Source: Aeoliella straminimaris
Lineage (GTDB): Bacteria; Planctomycetota; Planctomycetia; Pirellulales; Lacipirellulaceae
Length of the DNA stretch: 64,000 nucleotides
Assembly (NCBI RefSeq): GCF_024054565.1
Contig: NZ_JAMXLR010000003.1
Location: 124,001-188,000, forward strand
Direction: 5' to 3'
The notes under the pieces were generated by a model that saw only the letters and a list, made by a program, of their open reading frames with translations, did not search any database and had not been told where the DNA came from. This document shows, in pieces, positions 1 to 64,000 of this stretch. Within the stretch, counting starts at the first letter, position 1. Each line of letters starts with the position of its first letter. Both the position numbers and the translations under genes were made by a program.

Positions 1-655
1 CGACATCACCATCAAAGGCCGCGGCGGCCACGGGGCGTATCCCGAAACCACCATCGACCCCATCGTGGTCGCTGCCAAGTTGGTGCTCGATCTGCAAACG
101 ATCGTCAGCCGCGAGATCAAACCGACCGAACCGGCCGTCGTTACGGTCGGAGCCATCGAGGGAGGCACCAAGCACAACGTGATTGGCGACGATTGCAAGC
201 TGCAACTCACGGTGCGCAGCTACTCTCCGCAGGTTCGGCAGCAACTGGCCGAGGCGATTCAGCGCAAGGCCAAGGCCGCCGCAATGAGCGCCGGCGCACC
301 GGAACCGGAGATTCTCATCTCCGAAGGAACGCCTTCGCTGTACAACGATCCCGAACTCGCCGAGCGCGTGGCCGGCATCGCCAGCCGCATCCTCGGGGCC
401 GATCAGGTGAAACAGAGCGACCCGACCATGGGGGGCGAAGACTTCAGCCGCTACGGCCTGGCCGGCATCCCGATCTGCATGATAAAAGTTGGTTCGGTGA
501 GCCAGGAGCGGCTCGACCAGTTTAAGCAGCAGGACACTCCGCCCCCTTCGCTGCACTCACCCCGTTACTACCCGGATCCGAGTGCTACGCTCGAGACCAG
601 CATCAGCACCATGGGCGCCGTGGCCCTGGAGTTGCTTTCGCCGGAGGATGAATAG
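1..655 (+). CDS. M20-family amidohydrolase, C-terminal part
   Basis: This is the 3' end of a metal-dependent amidohydrolase of the M20 family (IAA-amino-acid hydrolase / hippuricase type), which hydrolyses N-acyl amino acids or similar amides. The frame is open to the left edge (first full codon at base 2), so the N-terminal metal-binding half is missing. The visible part starts in the lid/dimerisation domain with the family signature GRGGHGAYPETTIDP. It continues to MGGEDFSRY and the C-terminal LHSPRYYPD, where the last conserved metal-ligand histidine normally sits. Substrate cannot be told from this fragment. It ends 44 bp before a small convergent gene. Confidence 0.88.
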   Translation, partial: DITIKGRGGHGAYPETTIDPIVVAAKLVLDLQTIVSREIKPTEPAVVTVGAIEGGTKHNVIGDDCKLQLTVRSYSPQVRQQLAEAIQRKAKAAAMSAGAPEPEILISEGTPSLYNDPELAERVAGIASRILGADQVKQSDPTMGGEDFSRYGLAGIPICMIKVGSVSQERLDQFKQQDTPPPSLHSPRYYPDPSATLETSISTMGAVALELLSPEDE

Positions 656-699
656 CGCGGTGCTTTGGCTGCGTCGCGCGTGGCCTTGACTTCCCAGCG

Positions 700-834
700 C
701 TAAACCCGTCCGGTGAGTAACAACACCAGGAGGATCAGGAGCAGTAGGCCACCCAACCCGCCGATGTAGACATTCTGCACCAGGGCAGCCACCAGCAACA
801 CGATCAGTACAACGCCGATTAGTCCAATTCGCAT
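700..834 (-). CDS. Small DUF3309-like membrane peptide (44 aa)
   Basis: A 44-residue ORF reads MRIGLIGVVLIVLLVAALVQ, then a Gly-Gly turn, then a second Leu-rich hydrophobic stretch ending LLLTGRV. Two short hydrophobic segments around a glycine-rich turn resemble the tiny DUF3309-type membrane peptides common in environmental bacteria. No function is known for that group. It is oriented like the next gene upstream (892-2166, minus) and could be cotranscribed with it. The coding call rests on composition and family resemblance only. Confidence 0.6.
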   Translation of the reverse strand: MRIGLIGVVLIVLLVAALVQNVYIGGLGGLLLLILLVLLLTGRV

Positions 835-891
835 GACAATACTCGCTTGTTCAAAAAATGAGAGATAGTGGATTGGGGGTCGAGTTACGGC

Positions 892-2166
892 TCAGGTGGT
901 CGAAGTAGGACCGTACTGTTCGACATAGAGTCGTCGAGCCGAATCTGCACCGAGCCATCCGCCACCAAGCGAGACGGCCAACGCCAAGGCACTACCAGCA
1001 AAGGTCAGCCACAGGACTTCCTGGGTGTACGTCGAAACTGCTTCGGCGGCCTGTTTTAGCTCTTGCTGATAAGCTTCGATTTCCTGCGAAATGTCTTCTT
1101 CCACTCCGCTATAGATGGCGTTGATCTGTTCCTGCGACAAATTCGTATTGGCCACCAACGCGCGTTGAGCGCCCTGGGTGTCGCCATTGATCAATCGATT
1201 GGAGATGGTCGTCATCGTTTCGGAGTCGAGCTTGTCGATAGCGGTTCGCACGTCCTTGGCCGTGACCTCAACGCCGCCCTGCGAATCCAACGACGCAATG
1301 TAGCCATCGACCTGGCCGGCTAGCTGGCCCTTCAAGTCCTGGGACAGCGACTGCTCGTTATCGGGATTGCCAAATTGCTCTTCCAGCTCCCGGTAGGCCC
1401 CATCGATAAGTGCTTGTGCATCCTGTTGCGAGAGTTCGGACGAATCAGCCAACAACTCGGCAGCACCCTCCTGGTCGTCGTTCATCAGGTCCTGCGTCAC
1501 ACGGCGCAACGTTCGCTGGTCCAGCTCGTTGACCGCAGTACGAATGTCCTGCTCAGAAAGTTGCTCGTCCATATCGGCTGCAGCCTCGATGGCACTTTCG
1601 CTCAATCGGCTGCGGATATCGCGAGCAATCTTGGTATCCATGGCTTGCGAAATGCCACTGGAGACGGACGTTGTCGCGGTACCGATTCCGCTCGCCACTC
1701 CAGACACGGCCTGTGCAGTGCCGGCCACCGTGGCAGAAACCAACTGCTGCCCGGTATTCAGGACGGACATCACGCCGCTGTATCCAAGATAAACCGCGAT
1801 AATGGTTCCTAATCCCCAGAGCACTAAGCCGTGCAGCATTCCACTAAAGTCTTCCAGGCTGCCGGCCAGCCTGGCAGCGACTAGCGAGCCAATGAAGAAG
1901 GAGATCAACCAACTGAGTACGATCCAGATGGCGACTCCGCCGGCGACGCCCTCGCCCATGGCAACCGTGTCCGAAGCGTCGGCGATGCTCACGCCGATGG
2001 AAGTGCCCAGCAGGTGCAGCAGCCATGACAGCGCGAGTGTGACCACGACGCCGGCAAAGATGGCACCCCAGCTAATCCTCGGCAAACGGCTGCCAGCAGC
2101 TACCGCGTACTCTCCATTGGCAGGATGATTGTGTTCGTGATGGATGTGTTCAGTGTGTTCATTCAT
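892..2166 (-). CDS. Membrane protein with duplicated helical domain
   Basis: A 424-aa membrane protein. The N-terminus is His-rich (HIHHEHNH, residues 8-15) and is followed by ISWGAIFAGVVVTLALSWLL (31-50), a module seen in a family often annotated 'PhnA-like', though nothing here points to phosphonate metabolism. Membrane segments lie near 33-62, 76-100 and 112-134, and one more near the C-terminus (384-404). Between them is a long soluble region holding two copies of a ~60-residue acidic helical repeat (207-266 and 305-364; compare DIRTAVNELD and DVRTAIDKLD). The ATG at 2166 is chosen because AGGGG lies just upstream and the membrane module begins soon after; the longer frame to 2340 adds unrelated sequence. 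Function unknown. Confidence 0.75.
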   Translation of the reverse strand: MNEHTEHIHHEHNHPANGEYAVAAGSRLPRISWGAIFAGVVVTLALSWLLHLLGTSIGVSIADASDTVAMGEGVAGGVAIWIVLSWLISFFIGSLVAARLAGSLEDFSGMLHGLVLWGLGTIIAVYLGYSGVMSVLNTGQQLVSATVAGTAQAVSGVASGIGTATTSVSSGISQAMDTKIARDIRSRLSESAIEAAADMDEQLSEQDIRTAVNELDQRTLRRVTQDLMNDDQEGAAELLADSSELSQQDAQALIDGAYRELEEQFGNPDNEQSLSQDLKGQLAGQVDGYIASLDSQGGVEVTAKDVRTAIDKLDSETMTTISNRLINGDTQGAQRALVANTNLSQEQINAIYSGVEEDISQEIEAYQQELKQAAEAVSTYTQEVLWLTFAGSALALAVSLGGGWLGADSARRLYVEQYGPTSTT

Positions 2167-2505
2167 GATTGGTACCCCTAAAGAAGTGGTAGTTGCTCGT
2201 CCTGGTTTGTTGCGCAGCGACCAGAGAAGACTCCATCGAGCCAGTCGGCTGCTCCCCCTACAGACAGGAAGCACATGCCATACCAACTCCGCGATACCTG
2301 CCAGTAGAAAGGGCGCAGCAGAGCTTTGACTCTGTGTCACAGGTAGTCAGCCCACGGCAAACAAGTGAAAGAAGCGGATTGCCGTCAATGTCGATTGGGT
2401 AGCGGTTGGGCAAGAGAACCGCTACGTGGTGACTCTCCGACCACCGACTTGGGTCGAGAATCACCCGTTGAGGAGATTCACACTGTTTTTGTCGCGTCGG
2501 GCGCG
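2167..2505. other. Gene-free stretch of 339 bp
   Basis: This lies between the start of the membrane-protein gene at 2166 and the stop of the lipoprotein gene at 2506, both on the minus strand. It should hold the promoter of the former. I see no RNA gene, clear promoter consensus or strong hairpin; frames across it are short and lack coding character. Confidence 0.5.
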
Positions 2506-3012
2506 TTACTCCGGCTGTGCCGCATCGCGATCGGCTTTGGCTTTCTCGACGCGGGCCCGCTGCTCGGCAATCTCGGCATCCAGTTCGGCGAGCTTGGCTT
2601 TGAAATCCTCGCTGTACAGGGCCTCGATCGACTCGCGGTCGAGCGGTTTTCCCGCACTGCCAGCAGCCGCCTCCAGTAGCTCAGCCGCCTTGGCGTCCAT
2701 GTTCTCGGCGTTGGCAATGGCGTTGTCCAGCAGTTCGTTGGGATCAGCCGTACTGAGATCTGGGGTCGTATCGTTCTTCAGATCGCCAAGCATGCCGCTC
2801 AGGGCCTCGATGGCTGCATCACCGCTTGGCTGCAGCGTTGCTTCGTACTCGGCAACCATCGTGGCCCGTTGGCGTTCGAGTCGCTCGAGCGTCTCCGATT
2901 CGGCGTTGTAGATCACCACCAGGTCGGCGTACGAGGGTTTTTCCTCCTTAACCACGCAACCAGCAGTGGCCATCACAACGACACCGACGATCAGCAAAGG
3001 ACAATAGCGCAT
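2506..3012 (-). CDS. Lipoprotein with coiled coil
   Basis: A 168-aa exported lipoprotein of unknown function. Residues 1-18 form a signal peptide ending in the lipobox TAGC (lipidated Cys19), followed by VVKEEKPS. The mature part is highly charged and helical, with Glu/Arg/Leu heptads around 38-60 (AESETLERLERQRATMVAEY) and again in the last 40 residues (AELDAEIAEQRARVEKAKAD), suggesting coiled coils. It probably sits at the membrane as a helical scaffold or stalk. It lies 73 bp downstream of the permease gene on the same strand but has no evident tie to peptide import. Confidence 0.75.
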   Translation of the reverse strand: MRYCPLLIVGVVVMATAGCVVKEEKPSYADLVVIYNAESETLERLERQRATMVAEYEATLQPSGDAAIEALSGMLGDLKNDTTPDLSTADPNELLDNAIANAENMDAKAAELLEAAAGSAGKPLDRESIEALYSEDFKAKLAELDAEIAEQRARVEKAKADRDAAQPE

Positions 3013-3085
3013 GAAGACCTCCCCAGTGAAGAATGAAAAGTGCCCCCTACAATTCTCGCCAACCCGAGCGGCGATAGCAAGCTGT

Positions 3086-4297
3086 CTACCGCCCTTCCCT
3101 GAGCTTCGGGTCCAGGGCGTCGCGCAGCGCGTCGCCGAAGAAATTCAGGGCGAACAGCGTCAAACCAATCGCTATGCTGGGAAAAACCACGAGCCACCAG
3201 TACGTACGAACCGGGTTGATGACGTCGAGCCCCTCGCTGGCGAGCATGCCCCAAGACACATCAGGCGATTCGACCCCCAGCCCCAGGAACGACAGAAACG
3301 CCTCGAACAGCATCACCCGGGGGATGGTGAGCGTCAGGTACACGATCACCACGCTCATCACGTTGGGCACGATATGCCGGGCGATGATCTCCATCTGGCC
3401 GGCGCCCTGGGCCCGCGCTGCCTCGACGTACAGTTCCTTCTTCAGCGAAAGCACCTGCCCCCGCACGACGCGCGCCATGGTGAGCCAGTAGATGGCGCCC
3501 ACCACCACGTAAAAGATCGTAATGCGGTCGATGCCGTACTCGGCCAACTGCTTCTTGGTCTGCTCCTCGCCCAGGATGGTGAGCAGGAAAATGACCACAA
3601 AGATGAAAGGCACCGAGTACAAGACGTCCACAATCCGCATCATCACACCATCGACCGTGCCGCCAAAGTAGCCGGAGATCGAACCGTAGCTGACCCCGAT
3701 CACCAGCGAAACCAACGTGGCCACGATGCTGACGATAATCGACACCCGCGCGCCCCAGAAGACGCGAGACAGAACATCCCGCCCCAGGCTATCGCGACCG
3801 CAGAGCGAGGGAATCGACCAGTTGCCAAAGATCCTCAGCCGCATGCGAGTCATCCAGCGGCTGAAGGGTCCCATGTTCGTGAAACCGGCTTCCAGGTAAG
3901 GGCGTTGCCGGACATCTTCGATGGAGTTAAGCACACGCTTTCGCCGCTCGTGGTCGCCCGAGTCGATGTCCGCAAGCTGCTGCTCGACCTTCTCGGCCTT
4001 GGCATCGGCCTCGGCGATGACTACGAGCGTCAGCGGAACCACTTCGTCATTCCTGCGGACCTGCAAGTTGTCGCTGGGCTGGTGCCGAAACGTGGGGGGC
4101 TCGAAGTCGCGACTGGTCACCGCTTTGTCCGATGGCTGCAGCGGCAGTAGCGGTGTGAGGAACGCCCCGCTGGCTACCAGCGCCAACACCACCATGCAGG
4201 CCACCGCCAACCGATTGCGCAACAATTTGCCCCAGGCGTCGCTCCACAGCGACTTGCCAATGCGGGGGGTCTCGGGCTGGGGACCGGTGTTCTGCAT
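3086..4297 (-). CDS. Peptide ABC transporter permease, OppC/DppC type
   Basis: A 403-aa inner-membrane permease of the dipeptide/oligopeptide (Opp/Dpp) family. TM1 is near residues 30-50. The core helices follow GRDSLGRDVLSRVFWGARVS, and the cytoplasmic EAA loop that contacts the ATPase is YVEAARAQGAGQMEIIARHI. Family members are usually ~300 aa. Here about 100 extra residues, rich in Glu and Lys (AEADAKAEKVEQQLADIDSG), separate TM1 from the core and would lie in the periplasm. The gene starts 4 bp after the oppB-type gene stops, so the two are cotranscribed. No ATPase subunit follows. Confidence 0.9.
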   Translation of the reverse strand: MQNTGPQPETPRIGKSLWSDAWGKLLRNRLAVACMVVLALVASGAFLTPLLPLQPSDKAVTSRDFEPPTFRHQPSDNLQVRRNDEVVPLTLVVIAEADAKAEKVEQQLADIDSGDHERRKRVLNSIEDVRQRPYLEAGFTNMGPFSRWMTRMRLRIFGNWSIPSLCGRDSLGRDVLSRVFWGARVSIIVSIVATLVSLVIGVSYGSISGYFGGTVDGVMMRIVDVLYSVPFIFVVIFLLTILGEEQTKKQLAEYGIDRITIFYVVVGAIYWLTMARVVRGQVLSLKKELYVEAARAQGAGQMEIIARHIVPNVMSVVIVYLTLTIPRVMLFEAFLSFLGLGVESPDVSWGMLASEGLDVINPVRTYWWLVVFPSIAIGLTLFALNFFGDALRDALDPKLREGR

Positions 4298-4301
4298 GGA
4301 C

Positions 4302-5228
4302 CTAGGAAACGTCCTCCCAACTCACCCGCGGATCGAGCCATGTGTAGGCGGCGTCGACCAGCGTGTTCATCGTGAACAGCAGGATCGTGTACAGCACGAC
4401 GATGCCCATCGCCATGGGCGTGTCGTTATCGATGGCGCTTTGCACGAACGAGTAACCGATGCCCGGAATGGCGAACACCTTCTCGATCACCAGCGACCCA
4501 GTAATGATGCCGGCCACCGCGGGGCCAAGGAACGACACCACGGGAATCACGGCCGTCGGCAAAGCGTGCTTCATAATCACTGCCAGTCGCGAAAGCCCCT
4601 TCGCCCGGGCGGTGCGAATGTAGTCTTGCGACAGCACGTCCAGCATGCCGGTACGGGCGATGCGGGCGATGTACGCAGCGTACGGCGCACCCAGGCAAAA
4701 CGCGGGCAGCAGCAGATAGCGGGGACTGCCCCAACCGGCCGGTGGCAGCAGCGGAATGAGGAACGAGAACAGCAGGATCGCAAATCCGGCAATCACGAAG
4801 TTCGGCAGCGCAATGCCCACCGTGGCGAGCGACATCAAACTCAAATCGGCCAAGGTGCCGCGCCGCGACGCGGACACGACCCCCGCCACCAGCCCCACGA
4901 CGGCCGCCCAGGCCAGCGCGGCCAGGCCCAAGGCTGCGGAGACGGGCCAACAAAGCGAAATCAGCTCGTTCACCGTGAAGTCGACCTGCTTGGTCGACAC
5001 GCCCATGTCGCCGCGGACCAAGTTGCCCAAATCGAGGGTGTAGCGGACCAGCGGCGGCTTGTCCAAGTTGTACCGGCGGCGCAAATTGGCTTCGATCTCC
5101 GGCGGAAAGCTCTTCTCCGAAGTGAACGGATTGCCCGGCGAGTTGTTGGCCAGAATCCACGTCACGGTAAACACCACCCAGACGGTGATGAGTAGCCACA
5201 CGAACCGTTTGGCGAAGTAGGCAATCAA
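4302..5228 (-). CDS. Peptide ABC transporter permease, OppB/DppB type
   Basis: A 308-aa integral membrane permease that pairs with the OppC-type subunit. It begins IAYFAKRFVWLLITVWVVFT, has the NNSPGNPF motif expected after TM1, and carries the EAA-type loop YIRTARAKGLSRLAVIMKHA. I choose a TTG start at 5228. The TTG overlaps the TGA stop of the upstream substrate-binding gene (TTGA arrangement), a GGAG lies at the right distance upstream, and the encoded protein then begins exactly at the family's N-terminus. An in-frame ATG at 5282 would add 18 unrelated residues lying inside the upstream gene. Overlap implies translational coupling. Confidence 0.9.
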   Translation of the reverse strand: MIAYFAKRFVWLLITVWVVFTVTWILANNSPGNPFTSEKSFPPEIEANLRRRYNLDKPPLVRYTLDLGNLVRGDMGVSTKQVDFTVNELISLCWPVSAALGLAALAWAAVVGLVAGVVSASRRGTLADLSLMSLATVGIALPNFVIAGFAILLFSFLIPLLPPAGWGSPRYLLLPAFCLGAPYAAYIARIARTGMLDVLSQDYIRTARAKGLSRLAVIMKHALPTAVIPVVSFLGPAVAGIITGSLVIEKVFAIPGIGYSFVQSAIDNDTPMAMGIVVLYTILLFTMNTLVDAAYTWLDPRVSWEDVS

Positions 5229-7144
5229 CGCTCCGCCCCCTGCATGTATTCGTTCACGACGCCCGGCTCGTCGTCGATCCACATGGCGTGCAGCGGATGG
5301 AAGTCTTGCAGGTTGTTATAGAACCCTCGCACGTGAGGCTTCACCATGTTGCGCGAGAAGTAGTAGTAGATGGGCACCAGCGGCACTTCATCCAGCAATA
5401 TCTCCTCCGCCTGGTACAGTAACTCCGCCCGCTTTTGTTCGTCGGACTCGGCCTCGGCGGCCGAGATCAGGCGATCGTACTCGTCGTTCGCCCAGTTGGT
5501 CTGGTTGTTCTCATTGTCGCTGACATACATGTCGAGGAACGTGTTGGCGTCGTTGTAGTCGGCAATCCACGCCTGGCGGCCGACGTCGAACTGCGACATC
5601 CGCAGGCGGTCCTGGTAGGCGGGCCAGGCTTCGTTGCGAAGCGTGACGGTGATGCCCAGCTCGCGCTGCCACTGTTTGCGAACCAGTTCGGCCACCGCCT
5701 TGTGGGCTTCGTGCGTGTTGTAGAGGATCTCCAGCGACTCGAAACCCTGGCCGCCCGGATAGCCCGCTTCAGCCAGCAGTTCTCGCGCCCGCTGGGGATC
5801 CGAATGGGGAATTTCGGGCGAGGTGTACCCCACCACACCCGGCGGCACCAGGCTGTAGCCCGGTTTTTGCGGACCGCGGACGGCGGTGCGGATGATCTCC
5901 TCGCGGTCGAGCGCCAGGGCCAGGGCCTGCCGCACCCGCTTATCGGCCAGCGGGCCCCGTTCGACGTTGAACTTGTAGTAGTAGGTCCCCAGTTGCGGCG
6001 CCGGATTGAAATCGTCGCGCGGCGGGTCGGCGTTCATGAACTCGCGGATCAGGTTGGGCGGCGGCTCCTCGATCCAATCAACGTCACCCAGCATGTACAT
6101 GTTCAGCGACGTGGTCGACTTCTCCACGCACAGGGCGTCGATGGTCTCCAGCCGCACATTGTCCTTGTTCCAGTACGACTCGTTCTTCACCAGCCGCACC
6201 CGATCGCGGGGACGGCGGAAGCCAATGCGGTACGGACCGTTGGTCACAATGTTCTCGGGGCGGGTCCAATCGGGCGCGCCGTGCTCTTCCAGGCAACCAC
6301 GATGCACCGGAAACAACGGGTAGAAGCCCAACAACTGCAGCCAGAATGGCGTGGGATTCTCGAGTTCCGTCACCAGCGTGCGGTCGTCGACTACCCGAAT
6401 GCCCACCTCGTCGAAGTCGAGCGTCACCATCCGGCAGGGCTCGGCGTCGTTTGGAATTTCGTCGCCGCGACTGGCGTCGCCAATCACGTAGCACCGCTCC
6501 TCGCCATCTACATCGATGTAGAACCTTTGCGTGATCTTGTCCCGCTCCTCTTCATCCTCCGGCATCTCAGGCGGGTCTTTGCGGACGAGTACCCCTTTCA
6601 CCAGTTGGCCGATGCGTGTTTCGTGCTCGCCCGGCTTCAGGTTCAATTCCACCTCCACGCGGTCGCCTGGCTCGAGGTAGGCGCCGGCCGAGTTGTACTT
6701 CTTGCCGTTCTTCAGGTACCAACCTTGCTTGGCGTACTCGGCGGCCGTGATGGGGCTCAGGAATCGCCGCATCGAGTAGCGGTAGTCTTCCGCCGTGACC
6801 GGATCGCCATTCGACCAGCGGGCGTCCTCGCGAATATGGAAGGTATACGTCTTCTGGTCTTCGGAAATCTCCCAGCGCTCGGCGGTTCCGGGCCACTCCT
6901 CGGGACCGCCTGTCACCGGCAAACGCTCCTGCGGCGTCAGCCGCACCAGGCCTTCGAACAGGCCGTTGATCACACGCCCCTCGGGCTGACCGCTGACCAA
7001 CGCCGGGTCGACGGTCTTAATTTCCGTGTGATTGTTGAAGGTGAAATCCGCCGGGGGAAGTCGGCTGGCGGTAAGCGACCATGCCACTCCGCCAAGGAGC
7101 AAGGTCACCAGCACGATGGCGGGTAGGTTGTTGCGGAGTTTCAT
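5225..7144 (-). CDS. Peptide ABC transporter substrate-binding protein, OppA/DppA type
   Basis: A 639-aa family-5 solute-binding protein that captures peptides outside the cytoplasmic membrane for the two permeases downstream. Residues 7-27 form one hydrophobic segment with no lipobox cysteine, so it is probably membrane-anchored or secreted rather than lipidated. Family signatures include NGLFEGLVRL, the TYTFHIREDARWSNGDPVTAEDY block, and TNGPYRI further on. It is longer than usual (~540 aa): an acidic insertion around 190-250, rich in Glu, Arg and Asp, interrupts lobe I. The start at 7144 is chosen over the upstream ATG at 7312 because the signal segment begins there. It heads the three-gene import operon. 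Confidence 0.9.
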   Translation of the reverse strand: MKLRNNLPAIVLVTLLLGGVAWSLTASRLPPADFTFNNHTEIKTVDPALVSGQPEGRVINGLFEGLVRLTPQERLPVTGGPEEWPGTAERWEISEDQKTYTFHIREDARWSNGDPVTAEDYRYSMRRFLSPITAAEYAKQGWYLKNGKKYNSAGAYLEPGDRVEVELNLKPGEHETRIGQLVKGVLVRKDPPEMPEDEEERDKITQRFYIDVDGEERCYVIGDASRGDEIPNDAEPCRMVTLDFDEVGIRVVDDRTLVTELENPTPFWLQLLGFYPLFPVHRGCLEEHGAPDWTRPENIVTNGPYRIGFRRPRDRVRLVKNESYWNKDNVRLETIDALCVEKSTTSLNMYMLGDVDWIEEPPPNLIREFMNADPPRDDFNPAPQLGTYYYKFNVERGPLADKRVRQALALALDREEIIRTAVRGPQKPGYSLVPPGVVGYTSPEIPHSDPQRARELLAEAGYPGGQGFESLEILYNTHEAHKAVAELVRKQWQRELGITVTLRNEAWPAYQDRLRMSQFDVGRQAWIADYNDANTFLDMYVSDNENNQTNWANDEYDRLISAAEAESDEQKRAELLYQAEEILLDEVPLVPIYYYFSRNMVKPHVRGFYNNLQDFHPLHAMWIDDEPGVVNEYMQGAER

Positions 7145-7189
7145 CGGCACCAGGCGGGACGAATGGCGGAAGGCAGGCAGAACTGATAG

Positions 7190-7231
7190 CTTACGCAGTA
7201 TTCGCGTTAATTCCAACTGGAATTGCGTAAG
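7190..7231. promoter_or_regulatory. Nested palindrome in divergent intergenic region
   Basis: The outer arms CTTACGCA (7190-7197) and TGCGTAAG (7224-7231) are perfect inverses. Inside them AATTCC (7209-7214) and GGAATT (7219-7224) form a second perfect palindrome. The site lies between the divergent oppA-type and spoU-type genes, so it could be an operator for either. No regulator is identified. Confidence 0.45.
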
Positions 7232-7254
7232 TAGTGTTTGCCGAACTTCGTAAA

Positions 7255-7274
7255 CCTTCGACTTCCGTCGAAGG
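7255..7274 (+). promoter_or_regulatory. Hairpin covering the likely ribosome-binding site of the SpoU gene
   Basis: CCTTCGAC, loop TTCC, GTCGAAGG: a perfect 8-bp stem ending 11 nt before the ATG at 7286. The AAGG at its 3' end is the best Shine-Dalgarno candidate, so the stem could limit translation. Confidence 0.45.
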
Positions 7275-7285
7275 CTCACTGCACA

Positions 7286-7786
7286 ATGCCGCGATTTGAG
7301 CATCTTCGACACAAGGAGCCCCGCACGCTTACCCAGCCCCGGGAGCTTCTGCTTGCATGCGCGCCGACGCGGAGCAATGTGAACCTATCGCGCATCGCCA
7401 GGGCGGCTGGCTGCTGTGGGGTGACGCGGATCGTCTGTGCCGGCCGCGTGAAGCTGGACGCAAAAATCGCCCGCGACGCCGCCCAAACACTCAAGCTGGA
7501 ATCGCACAACTCGTTGGTGCCGGTACTCAAGAAGCTCAAGGCCGAAGGCTACACCCGCGTGGGCCTCGAACAAACCACCAACTCCTCGGACCTGCACCAA
7601 TACGCGTTCGATCGCCGCACGGTGCTCGTCATTGGCAACGAACGACAAGGTCTGACCGAGGACGTACTGGCCGAACTCGACGCCGTGGTCGAGATACCCG
7701 TCTGGGGGATGCCCTACAGCTACAACGTGGCCACGGCCACGGTGATGGCGATGTACGAGTACTGCCGACAGTTTCCGGATGGATAG
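7286..7786 (+). CDS. SpoU/TrmH-family RNA 2'-O-methyltransferase
   Basis: A 166-aa SPOUT methyltransferase that transfers a methyl group from AdoMet to a ribose 2'-OH of rRNA or tRNA. The three family motifs are visible: motif 1 around RSNVNLSRIARAAGC, motif 2 VLVIGNERQGL, and motif 3 IPVWGMPYSYNVATATVMAMYEY, which forms the trefoil-knot cofactor site. It is only the catalytic domain, with no N-terminal RNA-binding extension, similar in size to TrmL-like members. The target nucleotide cannot be deduced. The ATG at 7286 is preferred over 7238 because conserved sequence begins soon after. A hairpin lies over its leader. Confidence 0.88.
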   Translation: MPRFEHLRHKEPRTLTQPRELLLACAPTRSNVNLSRIARAAGCCGVTRIVCAGRVKLDAKIARDAAQTLKLESHNSLVPVLKKLKAEGYTRVGLEQTTNSSDLHQYAFDRRTVLVIGNERQGLTEDVLAELDAVVEIPVWGMPYSYNVATATVMAMYEYCRQFPDG

Positions 7787-7868
7787 CGGGAACTCGGTGT
7801 GAATTTGGGGCGTCCAAGCTACAGCGTGTGCAATCCCTCGCCCGTCCTGTAAGCCTGAGGTCCCCACC

Positions 7869-8726
7869 ATGTTTCGCCTGACACTTGCCCTCGCGTGCCT
7901 GGCCGCGACCCTTGGTTGTGGTCAGTCTGCCTCCCATAGGATATCTTCCGATGCGCCCAAAGTCCCTCGCAGCGAGGTAGCAAATAAACTCAAAGAACTG
8001 GGGGTTGCCTTCGAGAGTTATCGAGAGAACGGCGAGGCTATTTCCTCTCCCAGCGAAGCTGCCGACAATCGCAAAATCATCTACACCGCGTCGCTTTCGA
8101 TCGTGGTCGATGACTTCACCGGCGTGGAGCAGTCGATCACGTCGCTCGTCAAGCAGTATGGCGGATTCATTGCCAACGCGAACCTCGCGCTCAATCAGGG
8201 CAGCGAACGCTCAGGCACGTGGACAGTACGGGTACCGGTGGCATCGTTCGAGTCGTTCCTCGACGCCTCCGGCGACCTAGGTGTGCCAGAACGCCGCGAG
8301 CAGAATGGTCAGGACGTGACCGAAGAGTACGTCGACCTCGAAGCCCGCATTCGCAGCAAGAAGAAGCTGGAAGAGCGCATCCTGGAACTGCTGGCCGCCA
8401 ACAAGGGCGAGATCAAGGATGTGATCGAAGTCGAACGCGAACTGTCGCGCGTACGGACGGATATCGAGCAGATGGAAGGCCGCCTACGGTACCTGGCCGA
8501 TCGCACCGAGCTGACGACCATCACGCTCTATGTCCGCGAACAACAAGATTACCAGCCACCCCAAGCACCGGGCTTTGGCACTCAGATCGCTACCACCTGG
8601 ACAGGTTCAACCGGTGCCATCTTCTCACTGGCCAAAAATGCCATGCTGGCCGTGGTGGCGTGCGTGCCGTGGCTCCTGATCGCAGGCCTGGTTGTTGGGC
8701 CCTGGTGGGCATGGCGGCGTAAGTGA
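7869..8726 (+). CDS. DUF4349-family lipoprotein
   Basis: A 285-aa envelope protein. The signal peptide MFRLTLALACLAATLGC ends in a lipobox (Cys17). The body matches the DUF4349 fold: KIIYTASLSIVVDDF, then GGFIANANL, a WTVRVPVASFESFLD strand block, and QDVTEEYVDLEARIRSKKKLEERI leading into a long coiled coil. After that comes the EVERELSRVRTDIEQMEGRLRYL helix pair and TTITLYV. A transmembrane helix near the C-terminus (about 260-280) ends in WWAWRRK, so both ends are membrane-attached. Its function is not established. Its 3' end overlaps the convergent gene by about 100 bp. Confidence 0.82.
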   Translation: MFRLTLALACLAATLGCGQSASHRISSDAPKVPRSEVANKLKELGVAFESYRENGEAISSPSEAADNRKIIYTASLSIVVDDFTGVEQSITSLVKQYGGFIANANLALNQGSERSGTWTVRVPVASFESFLDASGDLGVPERREQNGQDVTEEYVDLEARIRSKKKLEERILELLAANKGEIKDVIEVERELSRVRTDIEQMEGRLRYLADRTELTTITLYVREQQDYQPPQAPGFGTQIATTWTGSTGAIFSLAKNAMLAVVACVPWLLIAGLVVGPWWAWRRK

Positions 8727-9869
8727 GTGCCGGACGTAAACTCGTCTGATGACCGGCCGCGGCACACCGGCCACCACGCGAACCACCAGCCAGGCGAACC
8801 ACTCGGCTGGCTTCAGGGTGAGGTACACCACGTCGGCTAGCCACGCGAACCTGATTCGCCGGGCAATGGCAGGGCCTACGCGGTTGTAAATTCTCCGTAG
8901 CCGCCGGTGGAAGCTCGGAAGGGTGGTGTGCAGCAACAACTCGAGCGCCTTAAGTAACTGCAACTGGCGGGTTACTCGAAACGACTGCCCAACGTCACGG
9001 GAACCAACGAGCGACGCATGCCCCTGGGCAGCGGCCGTGATGATGAAGCACGGCTCGGGAGGCTCCGTGGGCAGGCGGTTGTACTCTTCCACGGCCACCA
9101 GCACTGCTCGCCGCCAGGCCGCGAAGTTCACCGAGAGCCAGACGAAAATCGTCAAAATGCCAGCGATAGATATTCGCCAACGTTGGCGATTGGCTGTGAT
9201 CACCTCCGCACTCGCCCAAACGTAGGCCGACAGTGCGAGTGGCGCAGCACAGATGATGCTTGCCACCAGGTAAATGCCATACCACGGCAGCGTCACTGCA
9301 AAGAGTAGTAGTACTCCCACGTACGGTGCGTTGTCTATGAGGTCCATGGCGTTGCGAACTCGTATCGCCAGGATGCCAATAGCGATCAGAGGCTGAAGAA
9401 ACAGGAACCCAACCAGGGGGGCAGCAATGACGGTCAGCACGCTCCAAAGGTAGGGCGAAAATTCGTGCGACGTCGCCCCGCACCAGGCGATCCACAACTC
9501 GAACCAGATGAACGCGCCCGACAGAATCGCAAACTTCAGCGCTAGGGGAGCGGCGGTTTGGCGGTTGCGAAAAGTTTGATAGGCGAGCCCGCAACCACTA
9601 AAAGCCACAAGCGGGTATAGCCACACCATGGCGCGGGCTTTGAATACCAACACGCAACAGGTGCCGAACTGGCCCGATTGCCACAGATCCATTCCGCCGT
9701 AGATGCTCGATGCCGCTAGAAAGGCGGTGGGAACCACCAAGCCCCACAGAATCAGAAAGCAGTAGCGGAACAGCCGAGCATACAGCGTCCCTTGGATCCT
9801 GATGGCTGGCGATTCTTCCAACGCCGGCTCAGTGGGGGTGTCCGATTCGTCTGGCTCTAGCTCAGACAT
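8625..9869 (-). CDS. Multi-pass membrane protein of unknown function
   Basis: A 414-aa protein with at least six hydrophobic segments (first near 34-52, LFRYCFLILWGLVVPTAFLA) and a charged acidic N-terminus. I do not recognise a family. Its ATG at 9869 lies 13 bp inside the end of the mtaB-type gene, so the two are translationally coupled. The last ~34 residues (Pro-, His- and Arg-rich) are encoded antisense to the end of the DUF4349 gene and may not be conserved. The central part contains several plausible TM pairs (for example GVLLLFAVTLPWYGIYLVAS). Confidence 0.68.
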   Translation of the reverse strand: MSELEPDESDTPTEPALEESPAIRIQGTLYARLFRYCFLILWGLVVPTAFLAASSIYGGMDLWQSGQFGTCCVLVFKARAMVWLYPLVAFSGCGLAYQTFRNRQTAAPLALKFAILSGAFIWFELWIAWCGATSHEFSPYLWSVLTVIAAPLVGFLFLQPLIAIGILAIRVRNAMDLIDNAPYVGVLLLFAVTLPWYGIYLVASIICAAPLALSAYVWASAEVITANRQRWRISIAGILTIFVWLSVNFAAWRRAVLVAVEEYNRLPTEPPEPCFIITAAAQGHASLVGSRDVGQSFRVTRQLQLLKALELLLHTTLPSFHRRLRRIYNRVGPAIARRIRFAWLADVVYLTLKPAEWFAWLVVRVVAGVPRPVIRRVYVRHSLTPPCPPGPNNQACDQEPRHARHHGQHGIFGQ

Positions 9870-11155
9870 TGCGACGCTGAGCGTATCCGCCCCTCCGCAA
9901 CCTCACCGGCAATGACTTCGACAAACTTCCCTTCAGCATCGCGCGTGGTCACCATTTCCACTGGCGCGTACCGGCAGGATGTTCCCACGCACGGAACTCC
10001 GCCTTCGGCATTCCACCTTCCCCCTTCCACCGGCGTTTCGACCAACACCCGCAGTGGCATTCCGGCCAGAGAACGGAAGTACTCGTCGCGTAGCTCGGCT
10101 TCCACTTCCCCCAGCCGATGGACTCGCTCTTGCTTGAGCGACTTGGGCAATTGATCGGGCAGCGTGGCGGCCGGCGTTCCGCGGCGGGCGCTGAACGGGA
10201 AGATGTGGATCTTCGAGAAGCCAACCTCGCGCGAAACGTCGATCGTCTCCTGGAACTCCTGCGCCGTCTCGCCAGGGAAGCCGACGATGATGTCGGTGGT
10301 AATTGCCGGGCGGTCGAGCTTGTCTTTAAACATGCCGCAGCGATCGATAAACCGCTGGCTGCCCCACCGCCGCCGCATCCGCCGCAGCACGCTGTCGCTA
10401 CCCGACTGCATGCTGATGTGCAGGTGGGGGCAGATCTTCTCCTGGTGTTCGGCCATCACATCCAACAGTTCGCGCGTCACTTCGGTGGCTTCGATGCTGG
10501 AAAGTCGCACGCGGAAGTCGCCGGGTAGCTCCGCCAGCGCGACCAACAGGTGGGCAAGCCGCGTCCACTCGCTCTTCGGCTTCAGGCGATTGAAGTCGAC
10601 CCCGTAGTGGCCCAGGTGAATGCCGGTGAGCACCACTTCGCGATAGCCGCCATCGACCAGTCGCCGCACTTCGTCGACAAGGTGATCCATCGGCCGGCTG
10701 GTAAGCTGAGGGCGGACGTGGGGAATGATGCAGAAGCTACACCTGAGCAGACAACCGTCCTGCACCTTCACGTATGCGCGGTGCCGGGAGCCAAAACCGC
10801 TGATGCCGGTCGGCACGTCCGTCACGCCAAACCGCCCCAACAGGTCGGGCAGCTCCCGTTTGTCGGTCAGTACCTCGGTTACGCCGGGCAGGGCTTTGAT
10901 CTCGTCGGGCGCGCGAGTGGCGTAACATCCCATCACCACGATCTTGGCGGCCGGGTTCTCCCGCGCCATCCGGCGAATGACTTGCCGGCTCTTCGAGTCG
11001 CCCTCCCCTGTCACCGTGCAGGTGTTGACGATGCACAGATCGGCCACTTCGTCATTTGCCGCATCGGCGTACCCAATGGACTGCAGTCCCTCGCGGAGGT
11101 ACTCCGTTTCGTACTGATTGACTTTGCAGCCGAGCGTGTGGGTCTTTAACTTCAT
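9857..11155 (-). CDS. mtaB: tRNA t6A37 methylthiotransferase MtaB
   Basis: A 432-aa radical-SAM methylthiotransferase that converts t6A37 of tRNAs reading ANN codons to ms2t6A. The N-terminal UPF0004 domain has the three cluster cysteines Cys10 (TLGCKVNQYE), Cys46 (NTCTVTG) and Cys77 (VMGCYAT). The radical-SAM cluster motif is GCLLRCSFC (Cys135, Cys139, Cys142). A C-terminal TRAM-like region follows. The shorter N-terminal spacing and TLGCKVNQYETE fit MtaB better than MiaB or RimO. The downstream membrane-protein gene overlaps its 3' end. Confidence 0.93.
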   Translation of the reverse strand: MKLKTHTLGCKVNQYETEYLREGLQSIGYADAANDEVADLCIVNTCTVTGEGDSKSRQVIRRMARENPAAKIVVMGCYATRAPDEIKALPGVTEVLTDKRELPDLLGRFGVTDVPTGISGFGSRHRAYVKVQDGCLLRCSFCIIPHVRPQLTSRPMDHLVDEVRRLVDGGYREVVLTGIHLGHYGVDFNRLKPKSEWTRLAHLLVALAELPGDFRVRLSSIEATEVTRELLDVMAEHQEKICPHLHISMQSGSDSVLRRMRRRWGSQRFIDRCGMFKDKLDRPAITTDIIVGFPGETAQEFQETIDVSREVGFSKIHIFPFSARRGTPAATLPDQLPKSLKQERVHRLGEVEAELRDEYFRSLAGMPLRVLVETPVEGGRWNAEGGVPCVGTSCRYAPVEMVTTRDAEGKFVEVIAGEVAEGRIRSASQCLS

Positions 11156-11178
11156 AGACGTTCTGGAAGGGAAACATG

Positions 11179-11274
11179 TCGCGGATGGACGCGGATCGAA
11201 GCAGAGGATCGCGAGTAAGATACTGGGGAACGGACACGCTTAGCAAATCCGCGATCACATCGGCCAATCCGCGC
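11179..11274. repeat. Imperfect inverted repeat with GCGGAT arms
   Basis: The left arm (about 11179-11199, GCGGATGGACGCGGATC) and right arm (about 11246-11274, reverse complement GCGGATTGG...GATCGCGGAT) are imperfect inverses. They sit between mtaB and clpS, both on the minus strand. This looks like a small REP-type palindromic element. Confidence 0.4.
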
Positions 11275-11311
11275 AAAACGGTGTCCCACTATTGCAAACC
11301 GGCGTCCTTCC

Positions 11312-11680
11312 TCAGTCTGCAGATTCAATGGTCGCCCACATGCTCCCCTTGCTGCCCTCGAGGTTGTCTTTGCCGTAAGCGTGGATCTGGTCGCGTTTCA
11401 GTTCGGCGTGCTCCTTGGTGGTGGTTAACACGATCGCCCTGCCCTCTTCGTCCACGCCCTTGGCGATTTGTTCGCAGTCCTTTTTTGTATGGCCAAAAAG
11501 CTCGCGGAGCATCTTTTCGACGTAGTCGAAGGTATGATCATCCGAGTCCCATAGCACCACGTGGTACTTGGGCACTTCGCGGCCGGTCCGCTCCGCCTTT
11601 TGCTCCTTCTTGGGGGCCACGACGGTGGACATGCCACCGTCGTCGGGCTGCTCGGTGTCTTCGAAACGGATGTCGTCCAT
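11312..11680 (-). CDS. clpS: ATP-dependent Clp protease adaptor ClpS
   Basis: A 122-aa N-end-rule adaptor that delivers substrates to the ClpA/ClpC unfoldase. After a disordered acidic N-terminus (about 1-38), the folded core begins PKYHVVLWDSDDHTFDYVEKML, with the family's strand and DxH loop. It ends with the GRAIVLTTTKEHAELKRDQI helix that shapes the N-degron pocket. The core is typical in length; the N-terminal tail is longer than in E. coli. An internal Met17 is an alternative start. It diverges from serS. Confidence 0.92.
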   Translation of the reverse strand: MDDIRFEDTEQPDDGGMSTVVAPKKEQKAERTGREVPKYHVVLWDSDDHTFDYVEKMLRELFGHTKKDCEQIAKGVDEEGRAIVLTTTKEHAELKRDQIHAYGKDNLEGSKGSMWATIESAD

Positions 11681-11819
11681 GGTGGTTCCTGCCTGTGGGA
11701 AGCCGCCGGGGCGTGACCCGCGGTGGTGAAATGCTTACTCCCCGAGTATATTATGTCGCTTGATGGGCGGCCATCCGCCGCCGCTTGTGTACCCCCTATT
11801 CGCCCAACTACAAGCTGCC

Positions 11820-13115
11820 ATGCTCGACCCTCGGTTCATTCTCGAAAACGTGGAGTTAGTCCAGGAGAACTGCGACATTCGCGGCGTAAAAGCCGATGTC
11901 GCTCGCTACGCCCAGCTCGAAACCGAGCGGCGGACCCTGCAGCAGGAGGTCGAAGAGCTCTCCCGCCAGGCCAATCAGGTCAGCAAATCGATCGGCAAAG
12001 CCAAGGACGATGCCGAACGGGAAGCCCGCAAGGAAGAAGGGCGGATGCTCCGCGAGCAGAAGGATGCCAAGCAGGCCGAGATCGACCGCATCGTGGCCGA
12101 AGCCGGCGCCATTTACAGCCACATCCCTAACCTCACCCACCCCGAATCGCCCCGCGGAGGCGAAGAAGACAGCCGCGAGATTCGCCGCGGTGCGGTGGAA
12201 GTGCGGCCCCTGCGATTTCCCATCCAGGACCATGTGGAACTGGGCGAACAGCACAAGCTGATTGATTTGGAGGGTGGCGCCCGCATCGCCGGCCACGGAT
12301 TCTACTTCTTGCAGAACGAAGCGGTGTTGCTGGAGCTGGCGCTGCAGCAGTTTGCCGTGGAGTACCTGATGAAGGAAGGGTTCGTGCCGATGATCACGCC
12401 CGACTTGGCGCGGGGCGACATCGTGCAGGGCGTGGGCTTCGTACCGCGCGGCCCGGAGACCCAGATCTACAGCATCGAGAACTTCGACCTCAACCTGGTG
12501 GCCACGGCCGAGATCACCCTGGGCGGTCTGTACGCCGGCCAGGTGCTGGAAGAGGAACAACTGCCCATCAAGCTGGTCGGCATCAGCCATTGCTACCGTA
12601 CCGAAGCTGGCGCGGCCGGCCGCGCGTCGCGCGGACTGTACCGCGTGCACCAGTTCACCAAGATCGAGATGTTTGCCTTCACCGCGCCCGAACAGAGTGA
12701 AGACATGCACAACTACTTCCTCGATCTGGAATGCGGCTTGTTCGACGAATTGGGGCTACCCTACAAGGTGATCGACATCGCCACGGGCGACCTGGGCGGG
12801 CCAGCCTATCGCAAGTTCGATCTCGAAGCCTGGATGCCCGGCCGTGGCAATGGTGGTGAGTACGGCGAAGTGACGAGCACCTCGAACTGCACCGACTACC
12901 AGGCGCGTCGTCTGGATGTTCGCTACAAGAAGAAGGGCGAGAAGGGTACCCACTTCGTCCACACCCTCAACGGCACCGCCATCGCCGTCAGTCGCGCGAT
13001 GATCGCCATTCTCGAAAACTGCCAGCAGCCCGATGGTTCGATCATCGTTCCCGAGGTGCTCCGCAAATGGGTCGGCAAAGATCGCATCGGCGCCACGGAC
13101 ACCGACGAAGAGTAG
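11820..13115 (+). CDS. serS: Seryl-tRNA synthetase
   Basis: A 431-aa class-II aminoacyl-tRNA synthetase that charges tRNA-Ser and tRNA-Sec. It starts MLDPRFILENVELVQENCDI and has the long antiparallel coiled-coil arm (about 30-105), which recognises the tRNA variable arm. Motif 2 lies near SHCYRTEAGAAGRASRGLYRVHQF and the motif 3 region is HTLNGTAIAVSRAMIAILEN. Length is standard. The start at 11820 is preferred over an in-frame ATG at 11760 because the extra residues are not family-like. Confidence 0.95.
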   Translation: MLDPRFILENVELVQENCDIRGVKADVARYAQLETERRTLQQEVEELSRQANQVSKSIGKAKDDAEREARKEEGRMLREQKDAKQAEIDRIVAEAGAIYSHIPNLTHPESPRGGEEDSREIRRGAVEVRPLRFPIQDHVELGEQHKLIDLEGGARIAGHGFYFLQNEAVLLELALQQFAVEYLMKEGFVPMITPDLARGDIVQGVGFVPRGPETQIYSIENFDLNLVATAEITLGGLYAGQVLEEEQLPIKLVGISHCYRTEAGAAGRASRGLYRVHQFTKIEMFAFTAPEQSEDMHNYFLDLECGLFDELGLPYKVIDIATGDLGGPAYRKFDLEAWMPGRGNGGEYGEVTSTSNCTDYQARRLDVRYKKKGEKGTHFVHTLNGTAIAVSRAMIAILENCQQPDGSIIVPEVLRKWVGKDRIGATDTDEE

Positions 13116-13121
13116 CAGCTC

Positions 13122-13432
13122 TTACCTGCGCAGCTGCTGACGCCGGGCAAAGCGTCCCGCCACGGTGGCAATCGCCAGCACTAGCAGGGCCACGCTCGAT
13201 GGTTCCGGCACCGCACTCGGCGCGATGCTATCCTCACCTCTTGCGGACTCACCGAAGTAGCTCTTCCAGATCTCAAAGTCACCGATATCGACCCCCGCGA
13301 GACCATCGCCATTGAAGTCGGCGGATCGCTCGGAGCAACACTTCCCGTCCAAGTGATCTCGGCGCGCACCACCGTCGCGCTAGCTACGAGCAGCAAAGCA
13401 GCAAGAATCACACGGGGCTTGGTCAGTGGCAT
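13122..13432 (-). pseudogene. Miniature frameshifted PEP-CTERM gene
   Basis: One frame from 13432 encodes a clean signal peptide (MPLTKPRVILAALLLVASAT, then VVRAEITWTG). About 40 codons on, a different frame encodes a dockerin-like repeat (DFNGDGLAGVDIGDFEIW) and a full PEP-CTERM sorting tag (VPEPSSVALLVLAIATVAGR, basic tail) ending at 13122. Joining them needs one frameshift and leaves almost no mature domain between, so this is a gene that has lost its body by deletion and then shifted frame. A real frameshifted mini-protein is possible but less likely. Confidence 0.6.
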
Positions 13433-13719
13433 GGCGGGGCCGGGCAGTATCCGGCGGCGAGGGCGAATGACGAACCAGCAGTATAACCCAAGTTCGCGAT
13501 ACAGGCGGCAGGAAGGGCGAAACCGGACCTGCCGCTCCGCTACTGATTTTCACCTATCCCGAACTGGTGGCTTCAAAACTGCGCGTGTCTAAAAATCGCC
13601 GTTGAAATCGATGGGCCAACGGGTCCAATAGGTACGGGGCATTGTGTAGCGATTGGTAGGCGGTACACCAAAGTCGGTGGACGGCAGTCTCCCTGCGCCC
13701 CTGCACCGAACCCCCGCCA

Positions 13720-13756
13720 AGTTTTGTCCCCCTGCGGTCAACCGAGGGACAAAACT
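13720..13756. repeat. 11-bp-stem hairpin with GGGACAAAAC repeat
   Basis: AGTTTTGTCCC (13720-13730) and GGGACAAAACT (13746-13756) are perfect inverses around a 15-nt loop. A third copy of GGGACAAAAC occurs at 13880-13889. The role is unknown; it could be a protein-binding site or a small remnant repeat. Confidence 0.45.
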
Positions 13757-14094
13757 CGGCTGGGCTGCAAGCGGGAGAGAACTGTAAATCGTTTGGCAGA
13801 AACGACTTACAAATTACCTCCGCAGCGAAACCCCAAGGGTTTTGGTACCACGAATTCACCTGGGGGATTCTTCCCCGCTGGGACAAAACGCAACTGCTTT
13901 GATAATAGGAACTTGCGTGATGGGGTTTTGGTCCCGGCGAGCAAAACTCTGGAGCTCAAACAAGACCCTATATAGATAGTCCGGGCGCGCTTCTTCCAGT
14001 GAACCCGCTACACGGTGCGGATGTCTTGCTCGTCACACACCTGAGTGAGCACAGCCCATCTCTGGTACCTTTAAGGACGAACAGACAAACTTTC

Positions 14095-14129
14095 GCGAGG
14101 CCCGCACCACGCCAAGTGTCGGGCCTCGC
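14095..14129 (+). promoter_or_regulatory. Leader hairpin before hen1
   Basis: GCGAGGCCCG (14095-14104) and CGGGCCTCGC (14120-14129) form a perfect 10-bp GC-rich stem with a 15-nt loop. It lies 25 nt ahead of the hen1 ATG. It has no T-tract, so it is more likely a leader structure than a terminator. Confidence 0.5.
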
Positions 14130-14154
14130 TCCATTCACCCCCCGGGGCAATGGC

Positions 14155-15567
14155 ATGCTCCTGACCATCTCCACCACCCACACACCGGCCACCGACCTCG
14201 GTTACCTGCTGCACAAACACCCCGACCGGTGCCAGACGTTTCCGCTGTCGTTTGGCAAGGCTCACGTCTACTATCCCGAGGCGACAGCCGACCGCTGCGC
14301 GTGCTGCCTGCTGCTTGACGTCGATCCGGTCGGACTAGTTCGCGGTAAGGGTAACTGGAGCAATGGGCTGCTCGACCAGTACGTCAACGATCGGCCCTAC
14401 GTGGCGTCGTCGCTCATGAGCGTGGCGATTTCGCAGGTGTTTGGATCGGCCCTGTCTGGCAAGTCGAAGGACCGCCCGGAATTGGTGGACGTCGAGATTC
14501 CGCTCACCGCGCGAATCGATGTGCTCCCCGTGCGGAGCGGACCCAACTGCCCGGCCGCCGAGATGCTCGAGCGGATGTTCGGCCCACTCGGGTACGAGAT
14601 CACCGCCACGCGGCATCCGCTCGACGAGCAGTTCCTCGAGTGGGGCGAGAGTCCCTACTACTCCGTCGAGCTGCGGCACACCACCACCATCGCCCAACTG
14701 CTGCAGCATCTGTACGTGCTGATTCCCGTGTTCGACGGCAAGAAGCACTACTACATCGGCCCGGACGAAGTCGAGAAGCTGCTCGCCAAGGGCGAGTCGT
14801 GGCTTGGCGATCATCCGGAGAAGTCGACTATCACCCAGCGTTACTTGTCGAAGCGGCACAGCCTGGTGCGACAGGCTCTCGCGCGATTGGTCGAGGAGGA
14901 AGCAGTCGAACCGGCCGACGAAGAAGCACCGATCAGCGCTGCGCCTCCACCGACCGAGCGCGAGCTCAGCCTGCATGAACAACGTCTCGGCGCGGTGCTG
15001 GCCGCGATTCGCTCCTCGGGCGCGAAAAGAGTGGTCGACCTCGGTTGCGGCGAGGGCAAGCTGCTCCGCGAATTGCTCGCTGACGGGCAGTTCACCGAGA
15101 TCGTCGGCATGGACGTCTCCGTGCGGTCGCTGGAGATCGCCCATCGCCGACTGAAGCTCGACCGGCTGCCGGAGCGGCAGCGAGAGCGAATCCGCCTGCT
15201 GCACGGCGCCCTGACCTACCGCGACGAGCGACTGGCGAACTTCGACGCGGCCGCCATTGTCGAAGTGATTGAACACCTCGACCCGCCACGGCTGGCGGCC
15301 TTCGAACGTGTGGTGTTTGAGCATGCCCGTCCGCGGACCGTGGTCCTCACCACGCCCAACCGTGAGTATAACGTGGTGTGGGAGTCGCTCCCCGCCGGAG
15401 AGATGCGGCACAGCGATCACCGCTTCGAGTGGACGCGGGCGGAGTTTGAGACCTGGGCGGGCGGCGTGGCCGAGCAGTATGGTTATCAGGTGCGATTCTT
15501 GCCCGTGGGTCCAGAAGAAGCGGATTTGGGTGCCCCGTCGCAGATGGCCGTGTTTTCCAAAGAATGA
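14155..15567 (+). CDS. hen1: Hen1 3'-terminal RNA ribose 2'-O-methyltransferase
   Basis: A 470-aa enzyme that methylates the 2'-OH at the 3' end of a damaged RNA so that, once resealed, the site cannot be cut again. The N-terminal bacterial Hen1 domain (1-~240; MLLTISTTHTPATDLGYLLH at the start) normally helps Pnkp ligation. The C-terminal Rossmann methyltransferase has the AdoMet motif VVDLGCGEGKLL from residue 293. The Hen1 metal-site residues are Glu370, Glu373 and His374 (VEVIEH) and His419 (HSDHRFEW). The ATG at 14155 is chosen because the family N-terminus begins there. It heads the operon with two RlaP genes and Pnkp. Confidence 0.93.
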   Translation: MLLTISTTHTPATDLGYLLHKHPDRCQTFPLSFGKAHVYYPEATADRCACCLLLDVDPVGLVRGKGNWSNGLLDQYVNDRPYVASSLMSVAISQVFGSALSGKSKDRPELVDVEIPLTARIDVLPVRSGPNCPAAEMLERMFGPLGYEITATRHPLDEQFLEWGESPYYSVELRHTTTIAQLLQHLYVLIPVFDGKKHYYIGPDEVEKLLAKGESWLGDHPEKSTITQRYLSKRHSLVRQALARLVEEEAVEPADEEAPISAAPPPTERELSLHEQRLGAVLAAIRSSGAKRVVDLGCGEGKLLRELLADGQFTEIVGMDVSVRSLEIAHRRLKLDRLPERQRERIRLLHGALTYRDERLANFDAAAIVEVIEHLDPPRLAAFERVVFEHARPRTVVLTTPNREYNVVWESLPAGEMRHSDHRFEWTRAEFETWAGGVAEQYGYQVRFLPVGPEEADLGAPSQMAVFSKE

Positions 15568-15573
15568 AGGCGG

Positions 15574-15976
15574 AAGGATGAATGATGAGTGAGAACATGG
15601 TTGACTTGACGACGCGCACCAAGCAGTTTGCCTTGCTGATCATCCGGTTGTACGCAGCACTCCCTAAAACGACAGAAGCTCAGGTAATTGGAAAGCAACT
15701 GCTTCGCTCTGGTACGTCTGTCGGTGCGCACTGCCGGGAGTCGACACGAGCGAGAACTAACGCGGAATTTGTTAGCAAGATCGAGGTCGGCTTGCAGGAA
15801 CTTGAAGAGGCGGCTTACTGGATAGTACTACTCGTGCACGCCAACATAGTCGTCGCAGAACTAATTTCAGAGTTGCAGTCTGAGATCAACGAGCTCACCG
15901 CGATCCTAGTGACATGCGTGAAGAACGCCAAGGCGCGCAAGTAGCTACGACGTTTTCTCCTTCATCATTCATCCTT
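15574..15976. mobile_element. Putative four-helix-bundle cassette bounded by 15-bp inverted repeats
   Basis: AAGGATGAATGATGA (15574-15588) and its exact reverse complement (15962-15976) flank a single gene. A weaker match extends some 9 bp further inward. The left arm contains the gene's start codon. The arrangement resembles the intervening sequences found inside 23S rRNA genes of some bacteria, which carry the same protein family and have complementary ends. Calling it mobile is an inference; no target-site duplication was established. Confidence 0.5.
15582..15944 (+). CDS. Four-helix-bundle protein (23S rRNA IVS type)
   Basis: A 120-aa (or 119-aa from the next ATG) all-helical protein of the S23/IVS-encoded family. 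Recognisable features are the N-terminal TKQFALLIIRLYAALP helix, KQLLRSGTSVGAHCRESTRA, the EFVSKIEVGLQELEEAAYWI helix and a final long helix. The family forms pentameric four-helix bundles; its cellular role is unsettled, with RNA contact suspected. The gene starts 14 bp after hen1 stops, with GGAAGGA as ribosome-binding site, so it is transcribed within the repair operon. Its flanking inverted repeat suggests it was inserted as a unit. Confidence 0.88.
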   Translation: MMSENMVDLTTRTKQFALLIIRLYAALPKTTEAQVIGKQLLRSGTSVGAHCRESTRARTNAEFVSKIEVGLQELEEAAYWIVLLVHANIVVAELISELQSEINELTAILVTCVKNAKARK

Positions 15977-16074
15977 TTATGAACTCGCCGGACCTCTTCG
16001 ACTCAAAGGGTACCCACGCCAGTTGCCAACCAAGCCGCGTTTGACAACTGGATTGACTTGCGAAAGGAACCAAC

Positions 16075-17196
16075 ATGATGCCCCTCAGTTACTCTATCCG
16101 CATATCGCTCGGAGTGATCACCGCTACCGTGCTCGGGATGTCGATGGCAAGCGTTTCGCGATCGGCCACGCCGGCAACTGATTCCTCGAGCTGGACCATT
16201 ATCGACGGCGCGGTTTACGGAGCGAAGCCCGATGCCCGTGGCCCGATTGGCGGTGCGGCGGGTTACGTCGACATCGTTACCGGCGGAGACTACACCGTAC
16301 GCACGGTAGACCAACTGCTTGACGCGCTGACGCAGGCACAGGCGGGTGAGGTCGTCTTCCTTCCGGGCGACGTGGAAGTAAACCTCACTGCACCGGTTTA
16401 CATCGAGCGATTGGTGCTGGAGATACCCGCAGGCGTAACACTCGCGAGCAATCGAGGCCAGCAGGGCTCGTCAGGTGCTCTACTGTTGTGCGACGCACTC
16501 GATACGCCCGTCGTGTTGAAGCCGGTTGGACCGAACGTACGAGTGACCGGACTGCGGCTCAAGGGACCGAATGACAGGCGGTACCTGGATCATCATCGGC
16601 GTTCGTTCGGCGAAGGGGGCAAGGGCCGGGAGTACTACTACAAGCTCCCCACGTCGAACGGCATTGTCTGCCATGTACCCAAGCTCACCGTCGATAACTG
16701 TGAAATCAAGGGCTTCTCCCACGCGGGTGTCTTCCTTCGCGGCGGTGATGGCCACCATATTCATCACAACTATATCCACCATTGCCAGTACAATGGCCTC
16801 GGCTACGGCGTATGCCACGCCGACTCGCAGTCGCTCATCGAATACAACCTGTTCAACTGGAACCGACACTCGATTGCGGGCACGGGTCAGCCGGGGTGCA
16901 GCTACACGGCGCGGCACAACGTCGAACTCGGCGAGTCGCTCAGCCACTGCTTCGACATGCACGGAGGACGCGATCGCAAAGATGGTACGAACATCGCAGG
17001 TACGACCATCCGCATTGAGAACAATACGTTCGGTGCCGAGAAGCTGCCGATCAAGATCCGCGGCGTGCCGGAGCAAAGTTGCGACGTCTCGAAAAACTGG
17101 TTTCCCAATCACCAAGCCCCAGCCGATGCCGTTGTAGCGGCCGAAAAGACGCATGTCTCGGACAACGCTTACGGCGCGCCCGCCGTTGTCAAATGA
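16075..17196 (+). CDS. Secreted right-handed beta-helix protein
   Basis: A 373-aa exported protein. A signal peptide (about 1-30, ISLGVITATVLGMSMAS) is followed by a domain starting TVDQLLDALTQAQAGEVVFLPG, a typical entry into a pectate-lyase-type parallel beta helix. Coils continue through PKLTVDNCEIKGFSHAGVFL, HHIHHNYIHHCQYNGLGYG and IRIENNTFG. Several His-rich turns (GGDGHHIHHNYIHH) could bind metal or sugar. It may be a polysaccharide lyase or a nitrous/copper-type binding protein; the substrate is unknown. AAAGGA precedes its ATG. It lies in the middle of the RNA-repair operon yet has an extracytoplasmic destination, so its link to repair is doubtful. Confidence 0.78.
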   Translation: MMPLSYSIRISLGVITATVLGMSMASVSRSATPATDSSSWTIIDGAVYGAKPDARGPIGGAAGYVDIVTGGDYTVRTVDQLLDALTQAQAGEVVFLPGDVEVNLTAPVYIERLVLEIPAGVTLASNRGQQGSSGALLLCDALDTPVVLKPVGPNVRVTGLRLKGPNDRRYLDHHRRSFGEGGKGREYYYKLPTSNGIVCHVPKLTVDNCEIKGFSHAGVFLRGGDGHHIHHNYIHHCQYNGLGYGVCHADSQSLIEYNLFNWNRHSIAGTGQPGCSYTARHNVELGESLSHCFDMHGGRDRKDGTNIAGTTIRIENNTFGAEKLPIKIRGVPEQSCDVSKNWFPNHQAPADAVVAAEKTHVSDNAYGAPAVVK

Positions 17197-17218
17197 CCTT
17201 TGCCCAAACCGCCAGCCC

Positions 17219-18184
17219 ATGAAATCCCGCGTCCACACAGGACCGAACCTCATCTACTCCGTAGGTACCCAGGTCGTTGCACTCAAGGCCGTTCAAGGGT
17301 CCGACGGGAAGGCTGTGCACCCGGCGGGGGCAGTGGGCGTGGTGGTGCGTTCGCCGCTGGATCAGAATCACTCCTATCGCATCCGCTTTCCGGATGGCTT
17401 CGAAGCGCTGCTGCACCATCACCAATTGATGTTGCTCGCCCAGTGGAAGGCGATGCCATCCGGCCAGGGCGACGTGGGCCACTCCAACCCAGCCCTGTCG
17501 ACGCACGGGCTGTTCGACCGCGTGATCTATCGGTGCGTGGTCGGCTCGCGGGCGTTCGGGCTCGACACCGACGAGTCGGATACCGATCGCCGCGGCATCT
17601 ACCTGCCATCCGCCGAGCTCGAATGGTCGTTGTACGGTGTGCCCGAGCAACTGGAAAACGAGGGTTCCGATGAGTGTTATTGGGAAATCCAAAAATTCCT
17701 GGTCATGGCCCTGAAGGGGAACCCCAACATTCTGGAGTGCCTGTATACGCCGCTGGTGGAGTTCGCCACGCCGCTGGCCGAGGAGCTGCTGGCGATGCGC
17801 GACGCCTTCCTCTCGCGGCTGGTGTACCAGACCTACAACGGCTACGTGATGAGCCAGTTCAAGCGAATGCAGGCCGACCTCAGGAGCCACGGCCGCATCA
17901 AACCCAAACACGTCATGCACCTGGTGCGACTACTGCTCTCGGGCATCCACGTGCTCCGCGAGGGTTTCGTACCGGTCGACGTCGGCCAGCACCGCGAGCG
18001 ACTGTTCGCGATCAAGACGGAGCAGATGCCATGGGACGAGATCGAGGCCTGGCGCAAAGAGCTGCATAAAGATTTCGACCGGGCGCTCGAAGAATCGAAG
18101 CTACCGGAGCGGCCGGACTACGAGCGAGCGAATGCATTTTTGGTGCGGGCGCGGAGGTTGGCGGTGGGAGAGGAGTTGCCGTGA
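17219..18184 (+). CDS. RlaP-type nucleotidyltransferase with SH3-like N-terminus
   Basis: A 321-aa protein of the RNA-repair-associated DNA-polymerase-beta superfamily (RlaP). The catalytic core shows VVGSRAFGLDTDESDTDRRG, with the nucleotide-binding Gly109-Ser110 and metal-binding Asp121 and Asp123; Asp151 aligns with the third carboxylate. An all-helical domain follows (HVMHLVRLLLSGIHVLREG). Residues 10-75 form an added small beta domain (GTQVVALKAVQ...GAVGVVVRSPLDQNHSYRIRF) that reads like an SH3/KOW-type barrel. Such enzymes are thought to add nucleotides to RNA ends before sealing. The start at 17219 is preferred; an ATG at 17153 would overlap the beta-helix gene. Confidence 0.85.
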   Translation: MKSRVHTGPNLIYSVGTQVVALKAVQGSDGKAVHPAGAVGVVVRSPLDQNHSYRIRFPDGFEALLHHHQLMLLAQWKAMPSGQGDVGHSNPALSTHGLFDRVIYRCVVGSRAFGLDTDESDTDRRGIYLPSAELEWSLYGVPEQLENEGSDECYWEIQKFLVMALKGNPNILECLYTPLVEFATPLAEELLAMRDAFLSRLVYQTYNGYVMSQFKRMQADLRSHGRIKPKHVMHLVRLLLSGIHVLREGFVPVDVGQHRERLFAIKTEQMPWDEIEAWRKELHKDFDRALEESKLPERPDYERANAFLVRARRLAVGEELP

Positions 18185-18213
18185 CAGACAACACACATGC
18201 AATTAATGCGAAA

Positions 18214-18286
18214 AACACAGAGTTCACAGAGAGGCACTGAGCTAAGGCAAGCCCCAAACTCTGCGACCTCTGTGTTCTCTGTGGTT
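18214..18286. repeat. Imperfect palindromic repeat between the two RlaP genes
   Basis: The left arm AACACAGAGTTCACAGAGAG and the reverse complement of the right arm, AACCACAGAGAACACAGAGG, match at most positions over about 28 bp each side. The arms are built from CACAGAG units. This is a REP-like element in a 114-bp gap inside the operon; a transcript would form a long hairpin. Confidence 0.55.
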
Positions 18287-18298
18287 AGATAGATTGAT

Positions 18299-19069
18299 AT
18301 GAACGCCCAAACCATCGACTACTCCAAACTGCAGCGTCAAGTCGACGCCCACCCGTACCCGCTGCTGTTCGCCACGATCAGCGGCGCGCACCTCTATGGT
18401 TTTCCATCGGCTGATTCCGATTTTGATTTGCGAGGCGTGCACCTGCTGCCGCTGGAGCAAGTAGTCGGTTTGGACCCCGGTGAAGAGACCGTCGAAAAAG
18501 AGGGCATCCACGATGGGCTGGAGATGGACCTGGTGACGCACGACGCGAAGAAGTTCTTCACGCTGATGCTCAGGAAGAATGGCTACGTGCTGGAGCAGTT
18601 GCTCTCGCCTCTGGTGGTGCATACCACGCCGGAGCACGAGGAACTGAAGTCCATCGCCCAGGACTGCATCACCAGGTTCCACGGGCACCACTACCTCGGC
18701 TTTGCGGCAACGCAGTGGAAGCTGTTTGGCAAAGACGATCCGCCGAAGGTCAAGCCCCTGCTGTACGTCTATCGCGTACTGCTGACCGGCATCCACCTGA
18801 TGCGAACCGGCCAGGTGGAAGCCAATTTGCTGACGCTCAACCAGGCGGCCAAGCTGCCCTACATCGACGAACTCGTGGAGCGAAAGCTCGCGGGCGCCGA
18901 AAAGGGCACACTCGACACGGCGGACCTCACGTTCCACGAGCGGGAGTATGTGCGGCTAATCGGTGAGCTGGAGTCTGCAATGGAGAAGTCGACTTTGCCA
19001 GAACAAGCGACTGGTAAGGCGGTGCTGAATGACTTGCTGGTACGGCTGCGGACGGAACGAAAGGAATAG
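18299..19069 (+). CDS. Second RlaP-type nucleotidyltransferase
   Basis: A 256-aa paralogue of the preceding protein without the SH3-like extension. The catalytic block is ATISGAHLYGFPSADSDFDLRG: the metal-binding Asp41 and Asp43 are kept, as is Asp77 (EMDLVTHDAKKFF), but the usual Gly-Ser is Ser-Gly-Ala, a change in the nucleotide-binding turn. The helical C-terminal part (VKPLLYVYRVLLTGIHLMRTG) matches the first copy. It probably adds nucleotides to RNA ends, perhaps with a different specificity from its partner. It ends 11 bp before pnkp and is cotranscribed. Confidence 0.85.
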   Translation: MNAQTIDYSKLQRQVDAHPYPLLFATISGAHLYGFPSADSDFDLRGVHLLPLEQVVGLDPGEETVEKEGIHDGLEMDLVTHDAKKFFTLMLRKNGYVLEQLLSPLVVHTTPEHEELKSIAQDCITRFHGHHYLGFAATQWKLFGKDDPPKVKPLLYVYRVLLTGIHLMRTGQVEANLLTLNQAAKLPYIDELVERKLAGAEKGTLDTADLTFHEREYVRLIGELESAMEKSTLPEQATGKAVLNDLLVRLRTERKE

Positions 19070-19080
19070 TAAGTAGGTCA

Positions 19081-21684
19081 ATGCCTGAACTCGCCATCCC
19101 CAACCTATCCCTCGTTGTCCTGATCGGCCCCAGTGGTTCCGGCAAGAGCACCTTTGCGCGCCAGCATTTCCTGCCGACCGAGGTGCTCTCGAGTGATTAT
19201 TGCCGCGGATTGGTGAGCGATGACGAAAACAATCAGTTCGCGACAAACGACGCCTTTGATGTGTTGTACTACATCGCCGGTAAGCGGCTCGCGGCGGGGC
19301 GGCTGACCGTGGTCGATGCGACCAACGTGCAGCGGGAGGCGCGGGCGCCGCTGGTATCGCTGGCGAGGAAGTACCACACACTGCCGGTGGCCATCGTGTT
19401 TAACCTGCCAGAGGATCTCTGCCAGGAGCGAAACCGCGACCGAGCGGATCGGGAGTTTGGCCGGCATGTCATTCGTCAGCAACGCTCGCAGCTGCGGCGG
19501 TCGATCAAGAGCCTCAAGCGGGAGGGCTTTCGCCATATCTTCGTGCTCAACTCGCCTGAGGAGGTCGACGCGGTCACCATCCAGCGAACGCCGCTGTGGA
19601 ACGACCGCCGCGACGAGCACGGTCCGCTGGACTTCATCGGCGACGTGCACGGCTGCTGCGACGAGTTGGAAGAGTTGCTCGTGCAGCTTGGCTATGAAAG
19701 TCAGCCGATCGGAAGCACTGGCCCGGGCTGGTCACCCCTGCACTATGTGCATGCCGCCGGCCGCAAGGCGGTGTTCGTCGGCGACCTGGTCGATCGCGGA
19801 CCGAGGGTCCTCGACACCGTGAGCCTGGTGCGGAACATGGTCGCCTCGGGCAACGCCCTGTGCGTGCCGGGCAACCACGACACGAAGTTGATGCGCAAGC
19901 TTCGCGGCCGCGACGTGCAGATTGCGCACGGGCTGGCCGAGTCGCTCGCAGAAATCGACGCGGTGCCCGAAGACCAGCGAGACACCTTCACTAAAGAACT
20001 GGCGGACTTTCTCGACAGCCTGGTGAGCCACTACGTGCTCGACGATGGCAAGATTGTCGTTGCGCACGCCGGGATGAAGGAATCGATGCAGGGGCGTGGT
20101 TCCGGTAAGGTGCGCGATTTTGCCCTGTACGGTGAGACCACCGGCGAGACCGACGAGTTTGGCCTGCCGGTCCGCTACCCGTGGGCCGCCGAGTACCGTG
20201 GCAGCGCGATGGTGGTGTACGGCCACACGCCGGTGCCCGAGACGGAGTGGCTGAACAAGACGATCAACATCGACACGGGCTGCGTATTCGGCGGCGCGCT
20301 GACCGCGCTTCGCTATCCGGAACTCGAGACGCTCTCGGTCAAGGCCCAGCAAACCTACTGCGAGCCGGCCCGGCCGTTTCTGGCGGACGATCAGAAGTCG
20401 CCTGCGCTTTCCTCGCAGCACGCGCACGACGATCTGTTGGACCTGGCCGACGTGACCGGCAAGCGGATCATCTCCACCCGGCTGCGGCACAACGTGACCA
20501 TCCGCGAAGAGAACGGCACCGCCGCCCTGGAGGTGATGAGCCGGTTTGCCGCGAACCCCAAGTGGCTGGTCTATCTGCCGCCGACGATGTCGCCTTCGGA
20601 AACAAGCACCAAGCGAGGTTACTTGGAGCATCCCGAGGAAGCACTGGCCTACTACCGCAGCCAAGGCATGCCGCAGGTTGTGTGCCAGGAGAAGCACATG
20701 GGCTCGCGGGCGGTGGTCGTAGTGTGTCGAGACGAAGCAGCCGCGGCGGAGCGATTCGGCGTGGAGGGCGAAGCCGGCATCATCACCACGCGTACCGGTC
20801 GCCGGTTCTTCAACGACACTGCGCTCGAAGCGGTGTTGCTCGAACGGGTGCGTCAGGCGCTCACGAAGGCCGGTTTCTGGGATGAGTTCGCTACCGATTG
20901 GGTGGTGCTCGACTGTGAGTTGATGCCGTGGTCGGCCAAGGCTCAGGAATTGCTAAAATCGCAGTACGCCGCGGTGGGCTCGGCGGCCCGGGGCGCACTA
21001 CCGGCGGTACTCGAGTCGCTTCGCGCTGCAACTTCCCGACTGCACGGAGAGGAATCCGAACTTCTGGAAGGTCTTCAGGAGCAATTCGAACAGCGGGCCG
21101 AAACCGCCGGGCAGTTCGTCGCCGCCTACCGCCACTACTGCTGGCCAGTGGAGTCGGTGGACGACCTTAAGCTCGCACCGTTTCACATCCTGGCCACCCA
21201 AGGTCGCACGCACGTGCAGCAGAACCACCACTGGCACATGCAGACTCTCGCCAAGGTCTGCCAGCAAGATCCACAGGTGATGCTCGCCACGCCTTATCGC
21301 GTGGTCGACGTGACCGACCAGGAGCAGGTGGCCGAGGCGACCAACTGGTGGACCGAACTTAATAGCCGCGGCGGCGAGGGCATGGTAGTCAAGCCGCTAG
21401 ACTATATCGCCAAAGGCAAGAAGGGCTTGCTGCAGCCGGCCGTGAAGTGCCGGGGCCGCGAGTACCTGCGGATCATCTATGGCCCGGACTACACGAGCGA
21501 CGAGAACCTGTCGCGGCTACGCAAGCGGGGGCTCGGCGCGAAGCGTTCGCTGGCCCTGCGTGAGTTCGCACTGGGCATCGAGGCGCTCGAGCGATTCGTC
21601 CGCCGCGAACCACTCCGGCGAGTGCACGAATGCGTGTTCGGTGTACTTGCGCTCGAGAGCGAACCGGTCGACCCGCGACTGTAG
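19081..21684 (+). CDS. pnkp: Polynucleotide kinase-phosphatase-ligase (Pnkp)
   Basis: An 867-aa three-domain RNA-repair enzyme. Residues 1-~170 are the 5'-OH kinase (P-loop GPSGSGKST, 16-24). Residues ~180-420 are a metallophosphoesterase that removes 2',3'-cyclic phosphate or 3'-phosphate (DFIGDVHGC from 184, GDLVDRGP from 234, GNHD from 264). The remainder is an adenylyltransferase ligase with the nucleotidyl-lysine Lys538 in EKHMGSR, followed by GEGMVVKPLDY and a KCRGREYLRIIYG tail module. Length equals that of well-studied bacterial Pnkp (about 870 aa). Bacterial Pnkp seals RNA together with Hen1, encoded at the head of this operon. Confidence 0.95.
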   Translation: MPELAIPNLSLVVLIGPSGSGKSTFARQHFLPTEVLSSDYCRGLVSDDENNQFATNDAFDVLYYIAGKRLAAGRLTVVDATNVQREARAPLVSLARKYHTLPVAIVFNLPEDLCQERNRDRADREFGRHVIRQQRSQLRRSIKSLKREGFRHIFVLNSPEEVDAVTIQRTPLWNDRRDEHGPLDFIGDVHGCCDELEELLVQLGYESQPIGSTGPGWSPLHYVHAAGRKAVFVGDLVDRGPRVLDTVSLVRNMVASGNALCVPGNHDTKLMRKLRGRDVQIAHGLAESLAEIDAVPEDQRDTFTKELADFLDSLVSHYVLDDGKIVVAHAGMKESMQGRGSGKVRDFALYGETTGETDEFGLPVRYPWAAEYRGSAMVVYGHTPVPETEWLNKTINIDTGCVFGGALTALRYPELETLSVKAQQTYCEPARPFLADDQKSPALSSQHAHDDLLDLADVTGKRIISTRLRHNVTIREENGTAALEVMSRFAANPKWLVYLPPTMSPSETSTKRGYLEHPEEALAYYRSQGMPQVVCQEKHMGSRAVVVVCRDEAAAAERFGVEGEAGIITTRTGRRFFNDTALEAVLLERVRQALTKAGFWDEFATDWVVLDCELMPWSAKAQELLKSQYAAVGSAARGALPAVLESLRAATSRLHGEESELLEGLQEQFEQRAETAGQFVAAYRHYCWPVESVDDLKLAPFHILATQGRTHVQQNHHWHMQTLAKVCQQDPQVMLATPYRVVDVTDQEQVAEATNWWTELNSRGGEGMVVKPLDYIAKGKKGLLQPAVKCRGREYLRIIYGPDYTSDENLSRLRKRGLGAKRSLALREFALGIEALERFVRREPLRRVHECVFGVLALESEPVDPRL

Positions 21685-21742
21685 ATCACGAACCCAAGCA
21701 CATCCGAGTGCCTCGTTTGCAGGCGGCGCGATTGTCTTGCGT

Positions 21743-22447
21743 TTACTGTCGCTGCAGTTCGGCAATTCGCCCCGCCATGGCCCGTTCGATCAACTCGCAG
21801 CAGGTCACCACATCCAGCCGGGCAGTGTCGATGGTCAGGTCGTAGTCGTGGCAGTTGTTCACATCGCGATGGAAGTACTCCCTGACGAACAGTGCACGAT
21901 CTTTGTCAACCTGTTTGACGTGCTTGATGGCCTCCTGCCGGCTGGGGAAGTTCTCGGCCACGCGGTCAACGCGATGTTCATACGGGGCGATCAACCGGAC
22001 CCGCAGGGTGTGCTCGGGAGGTAGGATCTGAGCCGCCCCGCGTCCCAGCACGATGCAATTGCCGTGCATGTACAACCCGGCCAGCAGCTTGTGGAGCAAG
22101 GCCGCGTAGCCAGCCGCGGTCATCGGCCGATCGGTGCCCAGCGACTTGAGTATCTCCGAGAACCACGCCGGCCGCGACTCATCGAGGTCGCTAAGCATCT
22201 TCTCCTGAACACCCGATTTCTCGGCGATGTGCTCCAGCAGCTCGCGGTCGTACAGCGGCCAGTCCAGTCGCTGCGCCAGGTTTCTCGCGACACTACCACC
22301 ACCGGCACCTCGCTCGCGGCTGATGGCCACCGTCAGATGCGGAGGGGTGGAATCCTGTTTGTGTGAAGTCTCTAAAACCCCACGTTCCCGCCAATGGCGG
22401 TAAGCCCGGTCGAGACTCTCTCCAAGCCGGTTTGCATGCGTGGTCAT
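21743..22447 (-). CDS. Cytidylate-kinase-like family protein
   Basis: A 234-aa P-loop kinase-like protein. The core begins LTVAISRERGAGGGSVARNL, the modified Walker-A region of the cytidylate-kinase-like family, followed by LDWPLYDRELLEHIAEKSGV and VLGRGAAQILP. The C-terminal part contains the conserved-type VRLIAPYEHRVDRVAE. Members phosphorylate nucleotides or remain uncharacterised; the true substrate is not evident. The ATG at 22447 has an excellent AAAGGAGA ribosome-binding site, so the 12 residues added by an upstream start are unlikely. It converges with pnkp. Confidence 0.83.
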   Translation of the reverse strand: MTTHANRLGESLDRAYRHWRERGVLETSHKQDSTPPHLTVAISRERGAGGGSVARNLAQRLDWPLYDRELLEHIAEKSGVQEKMLSDLDESRPAWFSEILKSLGTDRPMTAAGYAALLHKLLAGLYMHGNCIVLGRGAAQILPPEHTLRVRLIAPYEHRVDRVAENFPSRQEAIKHVKQVDKDRALFVREYFHRDVNNCHDYDLTIDTARLDVVTCCELIERAMAGRIAELQRQ

Positions 22448-22488
22448 TTGAGCGTCTCCTTTTACAAGGAACCAAACTGACAACTCAA

Positions 22489-22494
22489 ATTATA
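22489..22494 (-). promoter_or_regulatory. Candidate -10 box for the cytidylate-kinase-like gene
   Basis: The minus strand reads a consensus TATAAT 42 nt before the ATG at 22447. No good -35 box stands at 16-18 bp, so the promoter is only a candidate. Confidence 0.4.
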
Positions 22495-22670
22495 CGCAAT
22501 CCGTATGCCAAAGCGTCTGCGGCCGCTGTACAGACGCAATGCACGACGAAAACTGCCCGTCGGTGCTTGAACTTCTTCGCATTCTACAGGGCAGTGTGCA
22601 AATTCGCTCACATGCCAGGGGCCGCAAGCATCTCCCCCATGCTGGGTAACGGCGAAACTCGCTGTGCGAG

Positions 22671-24533
22671 TCAGGGGGTGGCGGCCGGCTTCTTGATTTG
22701 CACCGTGTCGAACAAACGGTCGTCGAGGTCGTACGATCTAAGCTCCAAGGTTTGCCCATTGATATGCACCATCACGTAGTGATGGCCGCGGCGGACCTGG
22801 TTCTGAAAGAACGGACGATACGGCCCCGGGGTTTCCAAATTGCCGCCGCCACCGCCAACGATCATGTAGATCGAGCCCTCTTGGTCGTCAGCCGCCTGAC
22901 CGTCTTTCACGGGCCACGTTCGCTCGTAGGAATGGATGTGACCGTTCCACACGATGTCGACCTTGTGCTTGTCGTACAGCGTCGAAAGCTGCCTGGCACG
23001 CAGATCGCCCCGCGAACTCTTGTTGGTCTTCCACAAGTCGCCGTAGTCGTTCTCGTCCGACGAATAGGGTGGGTGATGGTGGCAAACAAACTTCCACTTA
23101 GCCTGCGACTTGCCCAACTGCTCGTCCAGCCACTCGTACTGCTCGGAACCAGGACCCACGTTGCGATTGGAGTCAATCATGAAGAATTGCGCGTCGCCAT
23201 AGGGAAACTCGTAGTAGTACTCTGGGCTCGGGAGCGACATGTACTCGTAGTAGTTGCGTGCATTCTGCTCATGGTTGCCGAGCACCGGGTACATCGGCAC
23301 GCGAGAGATCAGCTCGTGCATGCCGGGAAAAAAGTGCTGCGTCCAATGCGAGTCGTTTACGCCGGTGTCGACCAGATCGCCAGGGTGCAACAAGAAGCTC
23401 GGCCGCTGGGCCCACGCGAGCTTCGACAGCTTGCCGGCCACCACGGGATGCATCTGCGTATCGCTGATCACCGCAAACGCAAACGGCGTGCCTGGTAGCA
23501 CCGCGGTCGAGAATGTGGAGACGTCGCTGGTGACAGTCTGGCCCCCGTCGTCCTTCGACTCCACACAATAGAAGTACAGGGTCTCGGGCTCGAGCCCCGT
23601 GATGCGAACCTCGTGGATCTCGGCCGCATCGCCCTCCACCTGCTGAGGACAATCGGCTGTCTCGCCATAGTGCACGATCGACGAACCGGGCAGCGTGGTT
23701 TGCCACATTACGGTCATGCCATCTTGCGTACCGTACTGCAGGTAAGGCTCGACCATCATCGCCAGGGCGTCGGCTCGGGCGTCGGGTTCGATGGTGGTCA
23801 GTTTCACCATGTGCGAAAAAGCGTGCTGCACCCACTGGGCCTTGGCGGCCATATCGTACACGCTGGCCTCCTTTAATCGGCCCCGCAGTGGTGTCGCCTC
23901 GGCATCGAGCAGCCCACCCAAGGCGTACTGGGTGCCTGCAGGATTCCAGGAAACACCGTCCGTCAGTTGCAGTTCTGCATCGAGTTGACCGTTGACGTAC
24001 AGCTCGGCCAGCGAACCATCGAATACGCCCGCCACATGCACCCATTGGCCTTTTTGGTACTTGGTCGATCCACGAAGCACCTGTACCTGACCATCGGCGG
24101 TGCGAAGGCGAAACGTCGGCACGTGTTCGTCGTACCCGAGTGACCACGCCAGTTGTGGCTTTCCCTGATCGTCTTGATACGCGGAGACGATGCCCCCTGT
24201 GGACTCGGCTTCGTCGATCAACACCCAAGCGGCCACGGTGAGGACTTCGGCCGGCGTGGAGTCAGCATCGCTCGGCGCCGCGTCGGAAACACCCGCCACC
24301 TGGCGGTCGTCCGTCAGATCGAGCGACTGCCCATAGGCATCGTTCACCACGCGGACGCTGTCGGCCAGCCTCAGGTCGGGCCCTAGCCGCGCCCGACACA
24401 CACCATCGACGATCGAAGCGCGTTTGAACGTCCAATGGGCCACGGGATCGGGGCCCTGGTGAGCGAGGGTAACGGTGGTGCAGCAGGCCAGGACCAGCCA
24501 CGCAAGACTGAAGCGACAGAAGTGCGAAGTCAT
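22671..24533 (-). CDS. Secreted purple-acid-type metallophosphatase with LamG domain
   Basis: A 620-aa exported phosphatase. A signal peptide (1-~25) is followed by a LamG/concanavalin-like jellyroll (about 30-230; VAAWVLIDEAESTGGIVSAY, GSLAELYVNGQLDAELQL). A fibronectin-type region follows (VMWQTTLPGSSIVHYGE, HEVRITGLEPETLYFYCVES). The catalytic domain has all metal-ligand motifs: AFAVISDTQM, HPGDLVDTG, VLGNHEQN, FVCHHHPPYS and WNGHIHSYERTWPV. It likely releases phosphate from extracellular organic phosphate, with the LamG domain binding a polymer. The start at 24533 places the signal peptide at the N-terminus. It is transcribed away from the DUF1559 gene on the same strand. Confidence 0.9.
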   Translation of the reverse strand: MTSHFCRFSLAWLVLACCTTVTLAHQGPDPVAHWTFKRASIVDGVCRARLGPDLRLADSVRVVNDAYGQSLDLTDDRQVAGVSDAAPSDADSTPAEVLTVAAWVLIDEAESTGGIVSAYQDDQGKPQLAWSLGYDEHVPTFRLRTADGQVQVLRGSTKYQKGQWVHVAGVFDGSLAELYVNGQLDAELQLTDGVSWNPAGTQYALGGLLDAEATPLRGRLKEASVYDMAAKAQWVQHAFSHMVKLTTIEPDARADALAMMVEPYLQYGTQDGMTVMWQTTLPGSSIVHYGETADCPQQVEGDAAEIHEVRITGLEPETLYFYCVESKDDGGQTVTSDVSTFSTAVLPGTPFAFAVISDTQMHPVVAGKLSKLAWAQRPSFLLHPGDLVDTGVNDSHWTQHFFPGMHELISRVPMYPVLGNHEQNARNYYEYMSLPSPEYYYEFPYGDAQFFMIDSNRNVGPGSEQYEWLDEQLGKSQAKWKFVCHHHPPYSSDENDYGDLWKTNKSSRGDLRARQLSTLYDKHKVDIVWNGHIHSYERTWPVKDGQAADDQEGSIYMIVGGGGGNLETPGPYRPFFQNQVRRGHHYVMVHINGQTLELRSYDLDDRLFDTVQIKKPAATP

Positions 24534-24663
24534 CGACAACAACTCTTTCTGGAGGAAATGCCAAGAGCGAGGGTGAGAATCAAAAGCTAGGTGGAGTGCG
24601 GCTCGGGTACAGTCTCGCCGGCGAGCGAGCGGACCACTCCACAAAGATAGCTACCAAGGCAAA

Positions 24664-25782
24664 CTAGCGGCGATCGGCTCCCCCCGTGGTGAGCACGCGG
24701 CTATCGCGGTTACCCATGTCGCTCCAGACCTGCGGATCGATATTCTCCTCGACCTGCTCGAGATGCCCGTCAACAAACAGCATCTGCACGATGCCGGAGT
24801 GCTCGCTGCCGAAGCTCAGTTGCAGGGCCTGGCACTGGGGGGTCGCACCACTGGTGCAGATGCCGCGGTTCTCGGCGCTCGAACGCTGCAAGTTGATGCC
24901 AACGCCTGTGGAGCCAAGGAACTCGGATGGATCGCTGAAGTCCTCTTCCGAGTTGCCGATCTTGGTATCAATGTCGTCGCTTCCCCCGTACCAGTGATCC
25001 TTGCGATTGCCTTCCACGGCCTCCGACTGCCGGCCGTCGGTTTCGATGGTCTCGGTGTCGGACACGGCCTCGCCAACCATCACGGTATTCGACGTACCAT
25101 CCGTGATGCGCCGCAGCGCGATGGAACCACCCTTGCGATCCTGCTTGTGATGGACACCCACCATCACGCCGTCGGCACCTTCGTATAGCGGATTCTCCTT
25201 GGGATGCTTCTTATGGCGAATCCAGAACGTGGGGTACTGCGATTGAATCAACCCCGAGGAGACCCCCAGGTACGAACCTGGCACACGCCGCATCACGAGC
25301 CAATTAACCGCCGAGCGATCGTACATATGTTCGGGCAGGTCCATCGACGGGCAGCGGAACACGGGGAGCACGGTCTCGACGAGTGCAATATTGCGGTACT
25401 CGTTGGGCAGGTCGCCCACGCTGGCGTATTCGCCATTGTTGTAGGCCCACTGATAGTTTCCACTTTCGTCCTCACCAATCGTGAGGTGCGAAAACAGGGA
25501 GCCTTGCTCCAGGTGAGGCAAGATAAATGCCGACCATGCACTGCCTTCGCCCAGGTAGGTGCCCGGCGGCAACACTCCCCGGGTCGACTCGTAATTCAAA
25601 GCGGCCAAGCCGATTTGCTTGAGGTTGTTGCTGCACTGGGTGCGGCGGGCGGCCTCGCGGGCTGCCTGCACCGCCGGCAGCAACAAAGCTACCAGGATTC
25701 CGATGATGGCGATCACCACCAGCAGTTCGACCAGGGTAAAGGCCGCCTTGCGACCTGTGCTTCCGTTATCTTGGTTGGTCAT
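24664..25782 (-). CDS. DUF1559 prepilin-like protein
   Basis: A 372-aa planctomycete pseudopilin. The N-terminus [20 protein letters not shown] is a type-IV prepilin cleavage and transmembrane motif (cleavage after the residue before Phe), followed by [27 protein letters not shown]. The globular DUF1559 domain ends with [18 protein letters not shown], the family's C-terminal motif. These proteins are expanded in planctomycetes; they are presumably displayed by a type-II/IV-like system. The ATG at 25782 has GGAG nearby and starts just before the prepilin motif. It follows the PEP-CTERM polyprotein gene on the same strand. Confidence 0.92.
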
Positions 25783-25930
25783 TGCTACTCCATAGCCTCG
25801 ATTTGCCAGCCGTTTGGTTAACATGTTTATTCCGTCTGCCTAGCGCTTGCTCCGCTCGGGCCAAGCGATTCTACGCGCACTCCGCCGATCTCACTTGACC
25901 GCCAGCGCAAAACATTGGGCGACCTGCCGG

Positions 25931-28900
25931 CTAGCGGGCCACCGGTCGTCGTATCCTGCCCCACACGAGCGTCACCGTGGCGGCAAAACCCACCAGCACG
26001 GTGGTCGATGGCTCGGGCACTTGGGTCGACGAAATCAACCGCATCGCGAAGGCCCCTGCAGCGGGGTTGGCGTTGTTCAGGATTGCCCAGTCTTCCAGAT
26101 CGACTTTGCCGTTGTAGTTGAAATCGCCCAGCGCCCGCGTCGACAGATCTCCCACCAACCGGCTGGTCACCGACTCGTCGAACGGATCGATCGACTGCAA
26201 GCGATTCTCGAACAACCAGTTCGACACAAACAACGACGCATCGGCCTCGCTGACCATGTCGTCGCCGTTGAGGTCGCCGTCCACGGCCGGGGCAAATGCT
26301 TGGGCGTAGCCGTTATCGCGTTGAAATACGTACTCGCCCCAGTCGTTTAGTTGGTTATTACCAATGCCGTCGAGGTTGTCGTTGTCGTTCAACCCCATGA
26401 CGAACATCTCGAGGTCGTCTACTACCCCGTGGAAGTAGAAGTCGTCCTCAGGCGTGCTGCTGCCAAGGTTGCGGTCCAGCACCTCGGCATCGGTCCGGGC
26501 ACCAACGTATAGCGGGCTGGTGTCCAGGGCGGCGATGTTGGTGAAAAGGTCGCCCTCGCCGATGTTTACCACCGTTTCGATGGCATAGTTGCCAAAACCG
26601 ACCGCTTTGGCCACGCCGTCGACGTAGAGAATCGAGCCATTGCCCGGCCCGCGTGGTCTAACCACCTCCAGATGGTACCACTGGTCGTCTACCGCGGTGA
26701 CATCGGTGGTGTAGTCGCCGGGAGTGATCTCCGGCTCGCCCACGTTCAAAACGTCGTCGTCGGTGCCCAACACGCCATCGTCACCGGGAAGCACCTCGAT
26801 GTCGATGTCGAACTCGCTCGCGTAACGCATGGTGAACTTGCCTTCGTTGTCGATGAACACGCCATGTTGCTGGCTATCCATCACAATGTGCTGTTCGCCA
26901 GCGGCTACGTCGGTCGGTTTGACCCACAGGTCAAAGCCGCGGTCGTTGATGCGGAAGAAGTTCAGCGTTCCGCCCGGGTTCACGAGCGACGCAATCGACG
27001 AAGGCGACTGCTCGGGATAGTTGAGCGCTTCGCCAAATCCGGTTCGCAGGTACTGGCGGTCGAACGCGTTCTGGTTCAGTGCGATCCCCAAGCCACCGTT
27101 GCCGTCGGGTCGGTCGCTGGTGTCGGCATACGTGGGAAACAGATTGAAGCGTCCCTTGGCCACCAGGTCGATCAACTGATTAAAGTTGGCCTGTCCGGCG
27201 CTGTCGTAGGTGATGGTGTTACCGCTGTTGTCCGTCAGGCTCATGGCCGCTCCGGCAACTGCCCCTGGATCGTTGTCGCCAAAGCGGTAGTCGCGATCCA
27301 CGAACGGTTCGGGCGGCAACTGAGCCTTGGCAGCTGCGCCCATCATGCAGGCGATGGCCAGCACCGCGATCGACAGGGTTTTGCCCACGCGGATCCGACG
27401 CAGCAAACCACACGACACAGCAGCCACCAGCAGCACCACCGTGCCGGGCTCGGGCACTTGGGAACCAGCCACCAGATTTGACGAGGCGAACGTGACTCCG
27501 AAGTTCTCCTTCCACAGGGTGTAGTCGGCCGCGTCGACCACGCCGGCGCTGCCCCCGGTTTCGTCGCCATTGCCGCTCAGATCGGCGGTGCCACCTAGGT
27601 TGTTGCGCCACACGTTGTAGTCGGCCAGATCGACGAAACCGTCGCCATTGAAGTCGCCGTCCAGGGAAACCGATATGTAGCTCACCACCGCAGGCGCAAA
27701 TGCCGTATCGGACGAGCGGGCCAGCACCTGGCCGAACTCGTCCGTCTGCATGAACGAGTAGGCCAGCTGCAGGTCTTCGCCACCCACGAGCGTGTCGTAC
27801 AGCTTTCCAATCGACAGCGACTGCCCCGGCGCGATGACCGTTTCGCCATTGAGGAAAGCTTCGAACACCAACTCGGGGGTAGCGAGCACCGTGTTCCAAG
27901 CATCGCCAGGGCCGCTGCCACCGCTATCGACATTGCGGGCGTCGAGGTTCGAAAGCTGCCAGTCACTGGGCATCAGCGCCCCCGCTTCGCTGCTGATGGA
28001 GTAGCCAGTCAGCACCACCGGATCTTCCGATACCGAGACCAAAGCCGCTTGCCCGTTGTTCGCATTGATGTGCAGTTCCAGACTGGCGGGGGGTGGGGGT
28101 GGAACGAATCGAGTAATCGAATCGGGATGTGGTTCATGCAACAGGCTTACGGGTGGCACATAGTTGTCGGTGTTCACAATCCAACCCTCGGGCCCCTCCT
28201 GCGAATAAACCGCATCGCCCAGGTCTCTGTTTTCATCGATGGCCTCCCCCAGCACTACGCTCTCGAAGTTTTCGAACATGAGCGATCCGGTGCCACCCGA
28301 TACGGTGATATTGTCGATGGCCCACCACCAGTCGTTCGTGGCGTTAAACAGGTTGAAGCCCAGTTGCATGGTGGTGGCTGCACCCGCCGATGGCAGGCTC
28401 ACGTTGACCATCTCGTTCGGCGCGTCTTCTTTGAAGTTGGGGTCGGTCGCGTCCGAGCTCCACTGAAACACCTCGGTGGCCACGCCGTCGTAAAACACCT
28501 GAAGACTGGCGCCCTGGGTGTCTTCGGGCCGCCAACTCGAGGCGAATGTCAGACTCAGCGAACTCGGGTCGACGCCCGTCAGGTCGATCGCCGGGCTGCG
28601 CAACTGGCTGTTGAAAGTGTAGATGCCGCCGGGACCACCGATGTCGTCCCATTCGTCCGGGTCGGCAATCGCCACGACGCCCGACGCATTGGTGAACTCG
28701 GCACGCCGCTGGTTGCCGGCTACGTCCGCCCACCATTCGCGGTCGGCGAAGCCCCACTCTTCCCATTCCGTCACGCCCACACCGTCGCTCAAACGCTGGG
28801 CATGACTGTGTTCGGCTGCCAACAATAGGCTCAAGCCAACCACTGCCGTGCCAACGATCGTCAGCCCTCGGGCAGGACGGTGGCCAATGGTCCATCTCAC

Positions 28901-30343
28901 TGCCCCGGCAACCATGGCTAGCGCCATCAAGCCAAGTATCGTAGAACTGGGCTCAGGCACGACCGCACCGCTGAGCGCCGCGGCGAATGCTCCCGCTCCC
29001 AGGATGGCGTCGAACTCGCGCTGGAAAGCGACGAAGTCGCCCGCGCTCAGCTTGCCATCGTCGTTCAAGTCGCCCTTCAGATAGGCTTGGGCAGTGGTAA
29101 GCTGCGAAAGGTCCGCCTGGTCCGTGATGTCGATAAACGCGGTCCAGTCGTCGATGTCGACGGTTCCGTCGAAATTCAGGTCGAGGAACTGATACGACTG
29201 TCCGCCGTTGCCTACGAACTCCAGCAGGCCGGTAATTTGGTCGTCGCTACCTTCGACCAGGTAGTTGAACTCGATATCACGATTCTCTTCGAAGTACCGC
29301 AGCCAGACGTCTTCGCCCAATTGAATCGAGGCCCCGGCAGCCAACGTGGTGCTGCTCAGGTGCAGTTCGGACAGGTCGTTCACGTCGCCGCCCACCTGCG
29401 TGGCTTGCACCCAGTTGGAATCGGACGCCGACAGAAAGTTGGCGGCCGCCTCGTCGAACGCTCCTTCTTCGGAACGAAGAGAGTAGCCCCGCAGCTGAAC
29501 GGGGGAGCCGGTGTTGTTGAGAATGGTAACGGTGCCGTTGTCGCGGTCGAGAATGGCCTTCAACACGCCATCGGCCCCCTGGTTGTCGCCAGTGAAGACC
29601 CGCACGTTGTCGACGGCCCACCACCAGTCGTTATTGCCCTGCAGGCGGAACTCGAATTTCACACTAGAGGCACCGGCCGGAATGTCCTGCAGTTCGTAGG
29701 TCAAACTTTCGTCGTGGGCCTGATCTTTGAAGTTGGGATCGGTGGGCACCGATGTCCAGATGTCGAGCACTTCGGGGTCACCAACATTGTAAGTGGCGGT
29801 CAAGGTGGCCGTTTGCTGATCCTCGTCGAACCAGGATGAACTGAAATTCAAACGCACCGGATCGGTAACGCCAGCGATCGAGATGCTGGGCGTGACCAAC
29901 GTGGAGTCGAATACGCCATTCTCGGGCAGCAAGTCGTCTTCCGAACTTTGATCCGGGTTGCCAAAGTCGTCCCATTCGTCGGGATCGGCCACCGCGATGG
30001 TACCCACGCCGCTGACAAAGTTGGTGCGGCCCTGGTCGCCGGCAGTCTCAATCCACCACTGCTTGTCGACAAACCGCCAGCCTTCGAACTCGAGCACCCC
30101 ACTGGCGGGATCGCCCAGCGAACTGGTCAGGTTCACCTCGGTCCAACCGGCGGGACCATCCGGCCCCACGGTTTGCCAAGCGTTGCGGCTGCGGAGCTCC
30201 GATTCGAACGTCACGGTCGGCTGCAACGCGACCCCTTCGAAGTCCTCGGAAAACAGGTCAACCGCGGTGGCCGGTCGTGTGGAAAGCGCCAGCACAAAAA
30301 GTATCGGCAAGTGTACGCGTCGTGCGATCAATAGCTTCGGCAT
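25931..30343 (-). CDS. Triple PEP-CTERM polyprotein (1470 aa)
   Basis: One uninterrupted frame holding three exported modules, each with its own sorting tag. Module 1 (1-~483): signal peptide, an EDFEG...NNDWWWAVDNV beta-sandwich domain, dockerin-like repeats (DLNFDGTVDIDDW, DLNDDGKLSAGDF), VPEP at 462. Module 2 (~487-983): an internal signal peptide ending HSHA|Q at 515, another NDWWWAIDNI domain, dockerin repeats (DFNGDGFVDLADYNVW), VPEP at 963. Module 3 (~985-1470): a signal peptide ending AAKA|Q at 1007, a LamG-like domain (LYVGARTD..), dockerin repeats, VPEP at 1442 and terminal basic tail. No ATG precedes either internal signal peptide, so separate translation is unlikely. Exosortase and signal peptidase could release three proteins. 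Confidence 0.85.
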   Translation of the reverse strand: MPKLLIARRVHLPILFVLALSTRPATAVDLFSEDFEGVALQPTVTFESELRSRNAWQTVGPDGPAGWTEVNLTSSLGDPASGVLEFEGWRFVDKQWWIETAGDQGRTNFVSGVGTIAVADPDEWDDFGNPDQSSEDDLLPENGVFDSTLVTPSISIAGVTDPVRLNFSSSWFDEDQQTATLTATYNVGDPEVLDIWTSVPTDPNFKDQAHDESLTYELQDIPAGASSVKFEFRLQGNNDWWWAVDNVRVFTGDNQGADGVLKAILDRDNGTVTILNNTGSPVQLRGYSLRSEEGAFDEAAANFLSASDSNWVQATQVGGDVNDLSELHLSSTTLAAGASIQLGEDVWLRYFEENRDIEFNYLVEGSDDQITGLLEFVGNGGQSYQFLDLNFDGTVDIDDWTAFIDITDQADLSQLTTAQAYLKGDLNDDGKLSAGDFVAFQREFDAILGAGAFAAALSGAVVPEPSSTILGLMALAMVAGAVRWTIGHRPARGLTIVGTAVVGLSLLLAAEHSHAQRLSDGVGVTEWEEWGFADREWWADVAGNQRRAEFTNASGVVAIADPDEWDDIGGPGGIYTFNSQLRSPAIDLTGVDPSSLSLTFASSWRPEDTQGASLQVFYDGVATEVFQWSSDATDPNFKEDAPNEMVNVSLPSAGAATTMQLGFNLFNATNDWWWAIDNITVSGGTGSLMFENFESVVLGEAIDENRDLGDAVYSQEGPEGWIVNTDNYVPPVSLLHEPHPDSITRFVPPPPPASLELHINANNGQAALVSVSEDPVVLTGYSISSEAGALMPSDWQLSNLDARNVDSGGSGPGDAWNTVLATPELVFEAFLNGETVIAPGQSLSIGKLYDTLVGGEDLQLAYSFMQTDEFGQVLARSSDTAFAPAVVSYISVSLDGDFNGDGFVDLADYNVWRNNLGGTADLSGNGDETGGSAGVVDAADYTLWKENFGVTFASSNLVAGSQVPEPGTVVLLVAAVSCGLLRRIRVGKTLSIAVLAIACMMGAAAKAQLPPEPFVDRDYRFGDNDPGAVAGAAMSLTDNSGNTITYDSAGQANFNQLIDLVAKGRFNLFPTYADTSDRPDGNGGLGIALNQNAFDRQYLRTGFGEALNYPEQSPSSIASLVNPGGTLNFFRINDRGFDLWVKPTDVAAGEQHIVMDSQQHGVFIDNEGKFTMRYASEFDIDIEVLPGDDGVLGTDDDVLNVGEPEITPGDYTTDVTAVDDQWYHLEVVRPRGPGNGSILYVDGVAKAVGFGNYAIETVVNIGEGDLFTNIAALDTSPLYVGARTDAEVLDRNLGSSTPEDDFYFHGVVDDLEMFVMGLNDNDNLDGIGNNQLNDWGEYVFQRDNGYAQAFAPAVDGDLNGDDMVSEADASLFVSNWLFENRLQSIDPFDESVTSRLVGDLSTRALGDFNYNGKVDLEDWAILNNANPAAGAFAMRLISSTQVPEPSTTVLVGFAATVTLVWGRIRRPVAR

Positions 30344-30456
30344 AGTGGTAAACGTCTTTGAGAACAGGCGGCAAGGAGTAGTGGCGTCCGATGGTCCGCG
30401 ATCAACAGCTGGCCGCCAGCGGGTGGCAAGCTAATCGCGGGTGTTTGACACAAGGC

Positions 30457-30489
30457 GCCTCGCCGCCGGTGAACGTGCGGCGGCGAGGC
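30457..30489 (-). terminator. Terminator-like hairpin after a PEP-CTERM gene
   Basis: GCCTCGCCGCCG and CGGCGGCGAGGC form a perfect 12-bp stem with a 9-nt loop, 24 bp beyond the stop of the PEP-CTERM gene ending at 30514. It lacks a T-tract, so termination may be partial or the hairpin may protect the transcript end. Confidence 0.5.
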
Positions 30490-30513
30490 AACCTTCAGCA
30501 ATTCAGCGAGCAG

Positions 30514-32187
30514 TTAGCGACGTCGCCGGGTGGCAATGCCCAATCCGCCCAGCAGCAAGCCAAGCATGGCGATGCTGGATGGCTCGGGAACCAGGCTGGG
30601 GATGGCGCCCGACTGCACGCGGACGTTGTCGATGGCCCACCACCAGTCGTCGTTGCCCACGTAGCCGAATTCCAGCTCCAACATCGAGGCACCCGTCGTG
30701 TCGAGCAGGAAGCCAACGTCTTCGTTCACGTTGGTGCCGTGGTAGTTGGGATCCTGGCTATCGCTAACCCAGTGCAGCAGTTCAGTGGGACTGCCATCCA
30801 GGTAAGCAATCAGCGTGACTTCCTGCGAATCCTCGGGACGCCAGCTCGAGTCGAAGTCGATGGTCACAATACCTTCGGCCGAAACGTCAATCGGCGAGGT
30901 CTTCATCAGGGTCGTCAGGTCGCCTTGATCGCCGGGATCACCCAGATCGTCCCATTCGTCGCCATCGGCCACGGCCACATTGCCCGTGGCTTTGGTGAAC
31001 CCATTGCGGGTAGAACCACCCACTTCGGCCCAGAACCCCTGCTCGGCAATGCTCCACTGCTCCCACTCCAGCACGCCAAAGCCATCGTCGCCACCGCCGG
31101 CGCCGGGGGTGCCCGCGTTGTCGGTCGACCATCCTGTCGGGAAGGTGTGCGTGAAGGCGTTCTCTCGGGAGGTGGTCGGATACTCGGTGCCGAGAATACT
31201 GGTTGTGCCATCCGAGGCGGCCTCGAGCGACGAGCCGGCGGTAATGCGCTCGTTCACGCTGTCGCCCAGCGTGACGCCTTCGAAATCCTCGAACAGCTTC
31301 TGCCCAGTGCCGCCGGTGATGTCCGCCACCTCGACGTTATCGATGGCCCACCACCAGTCGTTTGCGGCGTTGGCAATCTTAAAAGATAGAGTGGCCGATG
31401 TGGCGTCGGCGGGAGCGACAAAGGCGAGCGTTCCCGAGCCTGCATCAAAGTGCTGGTCCTGGGCGTTGTCCTTGAACTCCGGATCATTCGTGCTGTTATC
31501 GGAATCCCAGGCAGCCACCTCCACCGAGGTGCCGTTGTCGAACGTGGCAACGATCTCCACCGACTGATTGTTCAAATCGACCAACGTGCCACCGAGCGCA
31601 CTGTCGTCGAACGCTTCCGGCCGCCAACTGGAGTCGAAGCCCACTCCGTGCAGGGTACCACCGTTTACCTGGAAGGAGGGAGTGATCAGAGCCGTGCTGT
31701 AGTAGCCACCATTTACGGCATCGTTCTGGCTACCCAGGTCGAAGTACTCGTCGGGATCGGCAATCGCTACCGTACCCGACGCGTTGCTGGTGGTGCCAAA
31801 CTGCGAGCGATCCTGATCGCCGGCCGCGGTGGACCAGAAGTCCAAACGGGCGAAGTTCCAGCCTTCCCATTCGTCGACCCCGTAATCGGCCAGGCCAACG
31901 CCGGGCACACCAACGGTGACGGTGGGCGCCCCCCGGTAAGTATCGACCGCCTTGTCGACGGTCCAGCCAGCGGGAGCCGTGCTGCTCCACACACCGGGAA
32001 TCGCTGAAGTGTTTGGTTCGGTCGCCACGCGTTCGGCAATCGAGGTGCCGATGCGTTCGTTGACGCTGTTGCCAAGTACGGCGCCTTCGAAATCTTCAAA
32101 AAAGATAACCTGGGCGGATGCCTTCGTGGTGTGCAAACCGAGCACCAGGGCAACTAGACAACAATACCACGCTAGATGTCGCTTCAT
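30514..32187 (-). CDS. PEP-CTERM protein with two DWWWAIDN modules
   Basis: A 557-aa exported protein. A signal peptide ends at TTKASA|Q. Two tandem copies of a beta-sandwich domain follow, each running from EDFEG...LG(N/D)SVNERI through a WEGWNF/WEQWSI motif, VAIADPDEY/VAVADGDEWDD, DSSWRPE and DPEF/DPNY to NDWWWAIDNV. The sorting tag is VPEPSSIAMLGLLLGGLGIA plus RRRR at the extreme C-terminus (533-557). PEP-CTERM tags direct proteins to an exosortase, usually linked to extracellular polysaccharide. AGAAGGAG precedes the ATG at 32187. The same domain occurs twice in the neighbouring polyprotein, so the genes share an origin. Confidence 0.9.
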   Translation of the reverse strand: MKRHLAWYCCLVALVLGLHTTKASAQVIFFEDFEGAVLGNSVNERIGTSIAERVATEPNTSAIPGVWSSTAPAGWTVDKAVDTYRGAPTVTVGVPGVGLADYGVDEWEGWNFARLDFWSTAAGDQDRSQFGTTSNASGTVAIADPDEYFDLGSQNDAVNGGYYSTALITPSFQVNGGTLHGVGFDSSWRPEAFDDSALGGTLVDLNNQSVEIVATFDNGTSVEVAAWDSDNSTNDPEFKDNAQDQHFDAGSGTLAFVAPADATSATLSFKIANAANDWWWAIDNVEVADITGGTGQKLFEDFEGVTLGDSVNERITAGSSLEAASDGTTSILGTEYPTTSRENAFTHTFPTGWSTDNAGTPGAGGGDDGFGVLEWEQWSIAEQGFWAEVGGSTRNGFTKATGNVAVADGDEWDDLGDPGDQGDLTTLMKTSPIDVSAEGIVTIDFDSSWRPEDSQEVTLIAYLDGSPTELLHWVSDSQDPNYHGTNVNEDVGFLLDTTGASMLELEFGYVGNDDWWWAIDNVRVQSGAIPSLVPEPSSIAMLGLLLGGLGIATRRRR

Positions 32188-32613
32188 GAGTTTCTCCTTC
32201 TCACACCAAATTTCAGAGCCAAGACAGGTGAACTTCGACAGCCAAGGCAGACAATCATTGAGAGATAGACCAGCCGCCCCCACAGATTCCGCCCCAACGG
32301 ATGCGTGTGATGGTGCCGACCGACTATGAAGAAAACATGATGACTTCGGTCCATTCGCAGAAGATTCACGAAAAGCAACGGAGGACGAGGTCTCCTTTTG
32401 ACACTCTGCGCGACTCACGCGAAATCTTCACACACTTGCTGCAAGCAGTTGCATCCTGTGTTTTCTCACTCGAGGTGCGCGTGCGCTTGCGGTCCAGGAA
32501 TCTGCGCAATAAGGTACCCGCAGGCGGGATACACCGTGGTTACACTCGGTGCAAGCTCGAGGCACCCCCCTTGCGAATGATCGACTGCCCCCAAGAACGA
32601 GGAACCGATTCCT
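32188..32613. other. Divergent gene-free stretch of 426 bp
   Basis: It separates the divergent PEP-CTERM gene (minus) and phnZ-like gene (plus) and must hold both promoters. Short frames here have no coding character. I see no RNA gene or strong palindrome. Confidence 0.5.
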
Positions 32614-33198
32614 ATGCAGCCTGCCGACGCTAGTGTTGTGCAACACGAATGCACCCTGCGGATTGAAGAAATGTTCGACGAACAGGGTGACTCGATGTAC
32701 GGTGGCGAAGACGTCACCCAACTGCAGCATGCCCTGCAGGCCGCCTTGCTGGCCGAACAGCAGCAGGCGGGCGACGCCCTGATTGCCGCGGCGTTGTTGC
32801 ACGACGTCGGTCATTTGCTGCACGAATTGCCCGACGATGCCCCGCTGCAAGGCATCGACGACCGGCATGAGGACCTGGCCGCGGCGTGGCTCGAGCGGCA
32901 CTTTCCTCCGGCCGTGGTGCAGCCGGTGAAACTGCATGTGGAATCCAAACGCTACTTGTGCGCCACGGAGCCCGGCTATTGGGATGCCCTGAGCCTGCCA
33001 TCGAAGCAAAGCCTGGAACTGCAAGGTGGCATCATGACCGACGAAGAGTGCGAAAGCTTCCGCCAGGGCGAGCACTTCGAGGCCGCCATTCGCCTGCGGC
33101 GGTGGGACGACGAGGCCAAGGTGGCCAACCTCGAGACGCCGCCGGTAAAGCACTTTCTGCCCTACGTCGACCGAGTCGCGACGCCCGCAAGTGCCTAG
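32614..33198 (+). CDS. PhnZ-like HD-domain phosphonate oxygenase
   Basis: A 194-aa HD-fold mixed-valent di-iron oxygenase resembling PhnZ, which cleaves the C-P bond of 2-amino-1-hydroxyethylphosphonate to glycine and phosphate. Visible: MYGGEDVTQLQHALQAALLAE (the lid Tyr/Glu and His39), LLHDVGHL (His63, Asp64), DDRHE (His85), KLHVESKRYLCA (His108), and the family C-terminus IRLRRWDDEAKVANLETPPV. GAGGA precedes the ATG. No phnY-like hydroxylase is in view, so the substrate could come from elsewhere or differ. A regulator and an aminotransferase relic lie beside it. Confidence 0.87.
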   Translation: MQPADASVVQHECTLRIEEMFDEQGDSMYGGEDVTQLQHALQAALLAEQQQAGDALIAAALLHDVGHLLHELPDDAPLQGIDDRHEDLAAAWLERHFPPAVVQPVKLHVESKRYLCATEPGYWDALSLPSKQSLELQGGIMTDEECESFRQGEHFEAAIRLRRWDDEAKVANLETPPVKHFLPYVDRVATPASA

Positions 33199-33207
33199 CG
33201 CCCGCCG

Positions 33208-33618
33208 TCAGCATGAGGCGCTCGTCTGCACTTTGACCTCCGCCAGCACATCATCCAGGATCGAGAGAAACTGGTCGCACACGGCCTGATCATGGGCCAA
33301 CGACAGGTAGAGCTTGGTGCCCATCGGATTGAGGAATATGCCGCGGCGGAACAGCTCCAAGGTGATTCGCCGGGCGAGCGAACGATTCATGTGCTGGCTC
33401 GACCAGTAGTCGGTGATTCTGGGGTCGGCGTGCCCCACCAGTACCGAGCCCCAGCCCATGGAAAAGTCGAGCATTTTCTGTCCACTGGCGGTCACCAATC
33501 GGCAACCAGTGCCCGAGTGAATCACGGTCGCGAGATCCTCAGGCAGATTGAATTCGCCGTTGCTACCCGCGGGAAACACGGCCAATGATCGTTGGCTCCA
33601 GGTTGTTGAATTGCTCAT
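33208..33618 (-). pseudogene. Internally deleted class-III aminotransferase
   Basis: A 136-codon frame joins the N-terminus of a glutamate-1-semialdehyde-aminotransferase-like protein (FPAGSNGEF...GWGSVLVGHADPRIT) directly to the C-terminus (LFRRGIFLNPMGTKLYLSLAHDQ). The normal family length is about 430 residues; the missing middle holds the PLP lysine and cofactor pocket, so it cannot be a transaminase. The fusion is in frame and lacks internal stops, so the deletion may be recent. It converges with the phnZ-like gene 9 bp away; an aminotransferase would fit phosphonate metabolism, but that is inference. Confidence 0.72.
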
Positions 33619-33789
33619 CGATCGAATTGCCTTTGATGCTTTCGTCCATTCTTAACATTGAAATACATAATGGGGCCCCACAGGCTTTGCCAGTTATACG
33701 GCATGCTGTGAGCCACCTACGCGATTTGCCCGTATTTGTGCGCACAGCGTCCTGTCCTGATCTCACAAATCAGCTGGGGCTTTTCACGC

Positions 33790-35073
33790 ATGAGCGAAAC
33801 GCTAAGCAATGAACCGTCACGGCGACGATCTCGCGACGGCCGATCGATGAGGATTGCACTGCTGATCGACACGTCGACCACTTGGGGATCGGGATTGATC
33901 GAAGGCATCGTCGACTACTCCAAGTCGCGCGGCAAGAGTTGGTTGTTTTCGTTCGAACCGCGTGGCAAGTACGATGACATGCAATTGCCCGAAGGCTGGC
34001 AGGGCGACGGAGTGATCGCCCGCGTCACCACGGCCAAGCTGGCCGAGCAGATCATCACGCGGAAGATTCCGTCCGTTAACGTTTCGTGGTTTCGCTATGG
34101 CACCAACCTGATTCCTACGTGCACCTGCAACGAGGAGAAGGCGGCCGAACTGGCCGTGCAGTACTTTGTGGGCCAGGGCTACCGGCAATTCGCCTACTGC
34201 CGCTCCACGCTACGACCGACGTACTTCGACCGCCTGGGCGATGAGTTCGAACGCTGCATCCAGAACGCCGGTTACCGCTGCCTGGTGTTCGAGCCCGACA
34301 CGTGCATGGACCAGCTCGATACCGAAGGGCAGCTCATGCGGTTGGGCGGGTGGCTCGATTCGCTCCCCCGCCCCACGGCGCTGTTGAGCTTTGATTCCAT
34401 CCAGGGTCGACTGATCACCGAGGCGTGCCACCACCAGGGAATCTCGGTGCCTGACGACATCGCCGTACTAGGGGGCGAACACGACGAGCTCTGCAGTCGG
34501 GTGTCGCAACCGCCGCTCTCGGGTATCGATCAGGCCCCGCAACTCGTTGGTTTCCACGCCGCGGAGATGCTCGACATGCAGTTGAATCACCGTCCCAGTC
34601 GGGCGCGGGATCAGCGGCTGCCGCCGGCACGAATCATTGCTCGGCAATCGACCGACAAATTTGCCATCGACGACGAGATGCTGGCTGAGGCCATTCGGTA
34701 CATTCACGCCAACTATGCGGAACGGCTGAAGATCTCCGACATCCTGGCGGAGATTCCTCTCAGCCGGCGAGCGTTGGAGATCGGCTTCCGCAAGTACCTG
34801 GGGCGGACCCCGCGGGACGAGATTCGACGGGTTCGCTTACACAAGTCGCTCGAACTGCTCTGCGACACCGATTGGAGTGTCACCCGGATCGCCCAGGAGT
34901 GCGGCTTCGACCGGCCGGAACTCTACACACGGGCGTTTCGCCGCGAGTTCAAGGCCACTCCGTCGCAGTACCGCCGCAACCTGGCCCACGACATCCCGCC
35001 GCCCCACTTCACCCATCCCGAGGCAACGCGGCCGAAAGACGCTTCCAAGCGTCGTAGTCCGCGCGACGCGTAA
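33790..35073 (+). CDS. XylR-type transcriptional regulator (LacI-like sensor plus AraC DNA-binding)
   Basis: A 427-aa regulator. Residues ~20-290 are a periplasmic-binding-protein-like sugar sensor (MRIALLIDTSTTWGSGLIEGIVDYS; CNEEKAAELAVQYFVGQGYR; FDSIQGRLITEACHHQGISV; VLGGEHDELC). The C-terminal ~110 residues are a double helix-turn-helix AraC domain (LKISDILAEIPLSRRALEIGFRK and VTRIAQECGFDRPELYTRAF). This arrangement is typical of planctomycete XylR/xylose-operon regulators, which sense sugars. Start choice: ATG 33790, though ATG 33847 just before the sensor is possible. It may control the divergent or adjacent genes, but no sugar genes are next to it. Confidence 0.88.
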   Translation: MSETLSNEPSRRRSRDGRSMRIALLIDTSTTWGSGLIEGIVDYSKSRGKSWLFSFEPRGKYDDMQLPEGWQGDGVIARVTTAKLAEQIITRKIPSVNVSWFRYGTNLIPTCTCNEEKAAELAVQYFVGQGYRQFAYCRSTLRPTYFDRLGDEFERCIQNAGYRCLVFEPDTCMDQLDTEGQLMRLGGWLDSLPRPTALLSFDSIQGRLITEACHHQGISVPDDIAVLGGEHDELCSRVSQPPLSGIDQAPQLVGFHAAEMLDMQLNHRPSRARDQRLPPARIIARQSTDKFAIDDEMLAEAIRYIHANYAERLKISDILAEIPLSRRALEIGFRKYLGRTPRDEIRRVRLHKSLELLCDTDWSVTRIAQECGFDRPELYTRAFRREFKATPSQYRRNLAHDIPPPHFTHPEATRPKDASKRRSPRDA

Positions 35074-35102
35074 CACGCCATGAGAGGTGGGAGCGAGCGA
35101 CT

Positions 35103-36413
35103 TCAGGCGCTCTCCGCCACGGAGTTGGCCGGCGCCGGACTGGTGACCGTCTGCCGCGAGGTGCGCCAATAGAACACGAACAAGGTGGTCGTGATTAGCA
35201 GGGCCGCAATGCTGAGCCAGTAGCTACTGGCGGTGAACAGCTCGAGGTAGCCACTCGATCTGGAAAGCTTGTACTTGGCGATGTACACCCCCACGGCACC
35301 CAGATAACCCATGGCGTCGGCCAGGTACATCAGATAGCCAATGTTGCCACGATCGCGAAACAGCGCCAGCATCCGCTCGAACACCGTGGTATGGAACGCC
35401 ACGTACGGCACGTAGGTTCCCAGGCCAACGGCCACCATGAACAGGAACGGCGAAACGATCTGGGCCGAAAACCCCCATAAGCTGAACAACACCAGGACAA
35501 ACCCGCCGGCGATCAGACCAAAGGAACCCAGAAATGCGCTGCGATTGTCGCGCACTAGGATCGCACTGCCGTTGATCAGCAGCACACCGATCACGATGGC
35601 CAGCCCGCACCACGCGTAGATGGCGGGCTCCCCCTCGTACTTTAGATCTTGCCAGATTTCGACGCCGAAATCGTCGCGAATCGAACGCATCACGGTCAGT
35701 AGGATGTAAATCAGCACTAGGCCGTTCAAGCCAAACGCATGGCGGCGGTAGAAGGCCCACCGTTCGGCGCGATTCATCGGCAGTCGGCGACTTCGCTCTT
35801 CGACGTCTCCCTCGCCTGGCGGCGGAATCTGGCTGAGCATGTACACGCCTAACAGCAGCGGCAGGACAAAAATCATGCCGGTGAGCCACGGCATCGAAAA
35901 ATCGGAGACTCCAAAGTCGACAATCAAGGTTCGGCCGACCGATTTCACCACGTCCGACGACAAAATGAAGCTGGCGCACAGTCCGGCGGTGAGTGCCTCG
36001 GTCACTTGTCGACCTTCGAGGAACGAGAGGACCAGCCCAAACACCATGCCCAGCGGCAGCCCGTTCACGAACAACAAGGGCCAGTTATAAGGAGGTGGCA
36101 CGATAGCGAACAGCACCAAGGCGACCTGCGCGATGCCGATCAGTGCCAAGATCGCAATCGCCCGCCGGGCGGCTGGCATCTCGCTGATCACCTTGATGCC
36201 GATAAACTTGGACAAGGTGTAGCCGGCCAGTTGCGCGGTGACCAACACGATCTTATAGCCAATGCCCCACAGCTCCAGCCCACTGTACTCCGCCGCATTG
36301 AATGGTTTGCGGAACGCGTACATGCAGAAATACGTGGTAAAGGCAGCGATAATGCAGTAAGTTGAGAAGACAAACGGGCTCTGGCGAGTTAACCACAGCG
36401 ATATGCCGTTCAA
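35103..36413 (-). CDS. DUF5690 family membrane transporter
   Basis: A ~436-aa multi-pass protein with about 12 hydrophobic segments. The N-terminus SPFVFSTYCIIAAFTTYFCMYAFRKPF is the signature of DUF5690, a major-facilitator-like family of unknown substrate. No ATG occurs near this point: the only in-frame ATGs lie >100 codons upstream in a stretch without family similarity. I pick a TTG at 36413 (LNGISLWL) because AGGA lies 9 nt upstream; a GTG slightly further up is an alternative. It converges with the XylR-type regulator. Confidence 0.72.
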   Translation of the reverse strand: MNGISLWLTRQSPFVFSTYCIIAAFTTYFCMYAFRKPFNAAEYSGLELWGIGYKIVLVTAQLAGYTLSKFIGIKVISEMPAARRAIAILALIGIAQVALVLFAIVPPPYNWPLLFVNGLPLGMVFGLVLSFLEGRQVTEALTAGLCASFILSSDVVKSVGRTLIVDFGVSDFSMPWLTGMIFVLPLLLGVYMLSQIPPPGEGDVEERSRRLPMNRAERWAFYRRHAFGLNGLVLIYILLTVMRSIRDDFGVEIWQDLKYEGEPAIYAWCGLAIVIGVLLINGSAILVRDNRSAFLGSFGLIAGGFVLVLFSLWGFSAQIVSPFLFMVAVGLGTYVPYVAFHTTVFERMLALFRDRGNIGYLMYLADAMGYLGAVGVYIAKYKLSRSSGYLELFTASSYWLSIAALLITTTLFVFYWRTSRQTVTSPAPANSVAESA

Positions 36414-36817
36414 TGGCCGTTGTCCTGCGTCGCGCACTTCGATCGTCACTTTCCTGTCGGCACTGGTTGACCCGCCGCCCTTCGCATCGCCGCCAACAGT
36501 AACGCCCCATCCAACGAAATACAAGCAGAAAACGGACGAAGCGGCAGTATATTGAATTCTGAACAGGCAGGTGGCGATCCCCGGCAAACTTAACACAAGC
36601 TTCACAAACGTCGGCCCCAGCCGCTTCGATTCATCAAGCGAGCTGCGCAGCAAGTCAGATAAGTGTTCACGACCGCCTGGCGGCGGGCGTGAAAAACCTA
36701 CCCCCCAAAAAAGAACGACCATTGATGGCATCCCATCAATGGTCGCACTTGGATCTCGCCTTCCGGCCCTGTGGTTGCTCACTGCCCCAAGCAACCAAGG
36801 GGCGTTCTTGCGAGGGG
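36414..36817. other. Gene-free stretch of 404 bp
   Basis: It lies between the DUF5690 gene and the end of the second PEP-CTERM polyprotein gene, both minus. It contains the strong terminator at 36706-36744 and should hold the DUF5690 promoter; the minus strand has TATACT at 36546-36551 but no good partner -35 box. Confidence 0.5.
36706..36744 (-). terminator. Rho-independent terminator of the second polyprotein gene
   Basis: On the minus strand GACCATTGATGG, loop GATG, CCATCAATGGTC form a perfect 12-bp stem (36717-36744) followed directly by GTTCTTTTTT. It lies 73 bp beyond the polyprotein stop at 36818. Confidence 0.85.
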
Positions 36818-39800
36818 TTACTTTTTCCGACGTGCCGCGGTAAGGCCCAACAGGCCGCACGCGCCCAGTAGCAGCCCGAGCGAAGTGGGTTCGGGAACCG
36901 CCAGCATGGCGGCCGATGGGGTACCGACGGCGCCAAAATTGTCGCGCCAGCGGGTGTAGTCGTCGCCGTCGACGCCCTCGGTCGGATCGTTAGGCAGGGC
37001 CGTCGACGAACCCAGATGGTTGCGCCACACGGTGTAGTCGGCGATGTCGACCATGCCATCGTCGTTGTAGTCGCCAAACAGCAGTTGGGGAGCCACTCCG
37101 GTATACATAACACGGGCGTCGTACACGTCGCCGTCGGAGTTCATCCATTGCAGCACCACGTCTTCGGATCGCAACAAGGCGTTATAGCCGGCGCCGAGAG
37201 ACAGCCCCGTTGTGCCGGCAGCCAGTGTCGACCCATCGGACCAGTAGCCCTCGACCAGGCGGGATTCACTTGACCCGCCGCCAATCTCCCAACCATTGCC
37301 GGTGCCGTTGCCCAGCGGGAACGACGCGGTGTCGCCTCCAATGCCATCGAATTCGCCTGGCAGCAACCCACCACCGGCGCTGCTGATGGTGATATTCCGC
37401 ATCTCGATGCCCGTGGCGCCCGCTTCGTTGTTGCTGAGCGTCATCTCGCCGCTGGCCCGGTCGATCTTCAGCACCACATCGCCAGGCCCGGAGAGCAGAC
37501 GAAACTCGTGCCCCCCAATATTGTTAGTGGGGCGGCTGGTGGACACTTCCGAAGCCGTGAGCCGTACGGCAACGTAGCGCCCCGCGTGCGTGCCGGAAAG
37601 CGTGAAGGGATACAATTTACTGTTGAGTAAACGATCGTCCGTAGCGCCGAGGCTGAAACTCGCGTCGGGCGAGGTTCCCGGCAGAACGCCGCCGAAGTCG
37701 GAGTTGCTAAACCAGAACTCAAACTTGCCAACACGGTCGGCCGTCGGATCGGCACCCGATCGCTGAGCGTAGGCAAACCAGTTGGCCGACACCGAGGAAC
37801 CGTAATCCATGAACAAGGTCATCGGCCCCACTCCGTCGCCCGCGTACTGGTCGAGATCCGCGGTCAGATCATTGTAGTCCAACAGGAACAGCTCGGTGTT
37901 GATATTGTTGCCTTCGTCCAGGTAGGTGTCGTCGAACAGCTTCTCGGGCCCCTGGGTCTCTTGGTCGTTAGCCTGTCCTTCGGGAATGGTAATCGAGGGC
38001 AACCCTCCCACTACCGAAAACTCCTGTGCCGCAGCGTTATCGGTGGTCGCCAACACACCCACTATCAACACGGCAGCCGTCGCCAAGGCCGCGGCCGCAC
38101 GACGCCGCATCTGCACCATGCCCAGCGCGGCAGCCACTGCCACCAAGGCCACCGAACTCGGTTCCGGCACGGCCGTGCCGAACAAAGCCGCCATGCCGCC
38201 GGCCGAGGTGACCAGCATCTGGAAATCGTACTGATCGCTATCGAAATCGCCATCCAGATCGCCACCAAGGTAGGCCTGCGCGGCAGTGGCATCGAGGTAA
38301 TCGCTGCCGTAGCCCTGGCGAAACACTTGCCAGTCGTTGAAGTCGACCACGCCATCGCCGGTGTAGTCGCCCGCAACAATCTCGTCGCCAACGTACTCGA
38401 CGCCGTCCGCGATGGCGGCTCCGTTTTCGTCGAGCAACTGGAAGATCAGGTCTTCGTAGCTGCTGGGAGCAATCGACCACAGGTTGCCCAAACTATAGGT
38501 GGCGCCGGCCGCCAGGGTGATGCCGTTGTCGTCGCCGCCCGCGGTATCGGCTTCGCTCACCTTCGCCTCGCTGGAGTCTGGGTCTTCGAGCCAAGTGTCG
38601 CCCGGATCGCCGCCGCTCGCCGCGACCGATTGCCATCCAGCGATGTTAATGATCTGCGAGCTCGTCGACGATAGGGAGTATCCCGAGAACGTGACATCCT
38701 GGTCGGCACGGATCATCACTTCGCCACTGCTCCGATCGACAACCAGCGTGGCCGGATCGTCGATGAAGAACTCCACTTCGGCAATTTGCATCGAGTTCGT
38801 GGCGCCCGCATTGCGGAGCGTGGGAAACACCATCCGGTACGAACTGAACGCCCCGGCTGTGTTATTGACCTCTACGATTGGCCCATTGGCGGTCCGGTCG
38901 GTCGGCAGTTCCACCTCGCCCGAATCGATGAGTGTCCAGTTTTCTTCGTTCCCGGCGCTGTTGTCGGTGGAAGTGATCGGATCGTTGGTGCCGTACAGTT
39001 CCCAGGAGGTCGGGTCGCGATCGGGAATATCGTTGGCGGTGGTAAGCTGGAAGCTGGTGACCGCGTACGATCCTTTGGAGGGCGTCACAATGAAACCGGA
39101 ATTTTCTTTGCCGAAGTTCAGGTACTTGGTGCCGTAGTTCTGATCGATGGCCTGGGGCGCCTCTTGAGTTCCACCACCCGAACCGGTTCGACTCTGGGAC
39201 GTATAGTCGACGTCGCGGATCGAGATGATCGGATTACCAAACGAAAGCAAGTTCGAGCCCGTGCCATCCAGCGAGCTGTAAAACCCGATATCGGCCAGCT
39301 GCGTCAGGTTCTGGCCCGGATCCTTCATGCTGGGCCATACCATCTTGTACGAAGCGTAGGAGACCGCATTGCTGAATCCCACCGGTTCGGCGATCGTTTG
39401 CCGGGCTGAGGGTAGCGCCAGGTCGCCCATCGAGATTAGCGTCCAGTCTTCATCGCGGCCGTTGCTGGCCTCGGTGCTGGTGATTGGATCGTTGGTGCCG
39501 TACAGCAAGTACTCCGCGGGGTCGCGTCCCTCGGCATCGTTAGCCGTAGTCATCACGAAGCTTTGCACGATGGACGAAGAGGAAGGCGTTACGATGAAGC
39601 CGGCATTGTCGCCACCACGGTTCAAGGTCTTGGTACCCGAGTCGCCATCCAGCAGCAGGTCGGCCAATTGGCCATCACGCACATCGCTCCCAGTGCTGGC
39701 ATCGAGGTCAATCGCCAGGATGGGGTCGCCCGGCGAGAGAATGTTAAGCGCCGCGGCCTCTCTGGCCGCCAGCAGCACGGTAAGGGCCGCGATCAGACGC

Positions 39801-39820
39801 AGCGAATGAGAACATCCCAT
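36818..39820 (-). CDS. Double PEP-CTERM polyprotein (1000 aa)
   Basis: Two complete exported precursors in one frame. Module 1 (1-~570): signal peptide ending EAAA, two discoidin-like blocks (TLNRGGDNAGFIVTPS and TKYLNFGKENSGFIVTPS, each followed by TTAND..RDP...YGTND), dockerin-like repeats (DYTGDGVVDFNDW), then VPEP at 551 and a membrane helix. Immediately after, MRRRAAAALATAAVLIVGVL forms an internal signal peptide cut after DNAAA (598). Module 2 (~599-1000): a beta-sandwich with GKFEFWFSNSDFGG, dockerin repeats (DYNDDGMVDIADYTVW) and a final VPEP at 975 with basic tail. An in-frame Met571 precedes the internal signal but has no ribosome-binding site. Module 1 is a close paralogue of the next gene upstream. 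Confidence 0.85.
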   Translation of the reverse strand: MGCSHSLRLIAALTVLLAAREAAALNILSPGDPILAIDLDASTGSDVRDGQLADLLLDGDSGTKTLNRGGDNAGFIVTPSSSSIVQSFVMTTANDAEGRDPAEYLLYGTNDPITSTEASNGRDEDWTLISMGDLALPSARQTIAEPVGFSNAVSYASYKMVWPSMKDPGQNLTQLADIGFYSSLDGTGSNLLSFGNPIISIRDVDYTSQSRTGSGGGTQEAPQAIDQNYGTKYLNFGKENSGFIVTPSKGSYAVTSFQLTTANDIPDRDPTSWELYGTNDPITSTDNSAGNEENWTLIDSGEVELPTDRTANGPIVEVNNTAGAFSSYRMVFPTLRNAGATNSMQIAEVEFFIDDPATLVVDRSSGEVMIRADQDVTFSGYSLSSTSSQIINIAGWQSVAASGGDPGDTWLEDPDSSEAKVSEADTAGGDDNGITLAAGATYSLGNLWSIAPSSYEDLIFQLLDENGAAIADGVEYVGDEIVAGDYTGDGVVDFNDWQVFRQGYGSDYLDATAAQAYLGGDLDGDFDSDQYDFQMLVTSAGGMAALFGTAVPEPSSVALVAVAAALGMVQMRRRAAAALATAAVLIVGVLATTDNAAAQEFSVVGGLPSITIPEGQANDQETQGPEKLFDDTYLDEGNNINTELFLLDYNDLTADLDQYAGDGVGPMTLFMDYGSSVSANWFAYAQRSGADPTADRVGKFEFWFSNSDFGGVLPGTSPDASFSLGATDDRLLNSKLYPFTLSGTHAGRYVAVRLTASEVSTSRPTNNIGGHEFRLLSGPGDVVLKIDRASGEMTLSNNEAGATGIEMRNITISSAGGGLLPGEFDGIGGDTASFPLGNGTGNGWEIGGGSSESRLVEGYWSDGSTLAAGTTGLSLGAGYNALLRSEDVVLQWMNSDGDVYDARVMYTGVAPQLLFGDYNDDGMVDIADYTVWRNHLGSSTALPNDPTEGVDGDDYTRWRDNFGAVGTPSAAMLAVPEPTSLGLLLGACGLLGLTAARRKK

Positions 39821-39961
39821 GGTTGAACCACCTTGTGGTAACAGACAGATACGATGGAAGGAGACTCGAAGGTGAAGAGTGACAAGCCGACTCTCGGAAT
39901 CTATACGTGGCCCGCCAAACCAACAGCGATCGAGAACAGTGATAGGGGTACGCCAGCCGAG

Positions 39962-41137
39962 CTATTCGAGTTTGTTGCGTCGGCGCCATGCGAACAGCGA
40001 TGCCGCCACGCCCAGGCAAAGGACAGCCGTGCTGGGTTCCGGGACTCTGGTCCCGATCAATTGGATCTCGGCAATCTGCATGGAATTCGCACCGCCGCTG
40101 TTGCGCAGCGTCGGAAAGACCAGTCGGTACGAGGTAAAGGCACCGCCTGCGTTTTCCACCGACACCAGGGATCCCACCGTTAGTCGTTCGTTGGGAAGTT
40201 CCAGCGAGCCCGTGTCGATCAGCGTCCAATCCTCTGACTGGCCATCCGTGTTGTATACCGACGTCACGTCGTCGTTGGTGCCGTACAGCTCCCACGAGGC
40301 AGGATCGCGCTCGGGGGCGTCGTTGGCAGTGGTGAGCTGAAAACCGTCGACAATTGATAGCCCCGCCGAAGGAGTCACGATGATGCCGGTGTTGTCTTTG
40401 CCGAAGTTCAGGTACTTGGTGCCCGGGTCCTGGTCGATGGCCTGGGCCGCCTCCTGGGTTCCGTCGGACGAGCCGGTTCGGCTGTCGTACTGGTAATCGA
40501 CGTCGCGAATGGAAAGAATCGGATCGCCTAACGTCAGCAGGTTGGCGCCTGTACCATCCAGCGAGCTATAGAATCCGATGTCGGCCAACTGCGTCAGATT
40601 CTGGCCGGTGTCCTTCATGGTGGGCCAGACCATTTTGTACGAAGAGTAGGAGACCGCGTTACTGAACCCCACTGGGTCGGCCACCGACTGACGGTCCGAG
40701 GGCAGCGCCAGGTCGCCCATCGAAATCAGTGTCCAATCTTCTTGGCGGCCGTTGCTGGCTTCGGTGCTGGTGACCGGATCGTTGGTGCCGTACAGCAGGT
40801 ACGAAGCGGGATCGCGACCCTCGGAGTCGTTGGCCGTGGTCATGACTAAGCTTTGCACAATCGAGGCCACCGACGGCGTTACGATGAAGCCAGCGTTGTC
40901 GCCACCGCGGTTCAGGGTCTTGGTACCCGAGTCGCCATCGAGCAACAGGTCGGCCAATTGGCCGTCGCGCACATCGCTTCCGGTGGAGATATCCAAGTCG
41001 ATTGCCAGCACCGGGTCGCCGGGCGAGATCAACTCAATGGCGTGCGATGCCGGGGCCGCGAGCGAAAGCGTGGCCACCGCCATCAGGCAATAGGCCGCAT
41101 TGGTAGTGAGGTCGCGCAGAGGGTGAGTTTTCTTCAT
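39962..41137 (-). CDS. PEP-CTERM protein, discoidin-like (391 aa)
   Basis: An exported protein with signal peptide ending PASHA and two discoidin-like blocks (TLNRGGDNAGFIVTPS; TKYLNFGKDNTGIIVTPS), each continuing TTAND...RDPASY/WELYGTND. The sorting tag VPEPSTAVLCLGVAASLFAW with RRRNKLE ends the protein. Its first ~355 residues align almost without gaps to module 1 of the 1000-aa polyprotein just downstream, so the two arose by tandem duplication. It lacks the dockerin-like repeats found there. It is a single-module precursor, the ordinary PEP-CTERM layout. Confidence 0.9.
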   Translation of the reverse strand: MKKTHPLRDLTTNAAYCLMAVATLSLAAPASHAIELISPGDPVLAIDLDISTGSDVRDGQLADLLLDGDSGTKTLNRGGDNAGFIVTPSVASIVQSLVMTTANDSEGRDPASYLLYGTNDPVTSTEASNGRQEDWTLISMGDLALPSDRQSVADPVGFSNAVSYSSYKMVWPTMKDTGQNLTQLADIGFYSSLDGTGANLLTLGDPILSIRDVDYQYDSRTGSSDGTQEAAQAIDQDPGTKYLNFGKDNTGIIVTPSAGLSIVDGFQLTTANDAPERDPASWELYGTNDDVTSVYNTDGQSEDWTLIDTGSLELPNERLTVGSLVSVENAGGAFTSYRLVFPTLRNSGGANSMQIAEIQLIGTRVPEPSTAVLCLGVAASLFAWRRRNKLE

Positions 41138-41230
41138 GAGTTCGGCTCTGGAAAAGAGGTGTCGTTCAGAGAATAGAAAATCAGTCGATCCAATTCCGCT
41201 ACCACGTTTGGCTGCGCCCGCTGCGATGCC

Positions 41231-42301
41231 CTACCGCCGGCTGTACTCTTTGATCTCGCCACCATCGTTGCGATGGCCCATCTGGCGGAACACTTGCGGG
41301 TCGACGTCGTAGTTCACGACGCTTACCGAGCTATCGCAATTCGAGAACAGGCAACCGCCAGGATGTGCGCTGCCGAAGGCTTCTCGGGCAGCCAGGTCGG
41401 TGAGCGAGTAGGTTTCGTCGGCGTCGCTGCGAGGAATGTGATCCGCGTTGCGTCCGTCGTAGTAGGTCGATCGCACGGTGTCGTCCTGAAAACCTGTGTA
41501 CATCGACCAGTCGTCGGCCTTGAAGTAGACTTCGCCCGTGTACGATTGCACTGGCACCCATCGTTCACCGAGTGCGATGGTGTTGCTCAAGCCATCGGTT
41601 ATCTGGCGAAACTTCACCGCCGTGCCGCAGAACGTCACGCCGTTGAATTCCGATACTCGAGGGGGAAATCCGGCCGGCAACGAAGAGTAGTTACCGGGTG
41701 AGATCTCTTGGCACTTCTGGTCGTAGCCGGTGGCGTCGCCCACGTTCGAGGCATAGTCGCTACGAGCGCCCTGAGGTTGGCCGTACGAAATCACTCCTCC
41801 CTTGCCGTCGCCAGATCTGGCGGTCCACCCACTCGAGGAATAGGGGCTCATACCACTTTGCGGGTACGGGCCACCTTTGCGGCGCGAGGGACAGTTCAGC
41901 ACGCCCACCGGCGTGGCATCGCGTTCGGCCAGCAGTACACCACGCGCAGCACCCGTGGCGCCGCTACCGGTGTCGTACAGTGCCTGCTCCTCGATATAAG
42001 GCAGCAGTGCGAAGATCCAACCGCCGGGCTGAGTGTGATCGAGCCCTCGGTCGGGGTCGCCCGTCCAGTTTCCTCGCCATCCCGAGGAGGGCAAACGTCC
42101 CGTGGCCGACTCGAGATTGGCCATCGCCAGGGTGAGGTTCTTGAGATTACTGGTGCAATTGGCGCGGCGAGCGGCCTCGCGTGCCGCCTGCACTGCCGGT
42201 AACAGCAGAGCCACCAGAATGCCAATGATGGCAATGACAACCAACAGCTCAACCAGCGTAAATCCATTTCGGACCGATGGTTTCATTCGGACGAGTCGCA
42301 T
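41231..42301 (-). CDS. DUF1559 prepilin-like protein
   Basis: A 356-aa pseudopilin. [20 protein letters not shown] is the prepilin motif and membrane helix, followed by [28 protein letters not shown]. The C-terminal portion has HPGGCLFSNCDSSV, where the family usually has H-DG (here N-C-D), and ends DPQVFRQMGHRNDGG. AAGGA lies before the ATG at 42301; a GTG directly before it is an alternative. This gene and the one at 24664-25782 bracket the PEP-CTERM region on the same strand. Confidence 0.91.
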   Translation of the reverse strand: MRLVRMKPSVRNGFTLVELLVVIAIIGILVALLLPAVQAAREAARRANCTSNLKNLTLAMANLESATGRLPSSGWRGNWTGDPDRGLDHTQPGGWIFALLPYIEEQALYDTGSGATGAARGVLLAERDATPVGVLNCPSRRKGGPYPQSGMSPYSSSGWTARSGDGKGGVISYGQPQGARSDYASNVGDATGYDQKCQEISPGNYSSLPAGFPPRVSEFNGVTFCGTAVKFRQITDGLSNTIALGERWVPVQSYTGEVYFKADDWSMYTGFQDDTVRSTYYDGRNADHIPRSDADETYSLTDLAAREAFGSAHPGGCLFSNCDSSVSVVNYDVDPQVFRQMGHRNDGGEIKEYSRR

Positions 42302-42818
42302 CACGAGTCCTTATCTTTGCCATGCTGCCAAATGGCAGGAGTTTGCCAACTGCAGCACGTGCGGACGAACGCTACTCGCCGCCCGGCTTGAAGCGAAACT
42401 AGGTTACAGCTCCAAGGTGCCTGCCGCCTCCATCCGAAACACAAGCCGGGCGGCACGCCCTGGAGCATGGAGAAGCCTTCCCCAACATCTGCTAATACCA
42501 CCAAGCGCCGTTTTGTGGCGGTTGACTTTGAAAGATTTTCATCCCCTGCAGGGAACCGAGGGCTGCGGCTCCAGAACAGCGGGTAGGTGCAGATTCTGGA
42601 CGCCCTCCCGCCCGCCTGCCTTCGCCCACCCGACGCCCGGACGGTTGGCGCTTCGCACAAAGAAGGACAAGCTGGGAACCATTGCGAAGTCGCCGTGGGC
42701 TACCGACGCGGGGAAATCGGTTTCCAGCAACTAGAAATCGGCAAGTCGACGCTGCTTCACGGCGACCGACCCAGCGGAGTGGAGTGCCAACCGAGTGGAG
42801 CGACCTCGCGCGTGCCAG
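42302..42818. other. Gene-free stretch of 517 bp
   Basis: It lies upstream of the DUF1559 gene and downstream of the GYF_2 gene on the minus strand. Frames are short. I recognise no riboswitch or RNA gene in it, though it is long for a promoter region and GC-rich. Confidence 0.45.
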
Positions 42819-43268
42819 TTATCGAATGGCCAGCCAAACGGCAGTCGCCATCACGGCGACGCACCCCACGCAGAACAGGATTCCTCCGACGCTCTTCGGC
42901 AGAAACCTGCGAGTGTAGTGTGGCATCTCCGCACGATCCCTGCGGTTCTTGAGCGCGACCAGCACAAACACGGTCGCCCCGCCCCCGGCAATCGCATTGC
43001 CGCTACCATACACGGCAACAACGCCAAGCAGGCCGGCGAACAGGCACTCCACCACAAACAGCGTGTCCTGCAGACGAGGGTTGCCAACCTCCTCCGGATC
43101 CCACAAGCCGTTGACTTCCTTCGACTCTCGCCATTCGTTCCCACCGTCCAGGCGCAAGAGTGTCTCGGGCGCGATCTTGTGCTCTTCGACCAGCGTGTTC
43201 AACTGATCGTCGCTGTACGGCCCGTACTGCTTGTCGTTCGCGTAAACGAACCAATGCCGTGATCGCAC
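42819..43268 (-). CDS. GYF_2-domain membrane protein
   Basis: A 149-aa protein. Residues 5-60 (WFVYANDKQYGPYSDDQLNTLVEE...GNEWRES) are a GYF_2 (DUF4339) domain, a small fold that usually binds proline-rich peptides. Three hydrophobic stretches follow (72-90, 94-106, 127-147), placing the domain at the membrane. The start is GTG at 43268, supported by GGGAG 8 nt upstream. Planctomycete genomes carry many such GYF_2-TM proteins of unknown role. Confidence 0.82.
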   Translation of the reverse strand: MRSRHWFVYANDKQYGPYSDDQLNTLVEEHKIAPETLLRLDGGNEWRESKEVNGLWDPEEVGNPRLQDTLFVVECLFAGLLGVVAVYGSGNAIAGGGATVFVLVALKNRRDRAEMPHYTRRFLPKSVGGILFCVGCVAVMATAVWLAIR

Positions 43269-43363
43269 GAACTGCTCTCCCGACTGACCTGGATGAGGCC
43301 TTCAGCTTACCAAGCCGTCGGGACGCGGTCCAGCTTCTTTGGGGCAGGTGCCCTCTGCCGTTC

Positions 43364-43744
43364 TCAACCATCCAGTCCTTCAATCAAACGCACCATCGCA
43401 GTCGCATGCGCCAGCAGACAAAGCAGGCCAACAAAGAGTCCAAGAACACACGCAAATGCCAGGAACACGCGGCGCACATTTCCGTGTGGGATCAGAAGGA
43501 TCCCGGCCAAAACCAGAATGGACAAGTAAGACAGCGGCACGGGCGCGTACAAACGAACCAGCAGCTGCGTGACCGCCGGTAACTCGATGCCAAACTCGAG
43601 ATAGATGGGCAGTAGAATCTGCCGACCTGCGAACACGCCGATGGGAATGGCGATCCACAGGCCGGCCAGTATGAAGTCGACCAAAAACCACCCGCGTGGT
43701 CTTGGTTTCGTCGCCGGCGACTGGTAGGGATTGGAGTCGTTCAT
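43364..43744 (-). CDS. Small membrane protein with NPYQSP N-terminus
   Basis: A 126-aa protein starting MNDSNPYQSPATKPRPRG; the NPYQSP element just before the first membrane helix is frequent in planctomycete membrane proteins. Three hydrophobic segments follow (about 22-42, 66-85, 95-115). No domain is recognised. The ATG at 43744 is chosen because NPYQSP-type proteins begin close to this motif. It lies 95 bp from the GYF_2 gene on the same strand and could share its transcript. Confidence 0.72.
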   Translation of the reverse strand: MNDSNPYQSPATKPRPRGWFLVDFILAGLWIAIPIGVFAGRQILLPIYLEFGIELPAVTQLLVRLYAPVPLSYLSILVLAGILLIPHGNVRRVFLAFACVLGLFVGLLCLLAHATAMVRLIEGLDG

Positions 43745-44159
43745 CGGACTAGTGAGGACGAGGGCTTCAATCGACAAGTGGCGGGAGTCAAAAAGCGTCT
43801 GCCCAAACTCCTCTGTATATTCGTCCGAACGGGCGCGGCAGAGTCTTCAAACGGGCGAGCAACGTGGAGCCGTCCCGCACACCGGCGGTTCTTGGCAATG
43901 CGGCGAGGTAGTCACCCAATCCCAGCCTACTGCCGCTACGCATGTCATGACAACTGGCAGTCAACCACGTGTGCGATTCCGCAGACTGCAGCGCGCGGAT
44001 CGCGATGCTGGCAGTCATCCTCCAAGGCAACTCCCCGGTGACCGTCGGACGACGGATTCAAGGTTCTGCATCGACATCGCTATAATGAAAGATGCATCAG
44101 CCGTTGTTGTGCTTACATGCATTTCTCATCCTATATGCACTAGCAAGGAGTACAGAATC
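43745..44159. other. Divergent gene-free stretch of 415 bp
   Basis: It separates the NPYQSP protein gene (minus) from the ACT-domain gene (plus). The right end carries a likely promoter (44057-44086). The rest shows no gene; a plus-strand frame through it is only the upstream extension of the ACT ORF. Confidence 0.5.
44057..44086 (+). promoter_or_regulatory. Candidate sigma-70-type promoter of the ACT gene
   Basis: A consensus TATAAT at 44081-44086 has TTCAAG 18 bp upstream (44057-44062), 73 nt before the ATG at 44160. The -35 match is weak. Confidence 0.5.
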
Positions 44160-44561
44160 ATGCTCAAGGCAAGACAAGGTAAAGAGGTGGTGGTGCGAAT
44201 GGCCGACGAGATCGGCGGGTTAGCCAAGTTTTCTAAGGTCGTGGCCGAAAAAGGGGTGAACACCTTGGCCATGAGCGCCTGGGTCGAGGGTGACGAGGGC
44301 GTCGTACGGTTGGTTACCGACGACACACTGCGCACCACGGAGGCCTTGGAGAAACACGGCTACAAGCTCGAAGTTCGAGATGTCGTGCTCGTCGATACGG
44401 CTCACAAGCCCGGTGCGCTGCGACACCTGACCGACACCCTGGCGGAGGCGCACATCGACCTGACACATTTGTTCGCGAGTGCGACAATCGCTCAAGACGA
44501 GTGCCTGGTGGTGTTCAATTCCTCGAACAACGAACACGCGATCGTGTTACTCGATCGCTGA
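44160..44561 (+). CDS. Tandem ACT-domain protein
   Basis: A 133-aa protein of two ACT domains: VVVRMADEIGGLAKFSKVVAEKGVN (from about 10) and VVLVDTAHKPGALRHLTDTLAEAHID (from about 78), each with the Gly at the ligand-binding loop. ACT pairs bind amino acids and regulate partner enzymes; no catalytic domain is attached, so this is a stand-alone sensor, like those annotated as amino-acid-binding proteins. The start at 44160 is set by AAGGAG 9 nt upstream and by the first domain; the frame runs open further upstream without likeness. Confidence 0.85.
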   Translation: MLKARQGKEVVVRMADEIGGLAKFSKVVAEKGVNTLAMSAWVEGDEGVVRLVTDDTLRTTEALEKHGYKLEVRDVVLVDTAHKPGALRHLTDTLAEAHIDLTHLFASATIAQDECLVVFNSSNNEHAIVLLDR

Positions 44562-44851
44562 GCGACTCCCACGCCACCGCGACTCATGGCAAAATGGCAC
44601 CCACTGCGGGCGTGCTACCTGCCCGAAGGCGCTAACCAGGCGTCTTTCGGCAAGGACGCCACCTGGCGCAGACGAGTTTCCCGCGTTTACAGGTAGTGGA
44701 CCATTCGGCCTGCAACACGCTTCGGCACCCCACATTTCCGAAGGAAGCGAAAAAACCGGCAAAAAGCGCCCACTTGGCCCCAACCGCCATCTCGGCAATG
44801 CTAGACTAGTGAAAGTCCCACGACTAATTTGTCCGCTCGAGGAGGCCCAAC

Positions 44852-45346
44852 ATGAAAACCTCACTGAAGTTAGCCACCCTAATGTTCGTCGTGGCCCTGG
44901 CTGCGTCATGGAATGGCCATGCCATCGCTCAGGAGCCCACACCGGCCACCGAAGAGTCGCTGGTTGCTCCCCCCGCCCCGCCCAGCGAGGCAACTATCAT
45001 GGAGCAAGCTCCCACCATCATCCAGTCGCAGCCGATGCCGGCATCGCCGACCTGCTGCCCGATTGAAGTGGTCCGCGACCACACGAAGCTGTCCGCCCGA
45101 CGGATGTACCGCTGCTACGGACCTGGCGTGCCGCAGACCTTGTGCGTCGACAACCCAGCCGACTGCACCAATTGCCTGTACGCGGTCGACGTGTGCGTGC
45201 CCGCCTGCTGCACCGGCGCTCCGGTTTGCTGCGGAACGGATGTCGGCCTGCTGGGTCGCGGCTACGTGACCTATCAATGGCCCTGCGGCTTCGAAGTCAA
45301 AATCGCCTTCCGCGTCCACGGCGGCGTGATCTTGACCTATCGCTAA
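44852..45346 (+). CDS. Secreted cysteine-rich protein
   Basis: A 164-aa exported protein. A signal peptide ends GHAIA|Q (about 26). A Pro/Glu-rich linker (about 27-68) leads to a Cys-rich region with paired cysteines (PTCCPIEVV, CVDNPADCTNCLY, CVPACCTGAPVCCG), suggesting disulphides or metal binding. It ends in a strand-rich tail (FEVKIAFRVHGGVILTYR). I recognise no family. GAGGAGG sits 6 nt before the ATG, predicting strong translation. A bidirectional terminator follows. Confidence 0.78.
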   Translation: MKTSLKLATLMFVVALAASWNGHAIAQEPTPATEESLVAPPAPPSEATIMEQAPTIIQSQPMPASPTCCPIEVVRDHTKLSARRMYRCYGPGVPQTLCVDNPADCTNCLYAVDVCVPACCTGAPVCCGTDVGLLGRGYVTYQWPCGFEVKIAFRVHGGVILTYR

Positions 45347-45370
45347 CGAGCAGAATCTCGCAGAACACGA

Positions 45371-45417
45371 AAAGCTCCACCTGCCTCGTTCGTTTGAGGT
45401 GGGTGGAGCTTTTTTTG
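45371..45417. terminator. Bidirectional Rho-independent terminator
   Basis: AAAGCTCCACC...GGTGGAGCTTT stem with a short loop around GTTCGTTT, followed by TTTTTT on the plus strand and TTTTCG on the minus strand. It separates two convergent genes. Confidence 0.85.
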
Positions 45418-45497
45418 CGCCAGCTGATTACCGTCGATTGGCGTTTCCAGAGAATTCGCGACGGATTCGTTCACAACCGGCGACTCAGTTCCGACAT

Positions 45498-46400
45498 CTA
45501 AGTTGGCGAACCAACCTTTGGTGTCACGGGGGGGGTAGTCGGAGGAGTTATAGGTGGGGGCGGAGCCTGCTCCTCGTATCCGGGTGGCGGTGGGGCCTGT
45601 TCCCCGGCAGCGGCAAGATGCACGCCAACGTCGTACATCAAGTGGTGCAGTGTCGCTTCGACCTGCTCGCACTTGGTGAGCAAGCCACCCTGGCCGATCT
45701 GTCGATGTTGGTGCCGCGACCAACCGCGCACATCGTCTTCAATGTGGTGGAACAGCGAGTCCATGCCACCCAAATGCTGGCGAATCGTCTCGCGGTCACC
45801 CTGGTGCTCGGCAGCGTGGACGTGCTTGGCAGTCTGCAGTAGGCTGTACGCTTCGGTGTAGGTTTCCACGTAACCGTGGTTGTGCTGATAGTTGTAGTGT
45901 AGGTCCAGGCACAACTCGTTCAACTGAGTCTCGAGCGCGAGCGCCAACTCGTCCACATGCGTGTAGCCACCAAACGTCATCACCACCGGCTGTGGCGAGG
46001 CGTGGTTGTGATTGTGCGAGTGATCGACCCACGGCACGTAGTAGTACTTGTCGCCCTTGCAGTAGTACGAACCGTGATGCTGACCCTTGTAGGAGCCACT
46101 GCGAATGACGAATGTCGCATCGCGTCCGCCCAGGTTCGGCACGATCTTCACTTGAGGATTGGTGCCCGGGCGAATCACCCAGTTCTCTTGGCGTCCGTTG
46201 CGATTGCCGTCGTATTTCGGGTCGTCCCCACGCCAGCGTCGGTCCTCGACCTTGTTACCGTCATCGTTATCTCGATTGAATTCGATGCGCGGCTTGAAGT
46301 CATCGCCCAGTTTGAGGCGAATCTGAGCAACGGCCGGAGCAGCGACCATGACTGCGACCACACTTACAATGGCCAGGCGGATGGTGGGTATCTTGAGCAT
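45498..46400 (-). CDS. Secreted histidine-rich protein with proline tail
   Basis: A 300-aa exported protein: signal peptide ending AAPAVA|Q, then a charged, low-complexity region (about 27-75, many Asp/Asn/Arg), a small beta region (DATFVIRSGSYKGQHHGSYY), and a helical part rich in His (HNHNHASPQP; HYNYQHNHGYVETY; SLFHHIEDDVRGWSRHQHRQ). The C-terminus is Pro-rich (APPPPGYEEQAPPPPITPP). The His clusters might bind metal, but no family is recognised. It is convergent with the Cys-rich secreted protein. Confidence 0.75.
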   Translation of the reverse strand: MLKIPTIRLAIVSVVAVMVAAPAVAQIRLKLGDDFKPRIEFNRDNDDGNKVEDRRWRGDDPKYDGNRNGRQENWVIRPGTNPQVKIVPNLGGRDATFVIRSGSYKGQHHGSYYCKGDKYYYVPWVDHSHNHNHASPQPVVMTFGGYTHVDELALALETQLNELCLDLHYNYQHNHGYVETYTEAYSLLQTAKHVHAAEHQGDRETIRQHLGGMDSLFHHIEDDVRGWSRHQHRQIGQGGLLTKCEQVEATLHHLMYDVGVHLAAAGEQAPPPPGYEEQAPPPPITPPTTPPVTPKVGSPT

Positions 46401-46694
46401 CGGAAGGCTCCCAAGGTTCGAGCGGGCGAGATTGCTAGCTTATGACAATCTACACGCGTCTTCGGTAAGCCGAGCGAGCTAAGCCGAGAATTGGTCGAGA
46501 AAAGGGGATATTGAGGGTATGTTTGGACTCGAATGAACGAGTCTTGCGGGTCAGTACGCTCCGTGAGCGGCGGGTAACTGCAGGTTGATGCTAGTTTGTT
46601 ACGGTTCCAAGAGTCGGAGCTCATCCGCTCGAAGCAGCGGTGCCTCTGCCGCGCACTCTCTCAGGTGAGGCCCGGCTTTGGCAAGTTACTATGC

Positions 46695-47816
46695 CTACAC
46701 CGGAGCCACCGCGTCGAGCGCTTCGACAATCTTGCCGACGTTTTCCTCGCGGGCACCGTGCCCCATCAGGCCGATTCGCCAGCACTTGCCGGCCAGCTCG
46801 CCGAGTCCACCGCCGATCTCGATGTGGTGCTCTTCGAGCAGTGCGCGCCGCGCGGCCGCTTCGTCTTTCAATCGCTCCGGCACCTTTACCAAGTTTAGTT
46901 GTGGCAGCGAGTTCAACGGGTCGGAGGCGTACTCGATGCCGCGCTCTTCGAGTTGCACTTTCAAGAGTTCATGTGCGTTGCGATGCCGCTCGAAACGCTT
47001 CATCAGGCCTTCTTCGAGGATCAACCGCAACGCTTCGTGCAGGCCGTAGTTCATGTTCACCGGCGCGGTATGGTGGTACGCCCGCGAGCCGCTCCAGTAG
47101 TTGCCGACCAGCGTCAGGTCGAGGTACCACGAATTCACCGGATGCTTGCGATTGTTCACTTTGTGCATGGCCCGCTCCGAGAGCGTCACCGGAGCGAGTC
47201 CCGGCGGGCAGGATAGGCACTTTTGCGTGCCACTATACGCACCGTCGATTTGCCACTCGTCGATCTTCACCGGCACGCCGCACAATGAGGTAACGCAGTC
47301 GACCAGCAGCAGCCCGCCATTCTGGTGCACCGCTTCGCCTAACTTGTCGATCGGTTGATGCACACCGGTGGAAGTCTCGGCGTGGACAATCATCATGACT
47401 TTCGGCTTTAGTTCGCCAACCAGGTCCACCAAGGCGTCCTGGTCGAACGCCTCGCCCCACGTGGCATTCAGCGTCTGCACCTCACCACCAGCGCGGCGAC
47501 ACTTCTCGGCAAAGCGGCCACCGAACACACCGTTGACGCATACCACGCACTTGTCGCCCGGCTCTACCAGGTTGTCGGCCAGCATCTCCGCACCGGCCGA
47601 ACCGGTACCGCTGCAGGCGAGCGTCATCTCGTTTTCGGTCTCGAACACCGCCTGCAGCATCTCGCGAATCTCGTTCATCGCCCGCATGAACTCGGGATCC
47701 ATGTGGCCGATACAAGGCTTGGCCAGTGCTTCGAGCACACTCGGAGCGACCGGCGAGGGGCCAGGGCCGTGCAGCAAACGAGTCGGCAACTCGAGCGGGG
47801 GAAACGGTGTCTTCAC
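46695..47816 (-). CDS. Alanine/serine-glyoxylate aminotransferase
   Basis: A 373-aa fold-type-I, class-V PLP enzyme. Signatures: RLLHGPGPSPVAPSVLEAL near the start, CSGTGSAGAEML (phosphate-binding), HAETSTGVHQP, VDCVTSLCGVPV, and the PLP lysine Lys199 in YSGTQKCLSCPPGLAPVTLS. It transfers an amino group from alanine or serine to glyoxylate; which donor is used cannot be told. The start is GTG at 47816 (MKTPFPPLELPTRLL). It is a normal full-length member. Confidence 0.93.
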   Translation of the reverse strand: MKTPFPPLELPTRLLHGPGPSPVAPSVLEALAKPCIGHMDPEFMRAMNEIREMLQAVFETENEMTLACSGTGSAGAEMLADNLVEPGDKCVVCVNGVFGGRFAEKCRRAGGEVQTLNATWGEAFDQDALVDLVGELKPKVMMIVHAETSTGVHQPIDKLGEAVHQNGGLLLVDCVTSLCGVPVKIDEWQIDGAYSGTQKCLSCPPGLAPVTLSERAMHKVNNRKHPVNSWYLDLTLVGNYWSGSRAYHHTAPVNMNYGLHEALRLILEEGLMKRFERHRNAHELLKVQLEERGIEYASDPLNSLPQLNLVKVPERLKDEAAARRALLEEHHIEIGGGLGELAGKCWRIGLMGHGAREENVGKIVEALDAVAPV

Positions 47817-47874
47817 GGCTATGTTTCTTTCTTGCTAACGAACTTTGTGCGACGAACTTCTCAACGACTTCGCT

Positions 47875-47950
47875 GGGTGCCTGGGGACGAGCTCCGCGAG
47901 CCTTAGCAAGTTCAGCTCTAGGGGCTCGCGGGACTCGACCCCAGGCACCC
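47875..47950. repeat. 76-bp palindromic repeat
   Basis: The left arm GGGTGCCTGGGGACGAGCTC (47875-) and right arm ending GAGTC/CCCAGGCACCC are near-perfect inverses: 26 of 29 positions pair, with a ~18-nt loop. It fills the gap between two minus-strand genes and looks like a REP- or MITE-type element able to fold as a long hairpin. Confidence 0.65.
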
Positions 47951-47970
47951 GAATGTCTTGTACTATTTTC

Positions 47971-48582
47971 TCAACTACCTCGCTGCCCATTGTAAATGTA
48001 GCCGCCGGTGGTCGCGTAGTCGCGCAGCACCTGGGCCGCTTGCTGGCGATGGATCCCTTCGAGCACTTCGATGCCCCGCGACTCCAGCTCCTGTACCCAG
48101 TCGGCCGGCTTGGGTCCTTCGTCGAACCCAATCGCGCGGGCGTCGGCCTCGGTGGCGCCACACACCAGCCGCTTCACGCCCGACCAAGGGGTAGCGCCGA
48201 AACACATGGAGCAAGGTTCGCAGCTGGTCACAATCTCGTAGTGGCGATCCTGCTCGCTACCCAAGTCGTGCGAGCCGGCCAGTTGCTGGGCGATGGCAAA
48301 GGCCACCATCTCGGCATGCGCACCCGACCACCTGGAGGTGACCACGATATTCACGCCCGGGGCCAGCAGCGTGCCATGGTGCAGATCGAACACCGCCGCA
48401 CCGAACGGCCCGCCGGTGCCCTGCTCGATATTGCGCCGCGCCAGGTCGATCGCCAACTGCATCCGCTCCTCCACGGTTTCGAACACGTGGTCGGCGGCCG
48501 GCAGAAACGACTCGACCCACGTCGGCAAGGCAACTTGCAGATGGGGAAATCGCGGCGAGTTAAGGTCGGGTGAGTCGGACAT
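47971..48582 (-). CDS. Nucleoside/purine deaminase of the cytidine-deaminase fold
   Basis: A 203-aa zinc hydrolase. Residues ~40-75 hold MQLAIDLARRNIEQGTGGPFGAAVF, followed by the zinc site GAHAEMVA (His89, Glu91) and TSCEPCSMC (Cys124, Cys127). The pattern fits guanine deaminase/tRNA-adenosine-deaminase relatives, acting on a free base or nucleoside more than on tRNA because the tRNA-contacting tail is absent. The C-terminal ~60 residues are not diagnostic. A palindromic repeat follows directly downstream. Confidence 0.88.
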   Translation of the reverse strand: MSDSPDLNSPRFPHLQVALPTWVESFLPAADHVFETVEERMQLAIDLARRNIEQGTGGPFGAAVFDLHHGTLLAPGVNIVVTSRWSGAHAEMVAFAIAQQLAGSHDLGSEQDRHYEIVTSCEPCSMCFGATPWSGVKRLVCGATEADARAIGFDEGPKPADWVQELESRGIEVLEGIHRQQAAQVLRDYATTGGYIYNGQRGS

Positions 48583-48780
48583 ACACTTCTTTACAGGCTA
48601 CCGTGGGGCAATGTGGGGCACTCTGCAGGATACCCGCGCCGCGGGCGCGAGGAAAGCGCGACGATCGCCCCATCCTTCCGTATGCCTTGCCAGTTCGCGC
48701 GGGGTCCCCGGTTGGTGAGCCCGGAGAACTGCGAATTCGTAGGGGGGGGACAGTCGGGGGGCGGACGGTTGCTTGTCGCC

Positions 48781-50526
48781 TCAGTCGTCTCTGCGCCAAT
48801 CGGCAAGATGCATCTCCACACTCACGCGTCCGCGGAATCGGTTGAGCACAGGATGGAATGCCACGGAGATCGGCCCGCCGGCCACGGCCTGGAAGTCGTC
48901 CAACCAGTCGCTGCCGCCAAACGCCACGGCGCGAAGCCGTATGCCATGCTGCTCGAGCTCCAACGACAGATGGCGTCCCGCCGCGCCAATCAATCGCGGC
49001 TCGCCGGCAATGCGGACGTCGCTAGTACACATCATCGGGCGGCGATTGCCACAGCCGAAGGGCGCCAGCTTTTCGATGTCTTCGATCGTCTGCCGGGTGA
49101 GCGCGGCGAACGGCGCCTCGGCGTCGATGTCCACCTGGCCAGTCCGCGCGGCGTCGGCCACCCCAGTGGCTGCGGCCGTGCAAAACGCCTGGCGGAACGC
49201 GTCGATCGCCTTGTCGTCGATCCGCAGCCCCGCCGCCGCGGCATGGCCGCCATGACTCAGCACGTGCTCGCTGCACGCGGCGAACGCCTCATGCAAGTCG
49301 AAGCCCGGGATGCTCCGCCCCGAGCCCATGGCCGGCTTAATGCCCAGCTTGTCCTGCGAAATCAGCACCACCGGCCGGTTGTACTGCTCGGCCAACTTGC
49401 CGGCCACGATGCCAATCACACCGGCGTGCCAACCGTAGTCGGCCAGCACCAGCGCGGCATCCTCTTGTGGATTGAATCGACGCTTCGCTTGCTTGCGCGC
49501 GGCGAGCAATACGCTCCGCTCGAGATGCTGTCGCTCGCTGTTCAGCTCGTCGATAAATCGGGCCAGCTCTGCTGCCCGCTTGGGATCGTCGGTCGCCAGC
49601 AACTCGATGGCCAGTTCCGCCTGCCCCAGTCGCCCCGCTGCGTTGAGTCGCGGACCAATTGCAAAGCCAATGTCGTCGCCCGAGATAAATGGTTTCTTGT
49701 CGAGCTGCGTCACCTGATTGAGCGCCGCGAGGCCAATCGACGGACTTGCCGACAGGCTGCGAAGGCCATTGCAGACAATGGCGCGGTTCTCGTCTACCAA
49801 GGGAACCACGTCGGCTACCGTGCCGATGGCCGCCAGACCGGTCGCTTGCAACAAGAACTCCCGCATCGCCGGCTGCACCCGAGCACCGCCGGAGGCCAAC
49901 TGGCAAATGCCCCACGCCAGTTTGAACGCCACAGCCGCGCCGCACAGCCCCGCGAACGGATAGTCGGAGTCGGGCAGCCCTGGATGAACGATAGCCGTGG
50001 CCGCGGGCAGGCGCTCGGCCATCTGGTGGTGGTCGGTGACAATCAGATCGATGCCCAACTGTTGGGCGTGATCGGCTTCGGCGAGGCTCGCGATACCGTT
50101 GTCGACGGTCACCACCATCTCGGCGCCGCGGCTGGCCAGTTCGTCGAGCGACTCGATGCTCAGCCCGTACCCCTCTTCCAGCCGATGCGGCACATAGTAC
50201 TCCACCTTGGCGTGCAGCAGTCGCAGGCACCGCAGCAGAATGGCAGTGGCCGTCATGCCGTCGGCGTCATAATCGCCATAGATGACAATTCGCTTGCCCG
50301 CCTTCGCGGCGTCGTAGATCAGCTCCGCTGCCCGCGGCAACCCCGGCAGCTCGCTGGGGTCGCGCAAGTCGCTGAGCTTGGCCTCGATAAATCGGCGGGC
50401 CGCATCGGGGCAATCGATTCCGCGGCCTACCAGCAGCCGGGCGACCAGCTCGGTAACTTCTGCCGACTGCGCAAGCCGCTCGACAACCGCCGTGTCATAG
50501 GTCGCGATGCGCCATTGCTTGGGCAT
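48781..50526 (-). CDS. recJ: Single-stranded-DNA-specific exonuclease RecJ
   Basis: A 581-aa 5'-3' exonuclease acting in recombination and repair. The DHH phosphoesterase motifs are present: VIYGDYDADGMTATAIL (Asp85, Asp87, Asp89), VTVDNGIASLAE, VTDHHQM (165-167) and the middle-domain RLNAAGRLG. The DHHA1 domain follows (GHAAAAGLRI). The length is standard. On the opposite strand a 735-codon frame exists, produced by codon bias. It lies 75 bp downstream of rpmG on the same strand. Confidence 0.94.
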   Translation of the reverse strand: MPKQWRIATYDTAVVERLAQSAEVTELVARLLVGRGIDCPDAARRFIEAKLSDLRDPSELPGLPRAAELIYDAAKAGKRIVIYGDYDADGMTATAILLRCLRLLHAKVEYYVPHRLEEGYGLSIESLDELASRGAEMVVTVDNGIASLAEADHAQQLGIDLIVTDHHQMAERLPAATAIVHPGLPDSDYPFAGLCGAAVAFKLAWGICQLASGGARVQPAMREFLLQATGLAAIGTVADVVPLVDENRAIVCNGLRSLSASPSIGLAALNQVTQLDKKPFISGDDIGFAIGPRLNAAGRLGQAELAIELLATDDPKRAAELARFIDELNSERQHLERSVLLAARKQAKRRFNPQEDAALVLADYGWHAGVIGIVAGKLAEQYNRPVVLISQDKLGIKPAMGSGRSIPGFDLHEAFAACSEHVLSHGGHAAAAGLRIDDKAIDAFRQAFCTAAATGVADAARTGQVDIDAEAPFAALTRQTIEDIEKLAPFGCGNRRPMMCTSDVRIAGEPRLIGAAGRHLSLELEQHGIRLRAVAFGGSDWLDDFQAVAGGPISVAFHPVLNRFRGRVSVEMHLADWRRDD

Positions 50527-50601
50527 GGAAAGAGAGAAGGGGACAGCGGGCAGCGTTGTTCGGCTCCCGGACCCACGCTGGCCGGAGCGCGTCGGCGCTG
50601 G

Positions 50602-50781
50602 CTACTTCTTCTTCTCGTTGTGCATGGTGTGGCGCTGCAGCCGGGGGCAGAACTTCTTGAGCTTCAGCTTTTCGCCGCCCATTTTCCGCCGCACGGTGTA
50701 GTTGTAATCGCCGGTCTCCTCGCAGACGAGGAACACCGTTTCGACCTTTTTCTTGCGTTTTCCGCCGCTTTTCTTTGCCAT
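50602..50781 (-). CDS. rpmG: Ribosomal protein bL33
   Basis: A 59-aa basic protein: MAKKSGGKRKKKVETVFLVC, GDYNYTVRRKMGGEKLKLKKFCPRL and a final HTMHNEKKK. The ETVFLVCEETGDYNY strand and the LKLKKFCPRLQRHT block are bL33 signatures of the large-subunit E-site protein. Of the zinc-ribbon cysteine pairs only single cysteines remain (Cys20, Cys48), so it is a zinc-free-type copy. The start is Met at 50781; an upstream in-frame Met adds five residues. Confidence 0.92.
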   Translation of the reverse strand: MAKKSGGKRKKKVETVFLVCEETGDYNYTVRRKMGGEKLKLKKFCPRLQRHTMHNEKKK

Positions 50782-50981
50782 GTAACCGAACCTCAAGTAA
50801 CCGCTACGAATCTTAGATAGTGGCCAGCCCAGTACTATATCGCTCCCTGGGCCGCAACGCCAGGGGTACTGGCCCCCAACAGGCCAATTTGCCCTGCGGC
50901 AGCCGGTATTGAAAGCCGCCGAATCGGGGCTATACTTAGGAGTTCACCCCACCCGCTGCGAGCCAGCCGGGCGGGGCCCAT

Positions 50982-51054
50982 TCCCCTGTAGCTCAGTTGG
51001 TAGAGCAGGCGGCTGTTAACCGCCTTGTCGCAGGTTCGAGTCCTGCCGGGGGAG
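50982..51054 (+). tRNA. tRNA-Asn (anticodon GUU)
   Basis: A complete cloverleaf: acceptor [15 protein letters not shown]-arm GTAGCTCAGTTGGTAGAGC, anticodon stem GGCGG/CCGCC with loop CTGTTAA (anticodon GTT at 51015-51017), T-arm GCAGGTTCGAGTCCTGC, discriminator G. No encoded CCA. Confidence 0.97.
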
Positions 51055-51102
51055 CTTTTCTCCGCACCGCGGAAAGCACCGACAATCTGGTTCACAGCAC
51101 GC

Positions 51103-51137
51103 ACCCAGGCGAGACTCGCCTGGGTGTTTTGTTTCTG
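51103..51137 (+). terminator. Rho-independent terminator after tRNA-Asn
   Basis: ACCCAGGCGA, loop GAC, TCGCCTGGGT (10-bp stem), followed by GTTTTGTTTC, about 50 nt beyond the tRNA. Confidence 0.82.
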
Positions 51138-51344
51138 AGGGATTCTTGACTGGGTTAGGGGCCAAACGGGGGCGTGGCGAATTCTGAGAGTTCCTGGGGG
51201 AGTAAAGTGTTGGGCTCAAGCGTGGATGGTGTGAGGTAAACTCTCCCACTCTCTACCTGACGAATTGCCGCGTCGAGAACTTTGACCTAGTTGCCGTTTG
51301 CTGCATGCTAGTCATTTGGCCCACTTGGGAATCCCTTCCACGAA

Positions 51345-51414
51345 CGCCAAATACCTGCGACAAGTGATGTGTCAAACGCTTGTCGTGGAGGTAGTAGAGA
51401 GGAGATCTTTGGCG
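51345..51414. repeat. Nested palindrome at the edge of an IS256 fragment
   Basis: CGCCAAA (51345-51351) pairs with TTTGGCG (51408-51414); inside, CGACAAG and CTTGTCG, flanked by TACCT and AGGTA, form another stem. It abuts the point where the transposase similarity ends. Confidence 0.5.
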
Positions 51415-51415
51415 T

Positions 51416-51787
51416 TTAGGTTCTGTATCGACCAGCATCACGTAGCGTGGGCGCGAACGTGACCCGCCTGCTGTGGTCGGGATCGTTGTCACGAACACGC
51501 CCCTGCGTGACCGGGATTCGACCGGCACCGGTGAGAATCTCCCGTTCCGGCAGATGGCCGTTGCGGACCACCAGCCGCCGACCTTGTTCGTCGGTACGAT
51601 GGGCGTGGCGAGCGATAAAGTCGTCCACCTCGGCATCAATGGCCGACTGCAACATCCGCCTGGCTCCTTCCCGCACAATCTGGTCGATGGGGCTTCGTTG
51701 GTCGAATGCCGCGCGAAATGAAACCACCTCGGCATCGAGCGGCTCGTCTACTGGCACTTCGCGTCGGTCTGTCTTAAGCTTGGTCAT
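51416..51787 (-). pseudogene. IS256-family transposase, N-terminal fragment
   Basis: About 123 residues matching the N-terminus of IS256/Mutator-type transposases: IDQIVREGARRMLQSAIDAEVDDFIA, RRLVVRNGHLPEREILTGAG and IPVTQGRVRD. The frame stops at 51416 soon after RVTFAPTLRDAGRYRT, well before the DDE catalytic domain (the full protein is ~400 aa). It is a dead relic. The true start is ATG 51787, where MTKLKTDRREV begins. Confidence 0.82.
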
Positions 51788-52204
51788 GGCGTATCCCTTG
51801 TGCCCGCGCGGGGCCGCTGAAGTAGTGAAGTACATCAGCAGGATGCGCCACCTTTCTCATTCATTCAAGAACACGACTTTCGACAATAGCTCAAACAAGC
51901 TTCTGGAATGGAGAAATCCCTGCGGGAGCGACAGAAGTCGCGCTGCCTGCCATCGGGTGTTCTCCGTTTGGTCTTCACCGCTTGTTCCTAGAGGGCACGA
52001 TCCCACTTTTCCTCTCAATACAGTCAATCGAATCCCTACTCAAGCACTTAGACGTGGCACAAACATGCGTTGCCGCAATTAGTGGGGGGCACGAAAACAA
52101 AATTTGCATCGCAAGGTACGAATTGTTACCATTTCTTCAGCTTGCTGGCGAAACAACTCTTGTCACCGGCTCGACCATTGAGTCGACACTGTGCGAGGCG
52201 ACAC
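51788..52204. other. Gene-free stretch of 417 bp
   Basis: It separates the IS256 relic from the DUF1549/DUF1553 gene and presumably holds that operon's promoter. Frames that cross it are upstream extensions of the DUF1549 ORF without likeness to the family. No palindrome stands out. Confidence 0.45.
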
Positions 52205-54205
52205 GTGCGAAACGCGATCTTCCTGTCCTTTGCATGGCTATGCACCTGTTGCACGACGGCAGTCGTGATTGCGGCGGGGCCGGAAGACCACTGGGCCTTT
52301 CGTCCGCTTGGGGGAGTTTCAGAGGTTGCACCGGAAGGTGATCTAGATGCGGCGGCCGCTATCGATGAGCGTATCGAACGATTGCTCCGTGAGCGCGAGC
52401 TTTCTGCTGCGCCACTCGCCGAGCCCGCGACACTATTGCGGCGGCTGACATTTGTACTCACGGGCTTGCCGCCAGCCCTCGACCAGCAGAGGCAATTCGA
52501 GGCCGATCCGTCGCCGGAGGCTTATCGCGCGTTAGTCGACCAGATGCTCGACTCCCACGAGTTCGCGGAGCGGTGGGGACGTCATTGGTTGGACATCGCA
52601 CGGTTCGCCGAGTCGAGTGGCGGTGGGCGGAGCATCATGTTTCCTGAAGCTTGGCGGTATCGCGATTATGTCATCGACGCCTTCGATCGCGACTTGCCAT
52701 TCGATCGTTTCATCGTCGAACAATTGGCGGGCGACCAGTTGCCCGCCAATTCGCCCGACGAGCGCGATCGACAACAGATTGCAACGGGTTTCCTGGTGCT
52801 AGGAGCCATTAACTACGAGCTTCAAGACAAAGCACTGTTGGACATGGAAGTAGCCGACGAGCAAATTGAGGCAATAGGTAGGGCGTTTTTGGGTATGTCG
52901 CTAGGCTGTGCGCGGTGCCACGACCACAAGTTCGATCCGGTTACTCAGCTCGACTATTATCGCTTGGCTGGCTTTTTCACCAGCACAAAGTCGGTACGGC
53001 ACGACAACGTAGGCTCGCCCAACATGGTGCCGCTCAAGATGGCGCCAGAAGTTGAAGCGTATCGCCAGCACTCGGAGCGTGTAGCCCAACTCCGCGAAAA
53101 ACTTGAGAGTCTAAAGGCCGAAAAAAATGTTGATCTCAGCAAAGAAATCGACGCCTTGAAAGCCGAGATTCAAATCGCTAAAAAGTCTGCGCCGCGGCAA
53201 CCAATGGCCATGTCTGTTCGCGACGGCGATGAGGTTGGCGATACGCACGTCCGGCTCGGCGGAGACGTCGACCTTCTGGGCGAAATCGCGCCGAGAGGCT
53301 TCCCGGCGATAGCAAATCCCCGTCAGGCTTCCTGCAAGATTCCACAGGGCCAAAGTGGTCGGCTTCAGTTGGCTGAGTGGATTGCCTCGCCGGAAAACCG
53401 CCTTACCACGCGTGTCATCGTCAACCGTGTGTGGCACTTCACGATGGGCAAGGGGCTAGTGCGGACGCCGGACGACTTCGGCAATACGGGTCTCCCTCCG
53501 ACTCACCCCGAATTGCTGGATTACTTGGCTCGGCAATTCACGGAGCAAGGCTGGTCAATCAAAACTCTGGTGCGGCAGTTAGTGCTTACCGATACCTTTC
53601 GCCGCAGTACGGTCGCCCCCGACCAGACAATGGCCATCGACCCGGAGAACCGCTTTTTGGCGCGCGCCCATTTGCGTCATCTCGACGCTGAAGCATTACG
53701 CGACGCCATGCTAGCCGTGAGCGATCAACTGGACGTGACGCGCGGCGGACCCACCATCCGCAAGCTGACGGAGTACGACTATGGCTACCAATTCGATAGC
53801 AAGCGGCGGAGTGTTTACGTGCCGCGGTTCCGCAGCGAGCAGCTCGATGCGTTCTCGGTATTCGATTGCGCGAATCCCAACGTTGTGACCGGCCGTCGGC
53901 AACAGACCATTCTTCCAGCCCAAGCGCTGTTCATGCTCAATAGTCCTCTGACTATCGAGTCGTCGACCGCGACGGCCGAGTTGGTGTTGTTCGAGAATGT
54001 AGGCGAAGGTCCTGACGTCGACACGAATCGTATTGAGACTCTCTTTCGTCGCGTGCTGAATCGAGCCCCGACGGCCGAGGAAGGCCGGCTCGCCGAAGCG
54101 TACCTTCGTGACGCAAGACGAGCACCAGACTTCACGGATCAAAGCGTCTACGCAGGGCTGTGCCAAATGTTGTTTGCGTCGATCGATTTCCGTTTCATTC
54201 GCTAG
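52205..54205 (+). CDS. DUF1549/DUF1553 (planctomycete cytochrome-type) protein
   Basis: A 666-aa exported protein. A GTG at 52205 gives a signal peptide (RNAIFLSFAWLCTCCTTAVV) and has GAGG 6 nt upstream. DUF1549 runs from about residue 40 (LRRLTFVLTGLPP, WGRHWLDIARFAES, YRDYVIDAFDRDLPFDRF) to the haem-like motif CARCH (Cys235, Cys238, His239). A charged coiled coil (~290-330) links to DUF1553 (LAEWIASPENRLTTRVIVNR, GKGLVRTPDDFG, LRHLDAEALRDAML). Such proteins pair with DUF1501 in planctomycetes, often near sulphatases or polymer-degradation genes; function unproven. The DUF1501 partner starts 18 bp after. Confidence 0.93.
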   Translation: MRNAIFLSFAWLCTCCTTAVVIAAGPEDHWAFRPLGGVSEVAPEGDLDAAAAIDERIERLLRERELSAAPLAEPATLLRRLTFVLTGLPPALDQQRQFEADPSPEAYRALVDQMLDSHEFAERWGRHWLDIARFAESSGGGRSIMFPEAWRYRDYVIDAFDRDLPFDRFIVEQLAGDQLPANSPDERDRQQIATGFLVLGAINYELQDKALLDMEVADEQIEAIGRAFLGMSLGCARCHDHKFDPVTQLDYYRLAGFFTSTKSVRHDNVGSPNMVPLKMAPEVEAYRQHSERVAQLREKLESLKAEKNVDLSKEIDALKAEIQIAKKSAPRQPMAMSVRDGDEVGDTHVRLGGDVDLLGEIAPRGFPAIANPRQASCKIPQGQSGRLQLAEWIASPENRLTTRVIVNRVWHFTMGKGLVRTPDDFGNTGLPPTHPELLDYLARQFTEQGWSIKTLVRQLVLTDTFRRSTVAPDQTMAIDPENRFLARAHLRHLDAEALRDAMLAVSDQLDVTRGGPTIRKLTEYDYGYQFDSKRRSVYVPRFRSEQLDAFSVFDCANPNVVTGRRQQTILPAQALFMLNSPLTIESSTATAELVLFENVGEGPDVDTNRIETLFRRVLNRAPTAEEGRLAEAYLRDARRAPDFTDQSVYAGLCQMLFASIDFRFIR

Positions 54206-54223
54206 ATAGCATTGGGTGCTCGA

Positions 54224-55630
54224 ATGAACACACCGTACTACACGCGACGCGAAATGCTCCGCCGAACGGCGTGTGGTTTTGGAGGCATGGCGCTGGCGCA
54301 CCTGGTGGTGGGTGGCGCCAGCGGCAACACCGCGATGCTGCCGCGCACTACGCCCGTGGCGCCACGGGCCAAACGCATCATCTTCCTGTTCATGGCCGGG
54401 GGGCCGAGCCACGTCGATTCGTTCGACTACAAGCCGGAACTCATCCGCCGCAGCGGCCAGTCAATCGACTTTGAAGGGGTTCGCTTCGGTACGAAAGGGA
54501 AGATGACCAAGCGGAAGCTGATGGCCCCGCTGTGGAGCTTCCATCGATACGGCGAAACCGGAAGTGCTGTCTCCGATTTGTTTCCCTGCATTGGCCAACA
54601 TGTGGACGATCTGTGCTTTTTGCATGGCATGCAGACCGAGGGTGTCGCGCATGGGCCAGCTACCCTGTTCCTGCACACCGGGGCGACAAATCTTGTCCGC
54701 CCCTCGGTCGGGTCGTGGCTCACGTACGGGTTAGGAACGGAGAACCAGAACCTGCCCGGGTTTGTGACCATCGGTCCGTCGCCCGTCAACGGCGGACCAC
54801 GTAACTACTCGAGCGCTTTCCTGCCGGCCATCCATCAAGGCACTCCCATCGGCCGCGCCGGCCAACCGCTCGGCGACGCCCCCATCGCACACACTACACG
54901 AAGTGACCGTTCGACCGATTGGCAGGCCAATCAACTCGACCATCTTCAGCAGCTCAACCAGTTGCAGGCCAGTCGCGGGCACTTCGATCAGTTCGAGGCG
55001 ACGATCCAAAGCTACGAATTGGCCTTTCGGATGCAAACGGCTGTCCCGACGCTGTTTCAGCTCGATCGCGAGACCGAGCAGACTAAGCGGATGTATGGCA
55101 TGCACGAGAAGGCGACGGCCGGTTTTGGCCGTCAGTGCCTCTTGGCACGCCGACTCGCGGAGGCAGGAGTAAGGTACATTCAAGTGAATTACGCGGACAA
55201 CTCGTCGAATCCGCGTTGGGACCAACATTCGAAAATGAAGCGACACGCGACGCACGCCCTGGCCACCGATCGACCCGTAGCCGCGCTCTTAGCTGACCTG
55301 AAGCAGCGCGGGATGTTGGAAGATACGCTCGTTTGGTGGGGCGGCGAATTCGGCCGCACACCCTTTTCGCAAAACAACGACGGGCGCGACCATAACCCCC
55401 GCGGCTTCACGGTTTGGCTTGCCGGAGGTGGCGTGAAGCCCGGCCACCACCACGGAAGCACGGACGAAATCGGCCACCTAGCAGTAGATGGCCGAGTGCA
55501 CATGCACGACCTCCACGCCACACTGCTTCATCTGATGGGAATTGACCACAAACAACTCACCTTTCGCCACTCAGGCCGCGACTTCCGCTTAACGGACGTT
55601 CACGGACGGGTGGTTAAAGAAATCCTGTGA
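54224..55630 (+). CDS. DUF1501 family protein
   Basis: A 468-aa protein with a Tat-like N-terminus (YTRREMLRRTACGFGGMALA). The core is alkaline-phosphatase-like: KRIIFLFMAGGPSHVDSFDYKP, then PATLFLHTGATNLVRPSVGSWLTYGLG, VNYADNSSNPRWDQHSKMKR, DTLVWWGGEFGRTPFSQNNDGRDHNPRG and a final DLHATLLHLMGIDHKQL. It is the regular partner of the preceding DUF1549/DUF1553 protein. The ATG at 54224 is chosen over a TTG at 54212 because the signal begins there. Transcribed as a two-gene operon. Confidence 0.93.
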   Translation: MNTPYYTRREMLRRTACGFGGMALAHLVVGGASGNTAMLPRTTPVAPRAKRIIFLFMAGGPSHVDSFDYKPELIRRSGQSIDFEGVRFGTKGKMTKRKLMAPLWSFHRYGETGSAVSDLFPCIGQHVDDLCFLHGMQTEGVAHGPATLFLHTGATNLVRPSVGSWLTYGLGTENQNLPGFVTIGPSPVNGGPRNYSSAFLPAIHQGTPIGRAGQPLGDAPIAHTTRSDRSTDWQANQLDHLQQLNQLQASRGHFDQFEATIQSYELAFRMQTAVPTLFQLDRETEQTKRMYGMHEKATAGFGRQCLLARRLAEAGVRYIQVNYADNSSNPRWDQHSKMKRHATHALATDRPVAALLADLKQRGMLEDTLVWWGGEFGRTPFSQNNDGRDHNPRGFTVWLAGGGVKPGHHHGSTDEIGHLAVDGRVHMHDLHATLLHLMGIDHKQLTFRHSGRDFRLTDVHGRVVKEIL

Positions 55631-56334
55631 GTTATTCCTGCCGGAACGGGATGGAGCTTTTGAACAAGATCGCGACATGGGCGGGCACTGGAATCGTAGT
55701 TCGCATTCAGCAGCACGTAGCGAAGCGGCGGGCTTGAGCGAAATAGCCGAAATCTACCCCCCGCGTTCTTGCCACCAGCGTTTGCGGCCTGGCACAAGGA
55801 GAACTCTACCGCCAACACCTCACACGGCTCGAGTCTTGGTCTGCGATCGGTTGCAAGCAAGTCTTGGGCTTTCGCGGCAGTGTTCTGACACGAGATAGAG
55901 GCTCTTATGTTCGGTGTTTCGAAGGTCATGGGTGAGCATTCGAAAGACTGTACCGTTAGACTGTCGCTTCTAACGCTGTCGCCATCGCTGTGATCCCCAT
56001 TCCTTGTTACTTATTGCACGGCTTGCAGAGGTACAAGGTAACGCTTCGCAACCAAGGTGCAACAAGATTTCTCGAGTGTTTCGGCACCCCTTGGAGTCGC
56101 CCGTCGATAGGTGGCCGCGGTCCCAAGAACTGGCTAAACTGAAGTTGATCGACGATTCGGCGTTACGCCTGTTCTATCGCCGGGTCAGATCACCAAGTTC
56201 GGTCGGTTCGTTGATCGCGAAGAAACCAACTCACTACCGACAGATACGTACTGATCCCCTATCACCTCCCTGAAGCTTGAGACAAGTCTAGTTGGCGGCT
56301 CATGTAGGTGGCTTCCCGCGCACCGAGTGAAAGT
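55631..56334. other. Gene-free stretch of 704 bp
   Basis: No gene is recognised. Frames of about 75-110 codons occur on both strands but none looks like a known family. The low coding character suggests decayed sequence. The promoter of the downstream dioxygenase gene should lie at its right end. Confidence 0.45.
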
Positions 56335-57099
56335 ATGTTTCTCTCTGACATTTCACGTGCCGATTTCGCACGCGACGGGTTTCTGATTGTTCGCGAATTG
56401 TTTGATGGCGATGAGATATCCGCATTGCTCGCGTTTGCCCGTGCCGATCACCAAATGCTCGCTCAGTCCTACGTCCGCAAGGACGCGACGGGAGGTAACA
56501 CACGGCTTGCACTGCAGAACGAATTGCCCGACGACTCGCCCTACGCTGCCGTCGCACGCTCCGAGCGGATCGCTCAGCGGATGCAAGAATTGCTGGGCGA
56601 CGAAATATATCACTACCATCACAAGCTGATGTTAAAGGAACCTCGCGTGGGTGGCGCTTGGGAGTGGCATCAAGACTACGGTTACTGGTATCAGTTTGGC
56701 TGTCTGTACCCAGACATGGCGAGTTGCCTGATAGCTGTTGACCAAGCCACGAAGGCCAACGGTTGCCTGCAAGTGCTCAGAAGGTCACACCTAATGGGCC
56801 GTATCGATCATGCCAACACCGGAGAACAACAAGGTGCCGATCCAGCTTACGTAGAAGCAGCTCTGAAGCGGCTCGAACTGATGTATTGCGAAATGCAGCC
56901 TGGTGACGCATTGTTTTTCCATGGAAATCTCCTGCATCGTTCCGACAAGAATACGAGTGACAATCCTCGATGGTCGCTAATATGCTGCTACAACACGCGG
57001 CACAACGATCCATTCATTCAGAACGGCAGACACCCAAATTATGCTCCACTAGAAACTTGGTCGGACGATCGTGTCCGCGCCGCGTTGTTGAAGTGCTGA
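56335..57099 (+). CDS. Phytanoyl-CoA dioxygenase-like (PhyH) oxygenase
   Basis: A 254-aa Fe(II)/2-oxoglutarate oxygenase. DGFLIVRELFDGDEISALL opens the fold; the iron site is WHQDYGYW (His112, Asp114) with the distal His201 in GNLLHRSDKN. PRWSLICCYN carries the usual Arg that binds 2-oxoglutarate. Members hydroxylate small molecules; here the substrate is unknown, but coexpression with a sugar-dehydrogenase-like gene 35 bp downstream suggests a small polar or carbohydrate-related compound. The ATG at 56335 is preferred to a GTG at 56308. Confidence 0.87.
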   Translation: MFLSDISRADFARDGFLIVRELFDGDEISALLAFARADHQMLAQSYVRKDATGGNTRLALQNELPDDSPYAAVARSERIAQRMQELLGDEIYHYHHKLMLKEPRVGGAWEWHQDYGYWYQFGCLYPDMASCLIAVDQATKANGCLQVLRRSHLMGRIDHANTGEQQGADPAYVEAALKRLELMYCEMQPGDALFFHGNLLHRSDKNTSDNPRWSLICCYNTRHNDPFIQNGRHPNYAPLETWSDDRVRAALLKC

Positions 57100-57134
57100 T
57101 TCCAAACTAACCGAAGGTTCTAGCGCACAAACAA

Positions 57135-58325
57135 ATGAGTAATATCTCACTACTTGGAGCTGGTCTAGTCGGTTCGCTGTACGCCGCAACGCTTCATGGC
57201 CATCGCCGACGCGACGAGATCCGCACAGTCTATTCCCGCTCTCTCAAGCGGGCGGCGTCGCTTGCCGCGAAGCACAGAATTCCCCGACCGACGAATGACC
57301 TGACCGATGCGATTTGTGACCCGGAGACCGACGTCGTAATCGTCGCCTTGCCAAATCACCTTCATGAACAGGCCGTGGTGGCAGCGGCGGAAGCAGGTAA
57401 AGCGGTGCTGTGTACCAAGCCACTTGGCCGGAACCGAGCCGAAGCCCTGCGCATGCTCGAAGCGGTTGAACAAGCCAACGTATTTCACGGCTACTTGGAG
57501 GACTTAGTTTATACGCCCAAGACTCTGCGTGCGCTCGCCTCGGTTCAACAGGGTGACCTGGGGCGAATTCTGTGGGTCCGCTCGCGCGAAGCCCACTCCG
57601 GTCCACATAGTGAATGGTTTTGGAACAAAGAACTGGCGGGGGGTGGTGCGATCGTCGATCTGGGATGTCACTGCATCGAGATTGCGAGATCGTTTATTGG
57701 CAAAGAAGTGCGCCCCATGGAAGTCATGTGCTGGGGCGATACGCAAGTGCACCCGATCGAAACCGAAGACCACGCCATCGGCGTAGTACGGTATGAAACC
57801 GGTGCCATCGGGCAGTTCGAAGTCAGCTGGACATTCCGTGGAGGAATGGATCTGCGCGACGAAGTTAGCGGGGCTGAGGGGACCATCTGGCTTAATCACT
57901 GGCTACGAACCGGATACGAGATGTACATGTCGGGAGCAACTTCGCAATACGTCGCGGAAAAATCGGAAGCGAATCAGGGGTGGTTGTTTCCAGTAGGCGA
58001 CGAAGTGGCGGCGCTGGGCTACCCCAATATGTTTACCGACATGCTCGATTCCATCGACGCGGGCGGGAAACCGACCGAGTCGTTTTACGACGGTTACGTT
58101 GTAAATGCCATAATCGATGCAGCCTACGCTTCGCTGAAGTCGAAGCAGTGGGAGCCAATCGATCTGTCCGATTGGCGTGGACAACAGTCGGCTACACGCT
58201 TGGCCGAACGCCAAGAATACGACGAGCATTATTACTTGGTTAAAGAAGAGCGGATGCCTGATGGCTCGATCAAGCGGATTCTGCAGCACAAGCAGTCGCT
58301 CGAGATCATTGAACAACAACAATAG
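57135..58325 (+). CDS. Gfo/Idh/MocA-family oxidoreductase
   Basis: A 396-aa NAD(P)-dependent dehydrogenase. The Rossmann start is [17 protein letters not shown], with [20 protein letters not shown] and the catalytic-type [12 protein letters not shown] (EKP replaced by TKP; the Lys-Pro is retained). The C-terminal domain has [21 protein letters not shown], where His and Asp-like residues of the active site lie. Likely acts on a cyclitol or sugar derivative. It follows the dioxygenase gene by 35 bp and likely shares its transcript. Confidence 0.9.
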
Positions 58326-58486
58326 CGTTATTTATCGCTTGCTAGACAGAAGCCCGCACTTCGCTGTTAACCTCCCATGACCAAATCCGCAGCAGATTAC
58401 TTTCGTTGGACGCCCGACCGAACGCAACTCCGAATCGCCAACACCATTCCCAGCAACGACTTGGCTTCAGAGAGAAAGAGAGGATT

Positions 58487-58630
58487 TCACGAAGAGTGTT
58501 GTTTACAGGTAGGCGTGACGCCAATCTGATTAGCCGCCAGTTCCTGCGTCGTCCCTTGGGACATCAGCACCTCCGCTTCGCGAAGCTTGGGGATAATCTC
58601 CTCGGGGCTGTACTTCTTGCCTCGTGCCAT
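58487..58630 (-). pseudogene. IS3-family orfA fragment
   Basis: A 47-codon frame begins MARGKKYSPEEIIPKLREAE, then QGTTQELAANQIGVTPT, the helix-turn-helix start of IS3/IS407-type orfA proteins. It stops soon after (CKQHSS), whereas the full protein is about 90 aa. No orfB follows. It is a relic. Confidence 0.72.
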
Positions 58631-59216
58631 CAATGACCTCCTCAAAGTTACGTCCTGACGCCGTGATTATTCATCTCGGCATGGTCTCAGTTAAGGGGGC
58701 TGGATCAGCGCGCACCGCGTCACACTTGGGGACCACGATGGAAACGATGGGGCAGAAGAGGTTTACCTAAAGGATTGTTCCCATCACCCCTTGTTGACAT
58801 CGCGACTGAAGGAAGGCGAGATTGCTTTTCTCAGCAAATCCCGCTTCATTATTGTAGAATTGTAGATTCTGCTTCTCAATACAAGCTCCCCATTTTATCG
58901 TAAACTCCGCTAACGGAGTCGCTAAGTGCTTCTTGGGTCGAGTATGCTTTGTTACATGGGTACTGAGAATGGGTACTGTGGCTATCTATATCGGCCTGCA
59001 GGCACAGCTCGACAGGCAAGCCCTACAACCAACTAGTTACAGCTTAGCAAATCACATTGCTTGAATTTACTTTTGATGTTGCTGCAGACCTGGAACTTCC
59101 AAAGCATGCGATTCAAGCGGCATCGTGTGGTGTCGTGGGCCAAGCAATCTGAGATGGAATGCCGACCAGCCTTTCCTGCGACGGATTCACGACCAACTCC
59201 TTAGGACGCTTTTGAT
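58631..59216. other. Gene-free stretch of 586 bp
   Basis: It lies between an IS3 relic and the giant LTD/CotH gene. It is less GC-rich than its surroundings, with a small ACTCCG/CGGAGT hairpin around 58907-58922 and a direct repeat GGGTACTG (about 58957-58978). No gene or RNA is recognised. It should hold the promoter of the giant gene. Confidence 0.45.
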
Positions 59217-62200
59217 ATGACACGAAACATGGCACTGAGGAGAAAGCAGTTCCAGAGTCGGTCGCTAAGTGTCGAGCGATTGGAGGCACGGCACGTACTA
59301 TCTAGCATGCCGCTGATCACTGAGTTCATGGCGAGCAACGACGATGCAGTCTCCGATGGTGATGGAAATTTTCCTGATTGGATCGAAATCCATAACCCGA
59401 GCGCCGCCGCTATCGATCTGGCCGGGTGGCATCTCACCGATAACGATGCTGCGCTTGACAAGTGGACGTTTCCTAGCCTTCCGCAATCAGTCCTCGATCC
59501 AGGTGAATACCTGGTTGTTTTCGCCTCAGGCCAGGCAACAGAAGACTACGTTGACGCAGGTGGGAATCTGCATACTAGCTTTAGCCTCGCTGTGGATGGC
59601 GGGTATCTAGCGTTAACCGATGCCGCGGAGCAGGTCGTCTACGAGTTTTCTCCAGAGTACCCGGGCCAACTAACCGACGTCTCGTACGGAATTGGGCAAG
59701 ACAGTTTCGCGTTCGTACAATCTGGTTCGCCGGTGCGCTATTTGATTCCCAATGACAACTTACTGGGAACCACGTGGACAGAATCTGCATTCGATGACGC
59801 AGCGTGGACTTCTGAGGTAACTGTCCCCAAATCTACGGTTCTGATCTCTGAGCTAGGATTAAACAACCCAGATTGGATCGAAGTACAAAACGTAACCGAC
59901 CAAAGCATCGACACGAATGGTTGGACCGTCGCGTTCAACGATCCTGCTGGCCCCGACGGCGGCGTTAACAGTGTTGAGATGTTCCTGTGGAATCTCCCCG
60001 GCAACACTGCCGCGGGGCAAGTGCTGACGACCGATGACAATACCGACGGACTGGGAAACATCGAATGGGACGACGACAATCCCGGGTGGACGATTCTGAT
60101 GGACGACGCGGGCAACGTCGTTGATTTTGTCGCCTGGGGGTACAGCAGTGCCGATTTGAGCAACTTCGACGTTACTATCGGCGGTATTAACTTGACTGCC
60201 GACGACCTGCCCTGGGAGGGAGGCGGGACGCCTCTCGTCAATGGCGTTTACCAGATTCGCCGCGAAGGCAATCAAGATAACGACAATGCAAGTGACTTTG
60301 TGTTTGTCGAGAGCGGTACACAGGGCACGCAAAATACCAACTTAACCACTCCGTTTCCGAACGAAGTCACCTTGGCTGCGACTCTCGGCGTCGGGTACGA
60401 GAATGATCCGACCCAAGGTGACGGTAGCAGCGAGCTAACCAATCTTGCGCCCGACGGAATTACCTCGCAGTCTTCGCAGCTTGGGTCTTTCGGATCCGAC
60501 TTGGCCATTGATGGCGACCCGACTAACTTCACCCACACGGCTGCCGGACTAGACCTGCCCGCTACCTGGCAGGTCGATCTAGGCGATGTCTTTCTACTGG
60601 AAGAAGTTATCCTCCACAATCGCGACGGCTGCTGTCAGTCACGGCTACGCGACATTACTGTTGAAGTGCTTGACTCTACTTCCACGGTTGTCTTCACGTC
60701 CGCGCTGCTTAACCCCGAGAACGTACTGGGAGGAGGCTCCGTCAGTTCGGGGCCTGAGACGCTCGAACTCGACTTTATCGCGCTCAGCGGCGGCCCCATC
60801 ATTGGACAAACCGTGCGCGTTACCCGCACGCCCGACCCCGACCTCTCCGGTACAGCCGGAGGGGGCAATCTCGATGAAGCCGACGTGCTTTCGCTTGGCG
60901 AAGTACAGGTCATGGGCCGCGAGATTGTGAACTACGATCAGATTTTCCAGACCGATCTGGAAAGTGCGATGTTTGGCGTCGGTGCAGGGGTCTACGTGCG
61001 CACGGCCTTTACCTACGACAGCACTACCCCTCTCGACGCATTGCTGTTGAACATGCAGTACGACGATGGTTTTGTCGCTTATCTCAACGGCACAAAGATC
61101 GCCGAACGCAATGCTCCGGCGAATCTCGGTTTCGATTCCGTTGCCACAGCCGAACGCAACAATTTGGACGCGGTCGGATTCGAAACCATTGACGTGACGC
61201 CTTATCTCCATCTGTTGCAAGATGGCCAGAATGTGCTGGCCATTCACGGCCTCAATCTATCGGCCAGCGACAACGACCTCCTTATCAACCCACAATTGAA
61301 CGGCGTAGCCAATACTCAGACCTTGAGTTACTTCGACGTGCCAACCCCCGGAAGTGCCAACAACAAGGGACTGACCGGCCAAGTTTCGGACACTACGTTC
61401 AGTGCCGACCGTGGCTTTTACAATGCTCCCTTCCAGGTTGAGATCACCACAGATACGCCTGGTGCCCAAATCTATTACACCACCAACGGCAACGTTCCCA
61501 CGCCAGCGACCGGCATCCTATACACCACGGCCCTGGGCATCGACCACACTACCGTGCTTCGTGCCGCGGCGTTTAAGACCGACTATCTTCCAACCAATGT
61601 CGACACGCAAACCTACATTTTTGTCGACGACGTGGTGAGTCAGGACTTCCAGGCCACGCTCGACGCCGGTTTCCCGACGAACTGGGGATCCACTTCCGCC
61701 GACTACGGACTCGATCCCGACGTGATCGGCATTTTCGACGACAATGGCAACTCGGTCGGCGGAGACGAGTTCGGCGGTGTTTACGCCGCTTCGATCAAGG
61801 ACGACCTTCAGGCGATTCCCACCATGTCGATTGTCACAAATATCGACGATTTGTTTGGCACCAATGGTATCTACACTAACTCCACCTCACGCGGCGTTGC
61901 ATGGGAGCGGGCTACTTCCATCGAACTGATCAATCCCGATGGCAGCCAGGGGTTTCAGGTGGACGCGGGTCTTCGGATTCAGGGCGGATATTTTCGCAGC
62001 CACAGTGCTACGAAGAAGCATTCCTTCCGGTTGCTGTTCAAGAACCAATACGGACCTTCCCAGCTCGAGTTTCCGCTTTTCGGTGATACCGGAACCGTCG
62101 ACGAGTTCAATACCATTGTCTTACGTGCGGGCGCCAACGATGGATATACGTGGGATGCCGCGAAGTATACCGAGCAGTACACCCGCGACGAATTCGGACG

Positions 62201-64000
62201 CAGCCTGCAACGCGCGATTGGTAGCCCCAGTGCTCACGGCACCTTCGTGCATCTCTACATAAACGGGGTGTACTGGGGGCTCTACAATCCGGTCGAGCGC
62301 CCAGATAGCGAGTTTGCGGCGAGTTACTTTGGTGGCGATGCCGACAACTGGGACGCAATCCACGTGGCAGAAGCCCAGGCCGGTGATTTTGTCGCGTGGG
62401 ATGCAATGTTTGCCAAAACGGCGCTGGCAGGTTCGTCGCTGACTGACTACATGGAGTTACAGGGAAAAGATCTCGACGGCACCCGCGATCCCGCCATCGC
62501 GCCGCTGCTCAACGTGCAGAGCTACGTGGACTACATCATGCTGAACGTGTGGGGCGGCAACTGGGATTGGCCTTTTAAGAACTTCTGGGCCGGACGCAAT
62601 CGCGACCCGGCCACTACCACTGGTTTCGAGTTCTTCACCTGGGATTTCGAGAATACCATCGGAAATAACCGGGGCCGATCTCCACTTGATGCCACCACGC
62701 TCGACCAGGATTTCACCGGTAGTAGAAACGCTGGGCAACCGCATAGCAATCTGCAAACAAACGAAGAGTACCGCATTTTGTTCGCCGATCGAATTCATCG
62801 GGCTTTCTTCAACGATGGTGCATTGACGCCCGATAATTTGGTTCAGCGTTACCAGCAGCTCGCAGATCACGTCGAGCGCGCAATCGTTGGCGAGTCGGCG
62901 CGCTGGGGAGATACAAAGCACAGTACGCCGCTTACGCTTGCGGAGTGGACCACTGAGCGCGATTGGATACTTAACACCTACCTGCCGCAGCGTTCGGACA
63001 TCGTCTTGCAGGAATTTCGGGATTTCAATCTGTATCCAGATACCGATGCTCCCACATACAACCAACACGGTGGACAGGTACCGAGTGGGTTCGACGTGGT
63101 CCTTTCTGCCCCATCAGGCACAATCTACTACACACTGGACGGATCGGACCCACGAGAAATCGGTGGAGCGATCAGCGGCTCGGCCATCCAATACACCGGC
63201 CAGCCAATCGATCTTACGGCAGCAACCACAATTCGCACCCGGGCACTTGATCAGGGAGAATGGTCTGCGATCAACGCAACTACCTTTACCGTAGAGACTC
63301 CTGCCAACTCGTCAAACCTCCGTGTCACCGAGTTGCACTACAACCCCTTGGCGCCGAGCGCCGCCGAAATCGCCGCCGGGTTTACCGACAACGAAGAGTT
63401 CGAGTTTGTCGAACTTCTTAATACGTCGGCCGAACCCATCGAACTACAGCATGTCGAATTGACTACTGCCGTGGAGTTTGCCTTTCACGACCCCACCGTC
63501 TTGGCGCCTGGGGAACGGGCCGTGGTAGTTGAGAACCAATCGGCGTTCGAGTTCCGATACGGGACCTCAGTGCGCGTTCTTGGGCAGTGGTCTGGTCGCT
63601 TGAGTAATGGTGGTGAGACGGTATTGCTAGAAGATCGCGAAGCAGCAATCATTCAGTCCTTTGCCTATGAAGATGGCGACGATCTGGGCGAAGAGGCCTG
63701 GCCCACTTCGCCTGACGGCATGGGGCCTTCGCTGGTGGTCGTTGATACGGATGGCGATTACAACGACGGCCTCAATTGGCGAGCCTCACGCACGTTGCAC
63801 GGCACTCCTGGAGGTGATGAAACTAGCGATTTGATGGGCGACTACAACTCCGACTTTGTCGTTGATCAGCTAGACTACTCGGTGTGGCGCGAGTCGTTTG
63901 GTTCCACTACCGACTTGCGGGCTGACGGCAATGGCGATGGCGTTGTGATGCTTGCTGACTACACCGTTTGGCGCAACAACCTGGGAGCCTATGTGCCACC
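59217..64000 (+). CDS. Giant LTD/CotH/dockerin surface protein, N-terminal 1594 residues
   Basis: A frame with no stop from 59217 to the right edge. Residues 1-30 (RRKQFQSRSLSVERLEARHV) hold a planctomycete 'LEXR' sorting-type motif. A lamin-tail domain follows (from ~32, PLITEFMASNDDAVSD; DWIEIHNPSAAAIDLAGWHL). Further beta domains reach a chitobiase-type repeat at ~750 (AQIYYTTNGNVPTP). A CotH-type domain spans ~865-1150 (MSIVTNIDDLFG; YVDYIMLNVWGGNWDWPFKN; TWDFENTIG); CotH is an atypical kinase that phosphorylates spore-coat protein. A second chitobiase-type repeat (~1300), a second lamin-tail (~1365) and dockerin-like repeats (~1540, DYNSDFVVDQLDYSVW; NGDGVVMLADYTVW) follow. It is probably a secreted cell-surface protein; the ATG is the first before the motif. 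Confidence 0.88.
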   Translation, partial: MTRNMALRRKQFQSRSLSVERLEARHVLSSMPLITEFMASNDDAVSDGDGNFPDWIEIHNPSAAAIDLAGWHLTDNDAALDKWTFPSLPQSVLDPGEYLVVFASGQATEDYVDAGGNLHTSFSLAVDGGYLALTDAAEQVVYEFSPEYPGQLTDVSYGIGQDSFAFVQSGSPVRYLIPNDNLLGTTWTESAFDDAAWTSEVTVPKSTVLISELGLNNPDWIEVQNVTDQSIDTNGWTVAFNDPAGPDGGVNSVEMFLWNLPGNTAAGQVLTTDDNTDGLGNIEWDDDNPGWTILMDDAGNVVDFVAWGYSSADLSNFDVTIGGINLTADDLPWEGGGTPLVNGVYQIRREGNQDNDNASDFVFVESGTQGTQNTNLTTPFPNEVTLAATLGVGYENDPTQGDGSSELTNLAPDGITSQSSQLGSFGSDLAIDGDPTNFTHTAAGLDLPATWQVDLGDVFLLEEVILHNRDGCCQSRLRDITVEVLDSTSTVVFTSALLNPENVLGGGSVSSGPETLELDFIALSGGPIIGQTVRVTRTPDPDLSGTAGGGNLDEADVLSLGEVQVMGREIVNYDQIFQTDLESAMFGVGAGVYVRTAFTYDSTTPLDALLLNMQYDDGFVAYLNGTKIAERNAPANLGFDSVATAERNNLDAVGFETIDVTPYLHLLQDGQNVLAIHGLNLSASDNDLLINPQLNGVANTQTLSYFDVPTPGSANNKGLTGQVSDTTFSADRGFYNAPFQVEITTDTPGAQIYYTTNGNVPTPATGILYTTALGIDHTTVLRAAAFKTDYLPTNVDTQTYIFVDDVVSQDFQATLDAGFPTNWGSTSADYGLDPDVIGIFDDNGNSVGGDEFGGVYAASIKDDLQAIPTMSIVTNIDDLFGTNGIYTNSTSRGVAWERATSIELINPDGSQGFQVDAGLRIQGGYFRSHSATKKHSFRLLFKNQYGPSQLEFPLFGDTGTVDEFNTIVLRAGANDGYTWDAAKYTEQYTRDEFGRSLQRAIGSPSAHGTFVHLYINGVYWGLYNPVERPDSEFAASYFGGDADNWDAIHVAEAQAGDFVAWDAMFAKTALAGSSLTDYMELQGKDLDGTRDPAIAPLLNVQSYVDYIMLNVWGGNWDWPFKNFWAGRNRDPATTTGFEFFTWDFENTIGNNRGRSPLDATTLDQDFTGSRNAGQPHSNLQTNEEYRILFADRIHRAFFNDGALTPDNLVQRYQQLADHVERAIVGESARWGDTKHSTPLTLAEWTTERDWILNTYLPQRSDIVLQEFRDFNLYPDTDAPTYNQHGGQVPSGFDVVLSAPSGTIYYTLDGSDPREIGGAISGSAIQYTGQPIDLTAATTIRTRALDQGEWSAINATTFTVETPANSSNLRVTELHYNPLAPSAAEIAAGFTDNEEFEFVELLNTSAEPIELQHVELTTAVEFAFHDPTVLAPGERAVVVENQSAFEFRYGTSVRVLGQWSGRLSNGGETVLLEDREAAIIQSFAYEDGDDLGEEAWPTSPDGMGPSLVVVDTDGDYNDGLNWRASRTLHGTPGGDETSDLMGDYNSDFVVDQLDYSVWRESFGSTTDLRADGNGDGVVMLADYTVWRNNLGAYVP

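Follow-up and report, generated by a model that had tools for sequence, protein, structure and literature searches.

The closest known thing to the element described here is the intervening sequence (IVS) of 23S rRNA, which in Coxiella and Leptospira carries a gene of the IVP/S23p protein family, measures about 430 nt and has complementary ends. Partial parallels are offered by the RAYT proteins, which are relatives of HUH-type transposases, and by the Rickettsia palindromic elements, which insert in frame within protein genes and carry no gene. In the available portions of one report, rRNA IVSs are said to have been identified more than 25 years ago and to be of unclear origin, older proposals being a transposition remnant or a mobile element, and the Coxiella IVS is described with a 28-bp terminal stem, excision by RNase III and GACAGAT heptamers before its gene (PMC4990558). 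Tandem heptamers are also described from Xanthomonas (GGGAATC, with 70 and 75 convergent inverted pairs in two genomes), Beggiatoaceae (TAACTGA) and cyanobacteria such as Nostoc; they are mostly intergenic and, as far as the accessible text of the two papers goes, come without an IVP gene, so that the link is drawn here (PMC4692102, PMC4679880). The first of these papers, in the same portions, generally found no association of heptamers with mobile elements (PMC4692102). REPIN/RAYT systems likewise comprise one gene with repeats of its own and, scattered without the gene, inverted pairs of these repeats (PMC3116915, in part), and Avd of diversity-generating retroelements is kin of IVP in fold and family, according to the available part of its source (PMC10053308).

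In the window, by which we mean the whole 64-kb stretch of DNA that was analysed, an IVP gene surrounded by complementary ends is present as in the rRNA IVS, yet it lies between hen1 and a beta-helix gene, and its kin lie between or inside protein genes, not in 23S rRNA (Table 1). The initial annotation had reported a perfect 15-bp inverted repeat at the two ends of this gene, and the description is exact, since 15574-15588 and 15962-15976 are exact complements over 15 nt, and no other perfect inverted pair of 15 nt or longer, with arms at most 1 kb apart, occurs in the window. Its proposed kinship with rRNA intervening sequences is supported as well, the protein family and the complementary ends being the same and the layout recurring across phyla. 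Ungapped extension of both arms gives 22 nt with 20 of 22 positions complementary (15574-15595 and 15955-15976). The repeat, although present as described, had been noted without its heptads, and a better reading is a pair of inverted arrays, built of a GGATGAA-like 7-nt unit, on either side of the IVP gene.

Table 1. Features of the window (positions in the window) and host genes of IVP elements found inside protein genes
Feature	Location	Strand	Basis or remark
hen1, 3'-terminal RNA ribose 2'-O-methyltransferase	13999..15567	+	TIGR04074; stop codon 15565-15567
Left array, four heptads GGCGGAA GGATGAA TGATGAG TGAGAAC	15569..15596	+	sequence; period 7 family-wide
Left arm of inverted repeat, 22 nt	15574..15595	+	20/22 complementary to right arm, first 15 nt exact
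IVP gene, four-helix-bundle protein	15582..15944	+	PF05635 / TIGR02436; 120 aa from ATG 15582; start maybe 15585 or 15597
Right array, minus-strand reading GGATGAA TGATGAA GGAGAAA	15954..15974	-	sequence
Right arm of inverted repeat	15955..15976	-	
Beta-helix protein gene, likewise between hen1 and first rlaP	16075..17196	+	PF13229
Two rlaP and pnkp, RNA-repair operon	17153..21684	+	PF10127 twice, TIGR04075
Host: DnaE-type polymerase	L155, G267		L155: Pfam domains 210-463 and 643-784, element 479-629
Host: DNA methylases	L136, L140, L137		
Host: hsdM	L101, L102, L124, L126		possibly decayed; only L124 and L101 Pfam-searched

The left array spans from 1 nt after the hen1 stop codon up to ATG 15597, and this bears on the earlier statement that the left copy of the repeat contains the start codon. 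The ATGs at 15582, 15585 and 15597 are all in frame. With either of the first two the statement may stand, but the third, equally in frame, lies 6 residues ahead of a conserved RT..FA motif, which is the commonest distance in relatives (11 of the 49 with an in-frame ATG, 52 having been examined), and a start there would put the whole left array upstream of the gene.

Perfect 15-nt pairs within 1 kb are in themselves no rarity in this genome (two 400-kb stretches hold 8 and 15), which on its own would favour a chance match. Among 20 dinucleotide-shuffled windows, 2 contained a perfect pair of at least 15 nt. The flank score of the window gene, 16, was however reached by none of 500 dinucleotide shuffles of its flanks, and inverted flanks recur throughout the family, so that a chance origin is refuted and can be given practically no weight. 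Because of the heptad structure and the matching layout at other IVP genes, the repeat exceeds chance.

The arrays are the layout of the family. All six IVP genes in the window's genome have inverted arrays, with a different unit each time (TCGGCTG, GTGAGTA and AATGACC among them), and across four samples 115 of 132 IVP loci have inverted flanks, against 0-4.4% of control placements. The individual counts are 14 of 16 loci in four genomes of the genus (controls 0/79), 26 of 29 phylum-wide (controls 4.4% of 135), 65 of 77 for the window's subfamily in many other phyla (controls 2.3% of 1900) and 10 of 10 on cyanobacterial plasmids (controls 1.0% of 197); these samples are not independent, and the plasmid set contains near-identical records. 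Flanks were counted as inverted at a score of at least 12, the controls being displaced placements within the same loci; for the genus, a count by eye gave 15 of 16 and the fixed threshold, used here, 14 of 16 (L020 scores 11 and L024 8), and three of 80 subfamily rows were left out for having less than 60 nt of flank (L072, L088, L127). A first control, in which upstream and downstream flanks were paired across different loci, proved useless for the window's subfamily (null 95th percentile 19) because its loci share the unit. The mean self-match of the arms is 0.55-0.68 at lag 7 and 0.20-0.38 at lags 3-6 and 8-13, a few IVP groups repeating at 8 rather than 7. Seventeen of the 132 loci fall below the threshold; L024 is a decayed copy without arrays. 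The window copy has the inverted period-7 arrays around its gene that would mark an IVP-array mobile element.

A second, unrelated small gene occurs in a similar frame. PDDEXK_3 ('GxxExxY') genes, 10 in the window's genome and 10 in three genomes of the genus (L164-L183), have the same architecture: inverted short-repeat flanks enclose 19 of the 20 (controls 2.2% of 92), and their best period is mostly 8, 9 or 10 and not 7.

The initial annotation had called the window gene a four-helix-bundle gene, and it matches both PF05635 (E 6.5e-18, 65.3 bits against a curated cut-off of 33.8) and TIGR02436 (4e-22, 78.5 bits against 24). IVP is an Avd-like four-helix bundle; structures of relatives are available (2rld and 2gsc), and the solved relatives are pentamers. 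The IVP ORF alone in the window element has a family match among Pfam and TIGRFAM profiles, with no transposase, nuclease or reverse transcriptase, and the element thus differs from insertion sequences and DNA transposons, which encode a transposase. Unlike RAYT, IVP has no recognised catalytic motif, and its repeat is a tandem 7-mer array; unlike the setting of Avd, no reverse transcriptase, template repeat or variable repeat was noticed in the 400-500 bp IVP elements read. Four IVP pairs with usable Ks gave Ka/Ks of 0.08-0.10 (of seven pairs run, two with Ks of about 0.01 gave uninformative values of 0.86 and 0.31, and one was saturated). Purifying selection of this strength (Ka/Ks of about 0.1) is observed directly and argues that the IVP protein is used, whereas the Coxiella IVP is described, in the available part of the paper, as decaying and probably unexpressed (PMC4990558).

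The position of the gene raises the question of a role in RNA repair. It lies, as the initial annotation stated, inside the operon; it stands between hen1 and rlaP/pnkp on the same strand, with a single nucleotide separating the hen1 stop from the left array, as an accessory of the Hen1-RlaP-Pnkp repair system might. Conservation in the operon was however absent: none of 20 other Hen1 loci of the order, searched over up to about 1.5 kb per side, gave a tblastn match to the window IVP, at L033 hen1 continues directly into rlaP, and other loci hold unrelated small genes. For these reasons the RNA-repair setting is probably incidental, although on cyanobacterial plasmids IVP elements also adjoin genes annotated as DISARM, BREX and CRISPR. 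A functional accessory of the repair system is a very improbable reading, which we reject on the lack of matches at the other Hen1 loci. The best explanation is that the window element landed right after the hen1 stop, in a junction that is variable among relatives, and that its IVP is no working part of RNA repair. The junction 3' of hen1 (window 15568-17152; L026-L032) is insertion-prone and holds various small genes depending on the genome. On the cyanobacterial plasmids, the elements at L184-L186, L192 and L193 are flanked by drmD and pglX or mmeI, by csx2 and cas1, and by nrdB and nrdA.

A scan of host ORFs at 134 loci (115 IVP and 19 GxxExxY) identified elements lying inside protein genes. 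At 8 of the 115 IVP loci, and at G267, the element lies within a host protein gene whose frame is open throughout, with IVP in another frame. The open stretch covers 430-450 nt in dnaE-like and DNA-methylase genes, and for the polymerase and the L136-type methylase there are empty relatives with an uninterrupted frame. The hsdM hosts may be dead, since part of the methylase domain appears to be missing. We did not count as insertions L018 and L147 (long antisense open frames with no Pfam match) or L158 and L163 (too little open flank). These in-frame positions resemble those of Rickettsia palindromic elements, from which the IVP elements differ in nesting a gene in another frame; the window copy, behind the hen1 stop, is not in an ORF. 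At L155 and L276, the IVP and host polymerase frames overlap on the same strand for about 110-150 codons.

The open host frames bear on the possibility that the element acts at the RNA level, the stem of the transcribed arrays being cut by RNase III as in 23S rRNA and the IVP RNA being freed from the hen1 mRNA. The arms do pair in the predicted fold of the window element, and the Coxiella IVS, with its terminal inverted repeats, heptamers and RNase III excision, offers a precedent in the accessible text (PMC4990558). The predicted fold of the whole element is however not unusually stable (z -1.23; 12 of 100 shuffles did equally well), and IVP genes show no tie to RNA-repair loci. A host frame kept open over 430-450 nt would serve no purpose in RNA that is removed, and cutting that RNA would do damage. 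RNase III excision, as in the 23S rRNA IVS, is unneeded where the host frame is open; such frames fit RNA that is translated through and not removed, which argues against obligatory excision. Obligatory RNA excision is thus weakened, and we consider an RNA-level element unlikely. The earlier suggestion that the element is cut from the mRNA and could itself be a repair substrate found no support, given the 20 Hen1 loci without a nearby IVP match, the unrelated neighbours elsewhere and the open host frames.

The unit of the arrays follows the protein. Protein identity and unit similarity are correlated (Mantel r 0.616, equalled in 0 of 2000 permutations, N=95), as they are in planctomycetes alone (r 0.327, 3 of 2000, N=36), the test being confined to the 95 IVP loci with a score of at least 14 and no stop in the matched region. 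For the window unit, the mean similarity is 0.68 to its subfamily in other genomes and phyla, against 0.44 to the units of the remaining IVP loci in the window's genome. The array unit therefore follows the protein clade across phyla and not the host genome, and array and gene travel together. We infer that the IVP protein reads its array; a match between unit and clade would also be expected if array and gene were merely co-inherited.

Filled and empty versions of the same site are observed directly. An IVP element on Trichormus variabilis plasmids is present in three records and missing from six with 97% identical flanks; comparison of its junction between two filled and two empty records shows an exact insertion, with 5-bp GTAAT on both sides and a single GTAAT in the empty site, and L196 is a truncated copy at the same site. 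Three further plasmid elements have empty relatives, with ends that are less clear. In one planctomycete genus the element is found in G179 and missing in G147 and G265, and in a second it is found in G215, G194, G273, G272 and G269 and missing in G270, G274 and G276, the host sequence around the G179-type and G215-type sites being itself variable. Moreover, L087 of Microbulbifer, a member of the window's subfamily, is filled in G277 and G323 and empty in relatives such as G301, G295, G296 and G299, G296 and G299 having a short remnant-like hairpin of the unit there; the surrounding intergenic sequence differs among relatives, and the exact event is not readable. The GTAAT duplication is one clean case set against no general excess of flanking direct repeats of at least 5 nt, which occur at 14% of 35, 11% of 53 and 22% of 9 loci (null values 13%, 13% and 23%). 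In the host methylase gene of G276, L287 has a different short insertion-like stretch where relatives have the IVP element, which marks the methylase site as a variable hot spot.

The proposal of a mobile cassette, made in the initial annotation, is thus supported by the recurrence of the layout across phyla and by filled and empty sites in relatives. It had called for a search for the repeat with and without the gene and for empty-site alleles, and had doubted its own reading should no other copy and no empty allele exist anywhere; both exist in relatives. For the window element itself the search gave less: its genome holds no exact second copy, and for the locus no clean empty allele was found, only gene-content differences at the hen1 junction, the filled and empty alleles being those of other members.

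Arrays also occur without a gene, mostly in genomes that carry the cognate one. Exact matches to GAATGCGGAATGCG number 65, 118 and 99 in G277, G323 and G317, the three Microbulbifer genomes that carry the cognate gene, and 41 in G305, which has no IVP gene at all; in the rest of the 48 Microbulbifer genomes there are 4 (G299), 1 (G296), 1 (G324) and 0 in 41. These counts are not loci, as overlapping 14-mers inflate them; the reversed-pattern control gave 0 or 1. The chance that all three gene-bearing genomes fall within the four with at least 40 matches is 4/17296, assuming independent genomes, which they are not. G301, whose flanks are most nearly identical to those of G277, lacks both gene and arrays, and the IVP of G299 has a different unit. 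Several Microbulbifer arrays are geneless inverted pairs whose loops are unrelated, and therefore do not derive from full elements by simple deletion. G179 has palindromes of the octamer AGGCACGG with loops of 7-12 nt at the three places read. Geneless copies dispersed in gene-bearing genomes, as in MITEs or REPINs, are thus present in Microbulbifer and in G179; the 864 kb of the window's genome (G000) hold only a few short, possible geneless pairs of heptamer type. At L351, in G299, an IVP gene has a perfect 32-nt inverted repeat of CGGGACT units between flanking genes that we take to be carA and carB, and at L352, in G317, the arrays of the IVP element enclose an extra ORF, presumably an IS256-type transposase.

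The geneless arrays also give room to the main rival, a passive model in which heptamer arrays arise by themselves, through slippage or as terminator or mRNA-stabilising hairpins, and IVP genes are moved by recombination between arrays or on other elements. The unrelated loops, the 41 matches in a genome without the gene (G305) and the position of the L087 element, which abuts two gene ends where relatives show a terminator-like hairpin, all agree with such an origin. It accounts poorly for a unit that tracks the protein clade and not the genome, for array matches concentrated in genomes with the cognate gene while G301 lacks both, and for purifying selection on IVP, and we regard it as a minority reading, somewhat ahead of the RNA-level one.

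Since similar cassettes are gained and lost, and spread their repeats, in numerous unrelated bacteria, we favour a mobile element over a part of RNA repair: the window element is probably one copy of a widespread mobile IVP-array element of about 400-500 bp, with a unit matched to the protein clade. Such an element would consist of two inverted arrays of a unit of 7 nt (sometimes 8 nt) around the IVP gene. The IVP pentamer would bind its own array, either as DNA or as a transcribed stem, and might, together with host enzymes, copy or move array-bounded DNA to new sites, geneless copies included; arrays could later lengthen or shorten by slippage. A cDNA step may be involved, as for the cousin Avd in the available part of its source (PMC10053308).

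What is new here is the joining of the IVP gene family to heptamer arrays outside rRNA, which looks like a little-noticed mobile element. In the titles and abstract openings of open-licence PMC papers we found no link between IVP genes and such arrays, which is not proof of absence. More tentatively, and as a possibility that we would put below even chances, the elements could be mobile DNA of a new class. A four-helix-bundle pentamer that is no enzyme, and not a transposase, would read the 7-nt code of its own terminal arrays and spread itself along with geneless arrays, possibly through an RNA or cDNA step as in Avd. The heptamers of cyanobacteria (presumably the repeats named STRR), Xanthomonas and Beggiatoaceae would then be satellites, the rRNA IVS one landing site, and the GxxExxY (PDDEXK_3) genes with their inverted arrays of 8-10 nt a parallel system. 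Bacterial heptamer repeats and rRNA intervening sequences are both without an explained origin, and one gene family with protein-matched arrays provides a testable origin for both. At the same time, it offers a way to read the frequent annotation 'four helix bundle protein' and cautions against deducing the function of such proteins from neighbour genes.

Follow-up and report, generated by a model that had tools for sequence, protein, structure and literature searches.

In the PEP-CTERM/exosortase system (TIGR02595, PF07589), a surface protein carries an N-terminal signal peptide and a tripartite tag made up of a PEP motif, a membrane helix and a basic cluster, and an exosortase is encoded in the genome. 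The known tags lie at the extreme C-terminus, where the median number of residues beyond the tag is three (PMC1569441), and PEP-CTERM regions with dramatically longer tails were considered possibly non-functional by Haft in 2006 (PMC1569441). Tags of this type have so far been treated as C-terminal by definition. A precedent for an internal tag is provided by HVO_0405 of Haloferax volcanii, in which two formerly separate genes are fused and the central tripartite tag is cut by archaeosortase ArtA, a relative of exosortase (PMC7157517). An internal MYXO-CTERM tag is present in MXAN_5598 of Myxococcus xanthus, one rare case that differs in both tag and protease and whose second half is an outer-membrane barrel. 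Cleavage at internal signal sequences also has precedents. FbcH, the cytochrome b/c1 precursor of Bradyrhizobium, is a bacterial polyprotein that signal peptidase cuts at an internal signal peptide; it comprises two respiratory subunits separated by one cut, without a sorting tag or exosortase. The envelope polyproteins of alphaviruses and flaviviruses consist of serial stop-transfer helices, short cytoplasmic turns and internal signal sequences, with cutting on the outer face.

Here we describe a gene in a stretch of 64,000 nucleotides from Aeoliella straminimaris (the window) that repeats the tag inside one frame, with each internal tag directly 5' of a new signal peptide. HVO_0405 is a single strain-specific archaeal fusion with one internal site, whereas the layout described here involves dozens of genes per genome, a new signal peptide for each internal tag and up to ten units; unlike in MXAN_5598, the internal tags of the target gene are followed by further tagged surface proteins. 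The likeness to viral envelope polyproteins is an analogy only and implies no common descent; in the present case, an exosortase would serve as the second protease. A text search of the literature for 'PEP-CTERM' and 'polyprotein' together found no paper. We consider it likely that the target gene encodes one precursor of three complete PEP-CTERM proteins, from which signal peptidase and exosortase would release the individual surface proteins; this cleavage is an inference, and there are no protein-level data.

Three PEP-CTERM units in one reading frame

Inspection of the sequence revealed a minus-strand frame without stops over 1470 codons (Table 1). The sequence-only reading had placed VPEP motifs at residues 462, 963 and 1442 and AxA ends at 515 (SHA) and 1007 (AKA). 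The sequence bears these positions out, and the Pfam PEP-CTERM family (PF07589) matched three distinct stretches of the protein above the cut-off (E 3.7e-09); a TIGR02595 match was also above its cut-off. Only the tag at 1442 lies at the extreme C-terminus, those at 462 and 963 being internal. Both internal junctions run in the order PEP motif, membrane helix, basic loop, further hydrophobic segment and AxA, as had been described when the PEP helix and its basic tail were read as leading into a second hydrophobic segment. By inspection, the N-terminal signal peptide shows n-, h- and c-regions followed by an ATA site.

The beta-sandwich of unit 1 matched 7uaf_D (VIA-align 2 Z 13.1, 3.1 A over 150 residues), although in a low-confidence model; the lamin-tail (LTD) match of the same unit was weak and below the cut-off, and Pfam detected one Dockerin_1 match in the whole protein. 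The AlphaFold model was poor (mean pLDDT 58). Helices are present in it at 465-487 and 494-505, where they were expected, but the model cannot be taken as evidence for topology. The window also contains a second, two-unit frame. DUF1559 genes, one of which lies beside the target, were frequent neighbours of PEP-CTERM polyprotein genes.

Table 1. Positions in the window of the target gene, its predicted parts and neighbouring features
Feature	Position	Strand	Basis or remark
Putative three-unit PEP-CTERM polyprotein, 1470 aa	25931..30343	minus	ATG start at 30343; open-frame orthologues in G006, G004, G008
N-terminal signal peptide, residues 1-27, predicted cut after ATA27	30263..30343	minus	by inspection
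Unit 1, residues 28-461: MAM/CBM/ephrin-LBD-like beta-sandwich (28-254), lamin-tail-like domain, dockerin-like region	28961..30262	minus	structure match on low-confidence model; weak LTD match
Junction 1, first half: VPEP 462-465, membrane helix 466-482, basic loop 483-492	28868..28960	minus	sequence, Pfam, junction comparison
Junction 1, second half: hydrophobic stretch 493-510, predicted cut after SHA515	28799..28867	minus	sequence, junction comparison
Unit 2, residues 516-962: beta-sandwich family as in unit 1, then lamin-tail-like and dockerin-like regions	27458..28798	minus	sequence, orthologues, structure comparison
Junction 2, first half: VPEP 963-966, membrane helix 967-981, basic loop 982-988	27380..27457	minus	sequence, Pfam, junction comparison
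Junction 2, second half: hydrophobic stretch 989-1004, predicted cut after AKA1007	27323..27379	minus	sequence, junction comparison
Unit 3, residues 1008-1441: LamG-like, opens with DRDYRFGD, ends in Dockerin_1 domain	26021..27322	minus	Pfam, comparison of three-unit frames
C-terminal PEP-CTERM signal, residues 1442-1470	25934..26020	minus	sequence, Pfam
Second putative PEP-CTERM polyprotein of the window, two units, 1000 aa	36818..39820	minus	
Junction of second polyprotein, residues 551-598: VPEP-helix-RRR-hydrophobic-AAA	38027..38170	minus	
Single-unit PEP-CTERM gene upstream of target, 634 aa	30514..32418	minus	same strand as target
DUF1559 gene with prepilin N-methylation motif, downstream of target	24664..25824	minus	

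Distribution of the tandem layout

The mid-protein arrangement recurs in the host genome, and full-length junctions in long open frames occur in most genera of Lacipirellulaceae, closed genomes among them. A profile search told such junctions apart from single tags ending near a stop. In the host genome, at least 28 ORFs carry at least 41 junctions of this form, with 2-4 units per gene; the count of 28 is a lower bound, based on some 0.73 Mb that had been selected for similarity. Two exosortase loci in this genome exceeded the Pfam cut-off, and TIGR02602 was above its cut-off in both. Orthologues of the target gene were found in three other genera (identities of 68%, 50% and 44%), and the whole frame is open in each of them, so the stops or frameshifts at the junctions that would have refuted the initial proposal are absent from these relatives. 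The number of ORFs and junctions in the host, together with these open orthologues, places the layout far beyond chance.

About ten three-unit frames are present in G003, a member of the host's genus whose genome is closed in a single contig, and further frames of this kind in the closed genome of Lacipirellula limnantheis I41. The longest series was found in a metagenome-assembled genome from a different Pirellulales family, with a frame of at least 2531 codons and ten PEP-CTERM motifs. The order scan used the first junction profile at E 1e-9, which was too strict, and scored only 23 candidates per genome, so that its result of 6 of 297 is a minimum. In the phylum scan, only 17 candidates per genome were scored. 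The tandem surface-precursor layout is a lineage-wide architecture of up to ten units rather than a lone oddity.

Junction properties and selective constraint

Junction statistics were compiled for 123 distinct junctions. The loops contain a mean of 4.2 K/R versus 0.1 D/E residues, and the internal signals possess the basic n-region, the hydrophobic core and the small residues at -3/-1 of signal peptidase I substrates. At the expected signal peptidase position, [AV]xA occurs in 84% of the junctions, compared with 15% of polytopic helices and 20% of PEP helices. The loops range from 2 to 34 residues (median 9), so some junctions may not work. Identities were 0.21 and 0.28 for the junctions, 0.23 for the N-terminal signal, 0.30 for the C-terminal tag and 0.44-0.61 for the unit bodies. 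Thus, the junctions diverge at about the rate of the terminal signals, yet their frames have been kept open, and dN was well below dS (dN/dS <1) at the junctions in two congeneric pairs.

The product might remain uncut: the chain would then cross the membrane several times and display three domains on the outside, tethered by helical hairpins, with the AxA and VPEP sites of the junctions unused or only one type of site in use. No processing has been shown, and the same topology would be expected without cutting. However, PEP motifs and AxA are retained at junctions whose other positions mostly diverge, and the AxA placement is four to five times commoner than in ordinary membrane helices. In 32 of the 33 three-unit frames, moreover, the last unit is the same LamG unit, whose conserved opening motif DRxYxxGD lies 3-14 residues past the predicted cut. 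Units are also found as separate genes elsewhere; in G003, units 1 and 3 have relatives that are encoded separately (L087). We therefore regard an uncut product as unlikely, though still possible.

Related units exist both in fused form and as single genes, and an origin by fusion of independent genes, as for the internal tag of HVO_0405, is possible. The units co-vary (Mantel r 0.80-0.84). Connected-component clustering gave no information on the units, since nearly all of them are linked through the dockerin and lamin-tail-like regions that they share.

Internal start codons

Under another hypothesis, the long frame would represent overlapping genes, with separate precursors translated by internal initiation or reinitiation at a GTG, ATG or TTG in the junctions. 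The sequence-only reading considered reinitiation unlikely for lack of an ATG. In the target gene, neither stretch from a PEP helix to the following hydrophobic core does contain an ATG, but in-frame GTG codons at Val482 (28900-28898) and Val986 (27388-27386) had been overlooked. Each could begin a plausible signal peptide, and some paralogue junctions have a fittingly placed ATG. Reinitiation in the target gene thus cannot be ruled out by the missing ATG alone, and a minor share of internal initiation remains possible there. It is the evidence from the family that argues against this hypothesis. First, 39 of the 123 junctions have no ATG, GTG or TTG in the stretch tested, so reinitiation cannot explain the family. 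Second, ATG (1.6%) and GTG (1.7%) occur among the loop codons at background rates, and Shine-Dalgarno-like motifs showed no enrichment at the junctions (7% versus 5%). Third, the orthologues of the target gene do not share its two GTG codons. The start-less junctions rule out reinitiation as a general mechanism, whereas for the target gene it is not formally excluded. Overall, we consider the hypothesis of overlapping genes very improbable.

An assembly or sequencing error that joined neighbouring genes through lost stop codons can be dismissed: although the host assembly is a draft in 98 contigs, and although single-unit PEP-CTERM genes are often arranged in tandem on the same strand with short gaps, the architecture also occurs in orthologues of several genera and in the closed genomes of G003 and L. 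limnantheis I41, and the loops (median 9 residues) are shorter than a lost stop and spacer would leave.

Proposed processing and significance

The polyprotein reading put forward from the sequence alone gains support from the frames and their conservation across genera, the charge pattern and AxA sites, a family in which internal starts are not obligatory and start codons occur at the background rate, dN/dS <1 at the junctions, the free-standing homologues and the exosortase genes; proteolytic release is unshown. Under this reading, translation would occur once, from the ATG at 30343, and the first signal peptide would export unit 1 via the Sec channel. The PEP helix would then act as a stop-transfer sequence with its basic end in the cytoplasm, and the basic loop of about 7-10 residues would double as the n-region of the following signal, which would export unit 2, the cycle being repeated for later units. 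Signal peptidase I would cut after each AxA and exosortase at each PEP motif, so that equal amounts of three mature surface proteins would be set free and short helical hairpins would stay behind in the membrane. The membrane topology, both cuts and the equal amounts are inferred, as is a role in adhesion or matrix binding, from the carbohydrate-binding-like domains and LamG.

The recurrence of the layout in dozens of genes of one family suggests that surface proteins are made as polyproteins and then cut, as in some viruses. It is likely that a sorting system has become a polyprotein system in this bacterial lineage, with dozens of genes per genome, two to ten export-and-tag cassettes per frame and two membrane proteases cutting on the outer face to give products in a fixed ratio, a counterpart of viral envelope polyproteins. 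If this is true, both exosortase and signal peptidase must work repeatedly within one chain, the former at internal tags and the latter at internal signals, and bacterial exosortase could be assayed through a naturally occurring size shift, as HVO_0405 has allowed for archaeosortase. Annotated single proteins of 900-2500 residues in these genomes may then not exist as such in the cell, and one bacterial family would routinely make matched sets of surface proteins by way of polyproteins.

Junction architecture

The feature is real and recurrent. When the sequence was re-read, all of the coordinates that the sequence-only reading had assigned to the 1470-residue frame were correct, with VPEP at residues 462, 963 and 1442, and Pfam placed PEP-CTERM on three stretches, together with one type I dockerin domain. 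Both internal junctions have the same order: VPEP, membrane helix, basic loop, second hydrophobic stretch and AxA.

Features of the polyprotein loci and of one exosortase locus (L, fetched loci); a slash marks the predicted signal peptidase cut
Feature	Position	Strand	Description
Gene under study	25931-30343	-	1470 residues, three units
Junction 1		-	VPEPSSTILGLMALAMVAGAV-RWTIGHRPAR-GLTIVGTAVVGLSLLLAAEHSHA/Q
Junction 2		-	VPEPGTVVLLVAAVSCGLL-RRIRVGK-TLSIAVLAIACMMGAAAKA/Q
Second case in the window	36818-39820	-	two units
DUF1559-like genes in the window	24664-25824 and 41231-42304		neighbours of polyproteins; also seen at other polyprotein loci
Same-genus polyprotein	L241:4255-8790	+	five units
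Largest polyprotein seen	L234:3-7595	+	ten PEP-CTERM motifs
Exosortase frame	L259:4571-9787	+	1739 codons
Long-loop junctions	L021:7636-11844	-	some with ATG
Long-loop junctions	L018:7215-11492	-	some with ATG
Long-loop junctions	L023:8345-12547	-	some with ATG

Across 123 distinct junctions, the loop had a median of 9 residues and a mean of 4.2 K/R versus 0.1 D/E, which places it on the cytoplasmic side by the positive-inside rule. Measured from the start of the second core, an [AV]xA fell at a distance of 10-20 residues in 84% of these junctions, compared with 15% of polytopic-protein helices from the same loci and 20% of PEP helices. In an alignment of four orthologues, identity was 0.44-0.61 in the unit bodies, 0.21 and 0.28 at the junctions, 0.23 in the N-terminal signal and 0.30 in the C-terminal tag. 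The dN/dS at the junctions was ~0.3-0.4 in two congeneric pairs (0.38/1.40; 0.40/0.93), values that are rough because dS is close to saturation. The resemblance to the terminal signals and these ratios indicate, at the level of sequence, that the junctions are translated and constrained, but that the constraint falls chiefly on their physical properties, which is what one would expect of discarded segments.

It had been claimed that no ATG precedes the internal signals. ATG is indeed absent between helix and signal, but an in-frame GTG in each junction (Val482 and Val986), positioned to fit a signal-peptide start, had been overlooked. Reinitiation as a general mechanism was nevertheless ruled out: these GTGs are not conserved among orthologues; in 39 of the 123 junctions, the stretch that begins four codons ahead of the first basic residue and ends where the core starts contains no ATG, GTG or TTG; among loop codons, the share of ATG is 1.6% and that of GTG 1.7%; and the frequency of Shine-Dalgarno-like motifs upstream of candidate starts (7%) is hardly higher than upstream of other codons (5%). 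Separately, some junctions at three loci combine a long loop with an ATG where a start may once have been (for example, MSTMQKQLYSLNS and MKSCKNVQG), and they look like young fusions keeping a leftover start codon.

Recurrence and distribution

When the 1470-residue protein was searched against the host genome, there were 181 matches, and many of them lie in open frames of 1300-1650 codons. The regions retrieved around the strongest matches, ~0.73 Mb and not the entire genome, contained 28 polyproteins with 41 junctions (16 of two units, 11 of three and one of four). A junction profile run against the whole host genome separated full-length matches in long open frames from short matches to single tags ending near a stop. 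At 16 of the 28 polyprotein genes, a DUF1559-like gene with a prepilin-type N-terminus lay on the same strand no more than 3 kb away, a count without a control rate.

Stop codons or frameshifts at the junctions in relatives would have refuted the polyprotein reading; orthologues in three other genera of Lacipirellulaceae (68%, 50% and 44% identity) keep the entire frame open. The mid-protein tag-plus-signal arrangement, for which a search of planctomycetes had been proposed, recurs as full-length junctions in long open frames in most genera among 44 Lacipirellulaceae genomes, with more cases in other Pirellulales families. In a closed genome from the same genus (G003), about ten frames have three units and one has five; the first junctions of the latter are near-identical repeats, which suggests that a whole cassette was recently duplicated in tandem within the putative polyprotein. 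The largest frame, on contig 91 of a MAG from another Pirellulales family (G039), has units of ~220-320 residues and runs off the contig edge, so it spans at least 2531 codons. Only two clear cases were found in 392 genomes sampled from the rest of the phylum, and at most one candidate in 25 Verrucomicrobia, Phycisphaerae and related genomes carrying related proteins. Because the wide scans assessed only a small number of candidates in each genome, these figures are lower bounds. The trait looks like a Pirellulales innovation, strongest in Lacipirellulaceae.

Order and independence of the units

The same LamG-type unit is last in 32 of 33 three-unit frames, beginning with DRxYxxGD 3-14 residues past the predicted signal-peptidase cut; it was found in none of the two-unit frames and as a separate gene at several loci. 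In G003, units 1 and 3 have their nearest relatives in separate, adjoining genes; each of these carries a signal and a tag of its own, and a DUF1559 gene follows them, as it does the gene in the window. At 38-40% identity these may be paralogues rather than orthologues, and we therefore take them only as evidence that the units can exist on their own; they do not prove that a split happened recently. Across 32 polyproteins, the pairwise distances for units 1, 2 and 3 are correlated (r 0.80-0.84), indicating that the units have been inherited together. The units are predicted to be self-standing precursors in a fixed order. Single PEP-CTERM genes often follow one another in tandem, either overlapping or separated by up to ~150 bases, and are the obvious raw material for fusion.

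Residues 28-254 resemble MAM, CBM and ephrin-binding beta-sandwich domains (7uaf_D: Z 13.1, 3.1 A over 150 residues, from a low-confidence model), and other polyproteins carry LamG, dockerin, F5/8 type C and beta-helix domains. It is plausible, without binding data, that the units bind surfaces or exopolysaccharide.

Proposed processing and precedents

Unit 1 would be exported via Sec until the PEP helix halts transfer; the basic loop would make a cytoplasmic turn, and the internal signal would restart export of the next unit. Signal peptidase I would then cut after AxA and exosortase at PEP. Each element has sequence support, while both cuts are inferred. The host genome has two exosortase loci; one, on contig 91 of G000, encodes an N-terminal exosortase domain followed by PrsT-like TPR repeats, and is a predicted fusion of two XrtA/PEP-CTERM system components.

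By analogy, the strongest precedent for internal-tag cutting is HVO_0405, a fusion of two once-independent genes in which cleavage of the central tag depends on archaeosortase (PMC7157517). Processing has also been proposed for a single internal MYXO-CTERM case (PMC11980579). Haft and co-workers noted a few PEP-CTERM regions with dramatically longer tails, thought possibly non-functional (PMC1569441). No described PEP-CTERM polyprotein had been known to the sequence-only reading and we found none; the fused arrangement is undescribed as far as the literature searched shows. These polyproteins belong to the PEP-CTERM/exosortase system, in which the tag is C-terminal by rule, yet, with their processing inferred, they break that rule systematically.

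Follow-up and report, generated by a model that had tools for sequence, protein, structure and literature searches.

The 1000-aa reading frame P0001 carries a PEP-CTERM sorting tag in mid-protein, directly followed by a second signal peptide, which raises the question of whether this locus encodes a chain that is taken apart after translation, a single uncut protein, two overlapping products, or an accident of fusion. PEP-CTERM was placed near the extreme C terminus of its proteins by Haft et al. 2006 (PMC1569441), who regarded the very few located elsewhere as perhaps non-functional. We consider it quite likely that P0001 is a genuine polyprotein with the architecture (signal peptide - extracellular module - PEP-CTERM) x 2, made by translation as a single chain that signal peptidase I and exosortase cut at each junction; we infer the cleavage itself from the conserved motifs described below. 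The features of the window (the whole 64,000-nucleotide stretch of DNA that was analyzed) are collected in Table 1.

Table 1. Features of P0001 and its neighbors, in coordinates of the window
Feature	Coordinates	Strand	Evidence or remark
P0001, whole frame, two-unit polyprotein, 1000 aa, 104.9 kDa precursor	36818..39820	-	
AAGGTGG, Shine-Dalgarno-like, 5' of first ATG	39828..39834	-	upstream sequence TCTGTTACCACAAGGTGGTTCAACC-ATG
N-terminal signal peptide, residues 1-25, MGCSHSLRLIAALTVLLAAREAAAL	39746..39820	-	sequence; helix in AF2 model
Module 1, discoidin/CBM32-like domain 1, residues 26-190	39251..39745	-	AF2 model; Foldseek to CBM32 pair 7jnd, E 4.9e-8
Module 1, discoidin/CBM32-like domain 2, residues 198-355	38756..39229	-	Pfam search, AF2 model, Foldseek
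Module 1, LTD-like beta domain, residues 357-478	38387..38752	-	AF2 model; homology to P0002 region
Module 1, EF-hand/dockerin-like segment, residues 485-545	38186..38368	-	repeats GDYTGDGVVDFNDW..GGDLDGDFDSDQYDF; Asp/Gly invariant in alignment A2
Internal PEP-CTERM tag (VPEP, helix, MRRR), residues 551-574	38099..38170	-	second TIGR02595/PF07589 stretch; VPEP in 13/13 homologues
Internal signal peptide, residues 571-598, MRRR common with tag, predicted cut between A598 and Q599	38027..38110	-	A598 invariance, small -3
Module 2, discoidin-like domain, residues 599-778	37487..38026	-	AF2 model
Module 2, LTD-like domain, residues 783-908, common to modules of the 1470-aa protein	37097..37474	-	35% over 236 aa
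Module 2, dockerin-like EF-hand pair, residues 915-962	36935..37078	-	PF00404 E 7e-4, 20.2 bits, just under the cut-off of 22.9
Terminal PEP-CTERM tag, residues 975-1000	36821..36898	-	TIGR02595 best stretch 975-1000
P0002, three-unit polyprotein of P0001-type architecture, 1470 aa	25931..30343	-	junction tags VPEPSSTILG, VPEPGTVVLL; terminal VPEPSTTVLV
P0003, single-tag paralogue of module 1, 391 aa	39962..41137	-	71% identity
DUF1559-like gene, prepilin-type N terminus, upstream of P0001/P0003 pair	41231..42304	-	like gene beside orthologous loci L009, L010

The P0001 frame contains no internal stop, and the orthologous frame is open in other species. Both TIGR02595 (36.2 bits; cut-off 16) and PF07589 (35.5 bits; cut-off 20.7) match it over two stretches, and only the second tag is C-terminal, the first being followed by 426 residues. 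The junction hairpin (residues 551-598) reads, in order, VPEP (551-554), a helix, MRRR (571-574), a second hydrophobic helix, and DNAAA (594-598), after which comes Q599. A signal peptide stands at residues 1-25 and again at 571-598. The first-pass annotation had described this succession of VPEP, helix, MRRR, and signal peptide at residues 551-599, and the unbroken frame and the paired Pfam and NCBIfam stretches bear it out.

To describe the modules, we used an AlphaFold2 model built from a 13-sequence alignment (mean pLDDT of 70.7; below 50, hence of low confidence, over the hairpin at 549-598). The model gives module 1 two discoidin-type domains, an LTD-like beta domain, and an EF-hand segment, and gives module 2 one discoidin-like domain, an LTD-like domain, and a dockerin-like pair. 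The first discoidin/CBM32-like domain has only a sub-threshold match to Pfam F5_F8_type_C, and the P0002 region homologous to the LTD-like domain of module 1 has a weak, sub-threshold match to PF00932 (LTD). In Foldseek, the model matched tandem CBM32/F5-8C structures (best E 4.9e-8). On the strength of these structural matches, the P0001 products are likely to be carbohydrate-binding or adhesive surface proteins. The modules had been thought unrelated to those of the 1470-aa protein P0002; this does not hold, since the two proteins have a common LTD-like and dockerin-like tail (35% over 236 aa, E 2e-20).

The comparison with homologues bears on whether the fusion is maintained. P0001 and 12 other fused sequences, 32-73% identical to it, have a common layout in which the internal VPEP is invariant (13/13), as is A598, the signal-peptidase -1 residue; V551-S555 is invariant or nearly so, only A, V, S, or T occurs at position -3, and Q599 is kept in almost every sequence, in contrast to the two junction helices, which diverge. 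One of the 13 comes from the isolate Botrimarina colliarenosi Pla108, and a single-contig genome of the same genus (G003) also carries a fused homologue. Each of the 18 junctions in 12 orthologous pairs has an in-frame junction as its counterpart. Across the hairpin, nonsynonymous change is below synonymous change and codon position 2 is the least changed; pN/pS is 0.57 in the hairpin, 0.74 in the loop, and 0.31 in the flank, so that the junction loop is under weaker constraint than the modules. Altogether, the fused state of P0001 predates the genus, and, at the level of sequence, the unbroken frame, the conserved hairpin, the cross-species constraint, and the recurrence in dozens of proteins indicate that the P0001 junction is translated and constrained.

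These results leave little room for the view that neighboring genes were joined without function, by neutral stop-codon loss or by an assembly error, which we regard as hardly credible. Assembly error is rejected, because independent isolate and single-contig genomes carry the fusion. The same fusion at 32-73% protein identity, the retention of every junction in the orthologous pairs, and the existence of chains with up to 10 tags argue against neutral stop-codon loss as well, even though the raw material for such an accident is plentiful. It is common to find PEP-CTERM genes in tandem, separated by short gaps that are mostly under 200 nt, and the relative frames of these neighbors are random (10/16/13 of 39 pairs); therefore, fusions can arise easily, and the view of internal tags as perhaps non-functional would fit them. 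The 39 pairs show no same-frame excess (10/39), which would have been a hint of stop read-through or recent fission. Orthologues, finished and isolate genomes, and genome-wide recurrence thus lend strong support to the proposal of the first-pass annotation that this is a tolerated or selected design rather than an assembly error.

Since P0001 has a Met in front of RRR at the junction, module 2 could also be made mainly from an internal start at Met571, as in an unfused tandem gene, giving two overlapping products. No Shine-Dalgarno sequence was found before Met571, where the upstream sequence reads GGCTGCCGCGCTGGGCATGGTGCAG-ATG, compared with the AAGGTGG that precedes the first ATG. In addition, the Met is missing from the same-genus orthologue L181 (FGARRRWQRGVV) and from B. 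colliarenosi Pla108 (FARRRLRNALVL). Across all junctions, ATG is present in only 37 of 137 loops, and Met makes up 1.6% of loop residues against an overall background of 1.3%. The median anti-Shine-Dalgarno energy of junction ATGs (-3.1 kcal/mol) is close to that of control internal ATGs (-2.5 kcal/mol) and much weaker than that of N-terminal ATGs (-5.8 kcal/mol). We therefore reject Met571 as an independent start of module 2 in P0001, with neither a ribosome-binding site nor a Met conserved even within the genus, and judge the two-product reading very unlikely for this gene.

Internal initiation may nevertheless occur at some other junctions. A minority with long loops (L164-905, L145-610, L149-271, and L012-950) retain what appears to be a former gene start. 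At residue 905 of the frame L164:2345-6484, a perfect AGGAGG precedes ATGAAG inside the open frame (AGTAGGAGG...ATGAAG, also given as AGTAGGAGGCACAACC-ATGAAG), which makes this junction a natural test of dual initiation. We take such junctions to be young fusions, in which initiation may be dual.

For P0001, the polyprotein reading predicts that signal peptidase acts after the second helix, and the motif found there points in this direction. Among some 136 junction hairpins collected from this and related genomes, 106 have a strict AxA after the second helix. In other proteins, internal helices have such a motif behind them in 40 of 244 cases (Fisher p about 5e-33), so that the hairpin is far above chance; at N-terminal signal peptides of single-tag genes, the count is 52 of 94. 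The junction loops have a mean net charge of +4.2, fitting the positive-inside rule. Two helices and a basic loop would be enough to restore topology, and the hairpin could thus be a re-entry loop only, in an uncleaved multi-pass chain whose modules stay joined like beads with an inner-membrane anchor. We find this improbable: such a chain would not account for an invariant -1 Ala and a rule-abiding -3 position in 13 homologues, for the AxA excess over ordinary helices, or for a VPEP retained at the internal tag. Signal peptidase cutting at the junctions is accordingly the interpretation that the A598 invariance and the AxA excess suggest.

The second enzyme is also encoded in this genome. Two exosortase genes exceed the TIGR02602 cut-off of 105.55, with 121.9 and 114.7 bits. 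The higher-scoring one (L173:5580-10787, G000:C91) lies in one 1736-aa frame with a long PrsT-like TPR protein, and this fusion also has a partial TIGR02917 match of 170 bits. Neither of the two, found by a PF09721 search that may have missed a third enzyme, qualifies as XrtH (28.2 bits against a model cut-off of 86 for one, no listed match for the other).

Altogether, we propose the following sequence of events for the P0001 polyprotein. The N-terminal signal would start Sec export of module 1, and the first PEP-CTERM helix would stop transfer and leave its Arg cluster in the cytoplasm, where the same cluster would double as the n-region of the next signal peptide. The second helix would then re-insert and export module 2. 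A signal peptidase I cut between A598 and Q599 would separate the units, and exosortase would cut or transfer at both VPEP motifs, the internal one (551-554) and the C-terminal one (975-978); since internal tags have no free C-terminal tail, exosortase may need prior signal peptidase action. The predicted mature products are of about 55 kDa (residues 26-551) and 40 kDa (599-975) in a 1:1 ratio, and a short two-helix hairpin would be left over as waste.

The architecture is not limited to this locus. There are 82 TIGR02595 sites in the genome, and in some 70 stretches around such sites, whose counts are lower bounds, we found 30 frames with 44 junctions in which an internal tag is followed by a second hydrophobic helix, each frame having two, three, or four tags. 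One of these (L053) is doubtful for its long loop, leaving at least 29 frames and 43 junctions; P0001 and P0002 both belong to this set. Using a 50-column junction profile (A1), we searched the family for junctions that are full-length, free of stops, and part of a long frame. Among the matches listed, at least 21 of its 43 genomes and at least 10 of its 14 genera have them, and G003 has about 20. The layout was also read by eye in at least eight other families of the order and in two genomes outside it (G242 and G324). Serial tagged chains are therefore a genome-wide and clade-wide architecture. The first-pass annotation had seen in P0001 a second event in one locus; the recurrence stands, and its extent was understated, since the architecture spans the clade and the fusion is older than the genus.

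The longest chain (L144) has 2531 aa and 10 Pfam PEP-CTERM matches, with its 5' end off the contig, followed by L145 (2298 aa, 8 matches). A third, L146 (4594-11874, G086:C14), has 2427 aa and 7 matches; six of its modules are FGE-sulfatase and one is unlike them and propeller-like, and every module comes with a signal peptide and a PEP-CTERM of its own. Modules 2 and 5 of L146 are 87% identical, which suggests that units duplicate whole. Similarly, the orthologous polyproteins L011 and L154 of one genus have 4 and 5 tags, respectively, and the copy number of a PVFEYSFPAS module differs between the species, which shows that whole units are gained or lost. The cargo is diverse across chains (discoidin, laminin-G, FGE, and, in L153, sulfatase), so that the junction does not depend on what it joins. 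As a separate observation, one genome of the same order (G053; G053:C11:57164-57259 and other matches) has giant open frames (12608, 8905, 7330, and 4632 aa) that contain PEP-CTERM tags.

The neighbors in the window bear on how such fusions arise. P0003 had been taken for the unfused ancestor of module 1; it is a real paralogue of that module, and its ancestral status is unsupported. In a 17-row tree of the discoidin pair, in which the deep forks are weak, P0003 and its G003 orthologue form a clade that is sister to the fused pair, and fused members are widespread outside this group. This position indicates a paralogue of equal age rather than a preserved ancestor, and P0003 is, judging from the tree, most likely a shortened duplicate. 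A single-tag discoidin-pair gene stands beside the fused gene, on either side, in several species (window 39962-41137, L181:5742-6950, L201:2096-3238, L009:7925-9022, and L045:4096-5421), so that the two form a recurrent gene pair. The DUF1559-like gene was rejected as an obligatory partner, since only 5 of 30 polyprotein frames have a gene with a prepilin-type N terminus in the 1.5 kb upstream of them. Stop-containing hairpins were likewise rejected as fusion intermediates: in the seven such stretches that we read, they are ordinary terminal tags followed by unrelated sequence. The exception is L190, in which the hairpin stop is succeeded by a new gene that has a start of its own. The most likely origin would be in-frame fusion of short-spaced tandem PEP-CTERM genes, with growth by whole-unit duplication. 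Elsewhere in the window, a 136-aa frame (33208-33618, minus strand) looks, by reading, like a class III aminotransferase (glutamate-1-semialdehyde type) whose two ends are joined without the middle.

We compared these chains with known systems. Each P0001 unit resembles a substrate of the PEP-CTERM/exosortase system (EpsH; TIGR02595/PF07589, TIGR02602) in having a signal peptide and a PEP motif, helix, and basic cluster in a genome that encodes exosortases, but the first tag precedes another signal peptide and tagged unit instead of being C-terminal. The nearest named kind is midcut-by-XrtH (NF033207), by its name an exosortase substrate cut in mid-protein. Membership was rejected: at a cut-off of 45, the NF033207 model has no match to P0001 and gives P0002 10.3 bits, and neither exosortase reaches the XrtH cut-off. 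Internal signal sequences are known from FbcH, a precursor of the bacterial cytochrome bc1 that is one two-part enzyme separated by signal peptidase, and from enveloped-virus polyproteins, whose anchor-plus-signal hairpins are cut by signal peptidase alongside viral proteases. Unlike these, a second enzyme, exosortase, would act at each unit here.

Mid-protein sorting tags themselves have precedents. In 2017, Abdul Halim reportedly described a Haloferax ArtA substrate with the tripartite structure away from the C terminus, and an internally placed LPXTG is said to go back to Navarre and Schneewind in 1994. MXAN_5598 of Myxococcus has one internal MYXO-CTERM, is proposed to be processed in its N-terminal part, and is thought to be a gene fusion, in a myxosortase paper that also cites work on sorting tags functional in mid-protein (PMC11980579). 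In all three, a mid-protein tag is reported or proposed to be processed; however, these are single cases with one internal tag, in contrast to a repeated signal-peptide-plus-tag unit in dozens of proteins per genome. Our literature search for multiple or internal PEP-CTERM returned nothing on several tags in one protein, and none of the papers searched treats exosortase and polyprotein together. Serial tag-plus-signal polyproteins on such a scale thus appear to be undescribed. Since our search found no multi-tag protein and midcut-by-XrtH membership fails, we set P0001-type chains down as a variant in which PEP-CTERM substrates are strung together into serial polyproteins.

Polyproteins are characteristic of viruses, and bacterial ones are, to our knowledge, thought to be rare and seldom described. 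We incline to the view that, in planctomycetes, a large part of the sorted surface proteome is encoded as serial chains of 2-10 units, which signal peptidase and exosortase cut at every junction. One promoter and start would then supply adhesins, lectins, or enzyme-like modules in a fixed stoichiometry, and in-frame fusion and unit duplication would give rise to new proteins. One such gene probably yields two to ten separate proteins, which would affect genome annotation, because each polyprotein gene is now counted as one protein. The architecture also offers a ready-made template for making several surface proteins together in a fixed ratio. Confirmation of the processing would mean that bacteria make tens of proteins per genome as polyproteins and that PEP-CTERM is no longer solely a C-terminal signal. 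It would also open exosortase action, which has never been easy to study, to direct tests on natural multi-tag substrates, including the fate of the hairpin, the order of signal peptidase action, and attachment at the PEP site.
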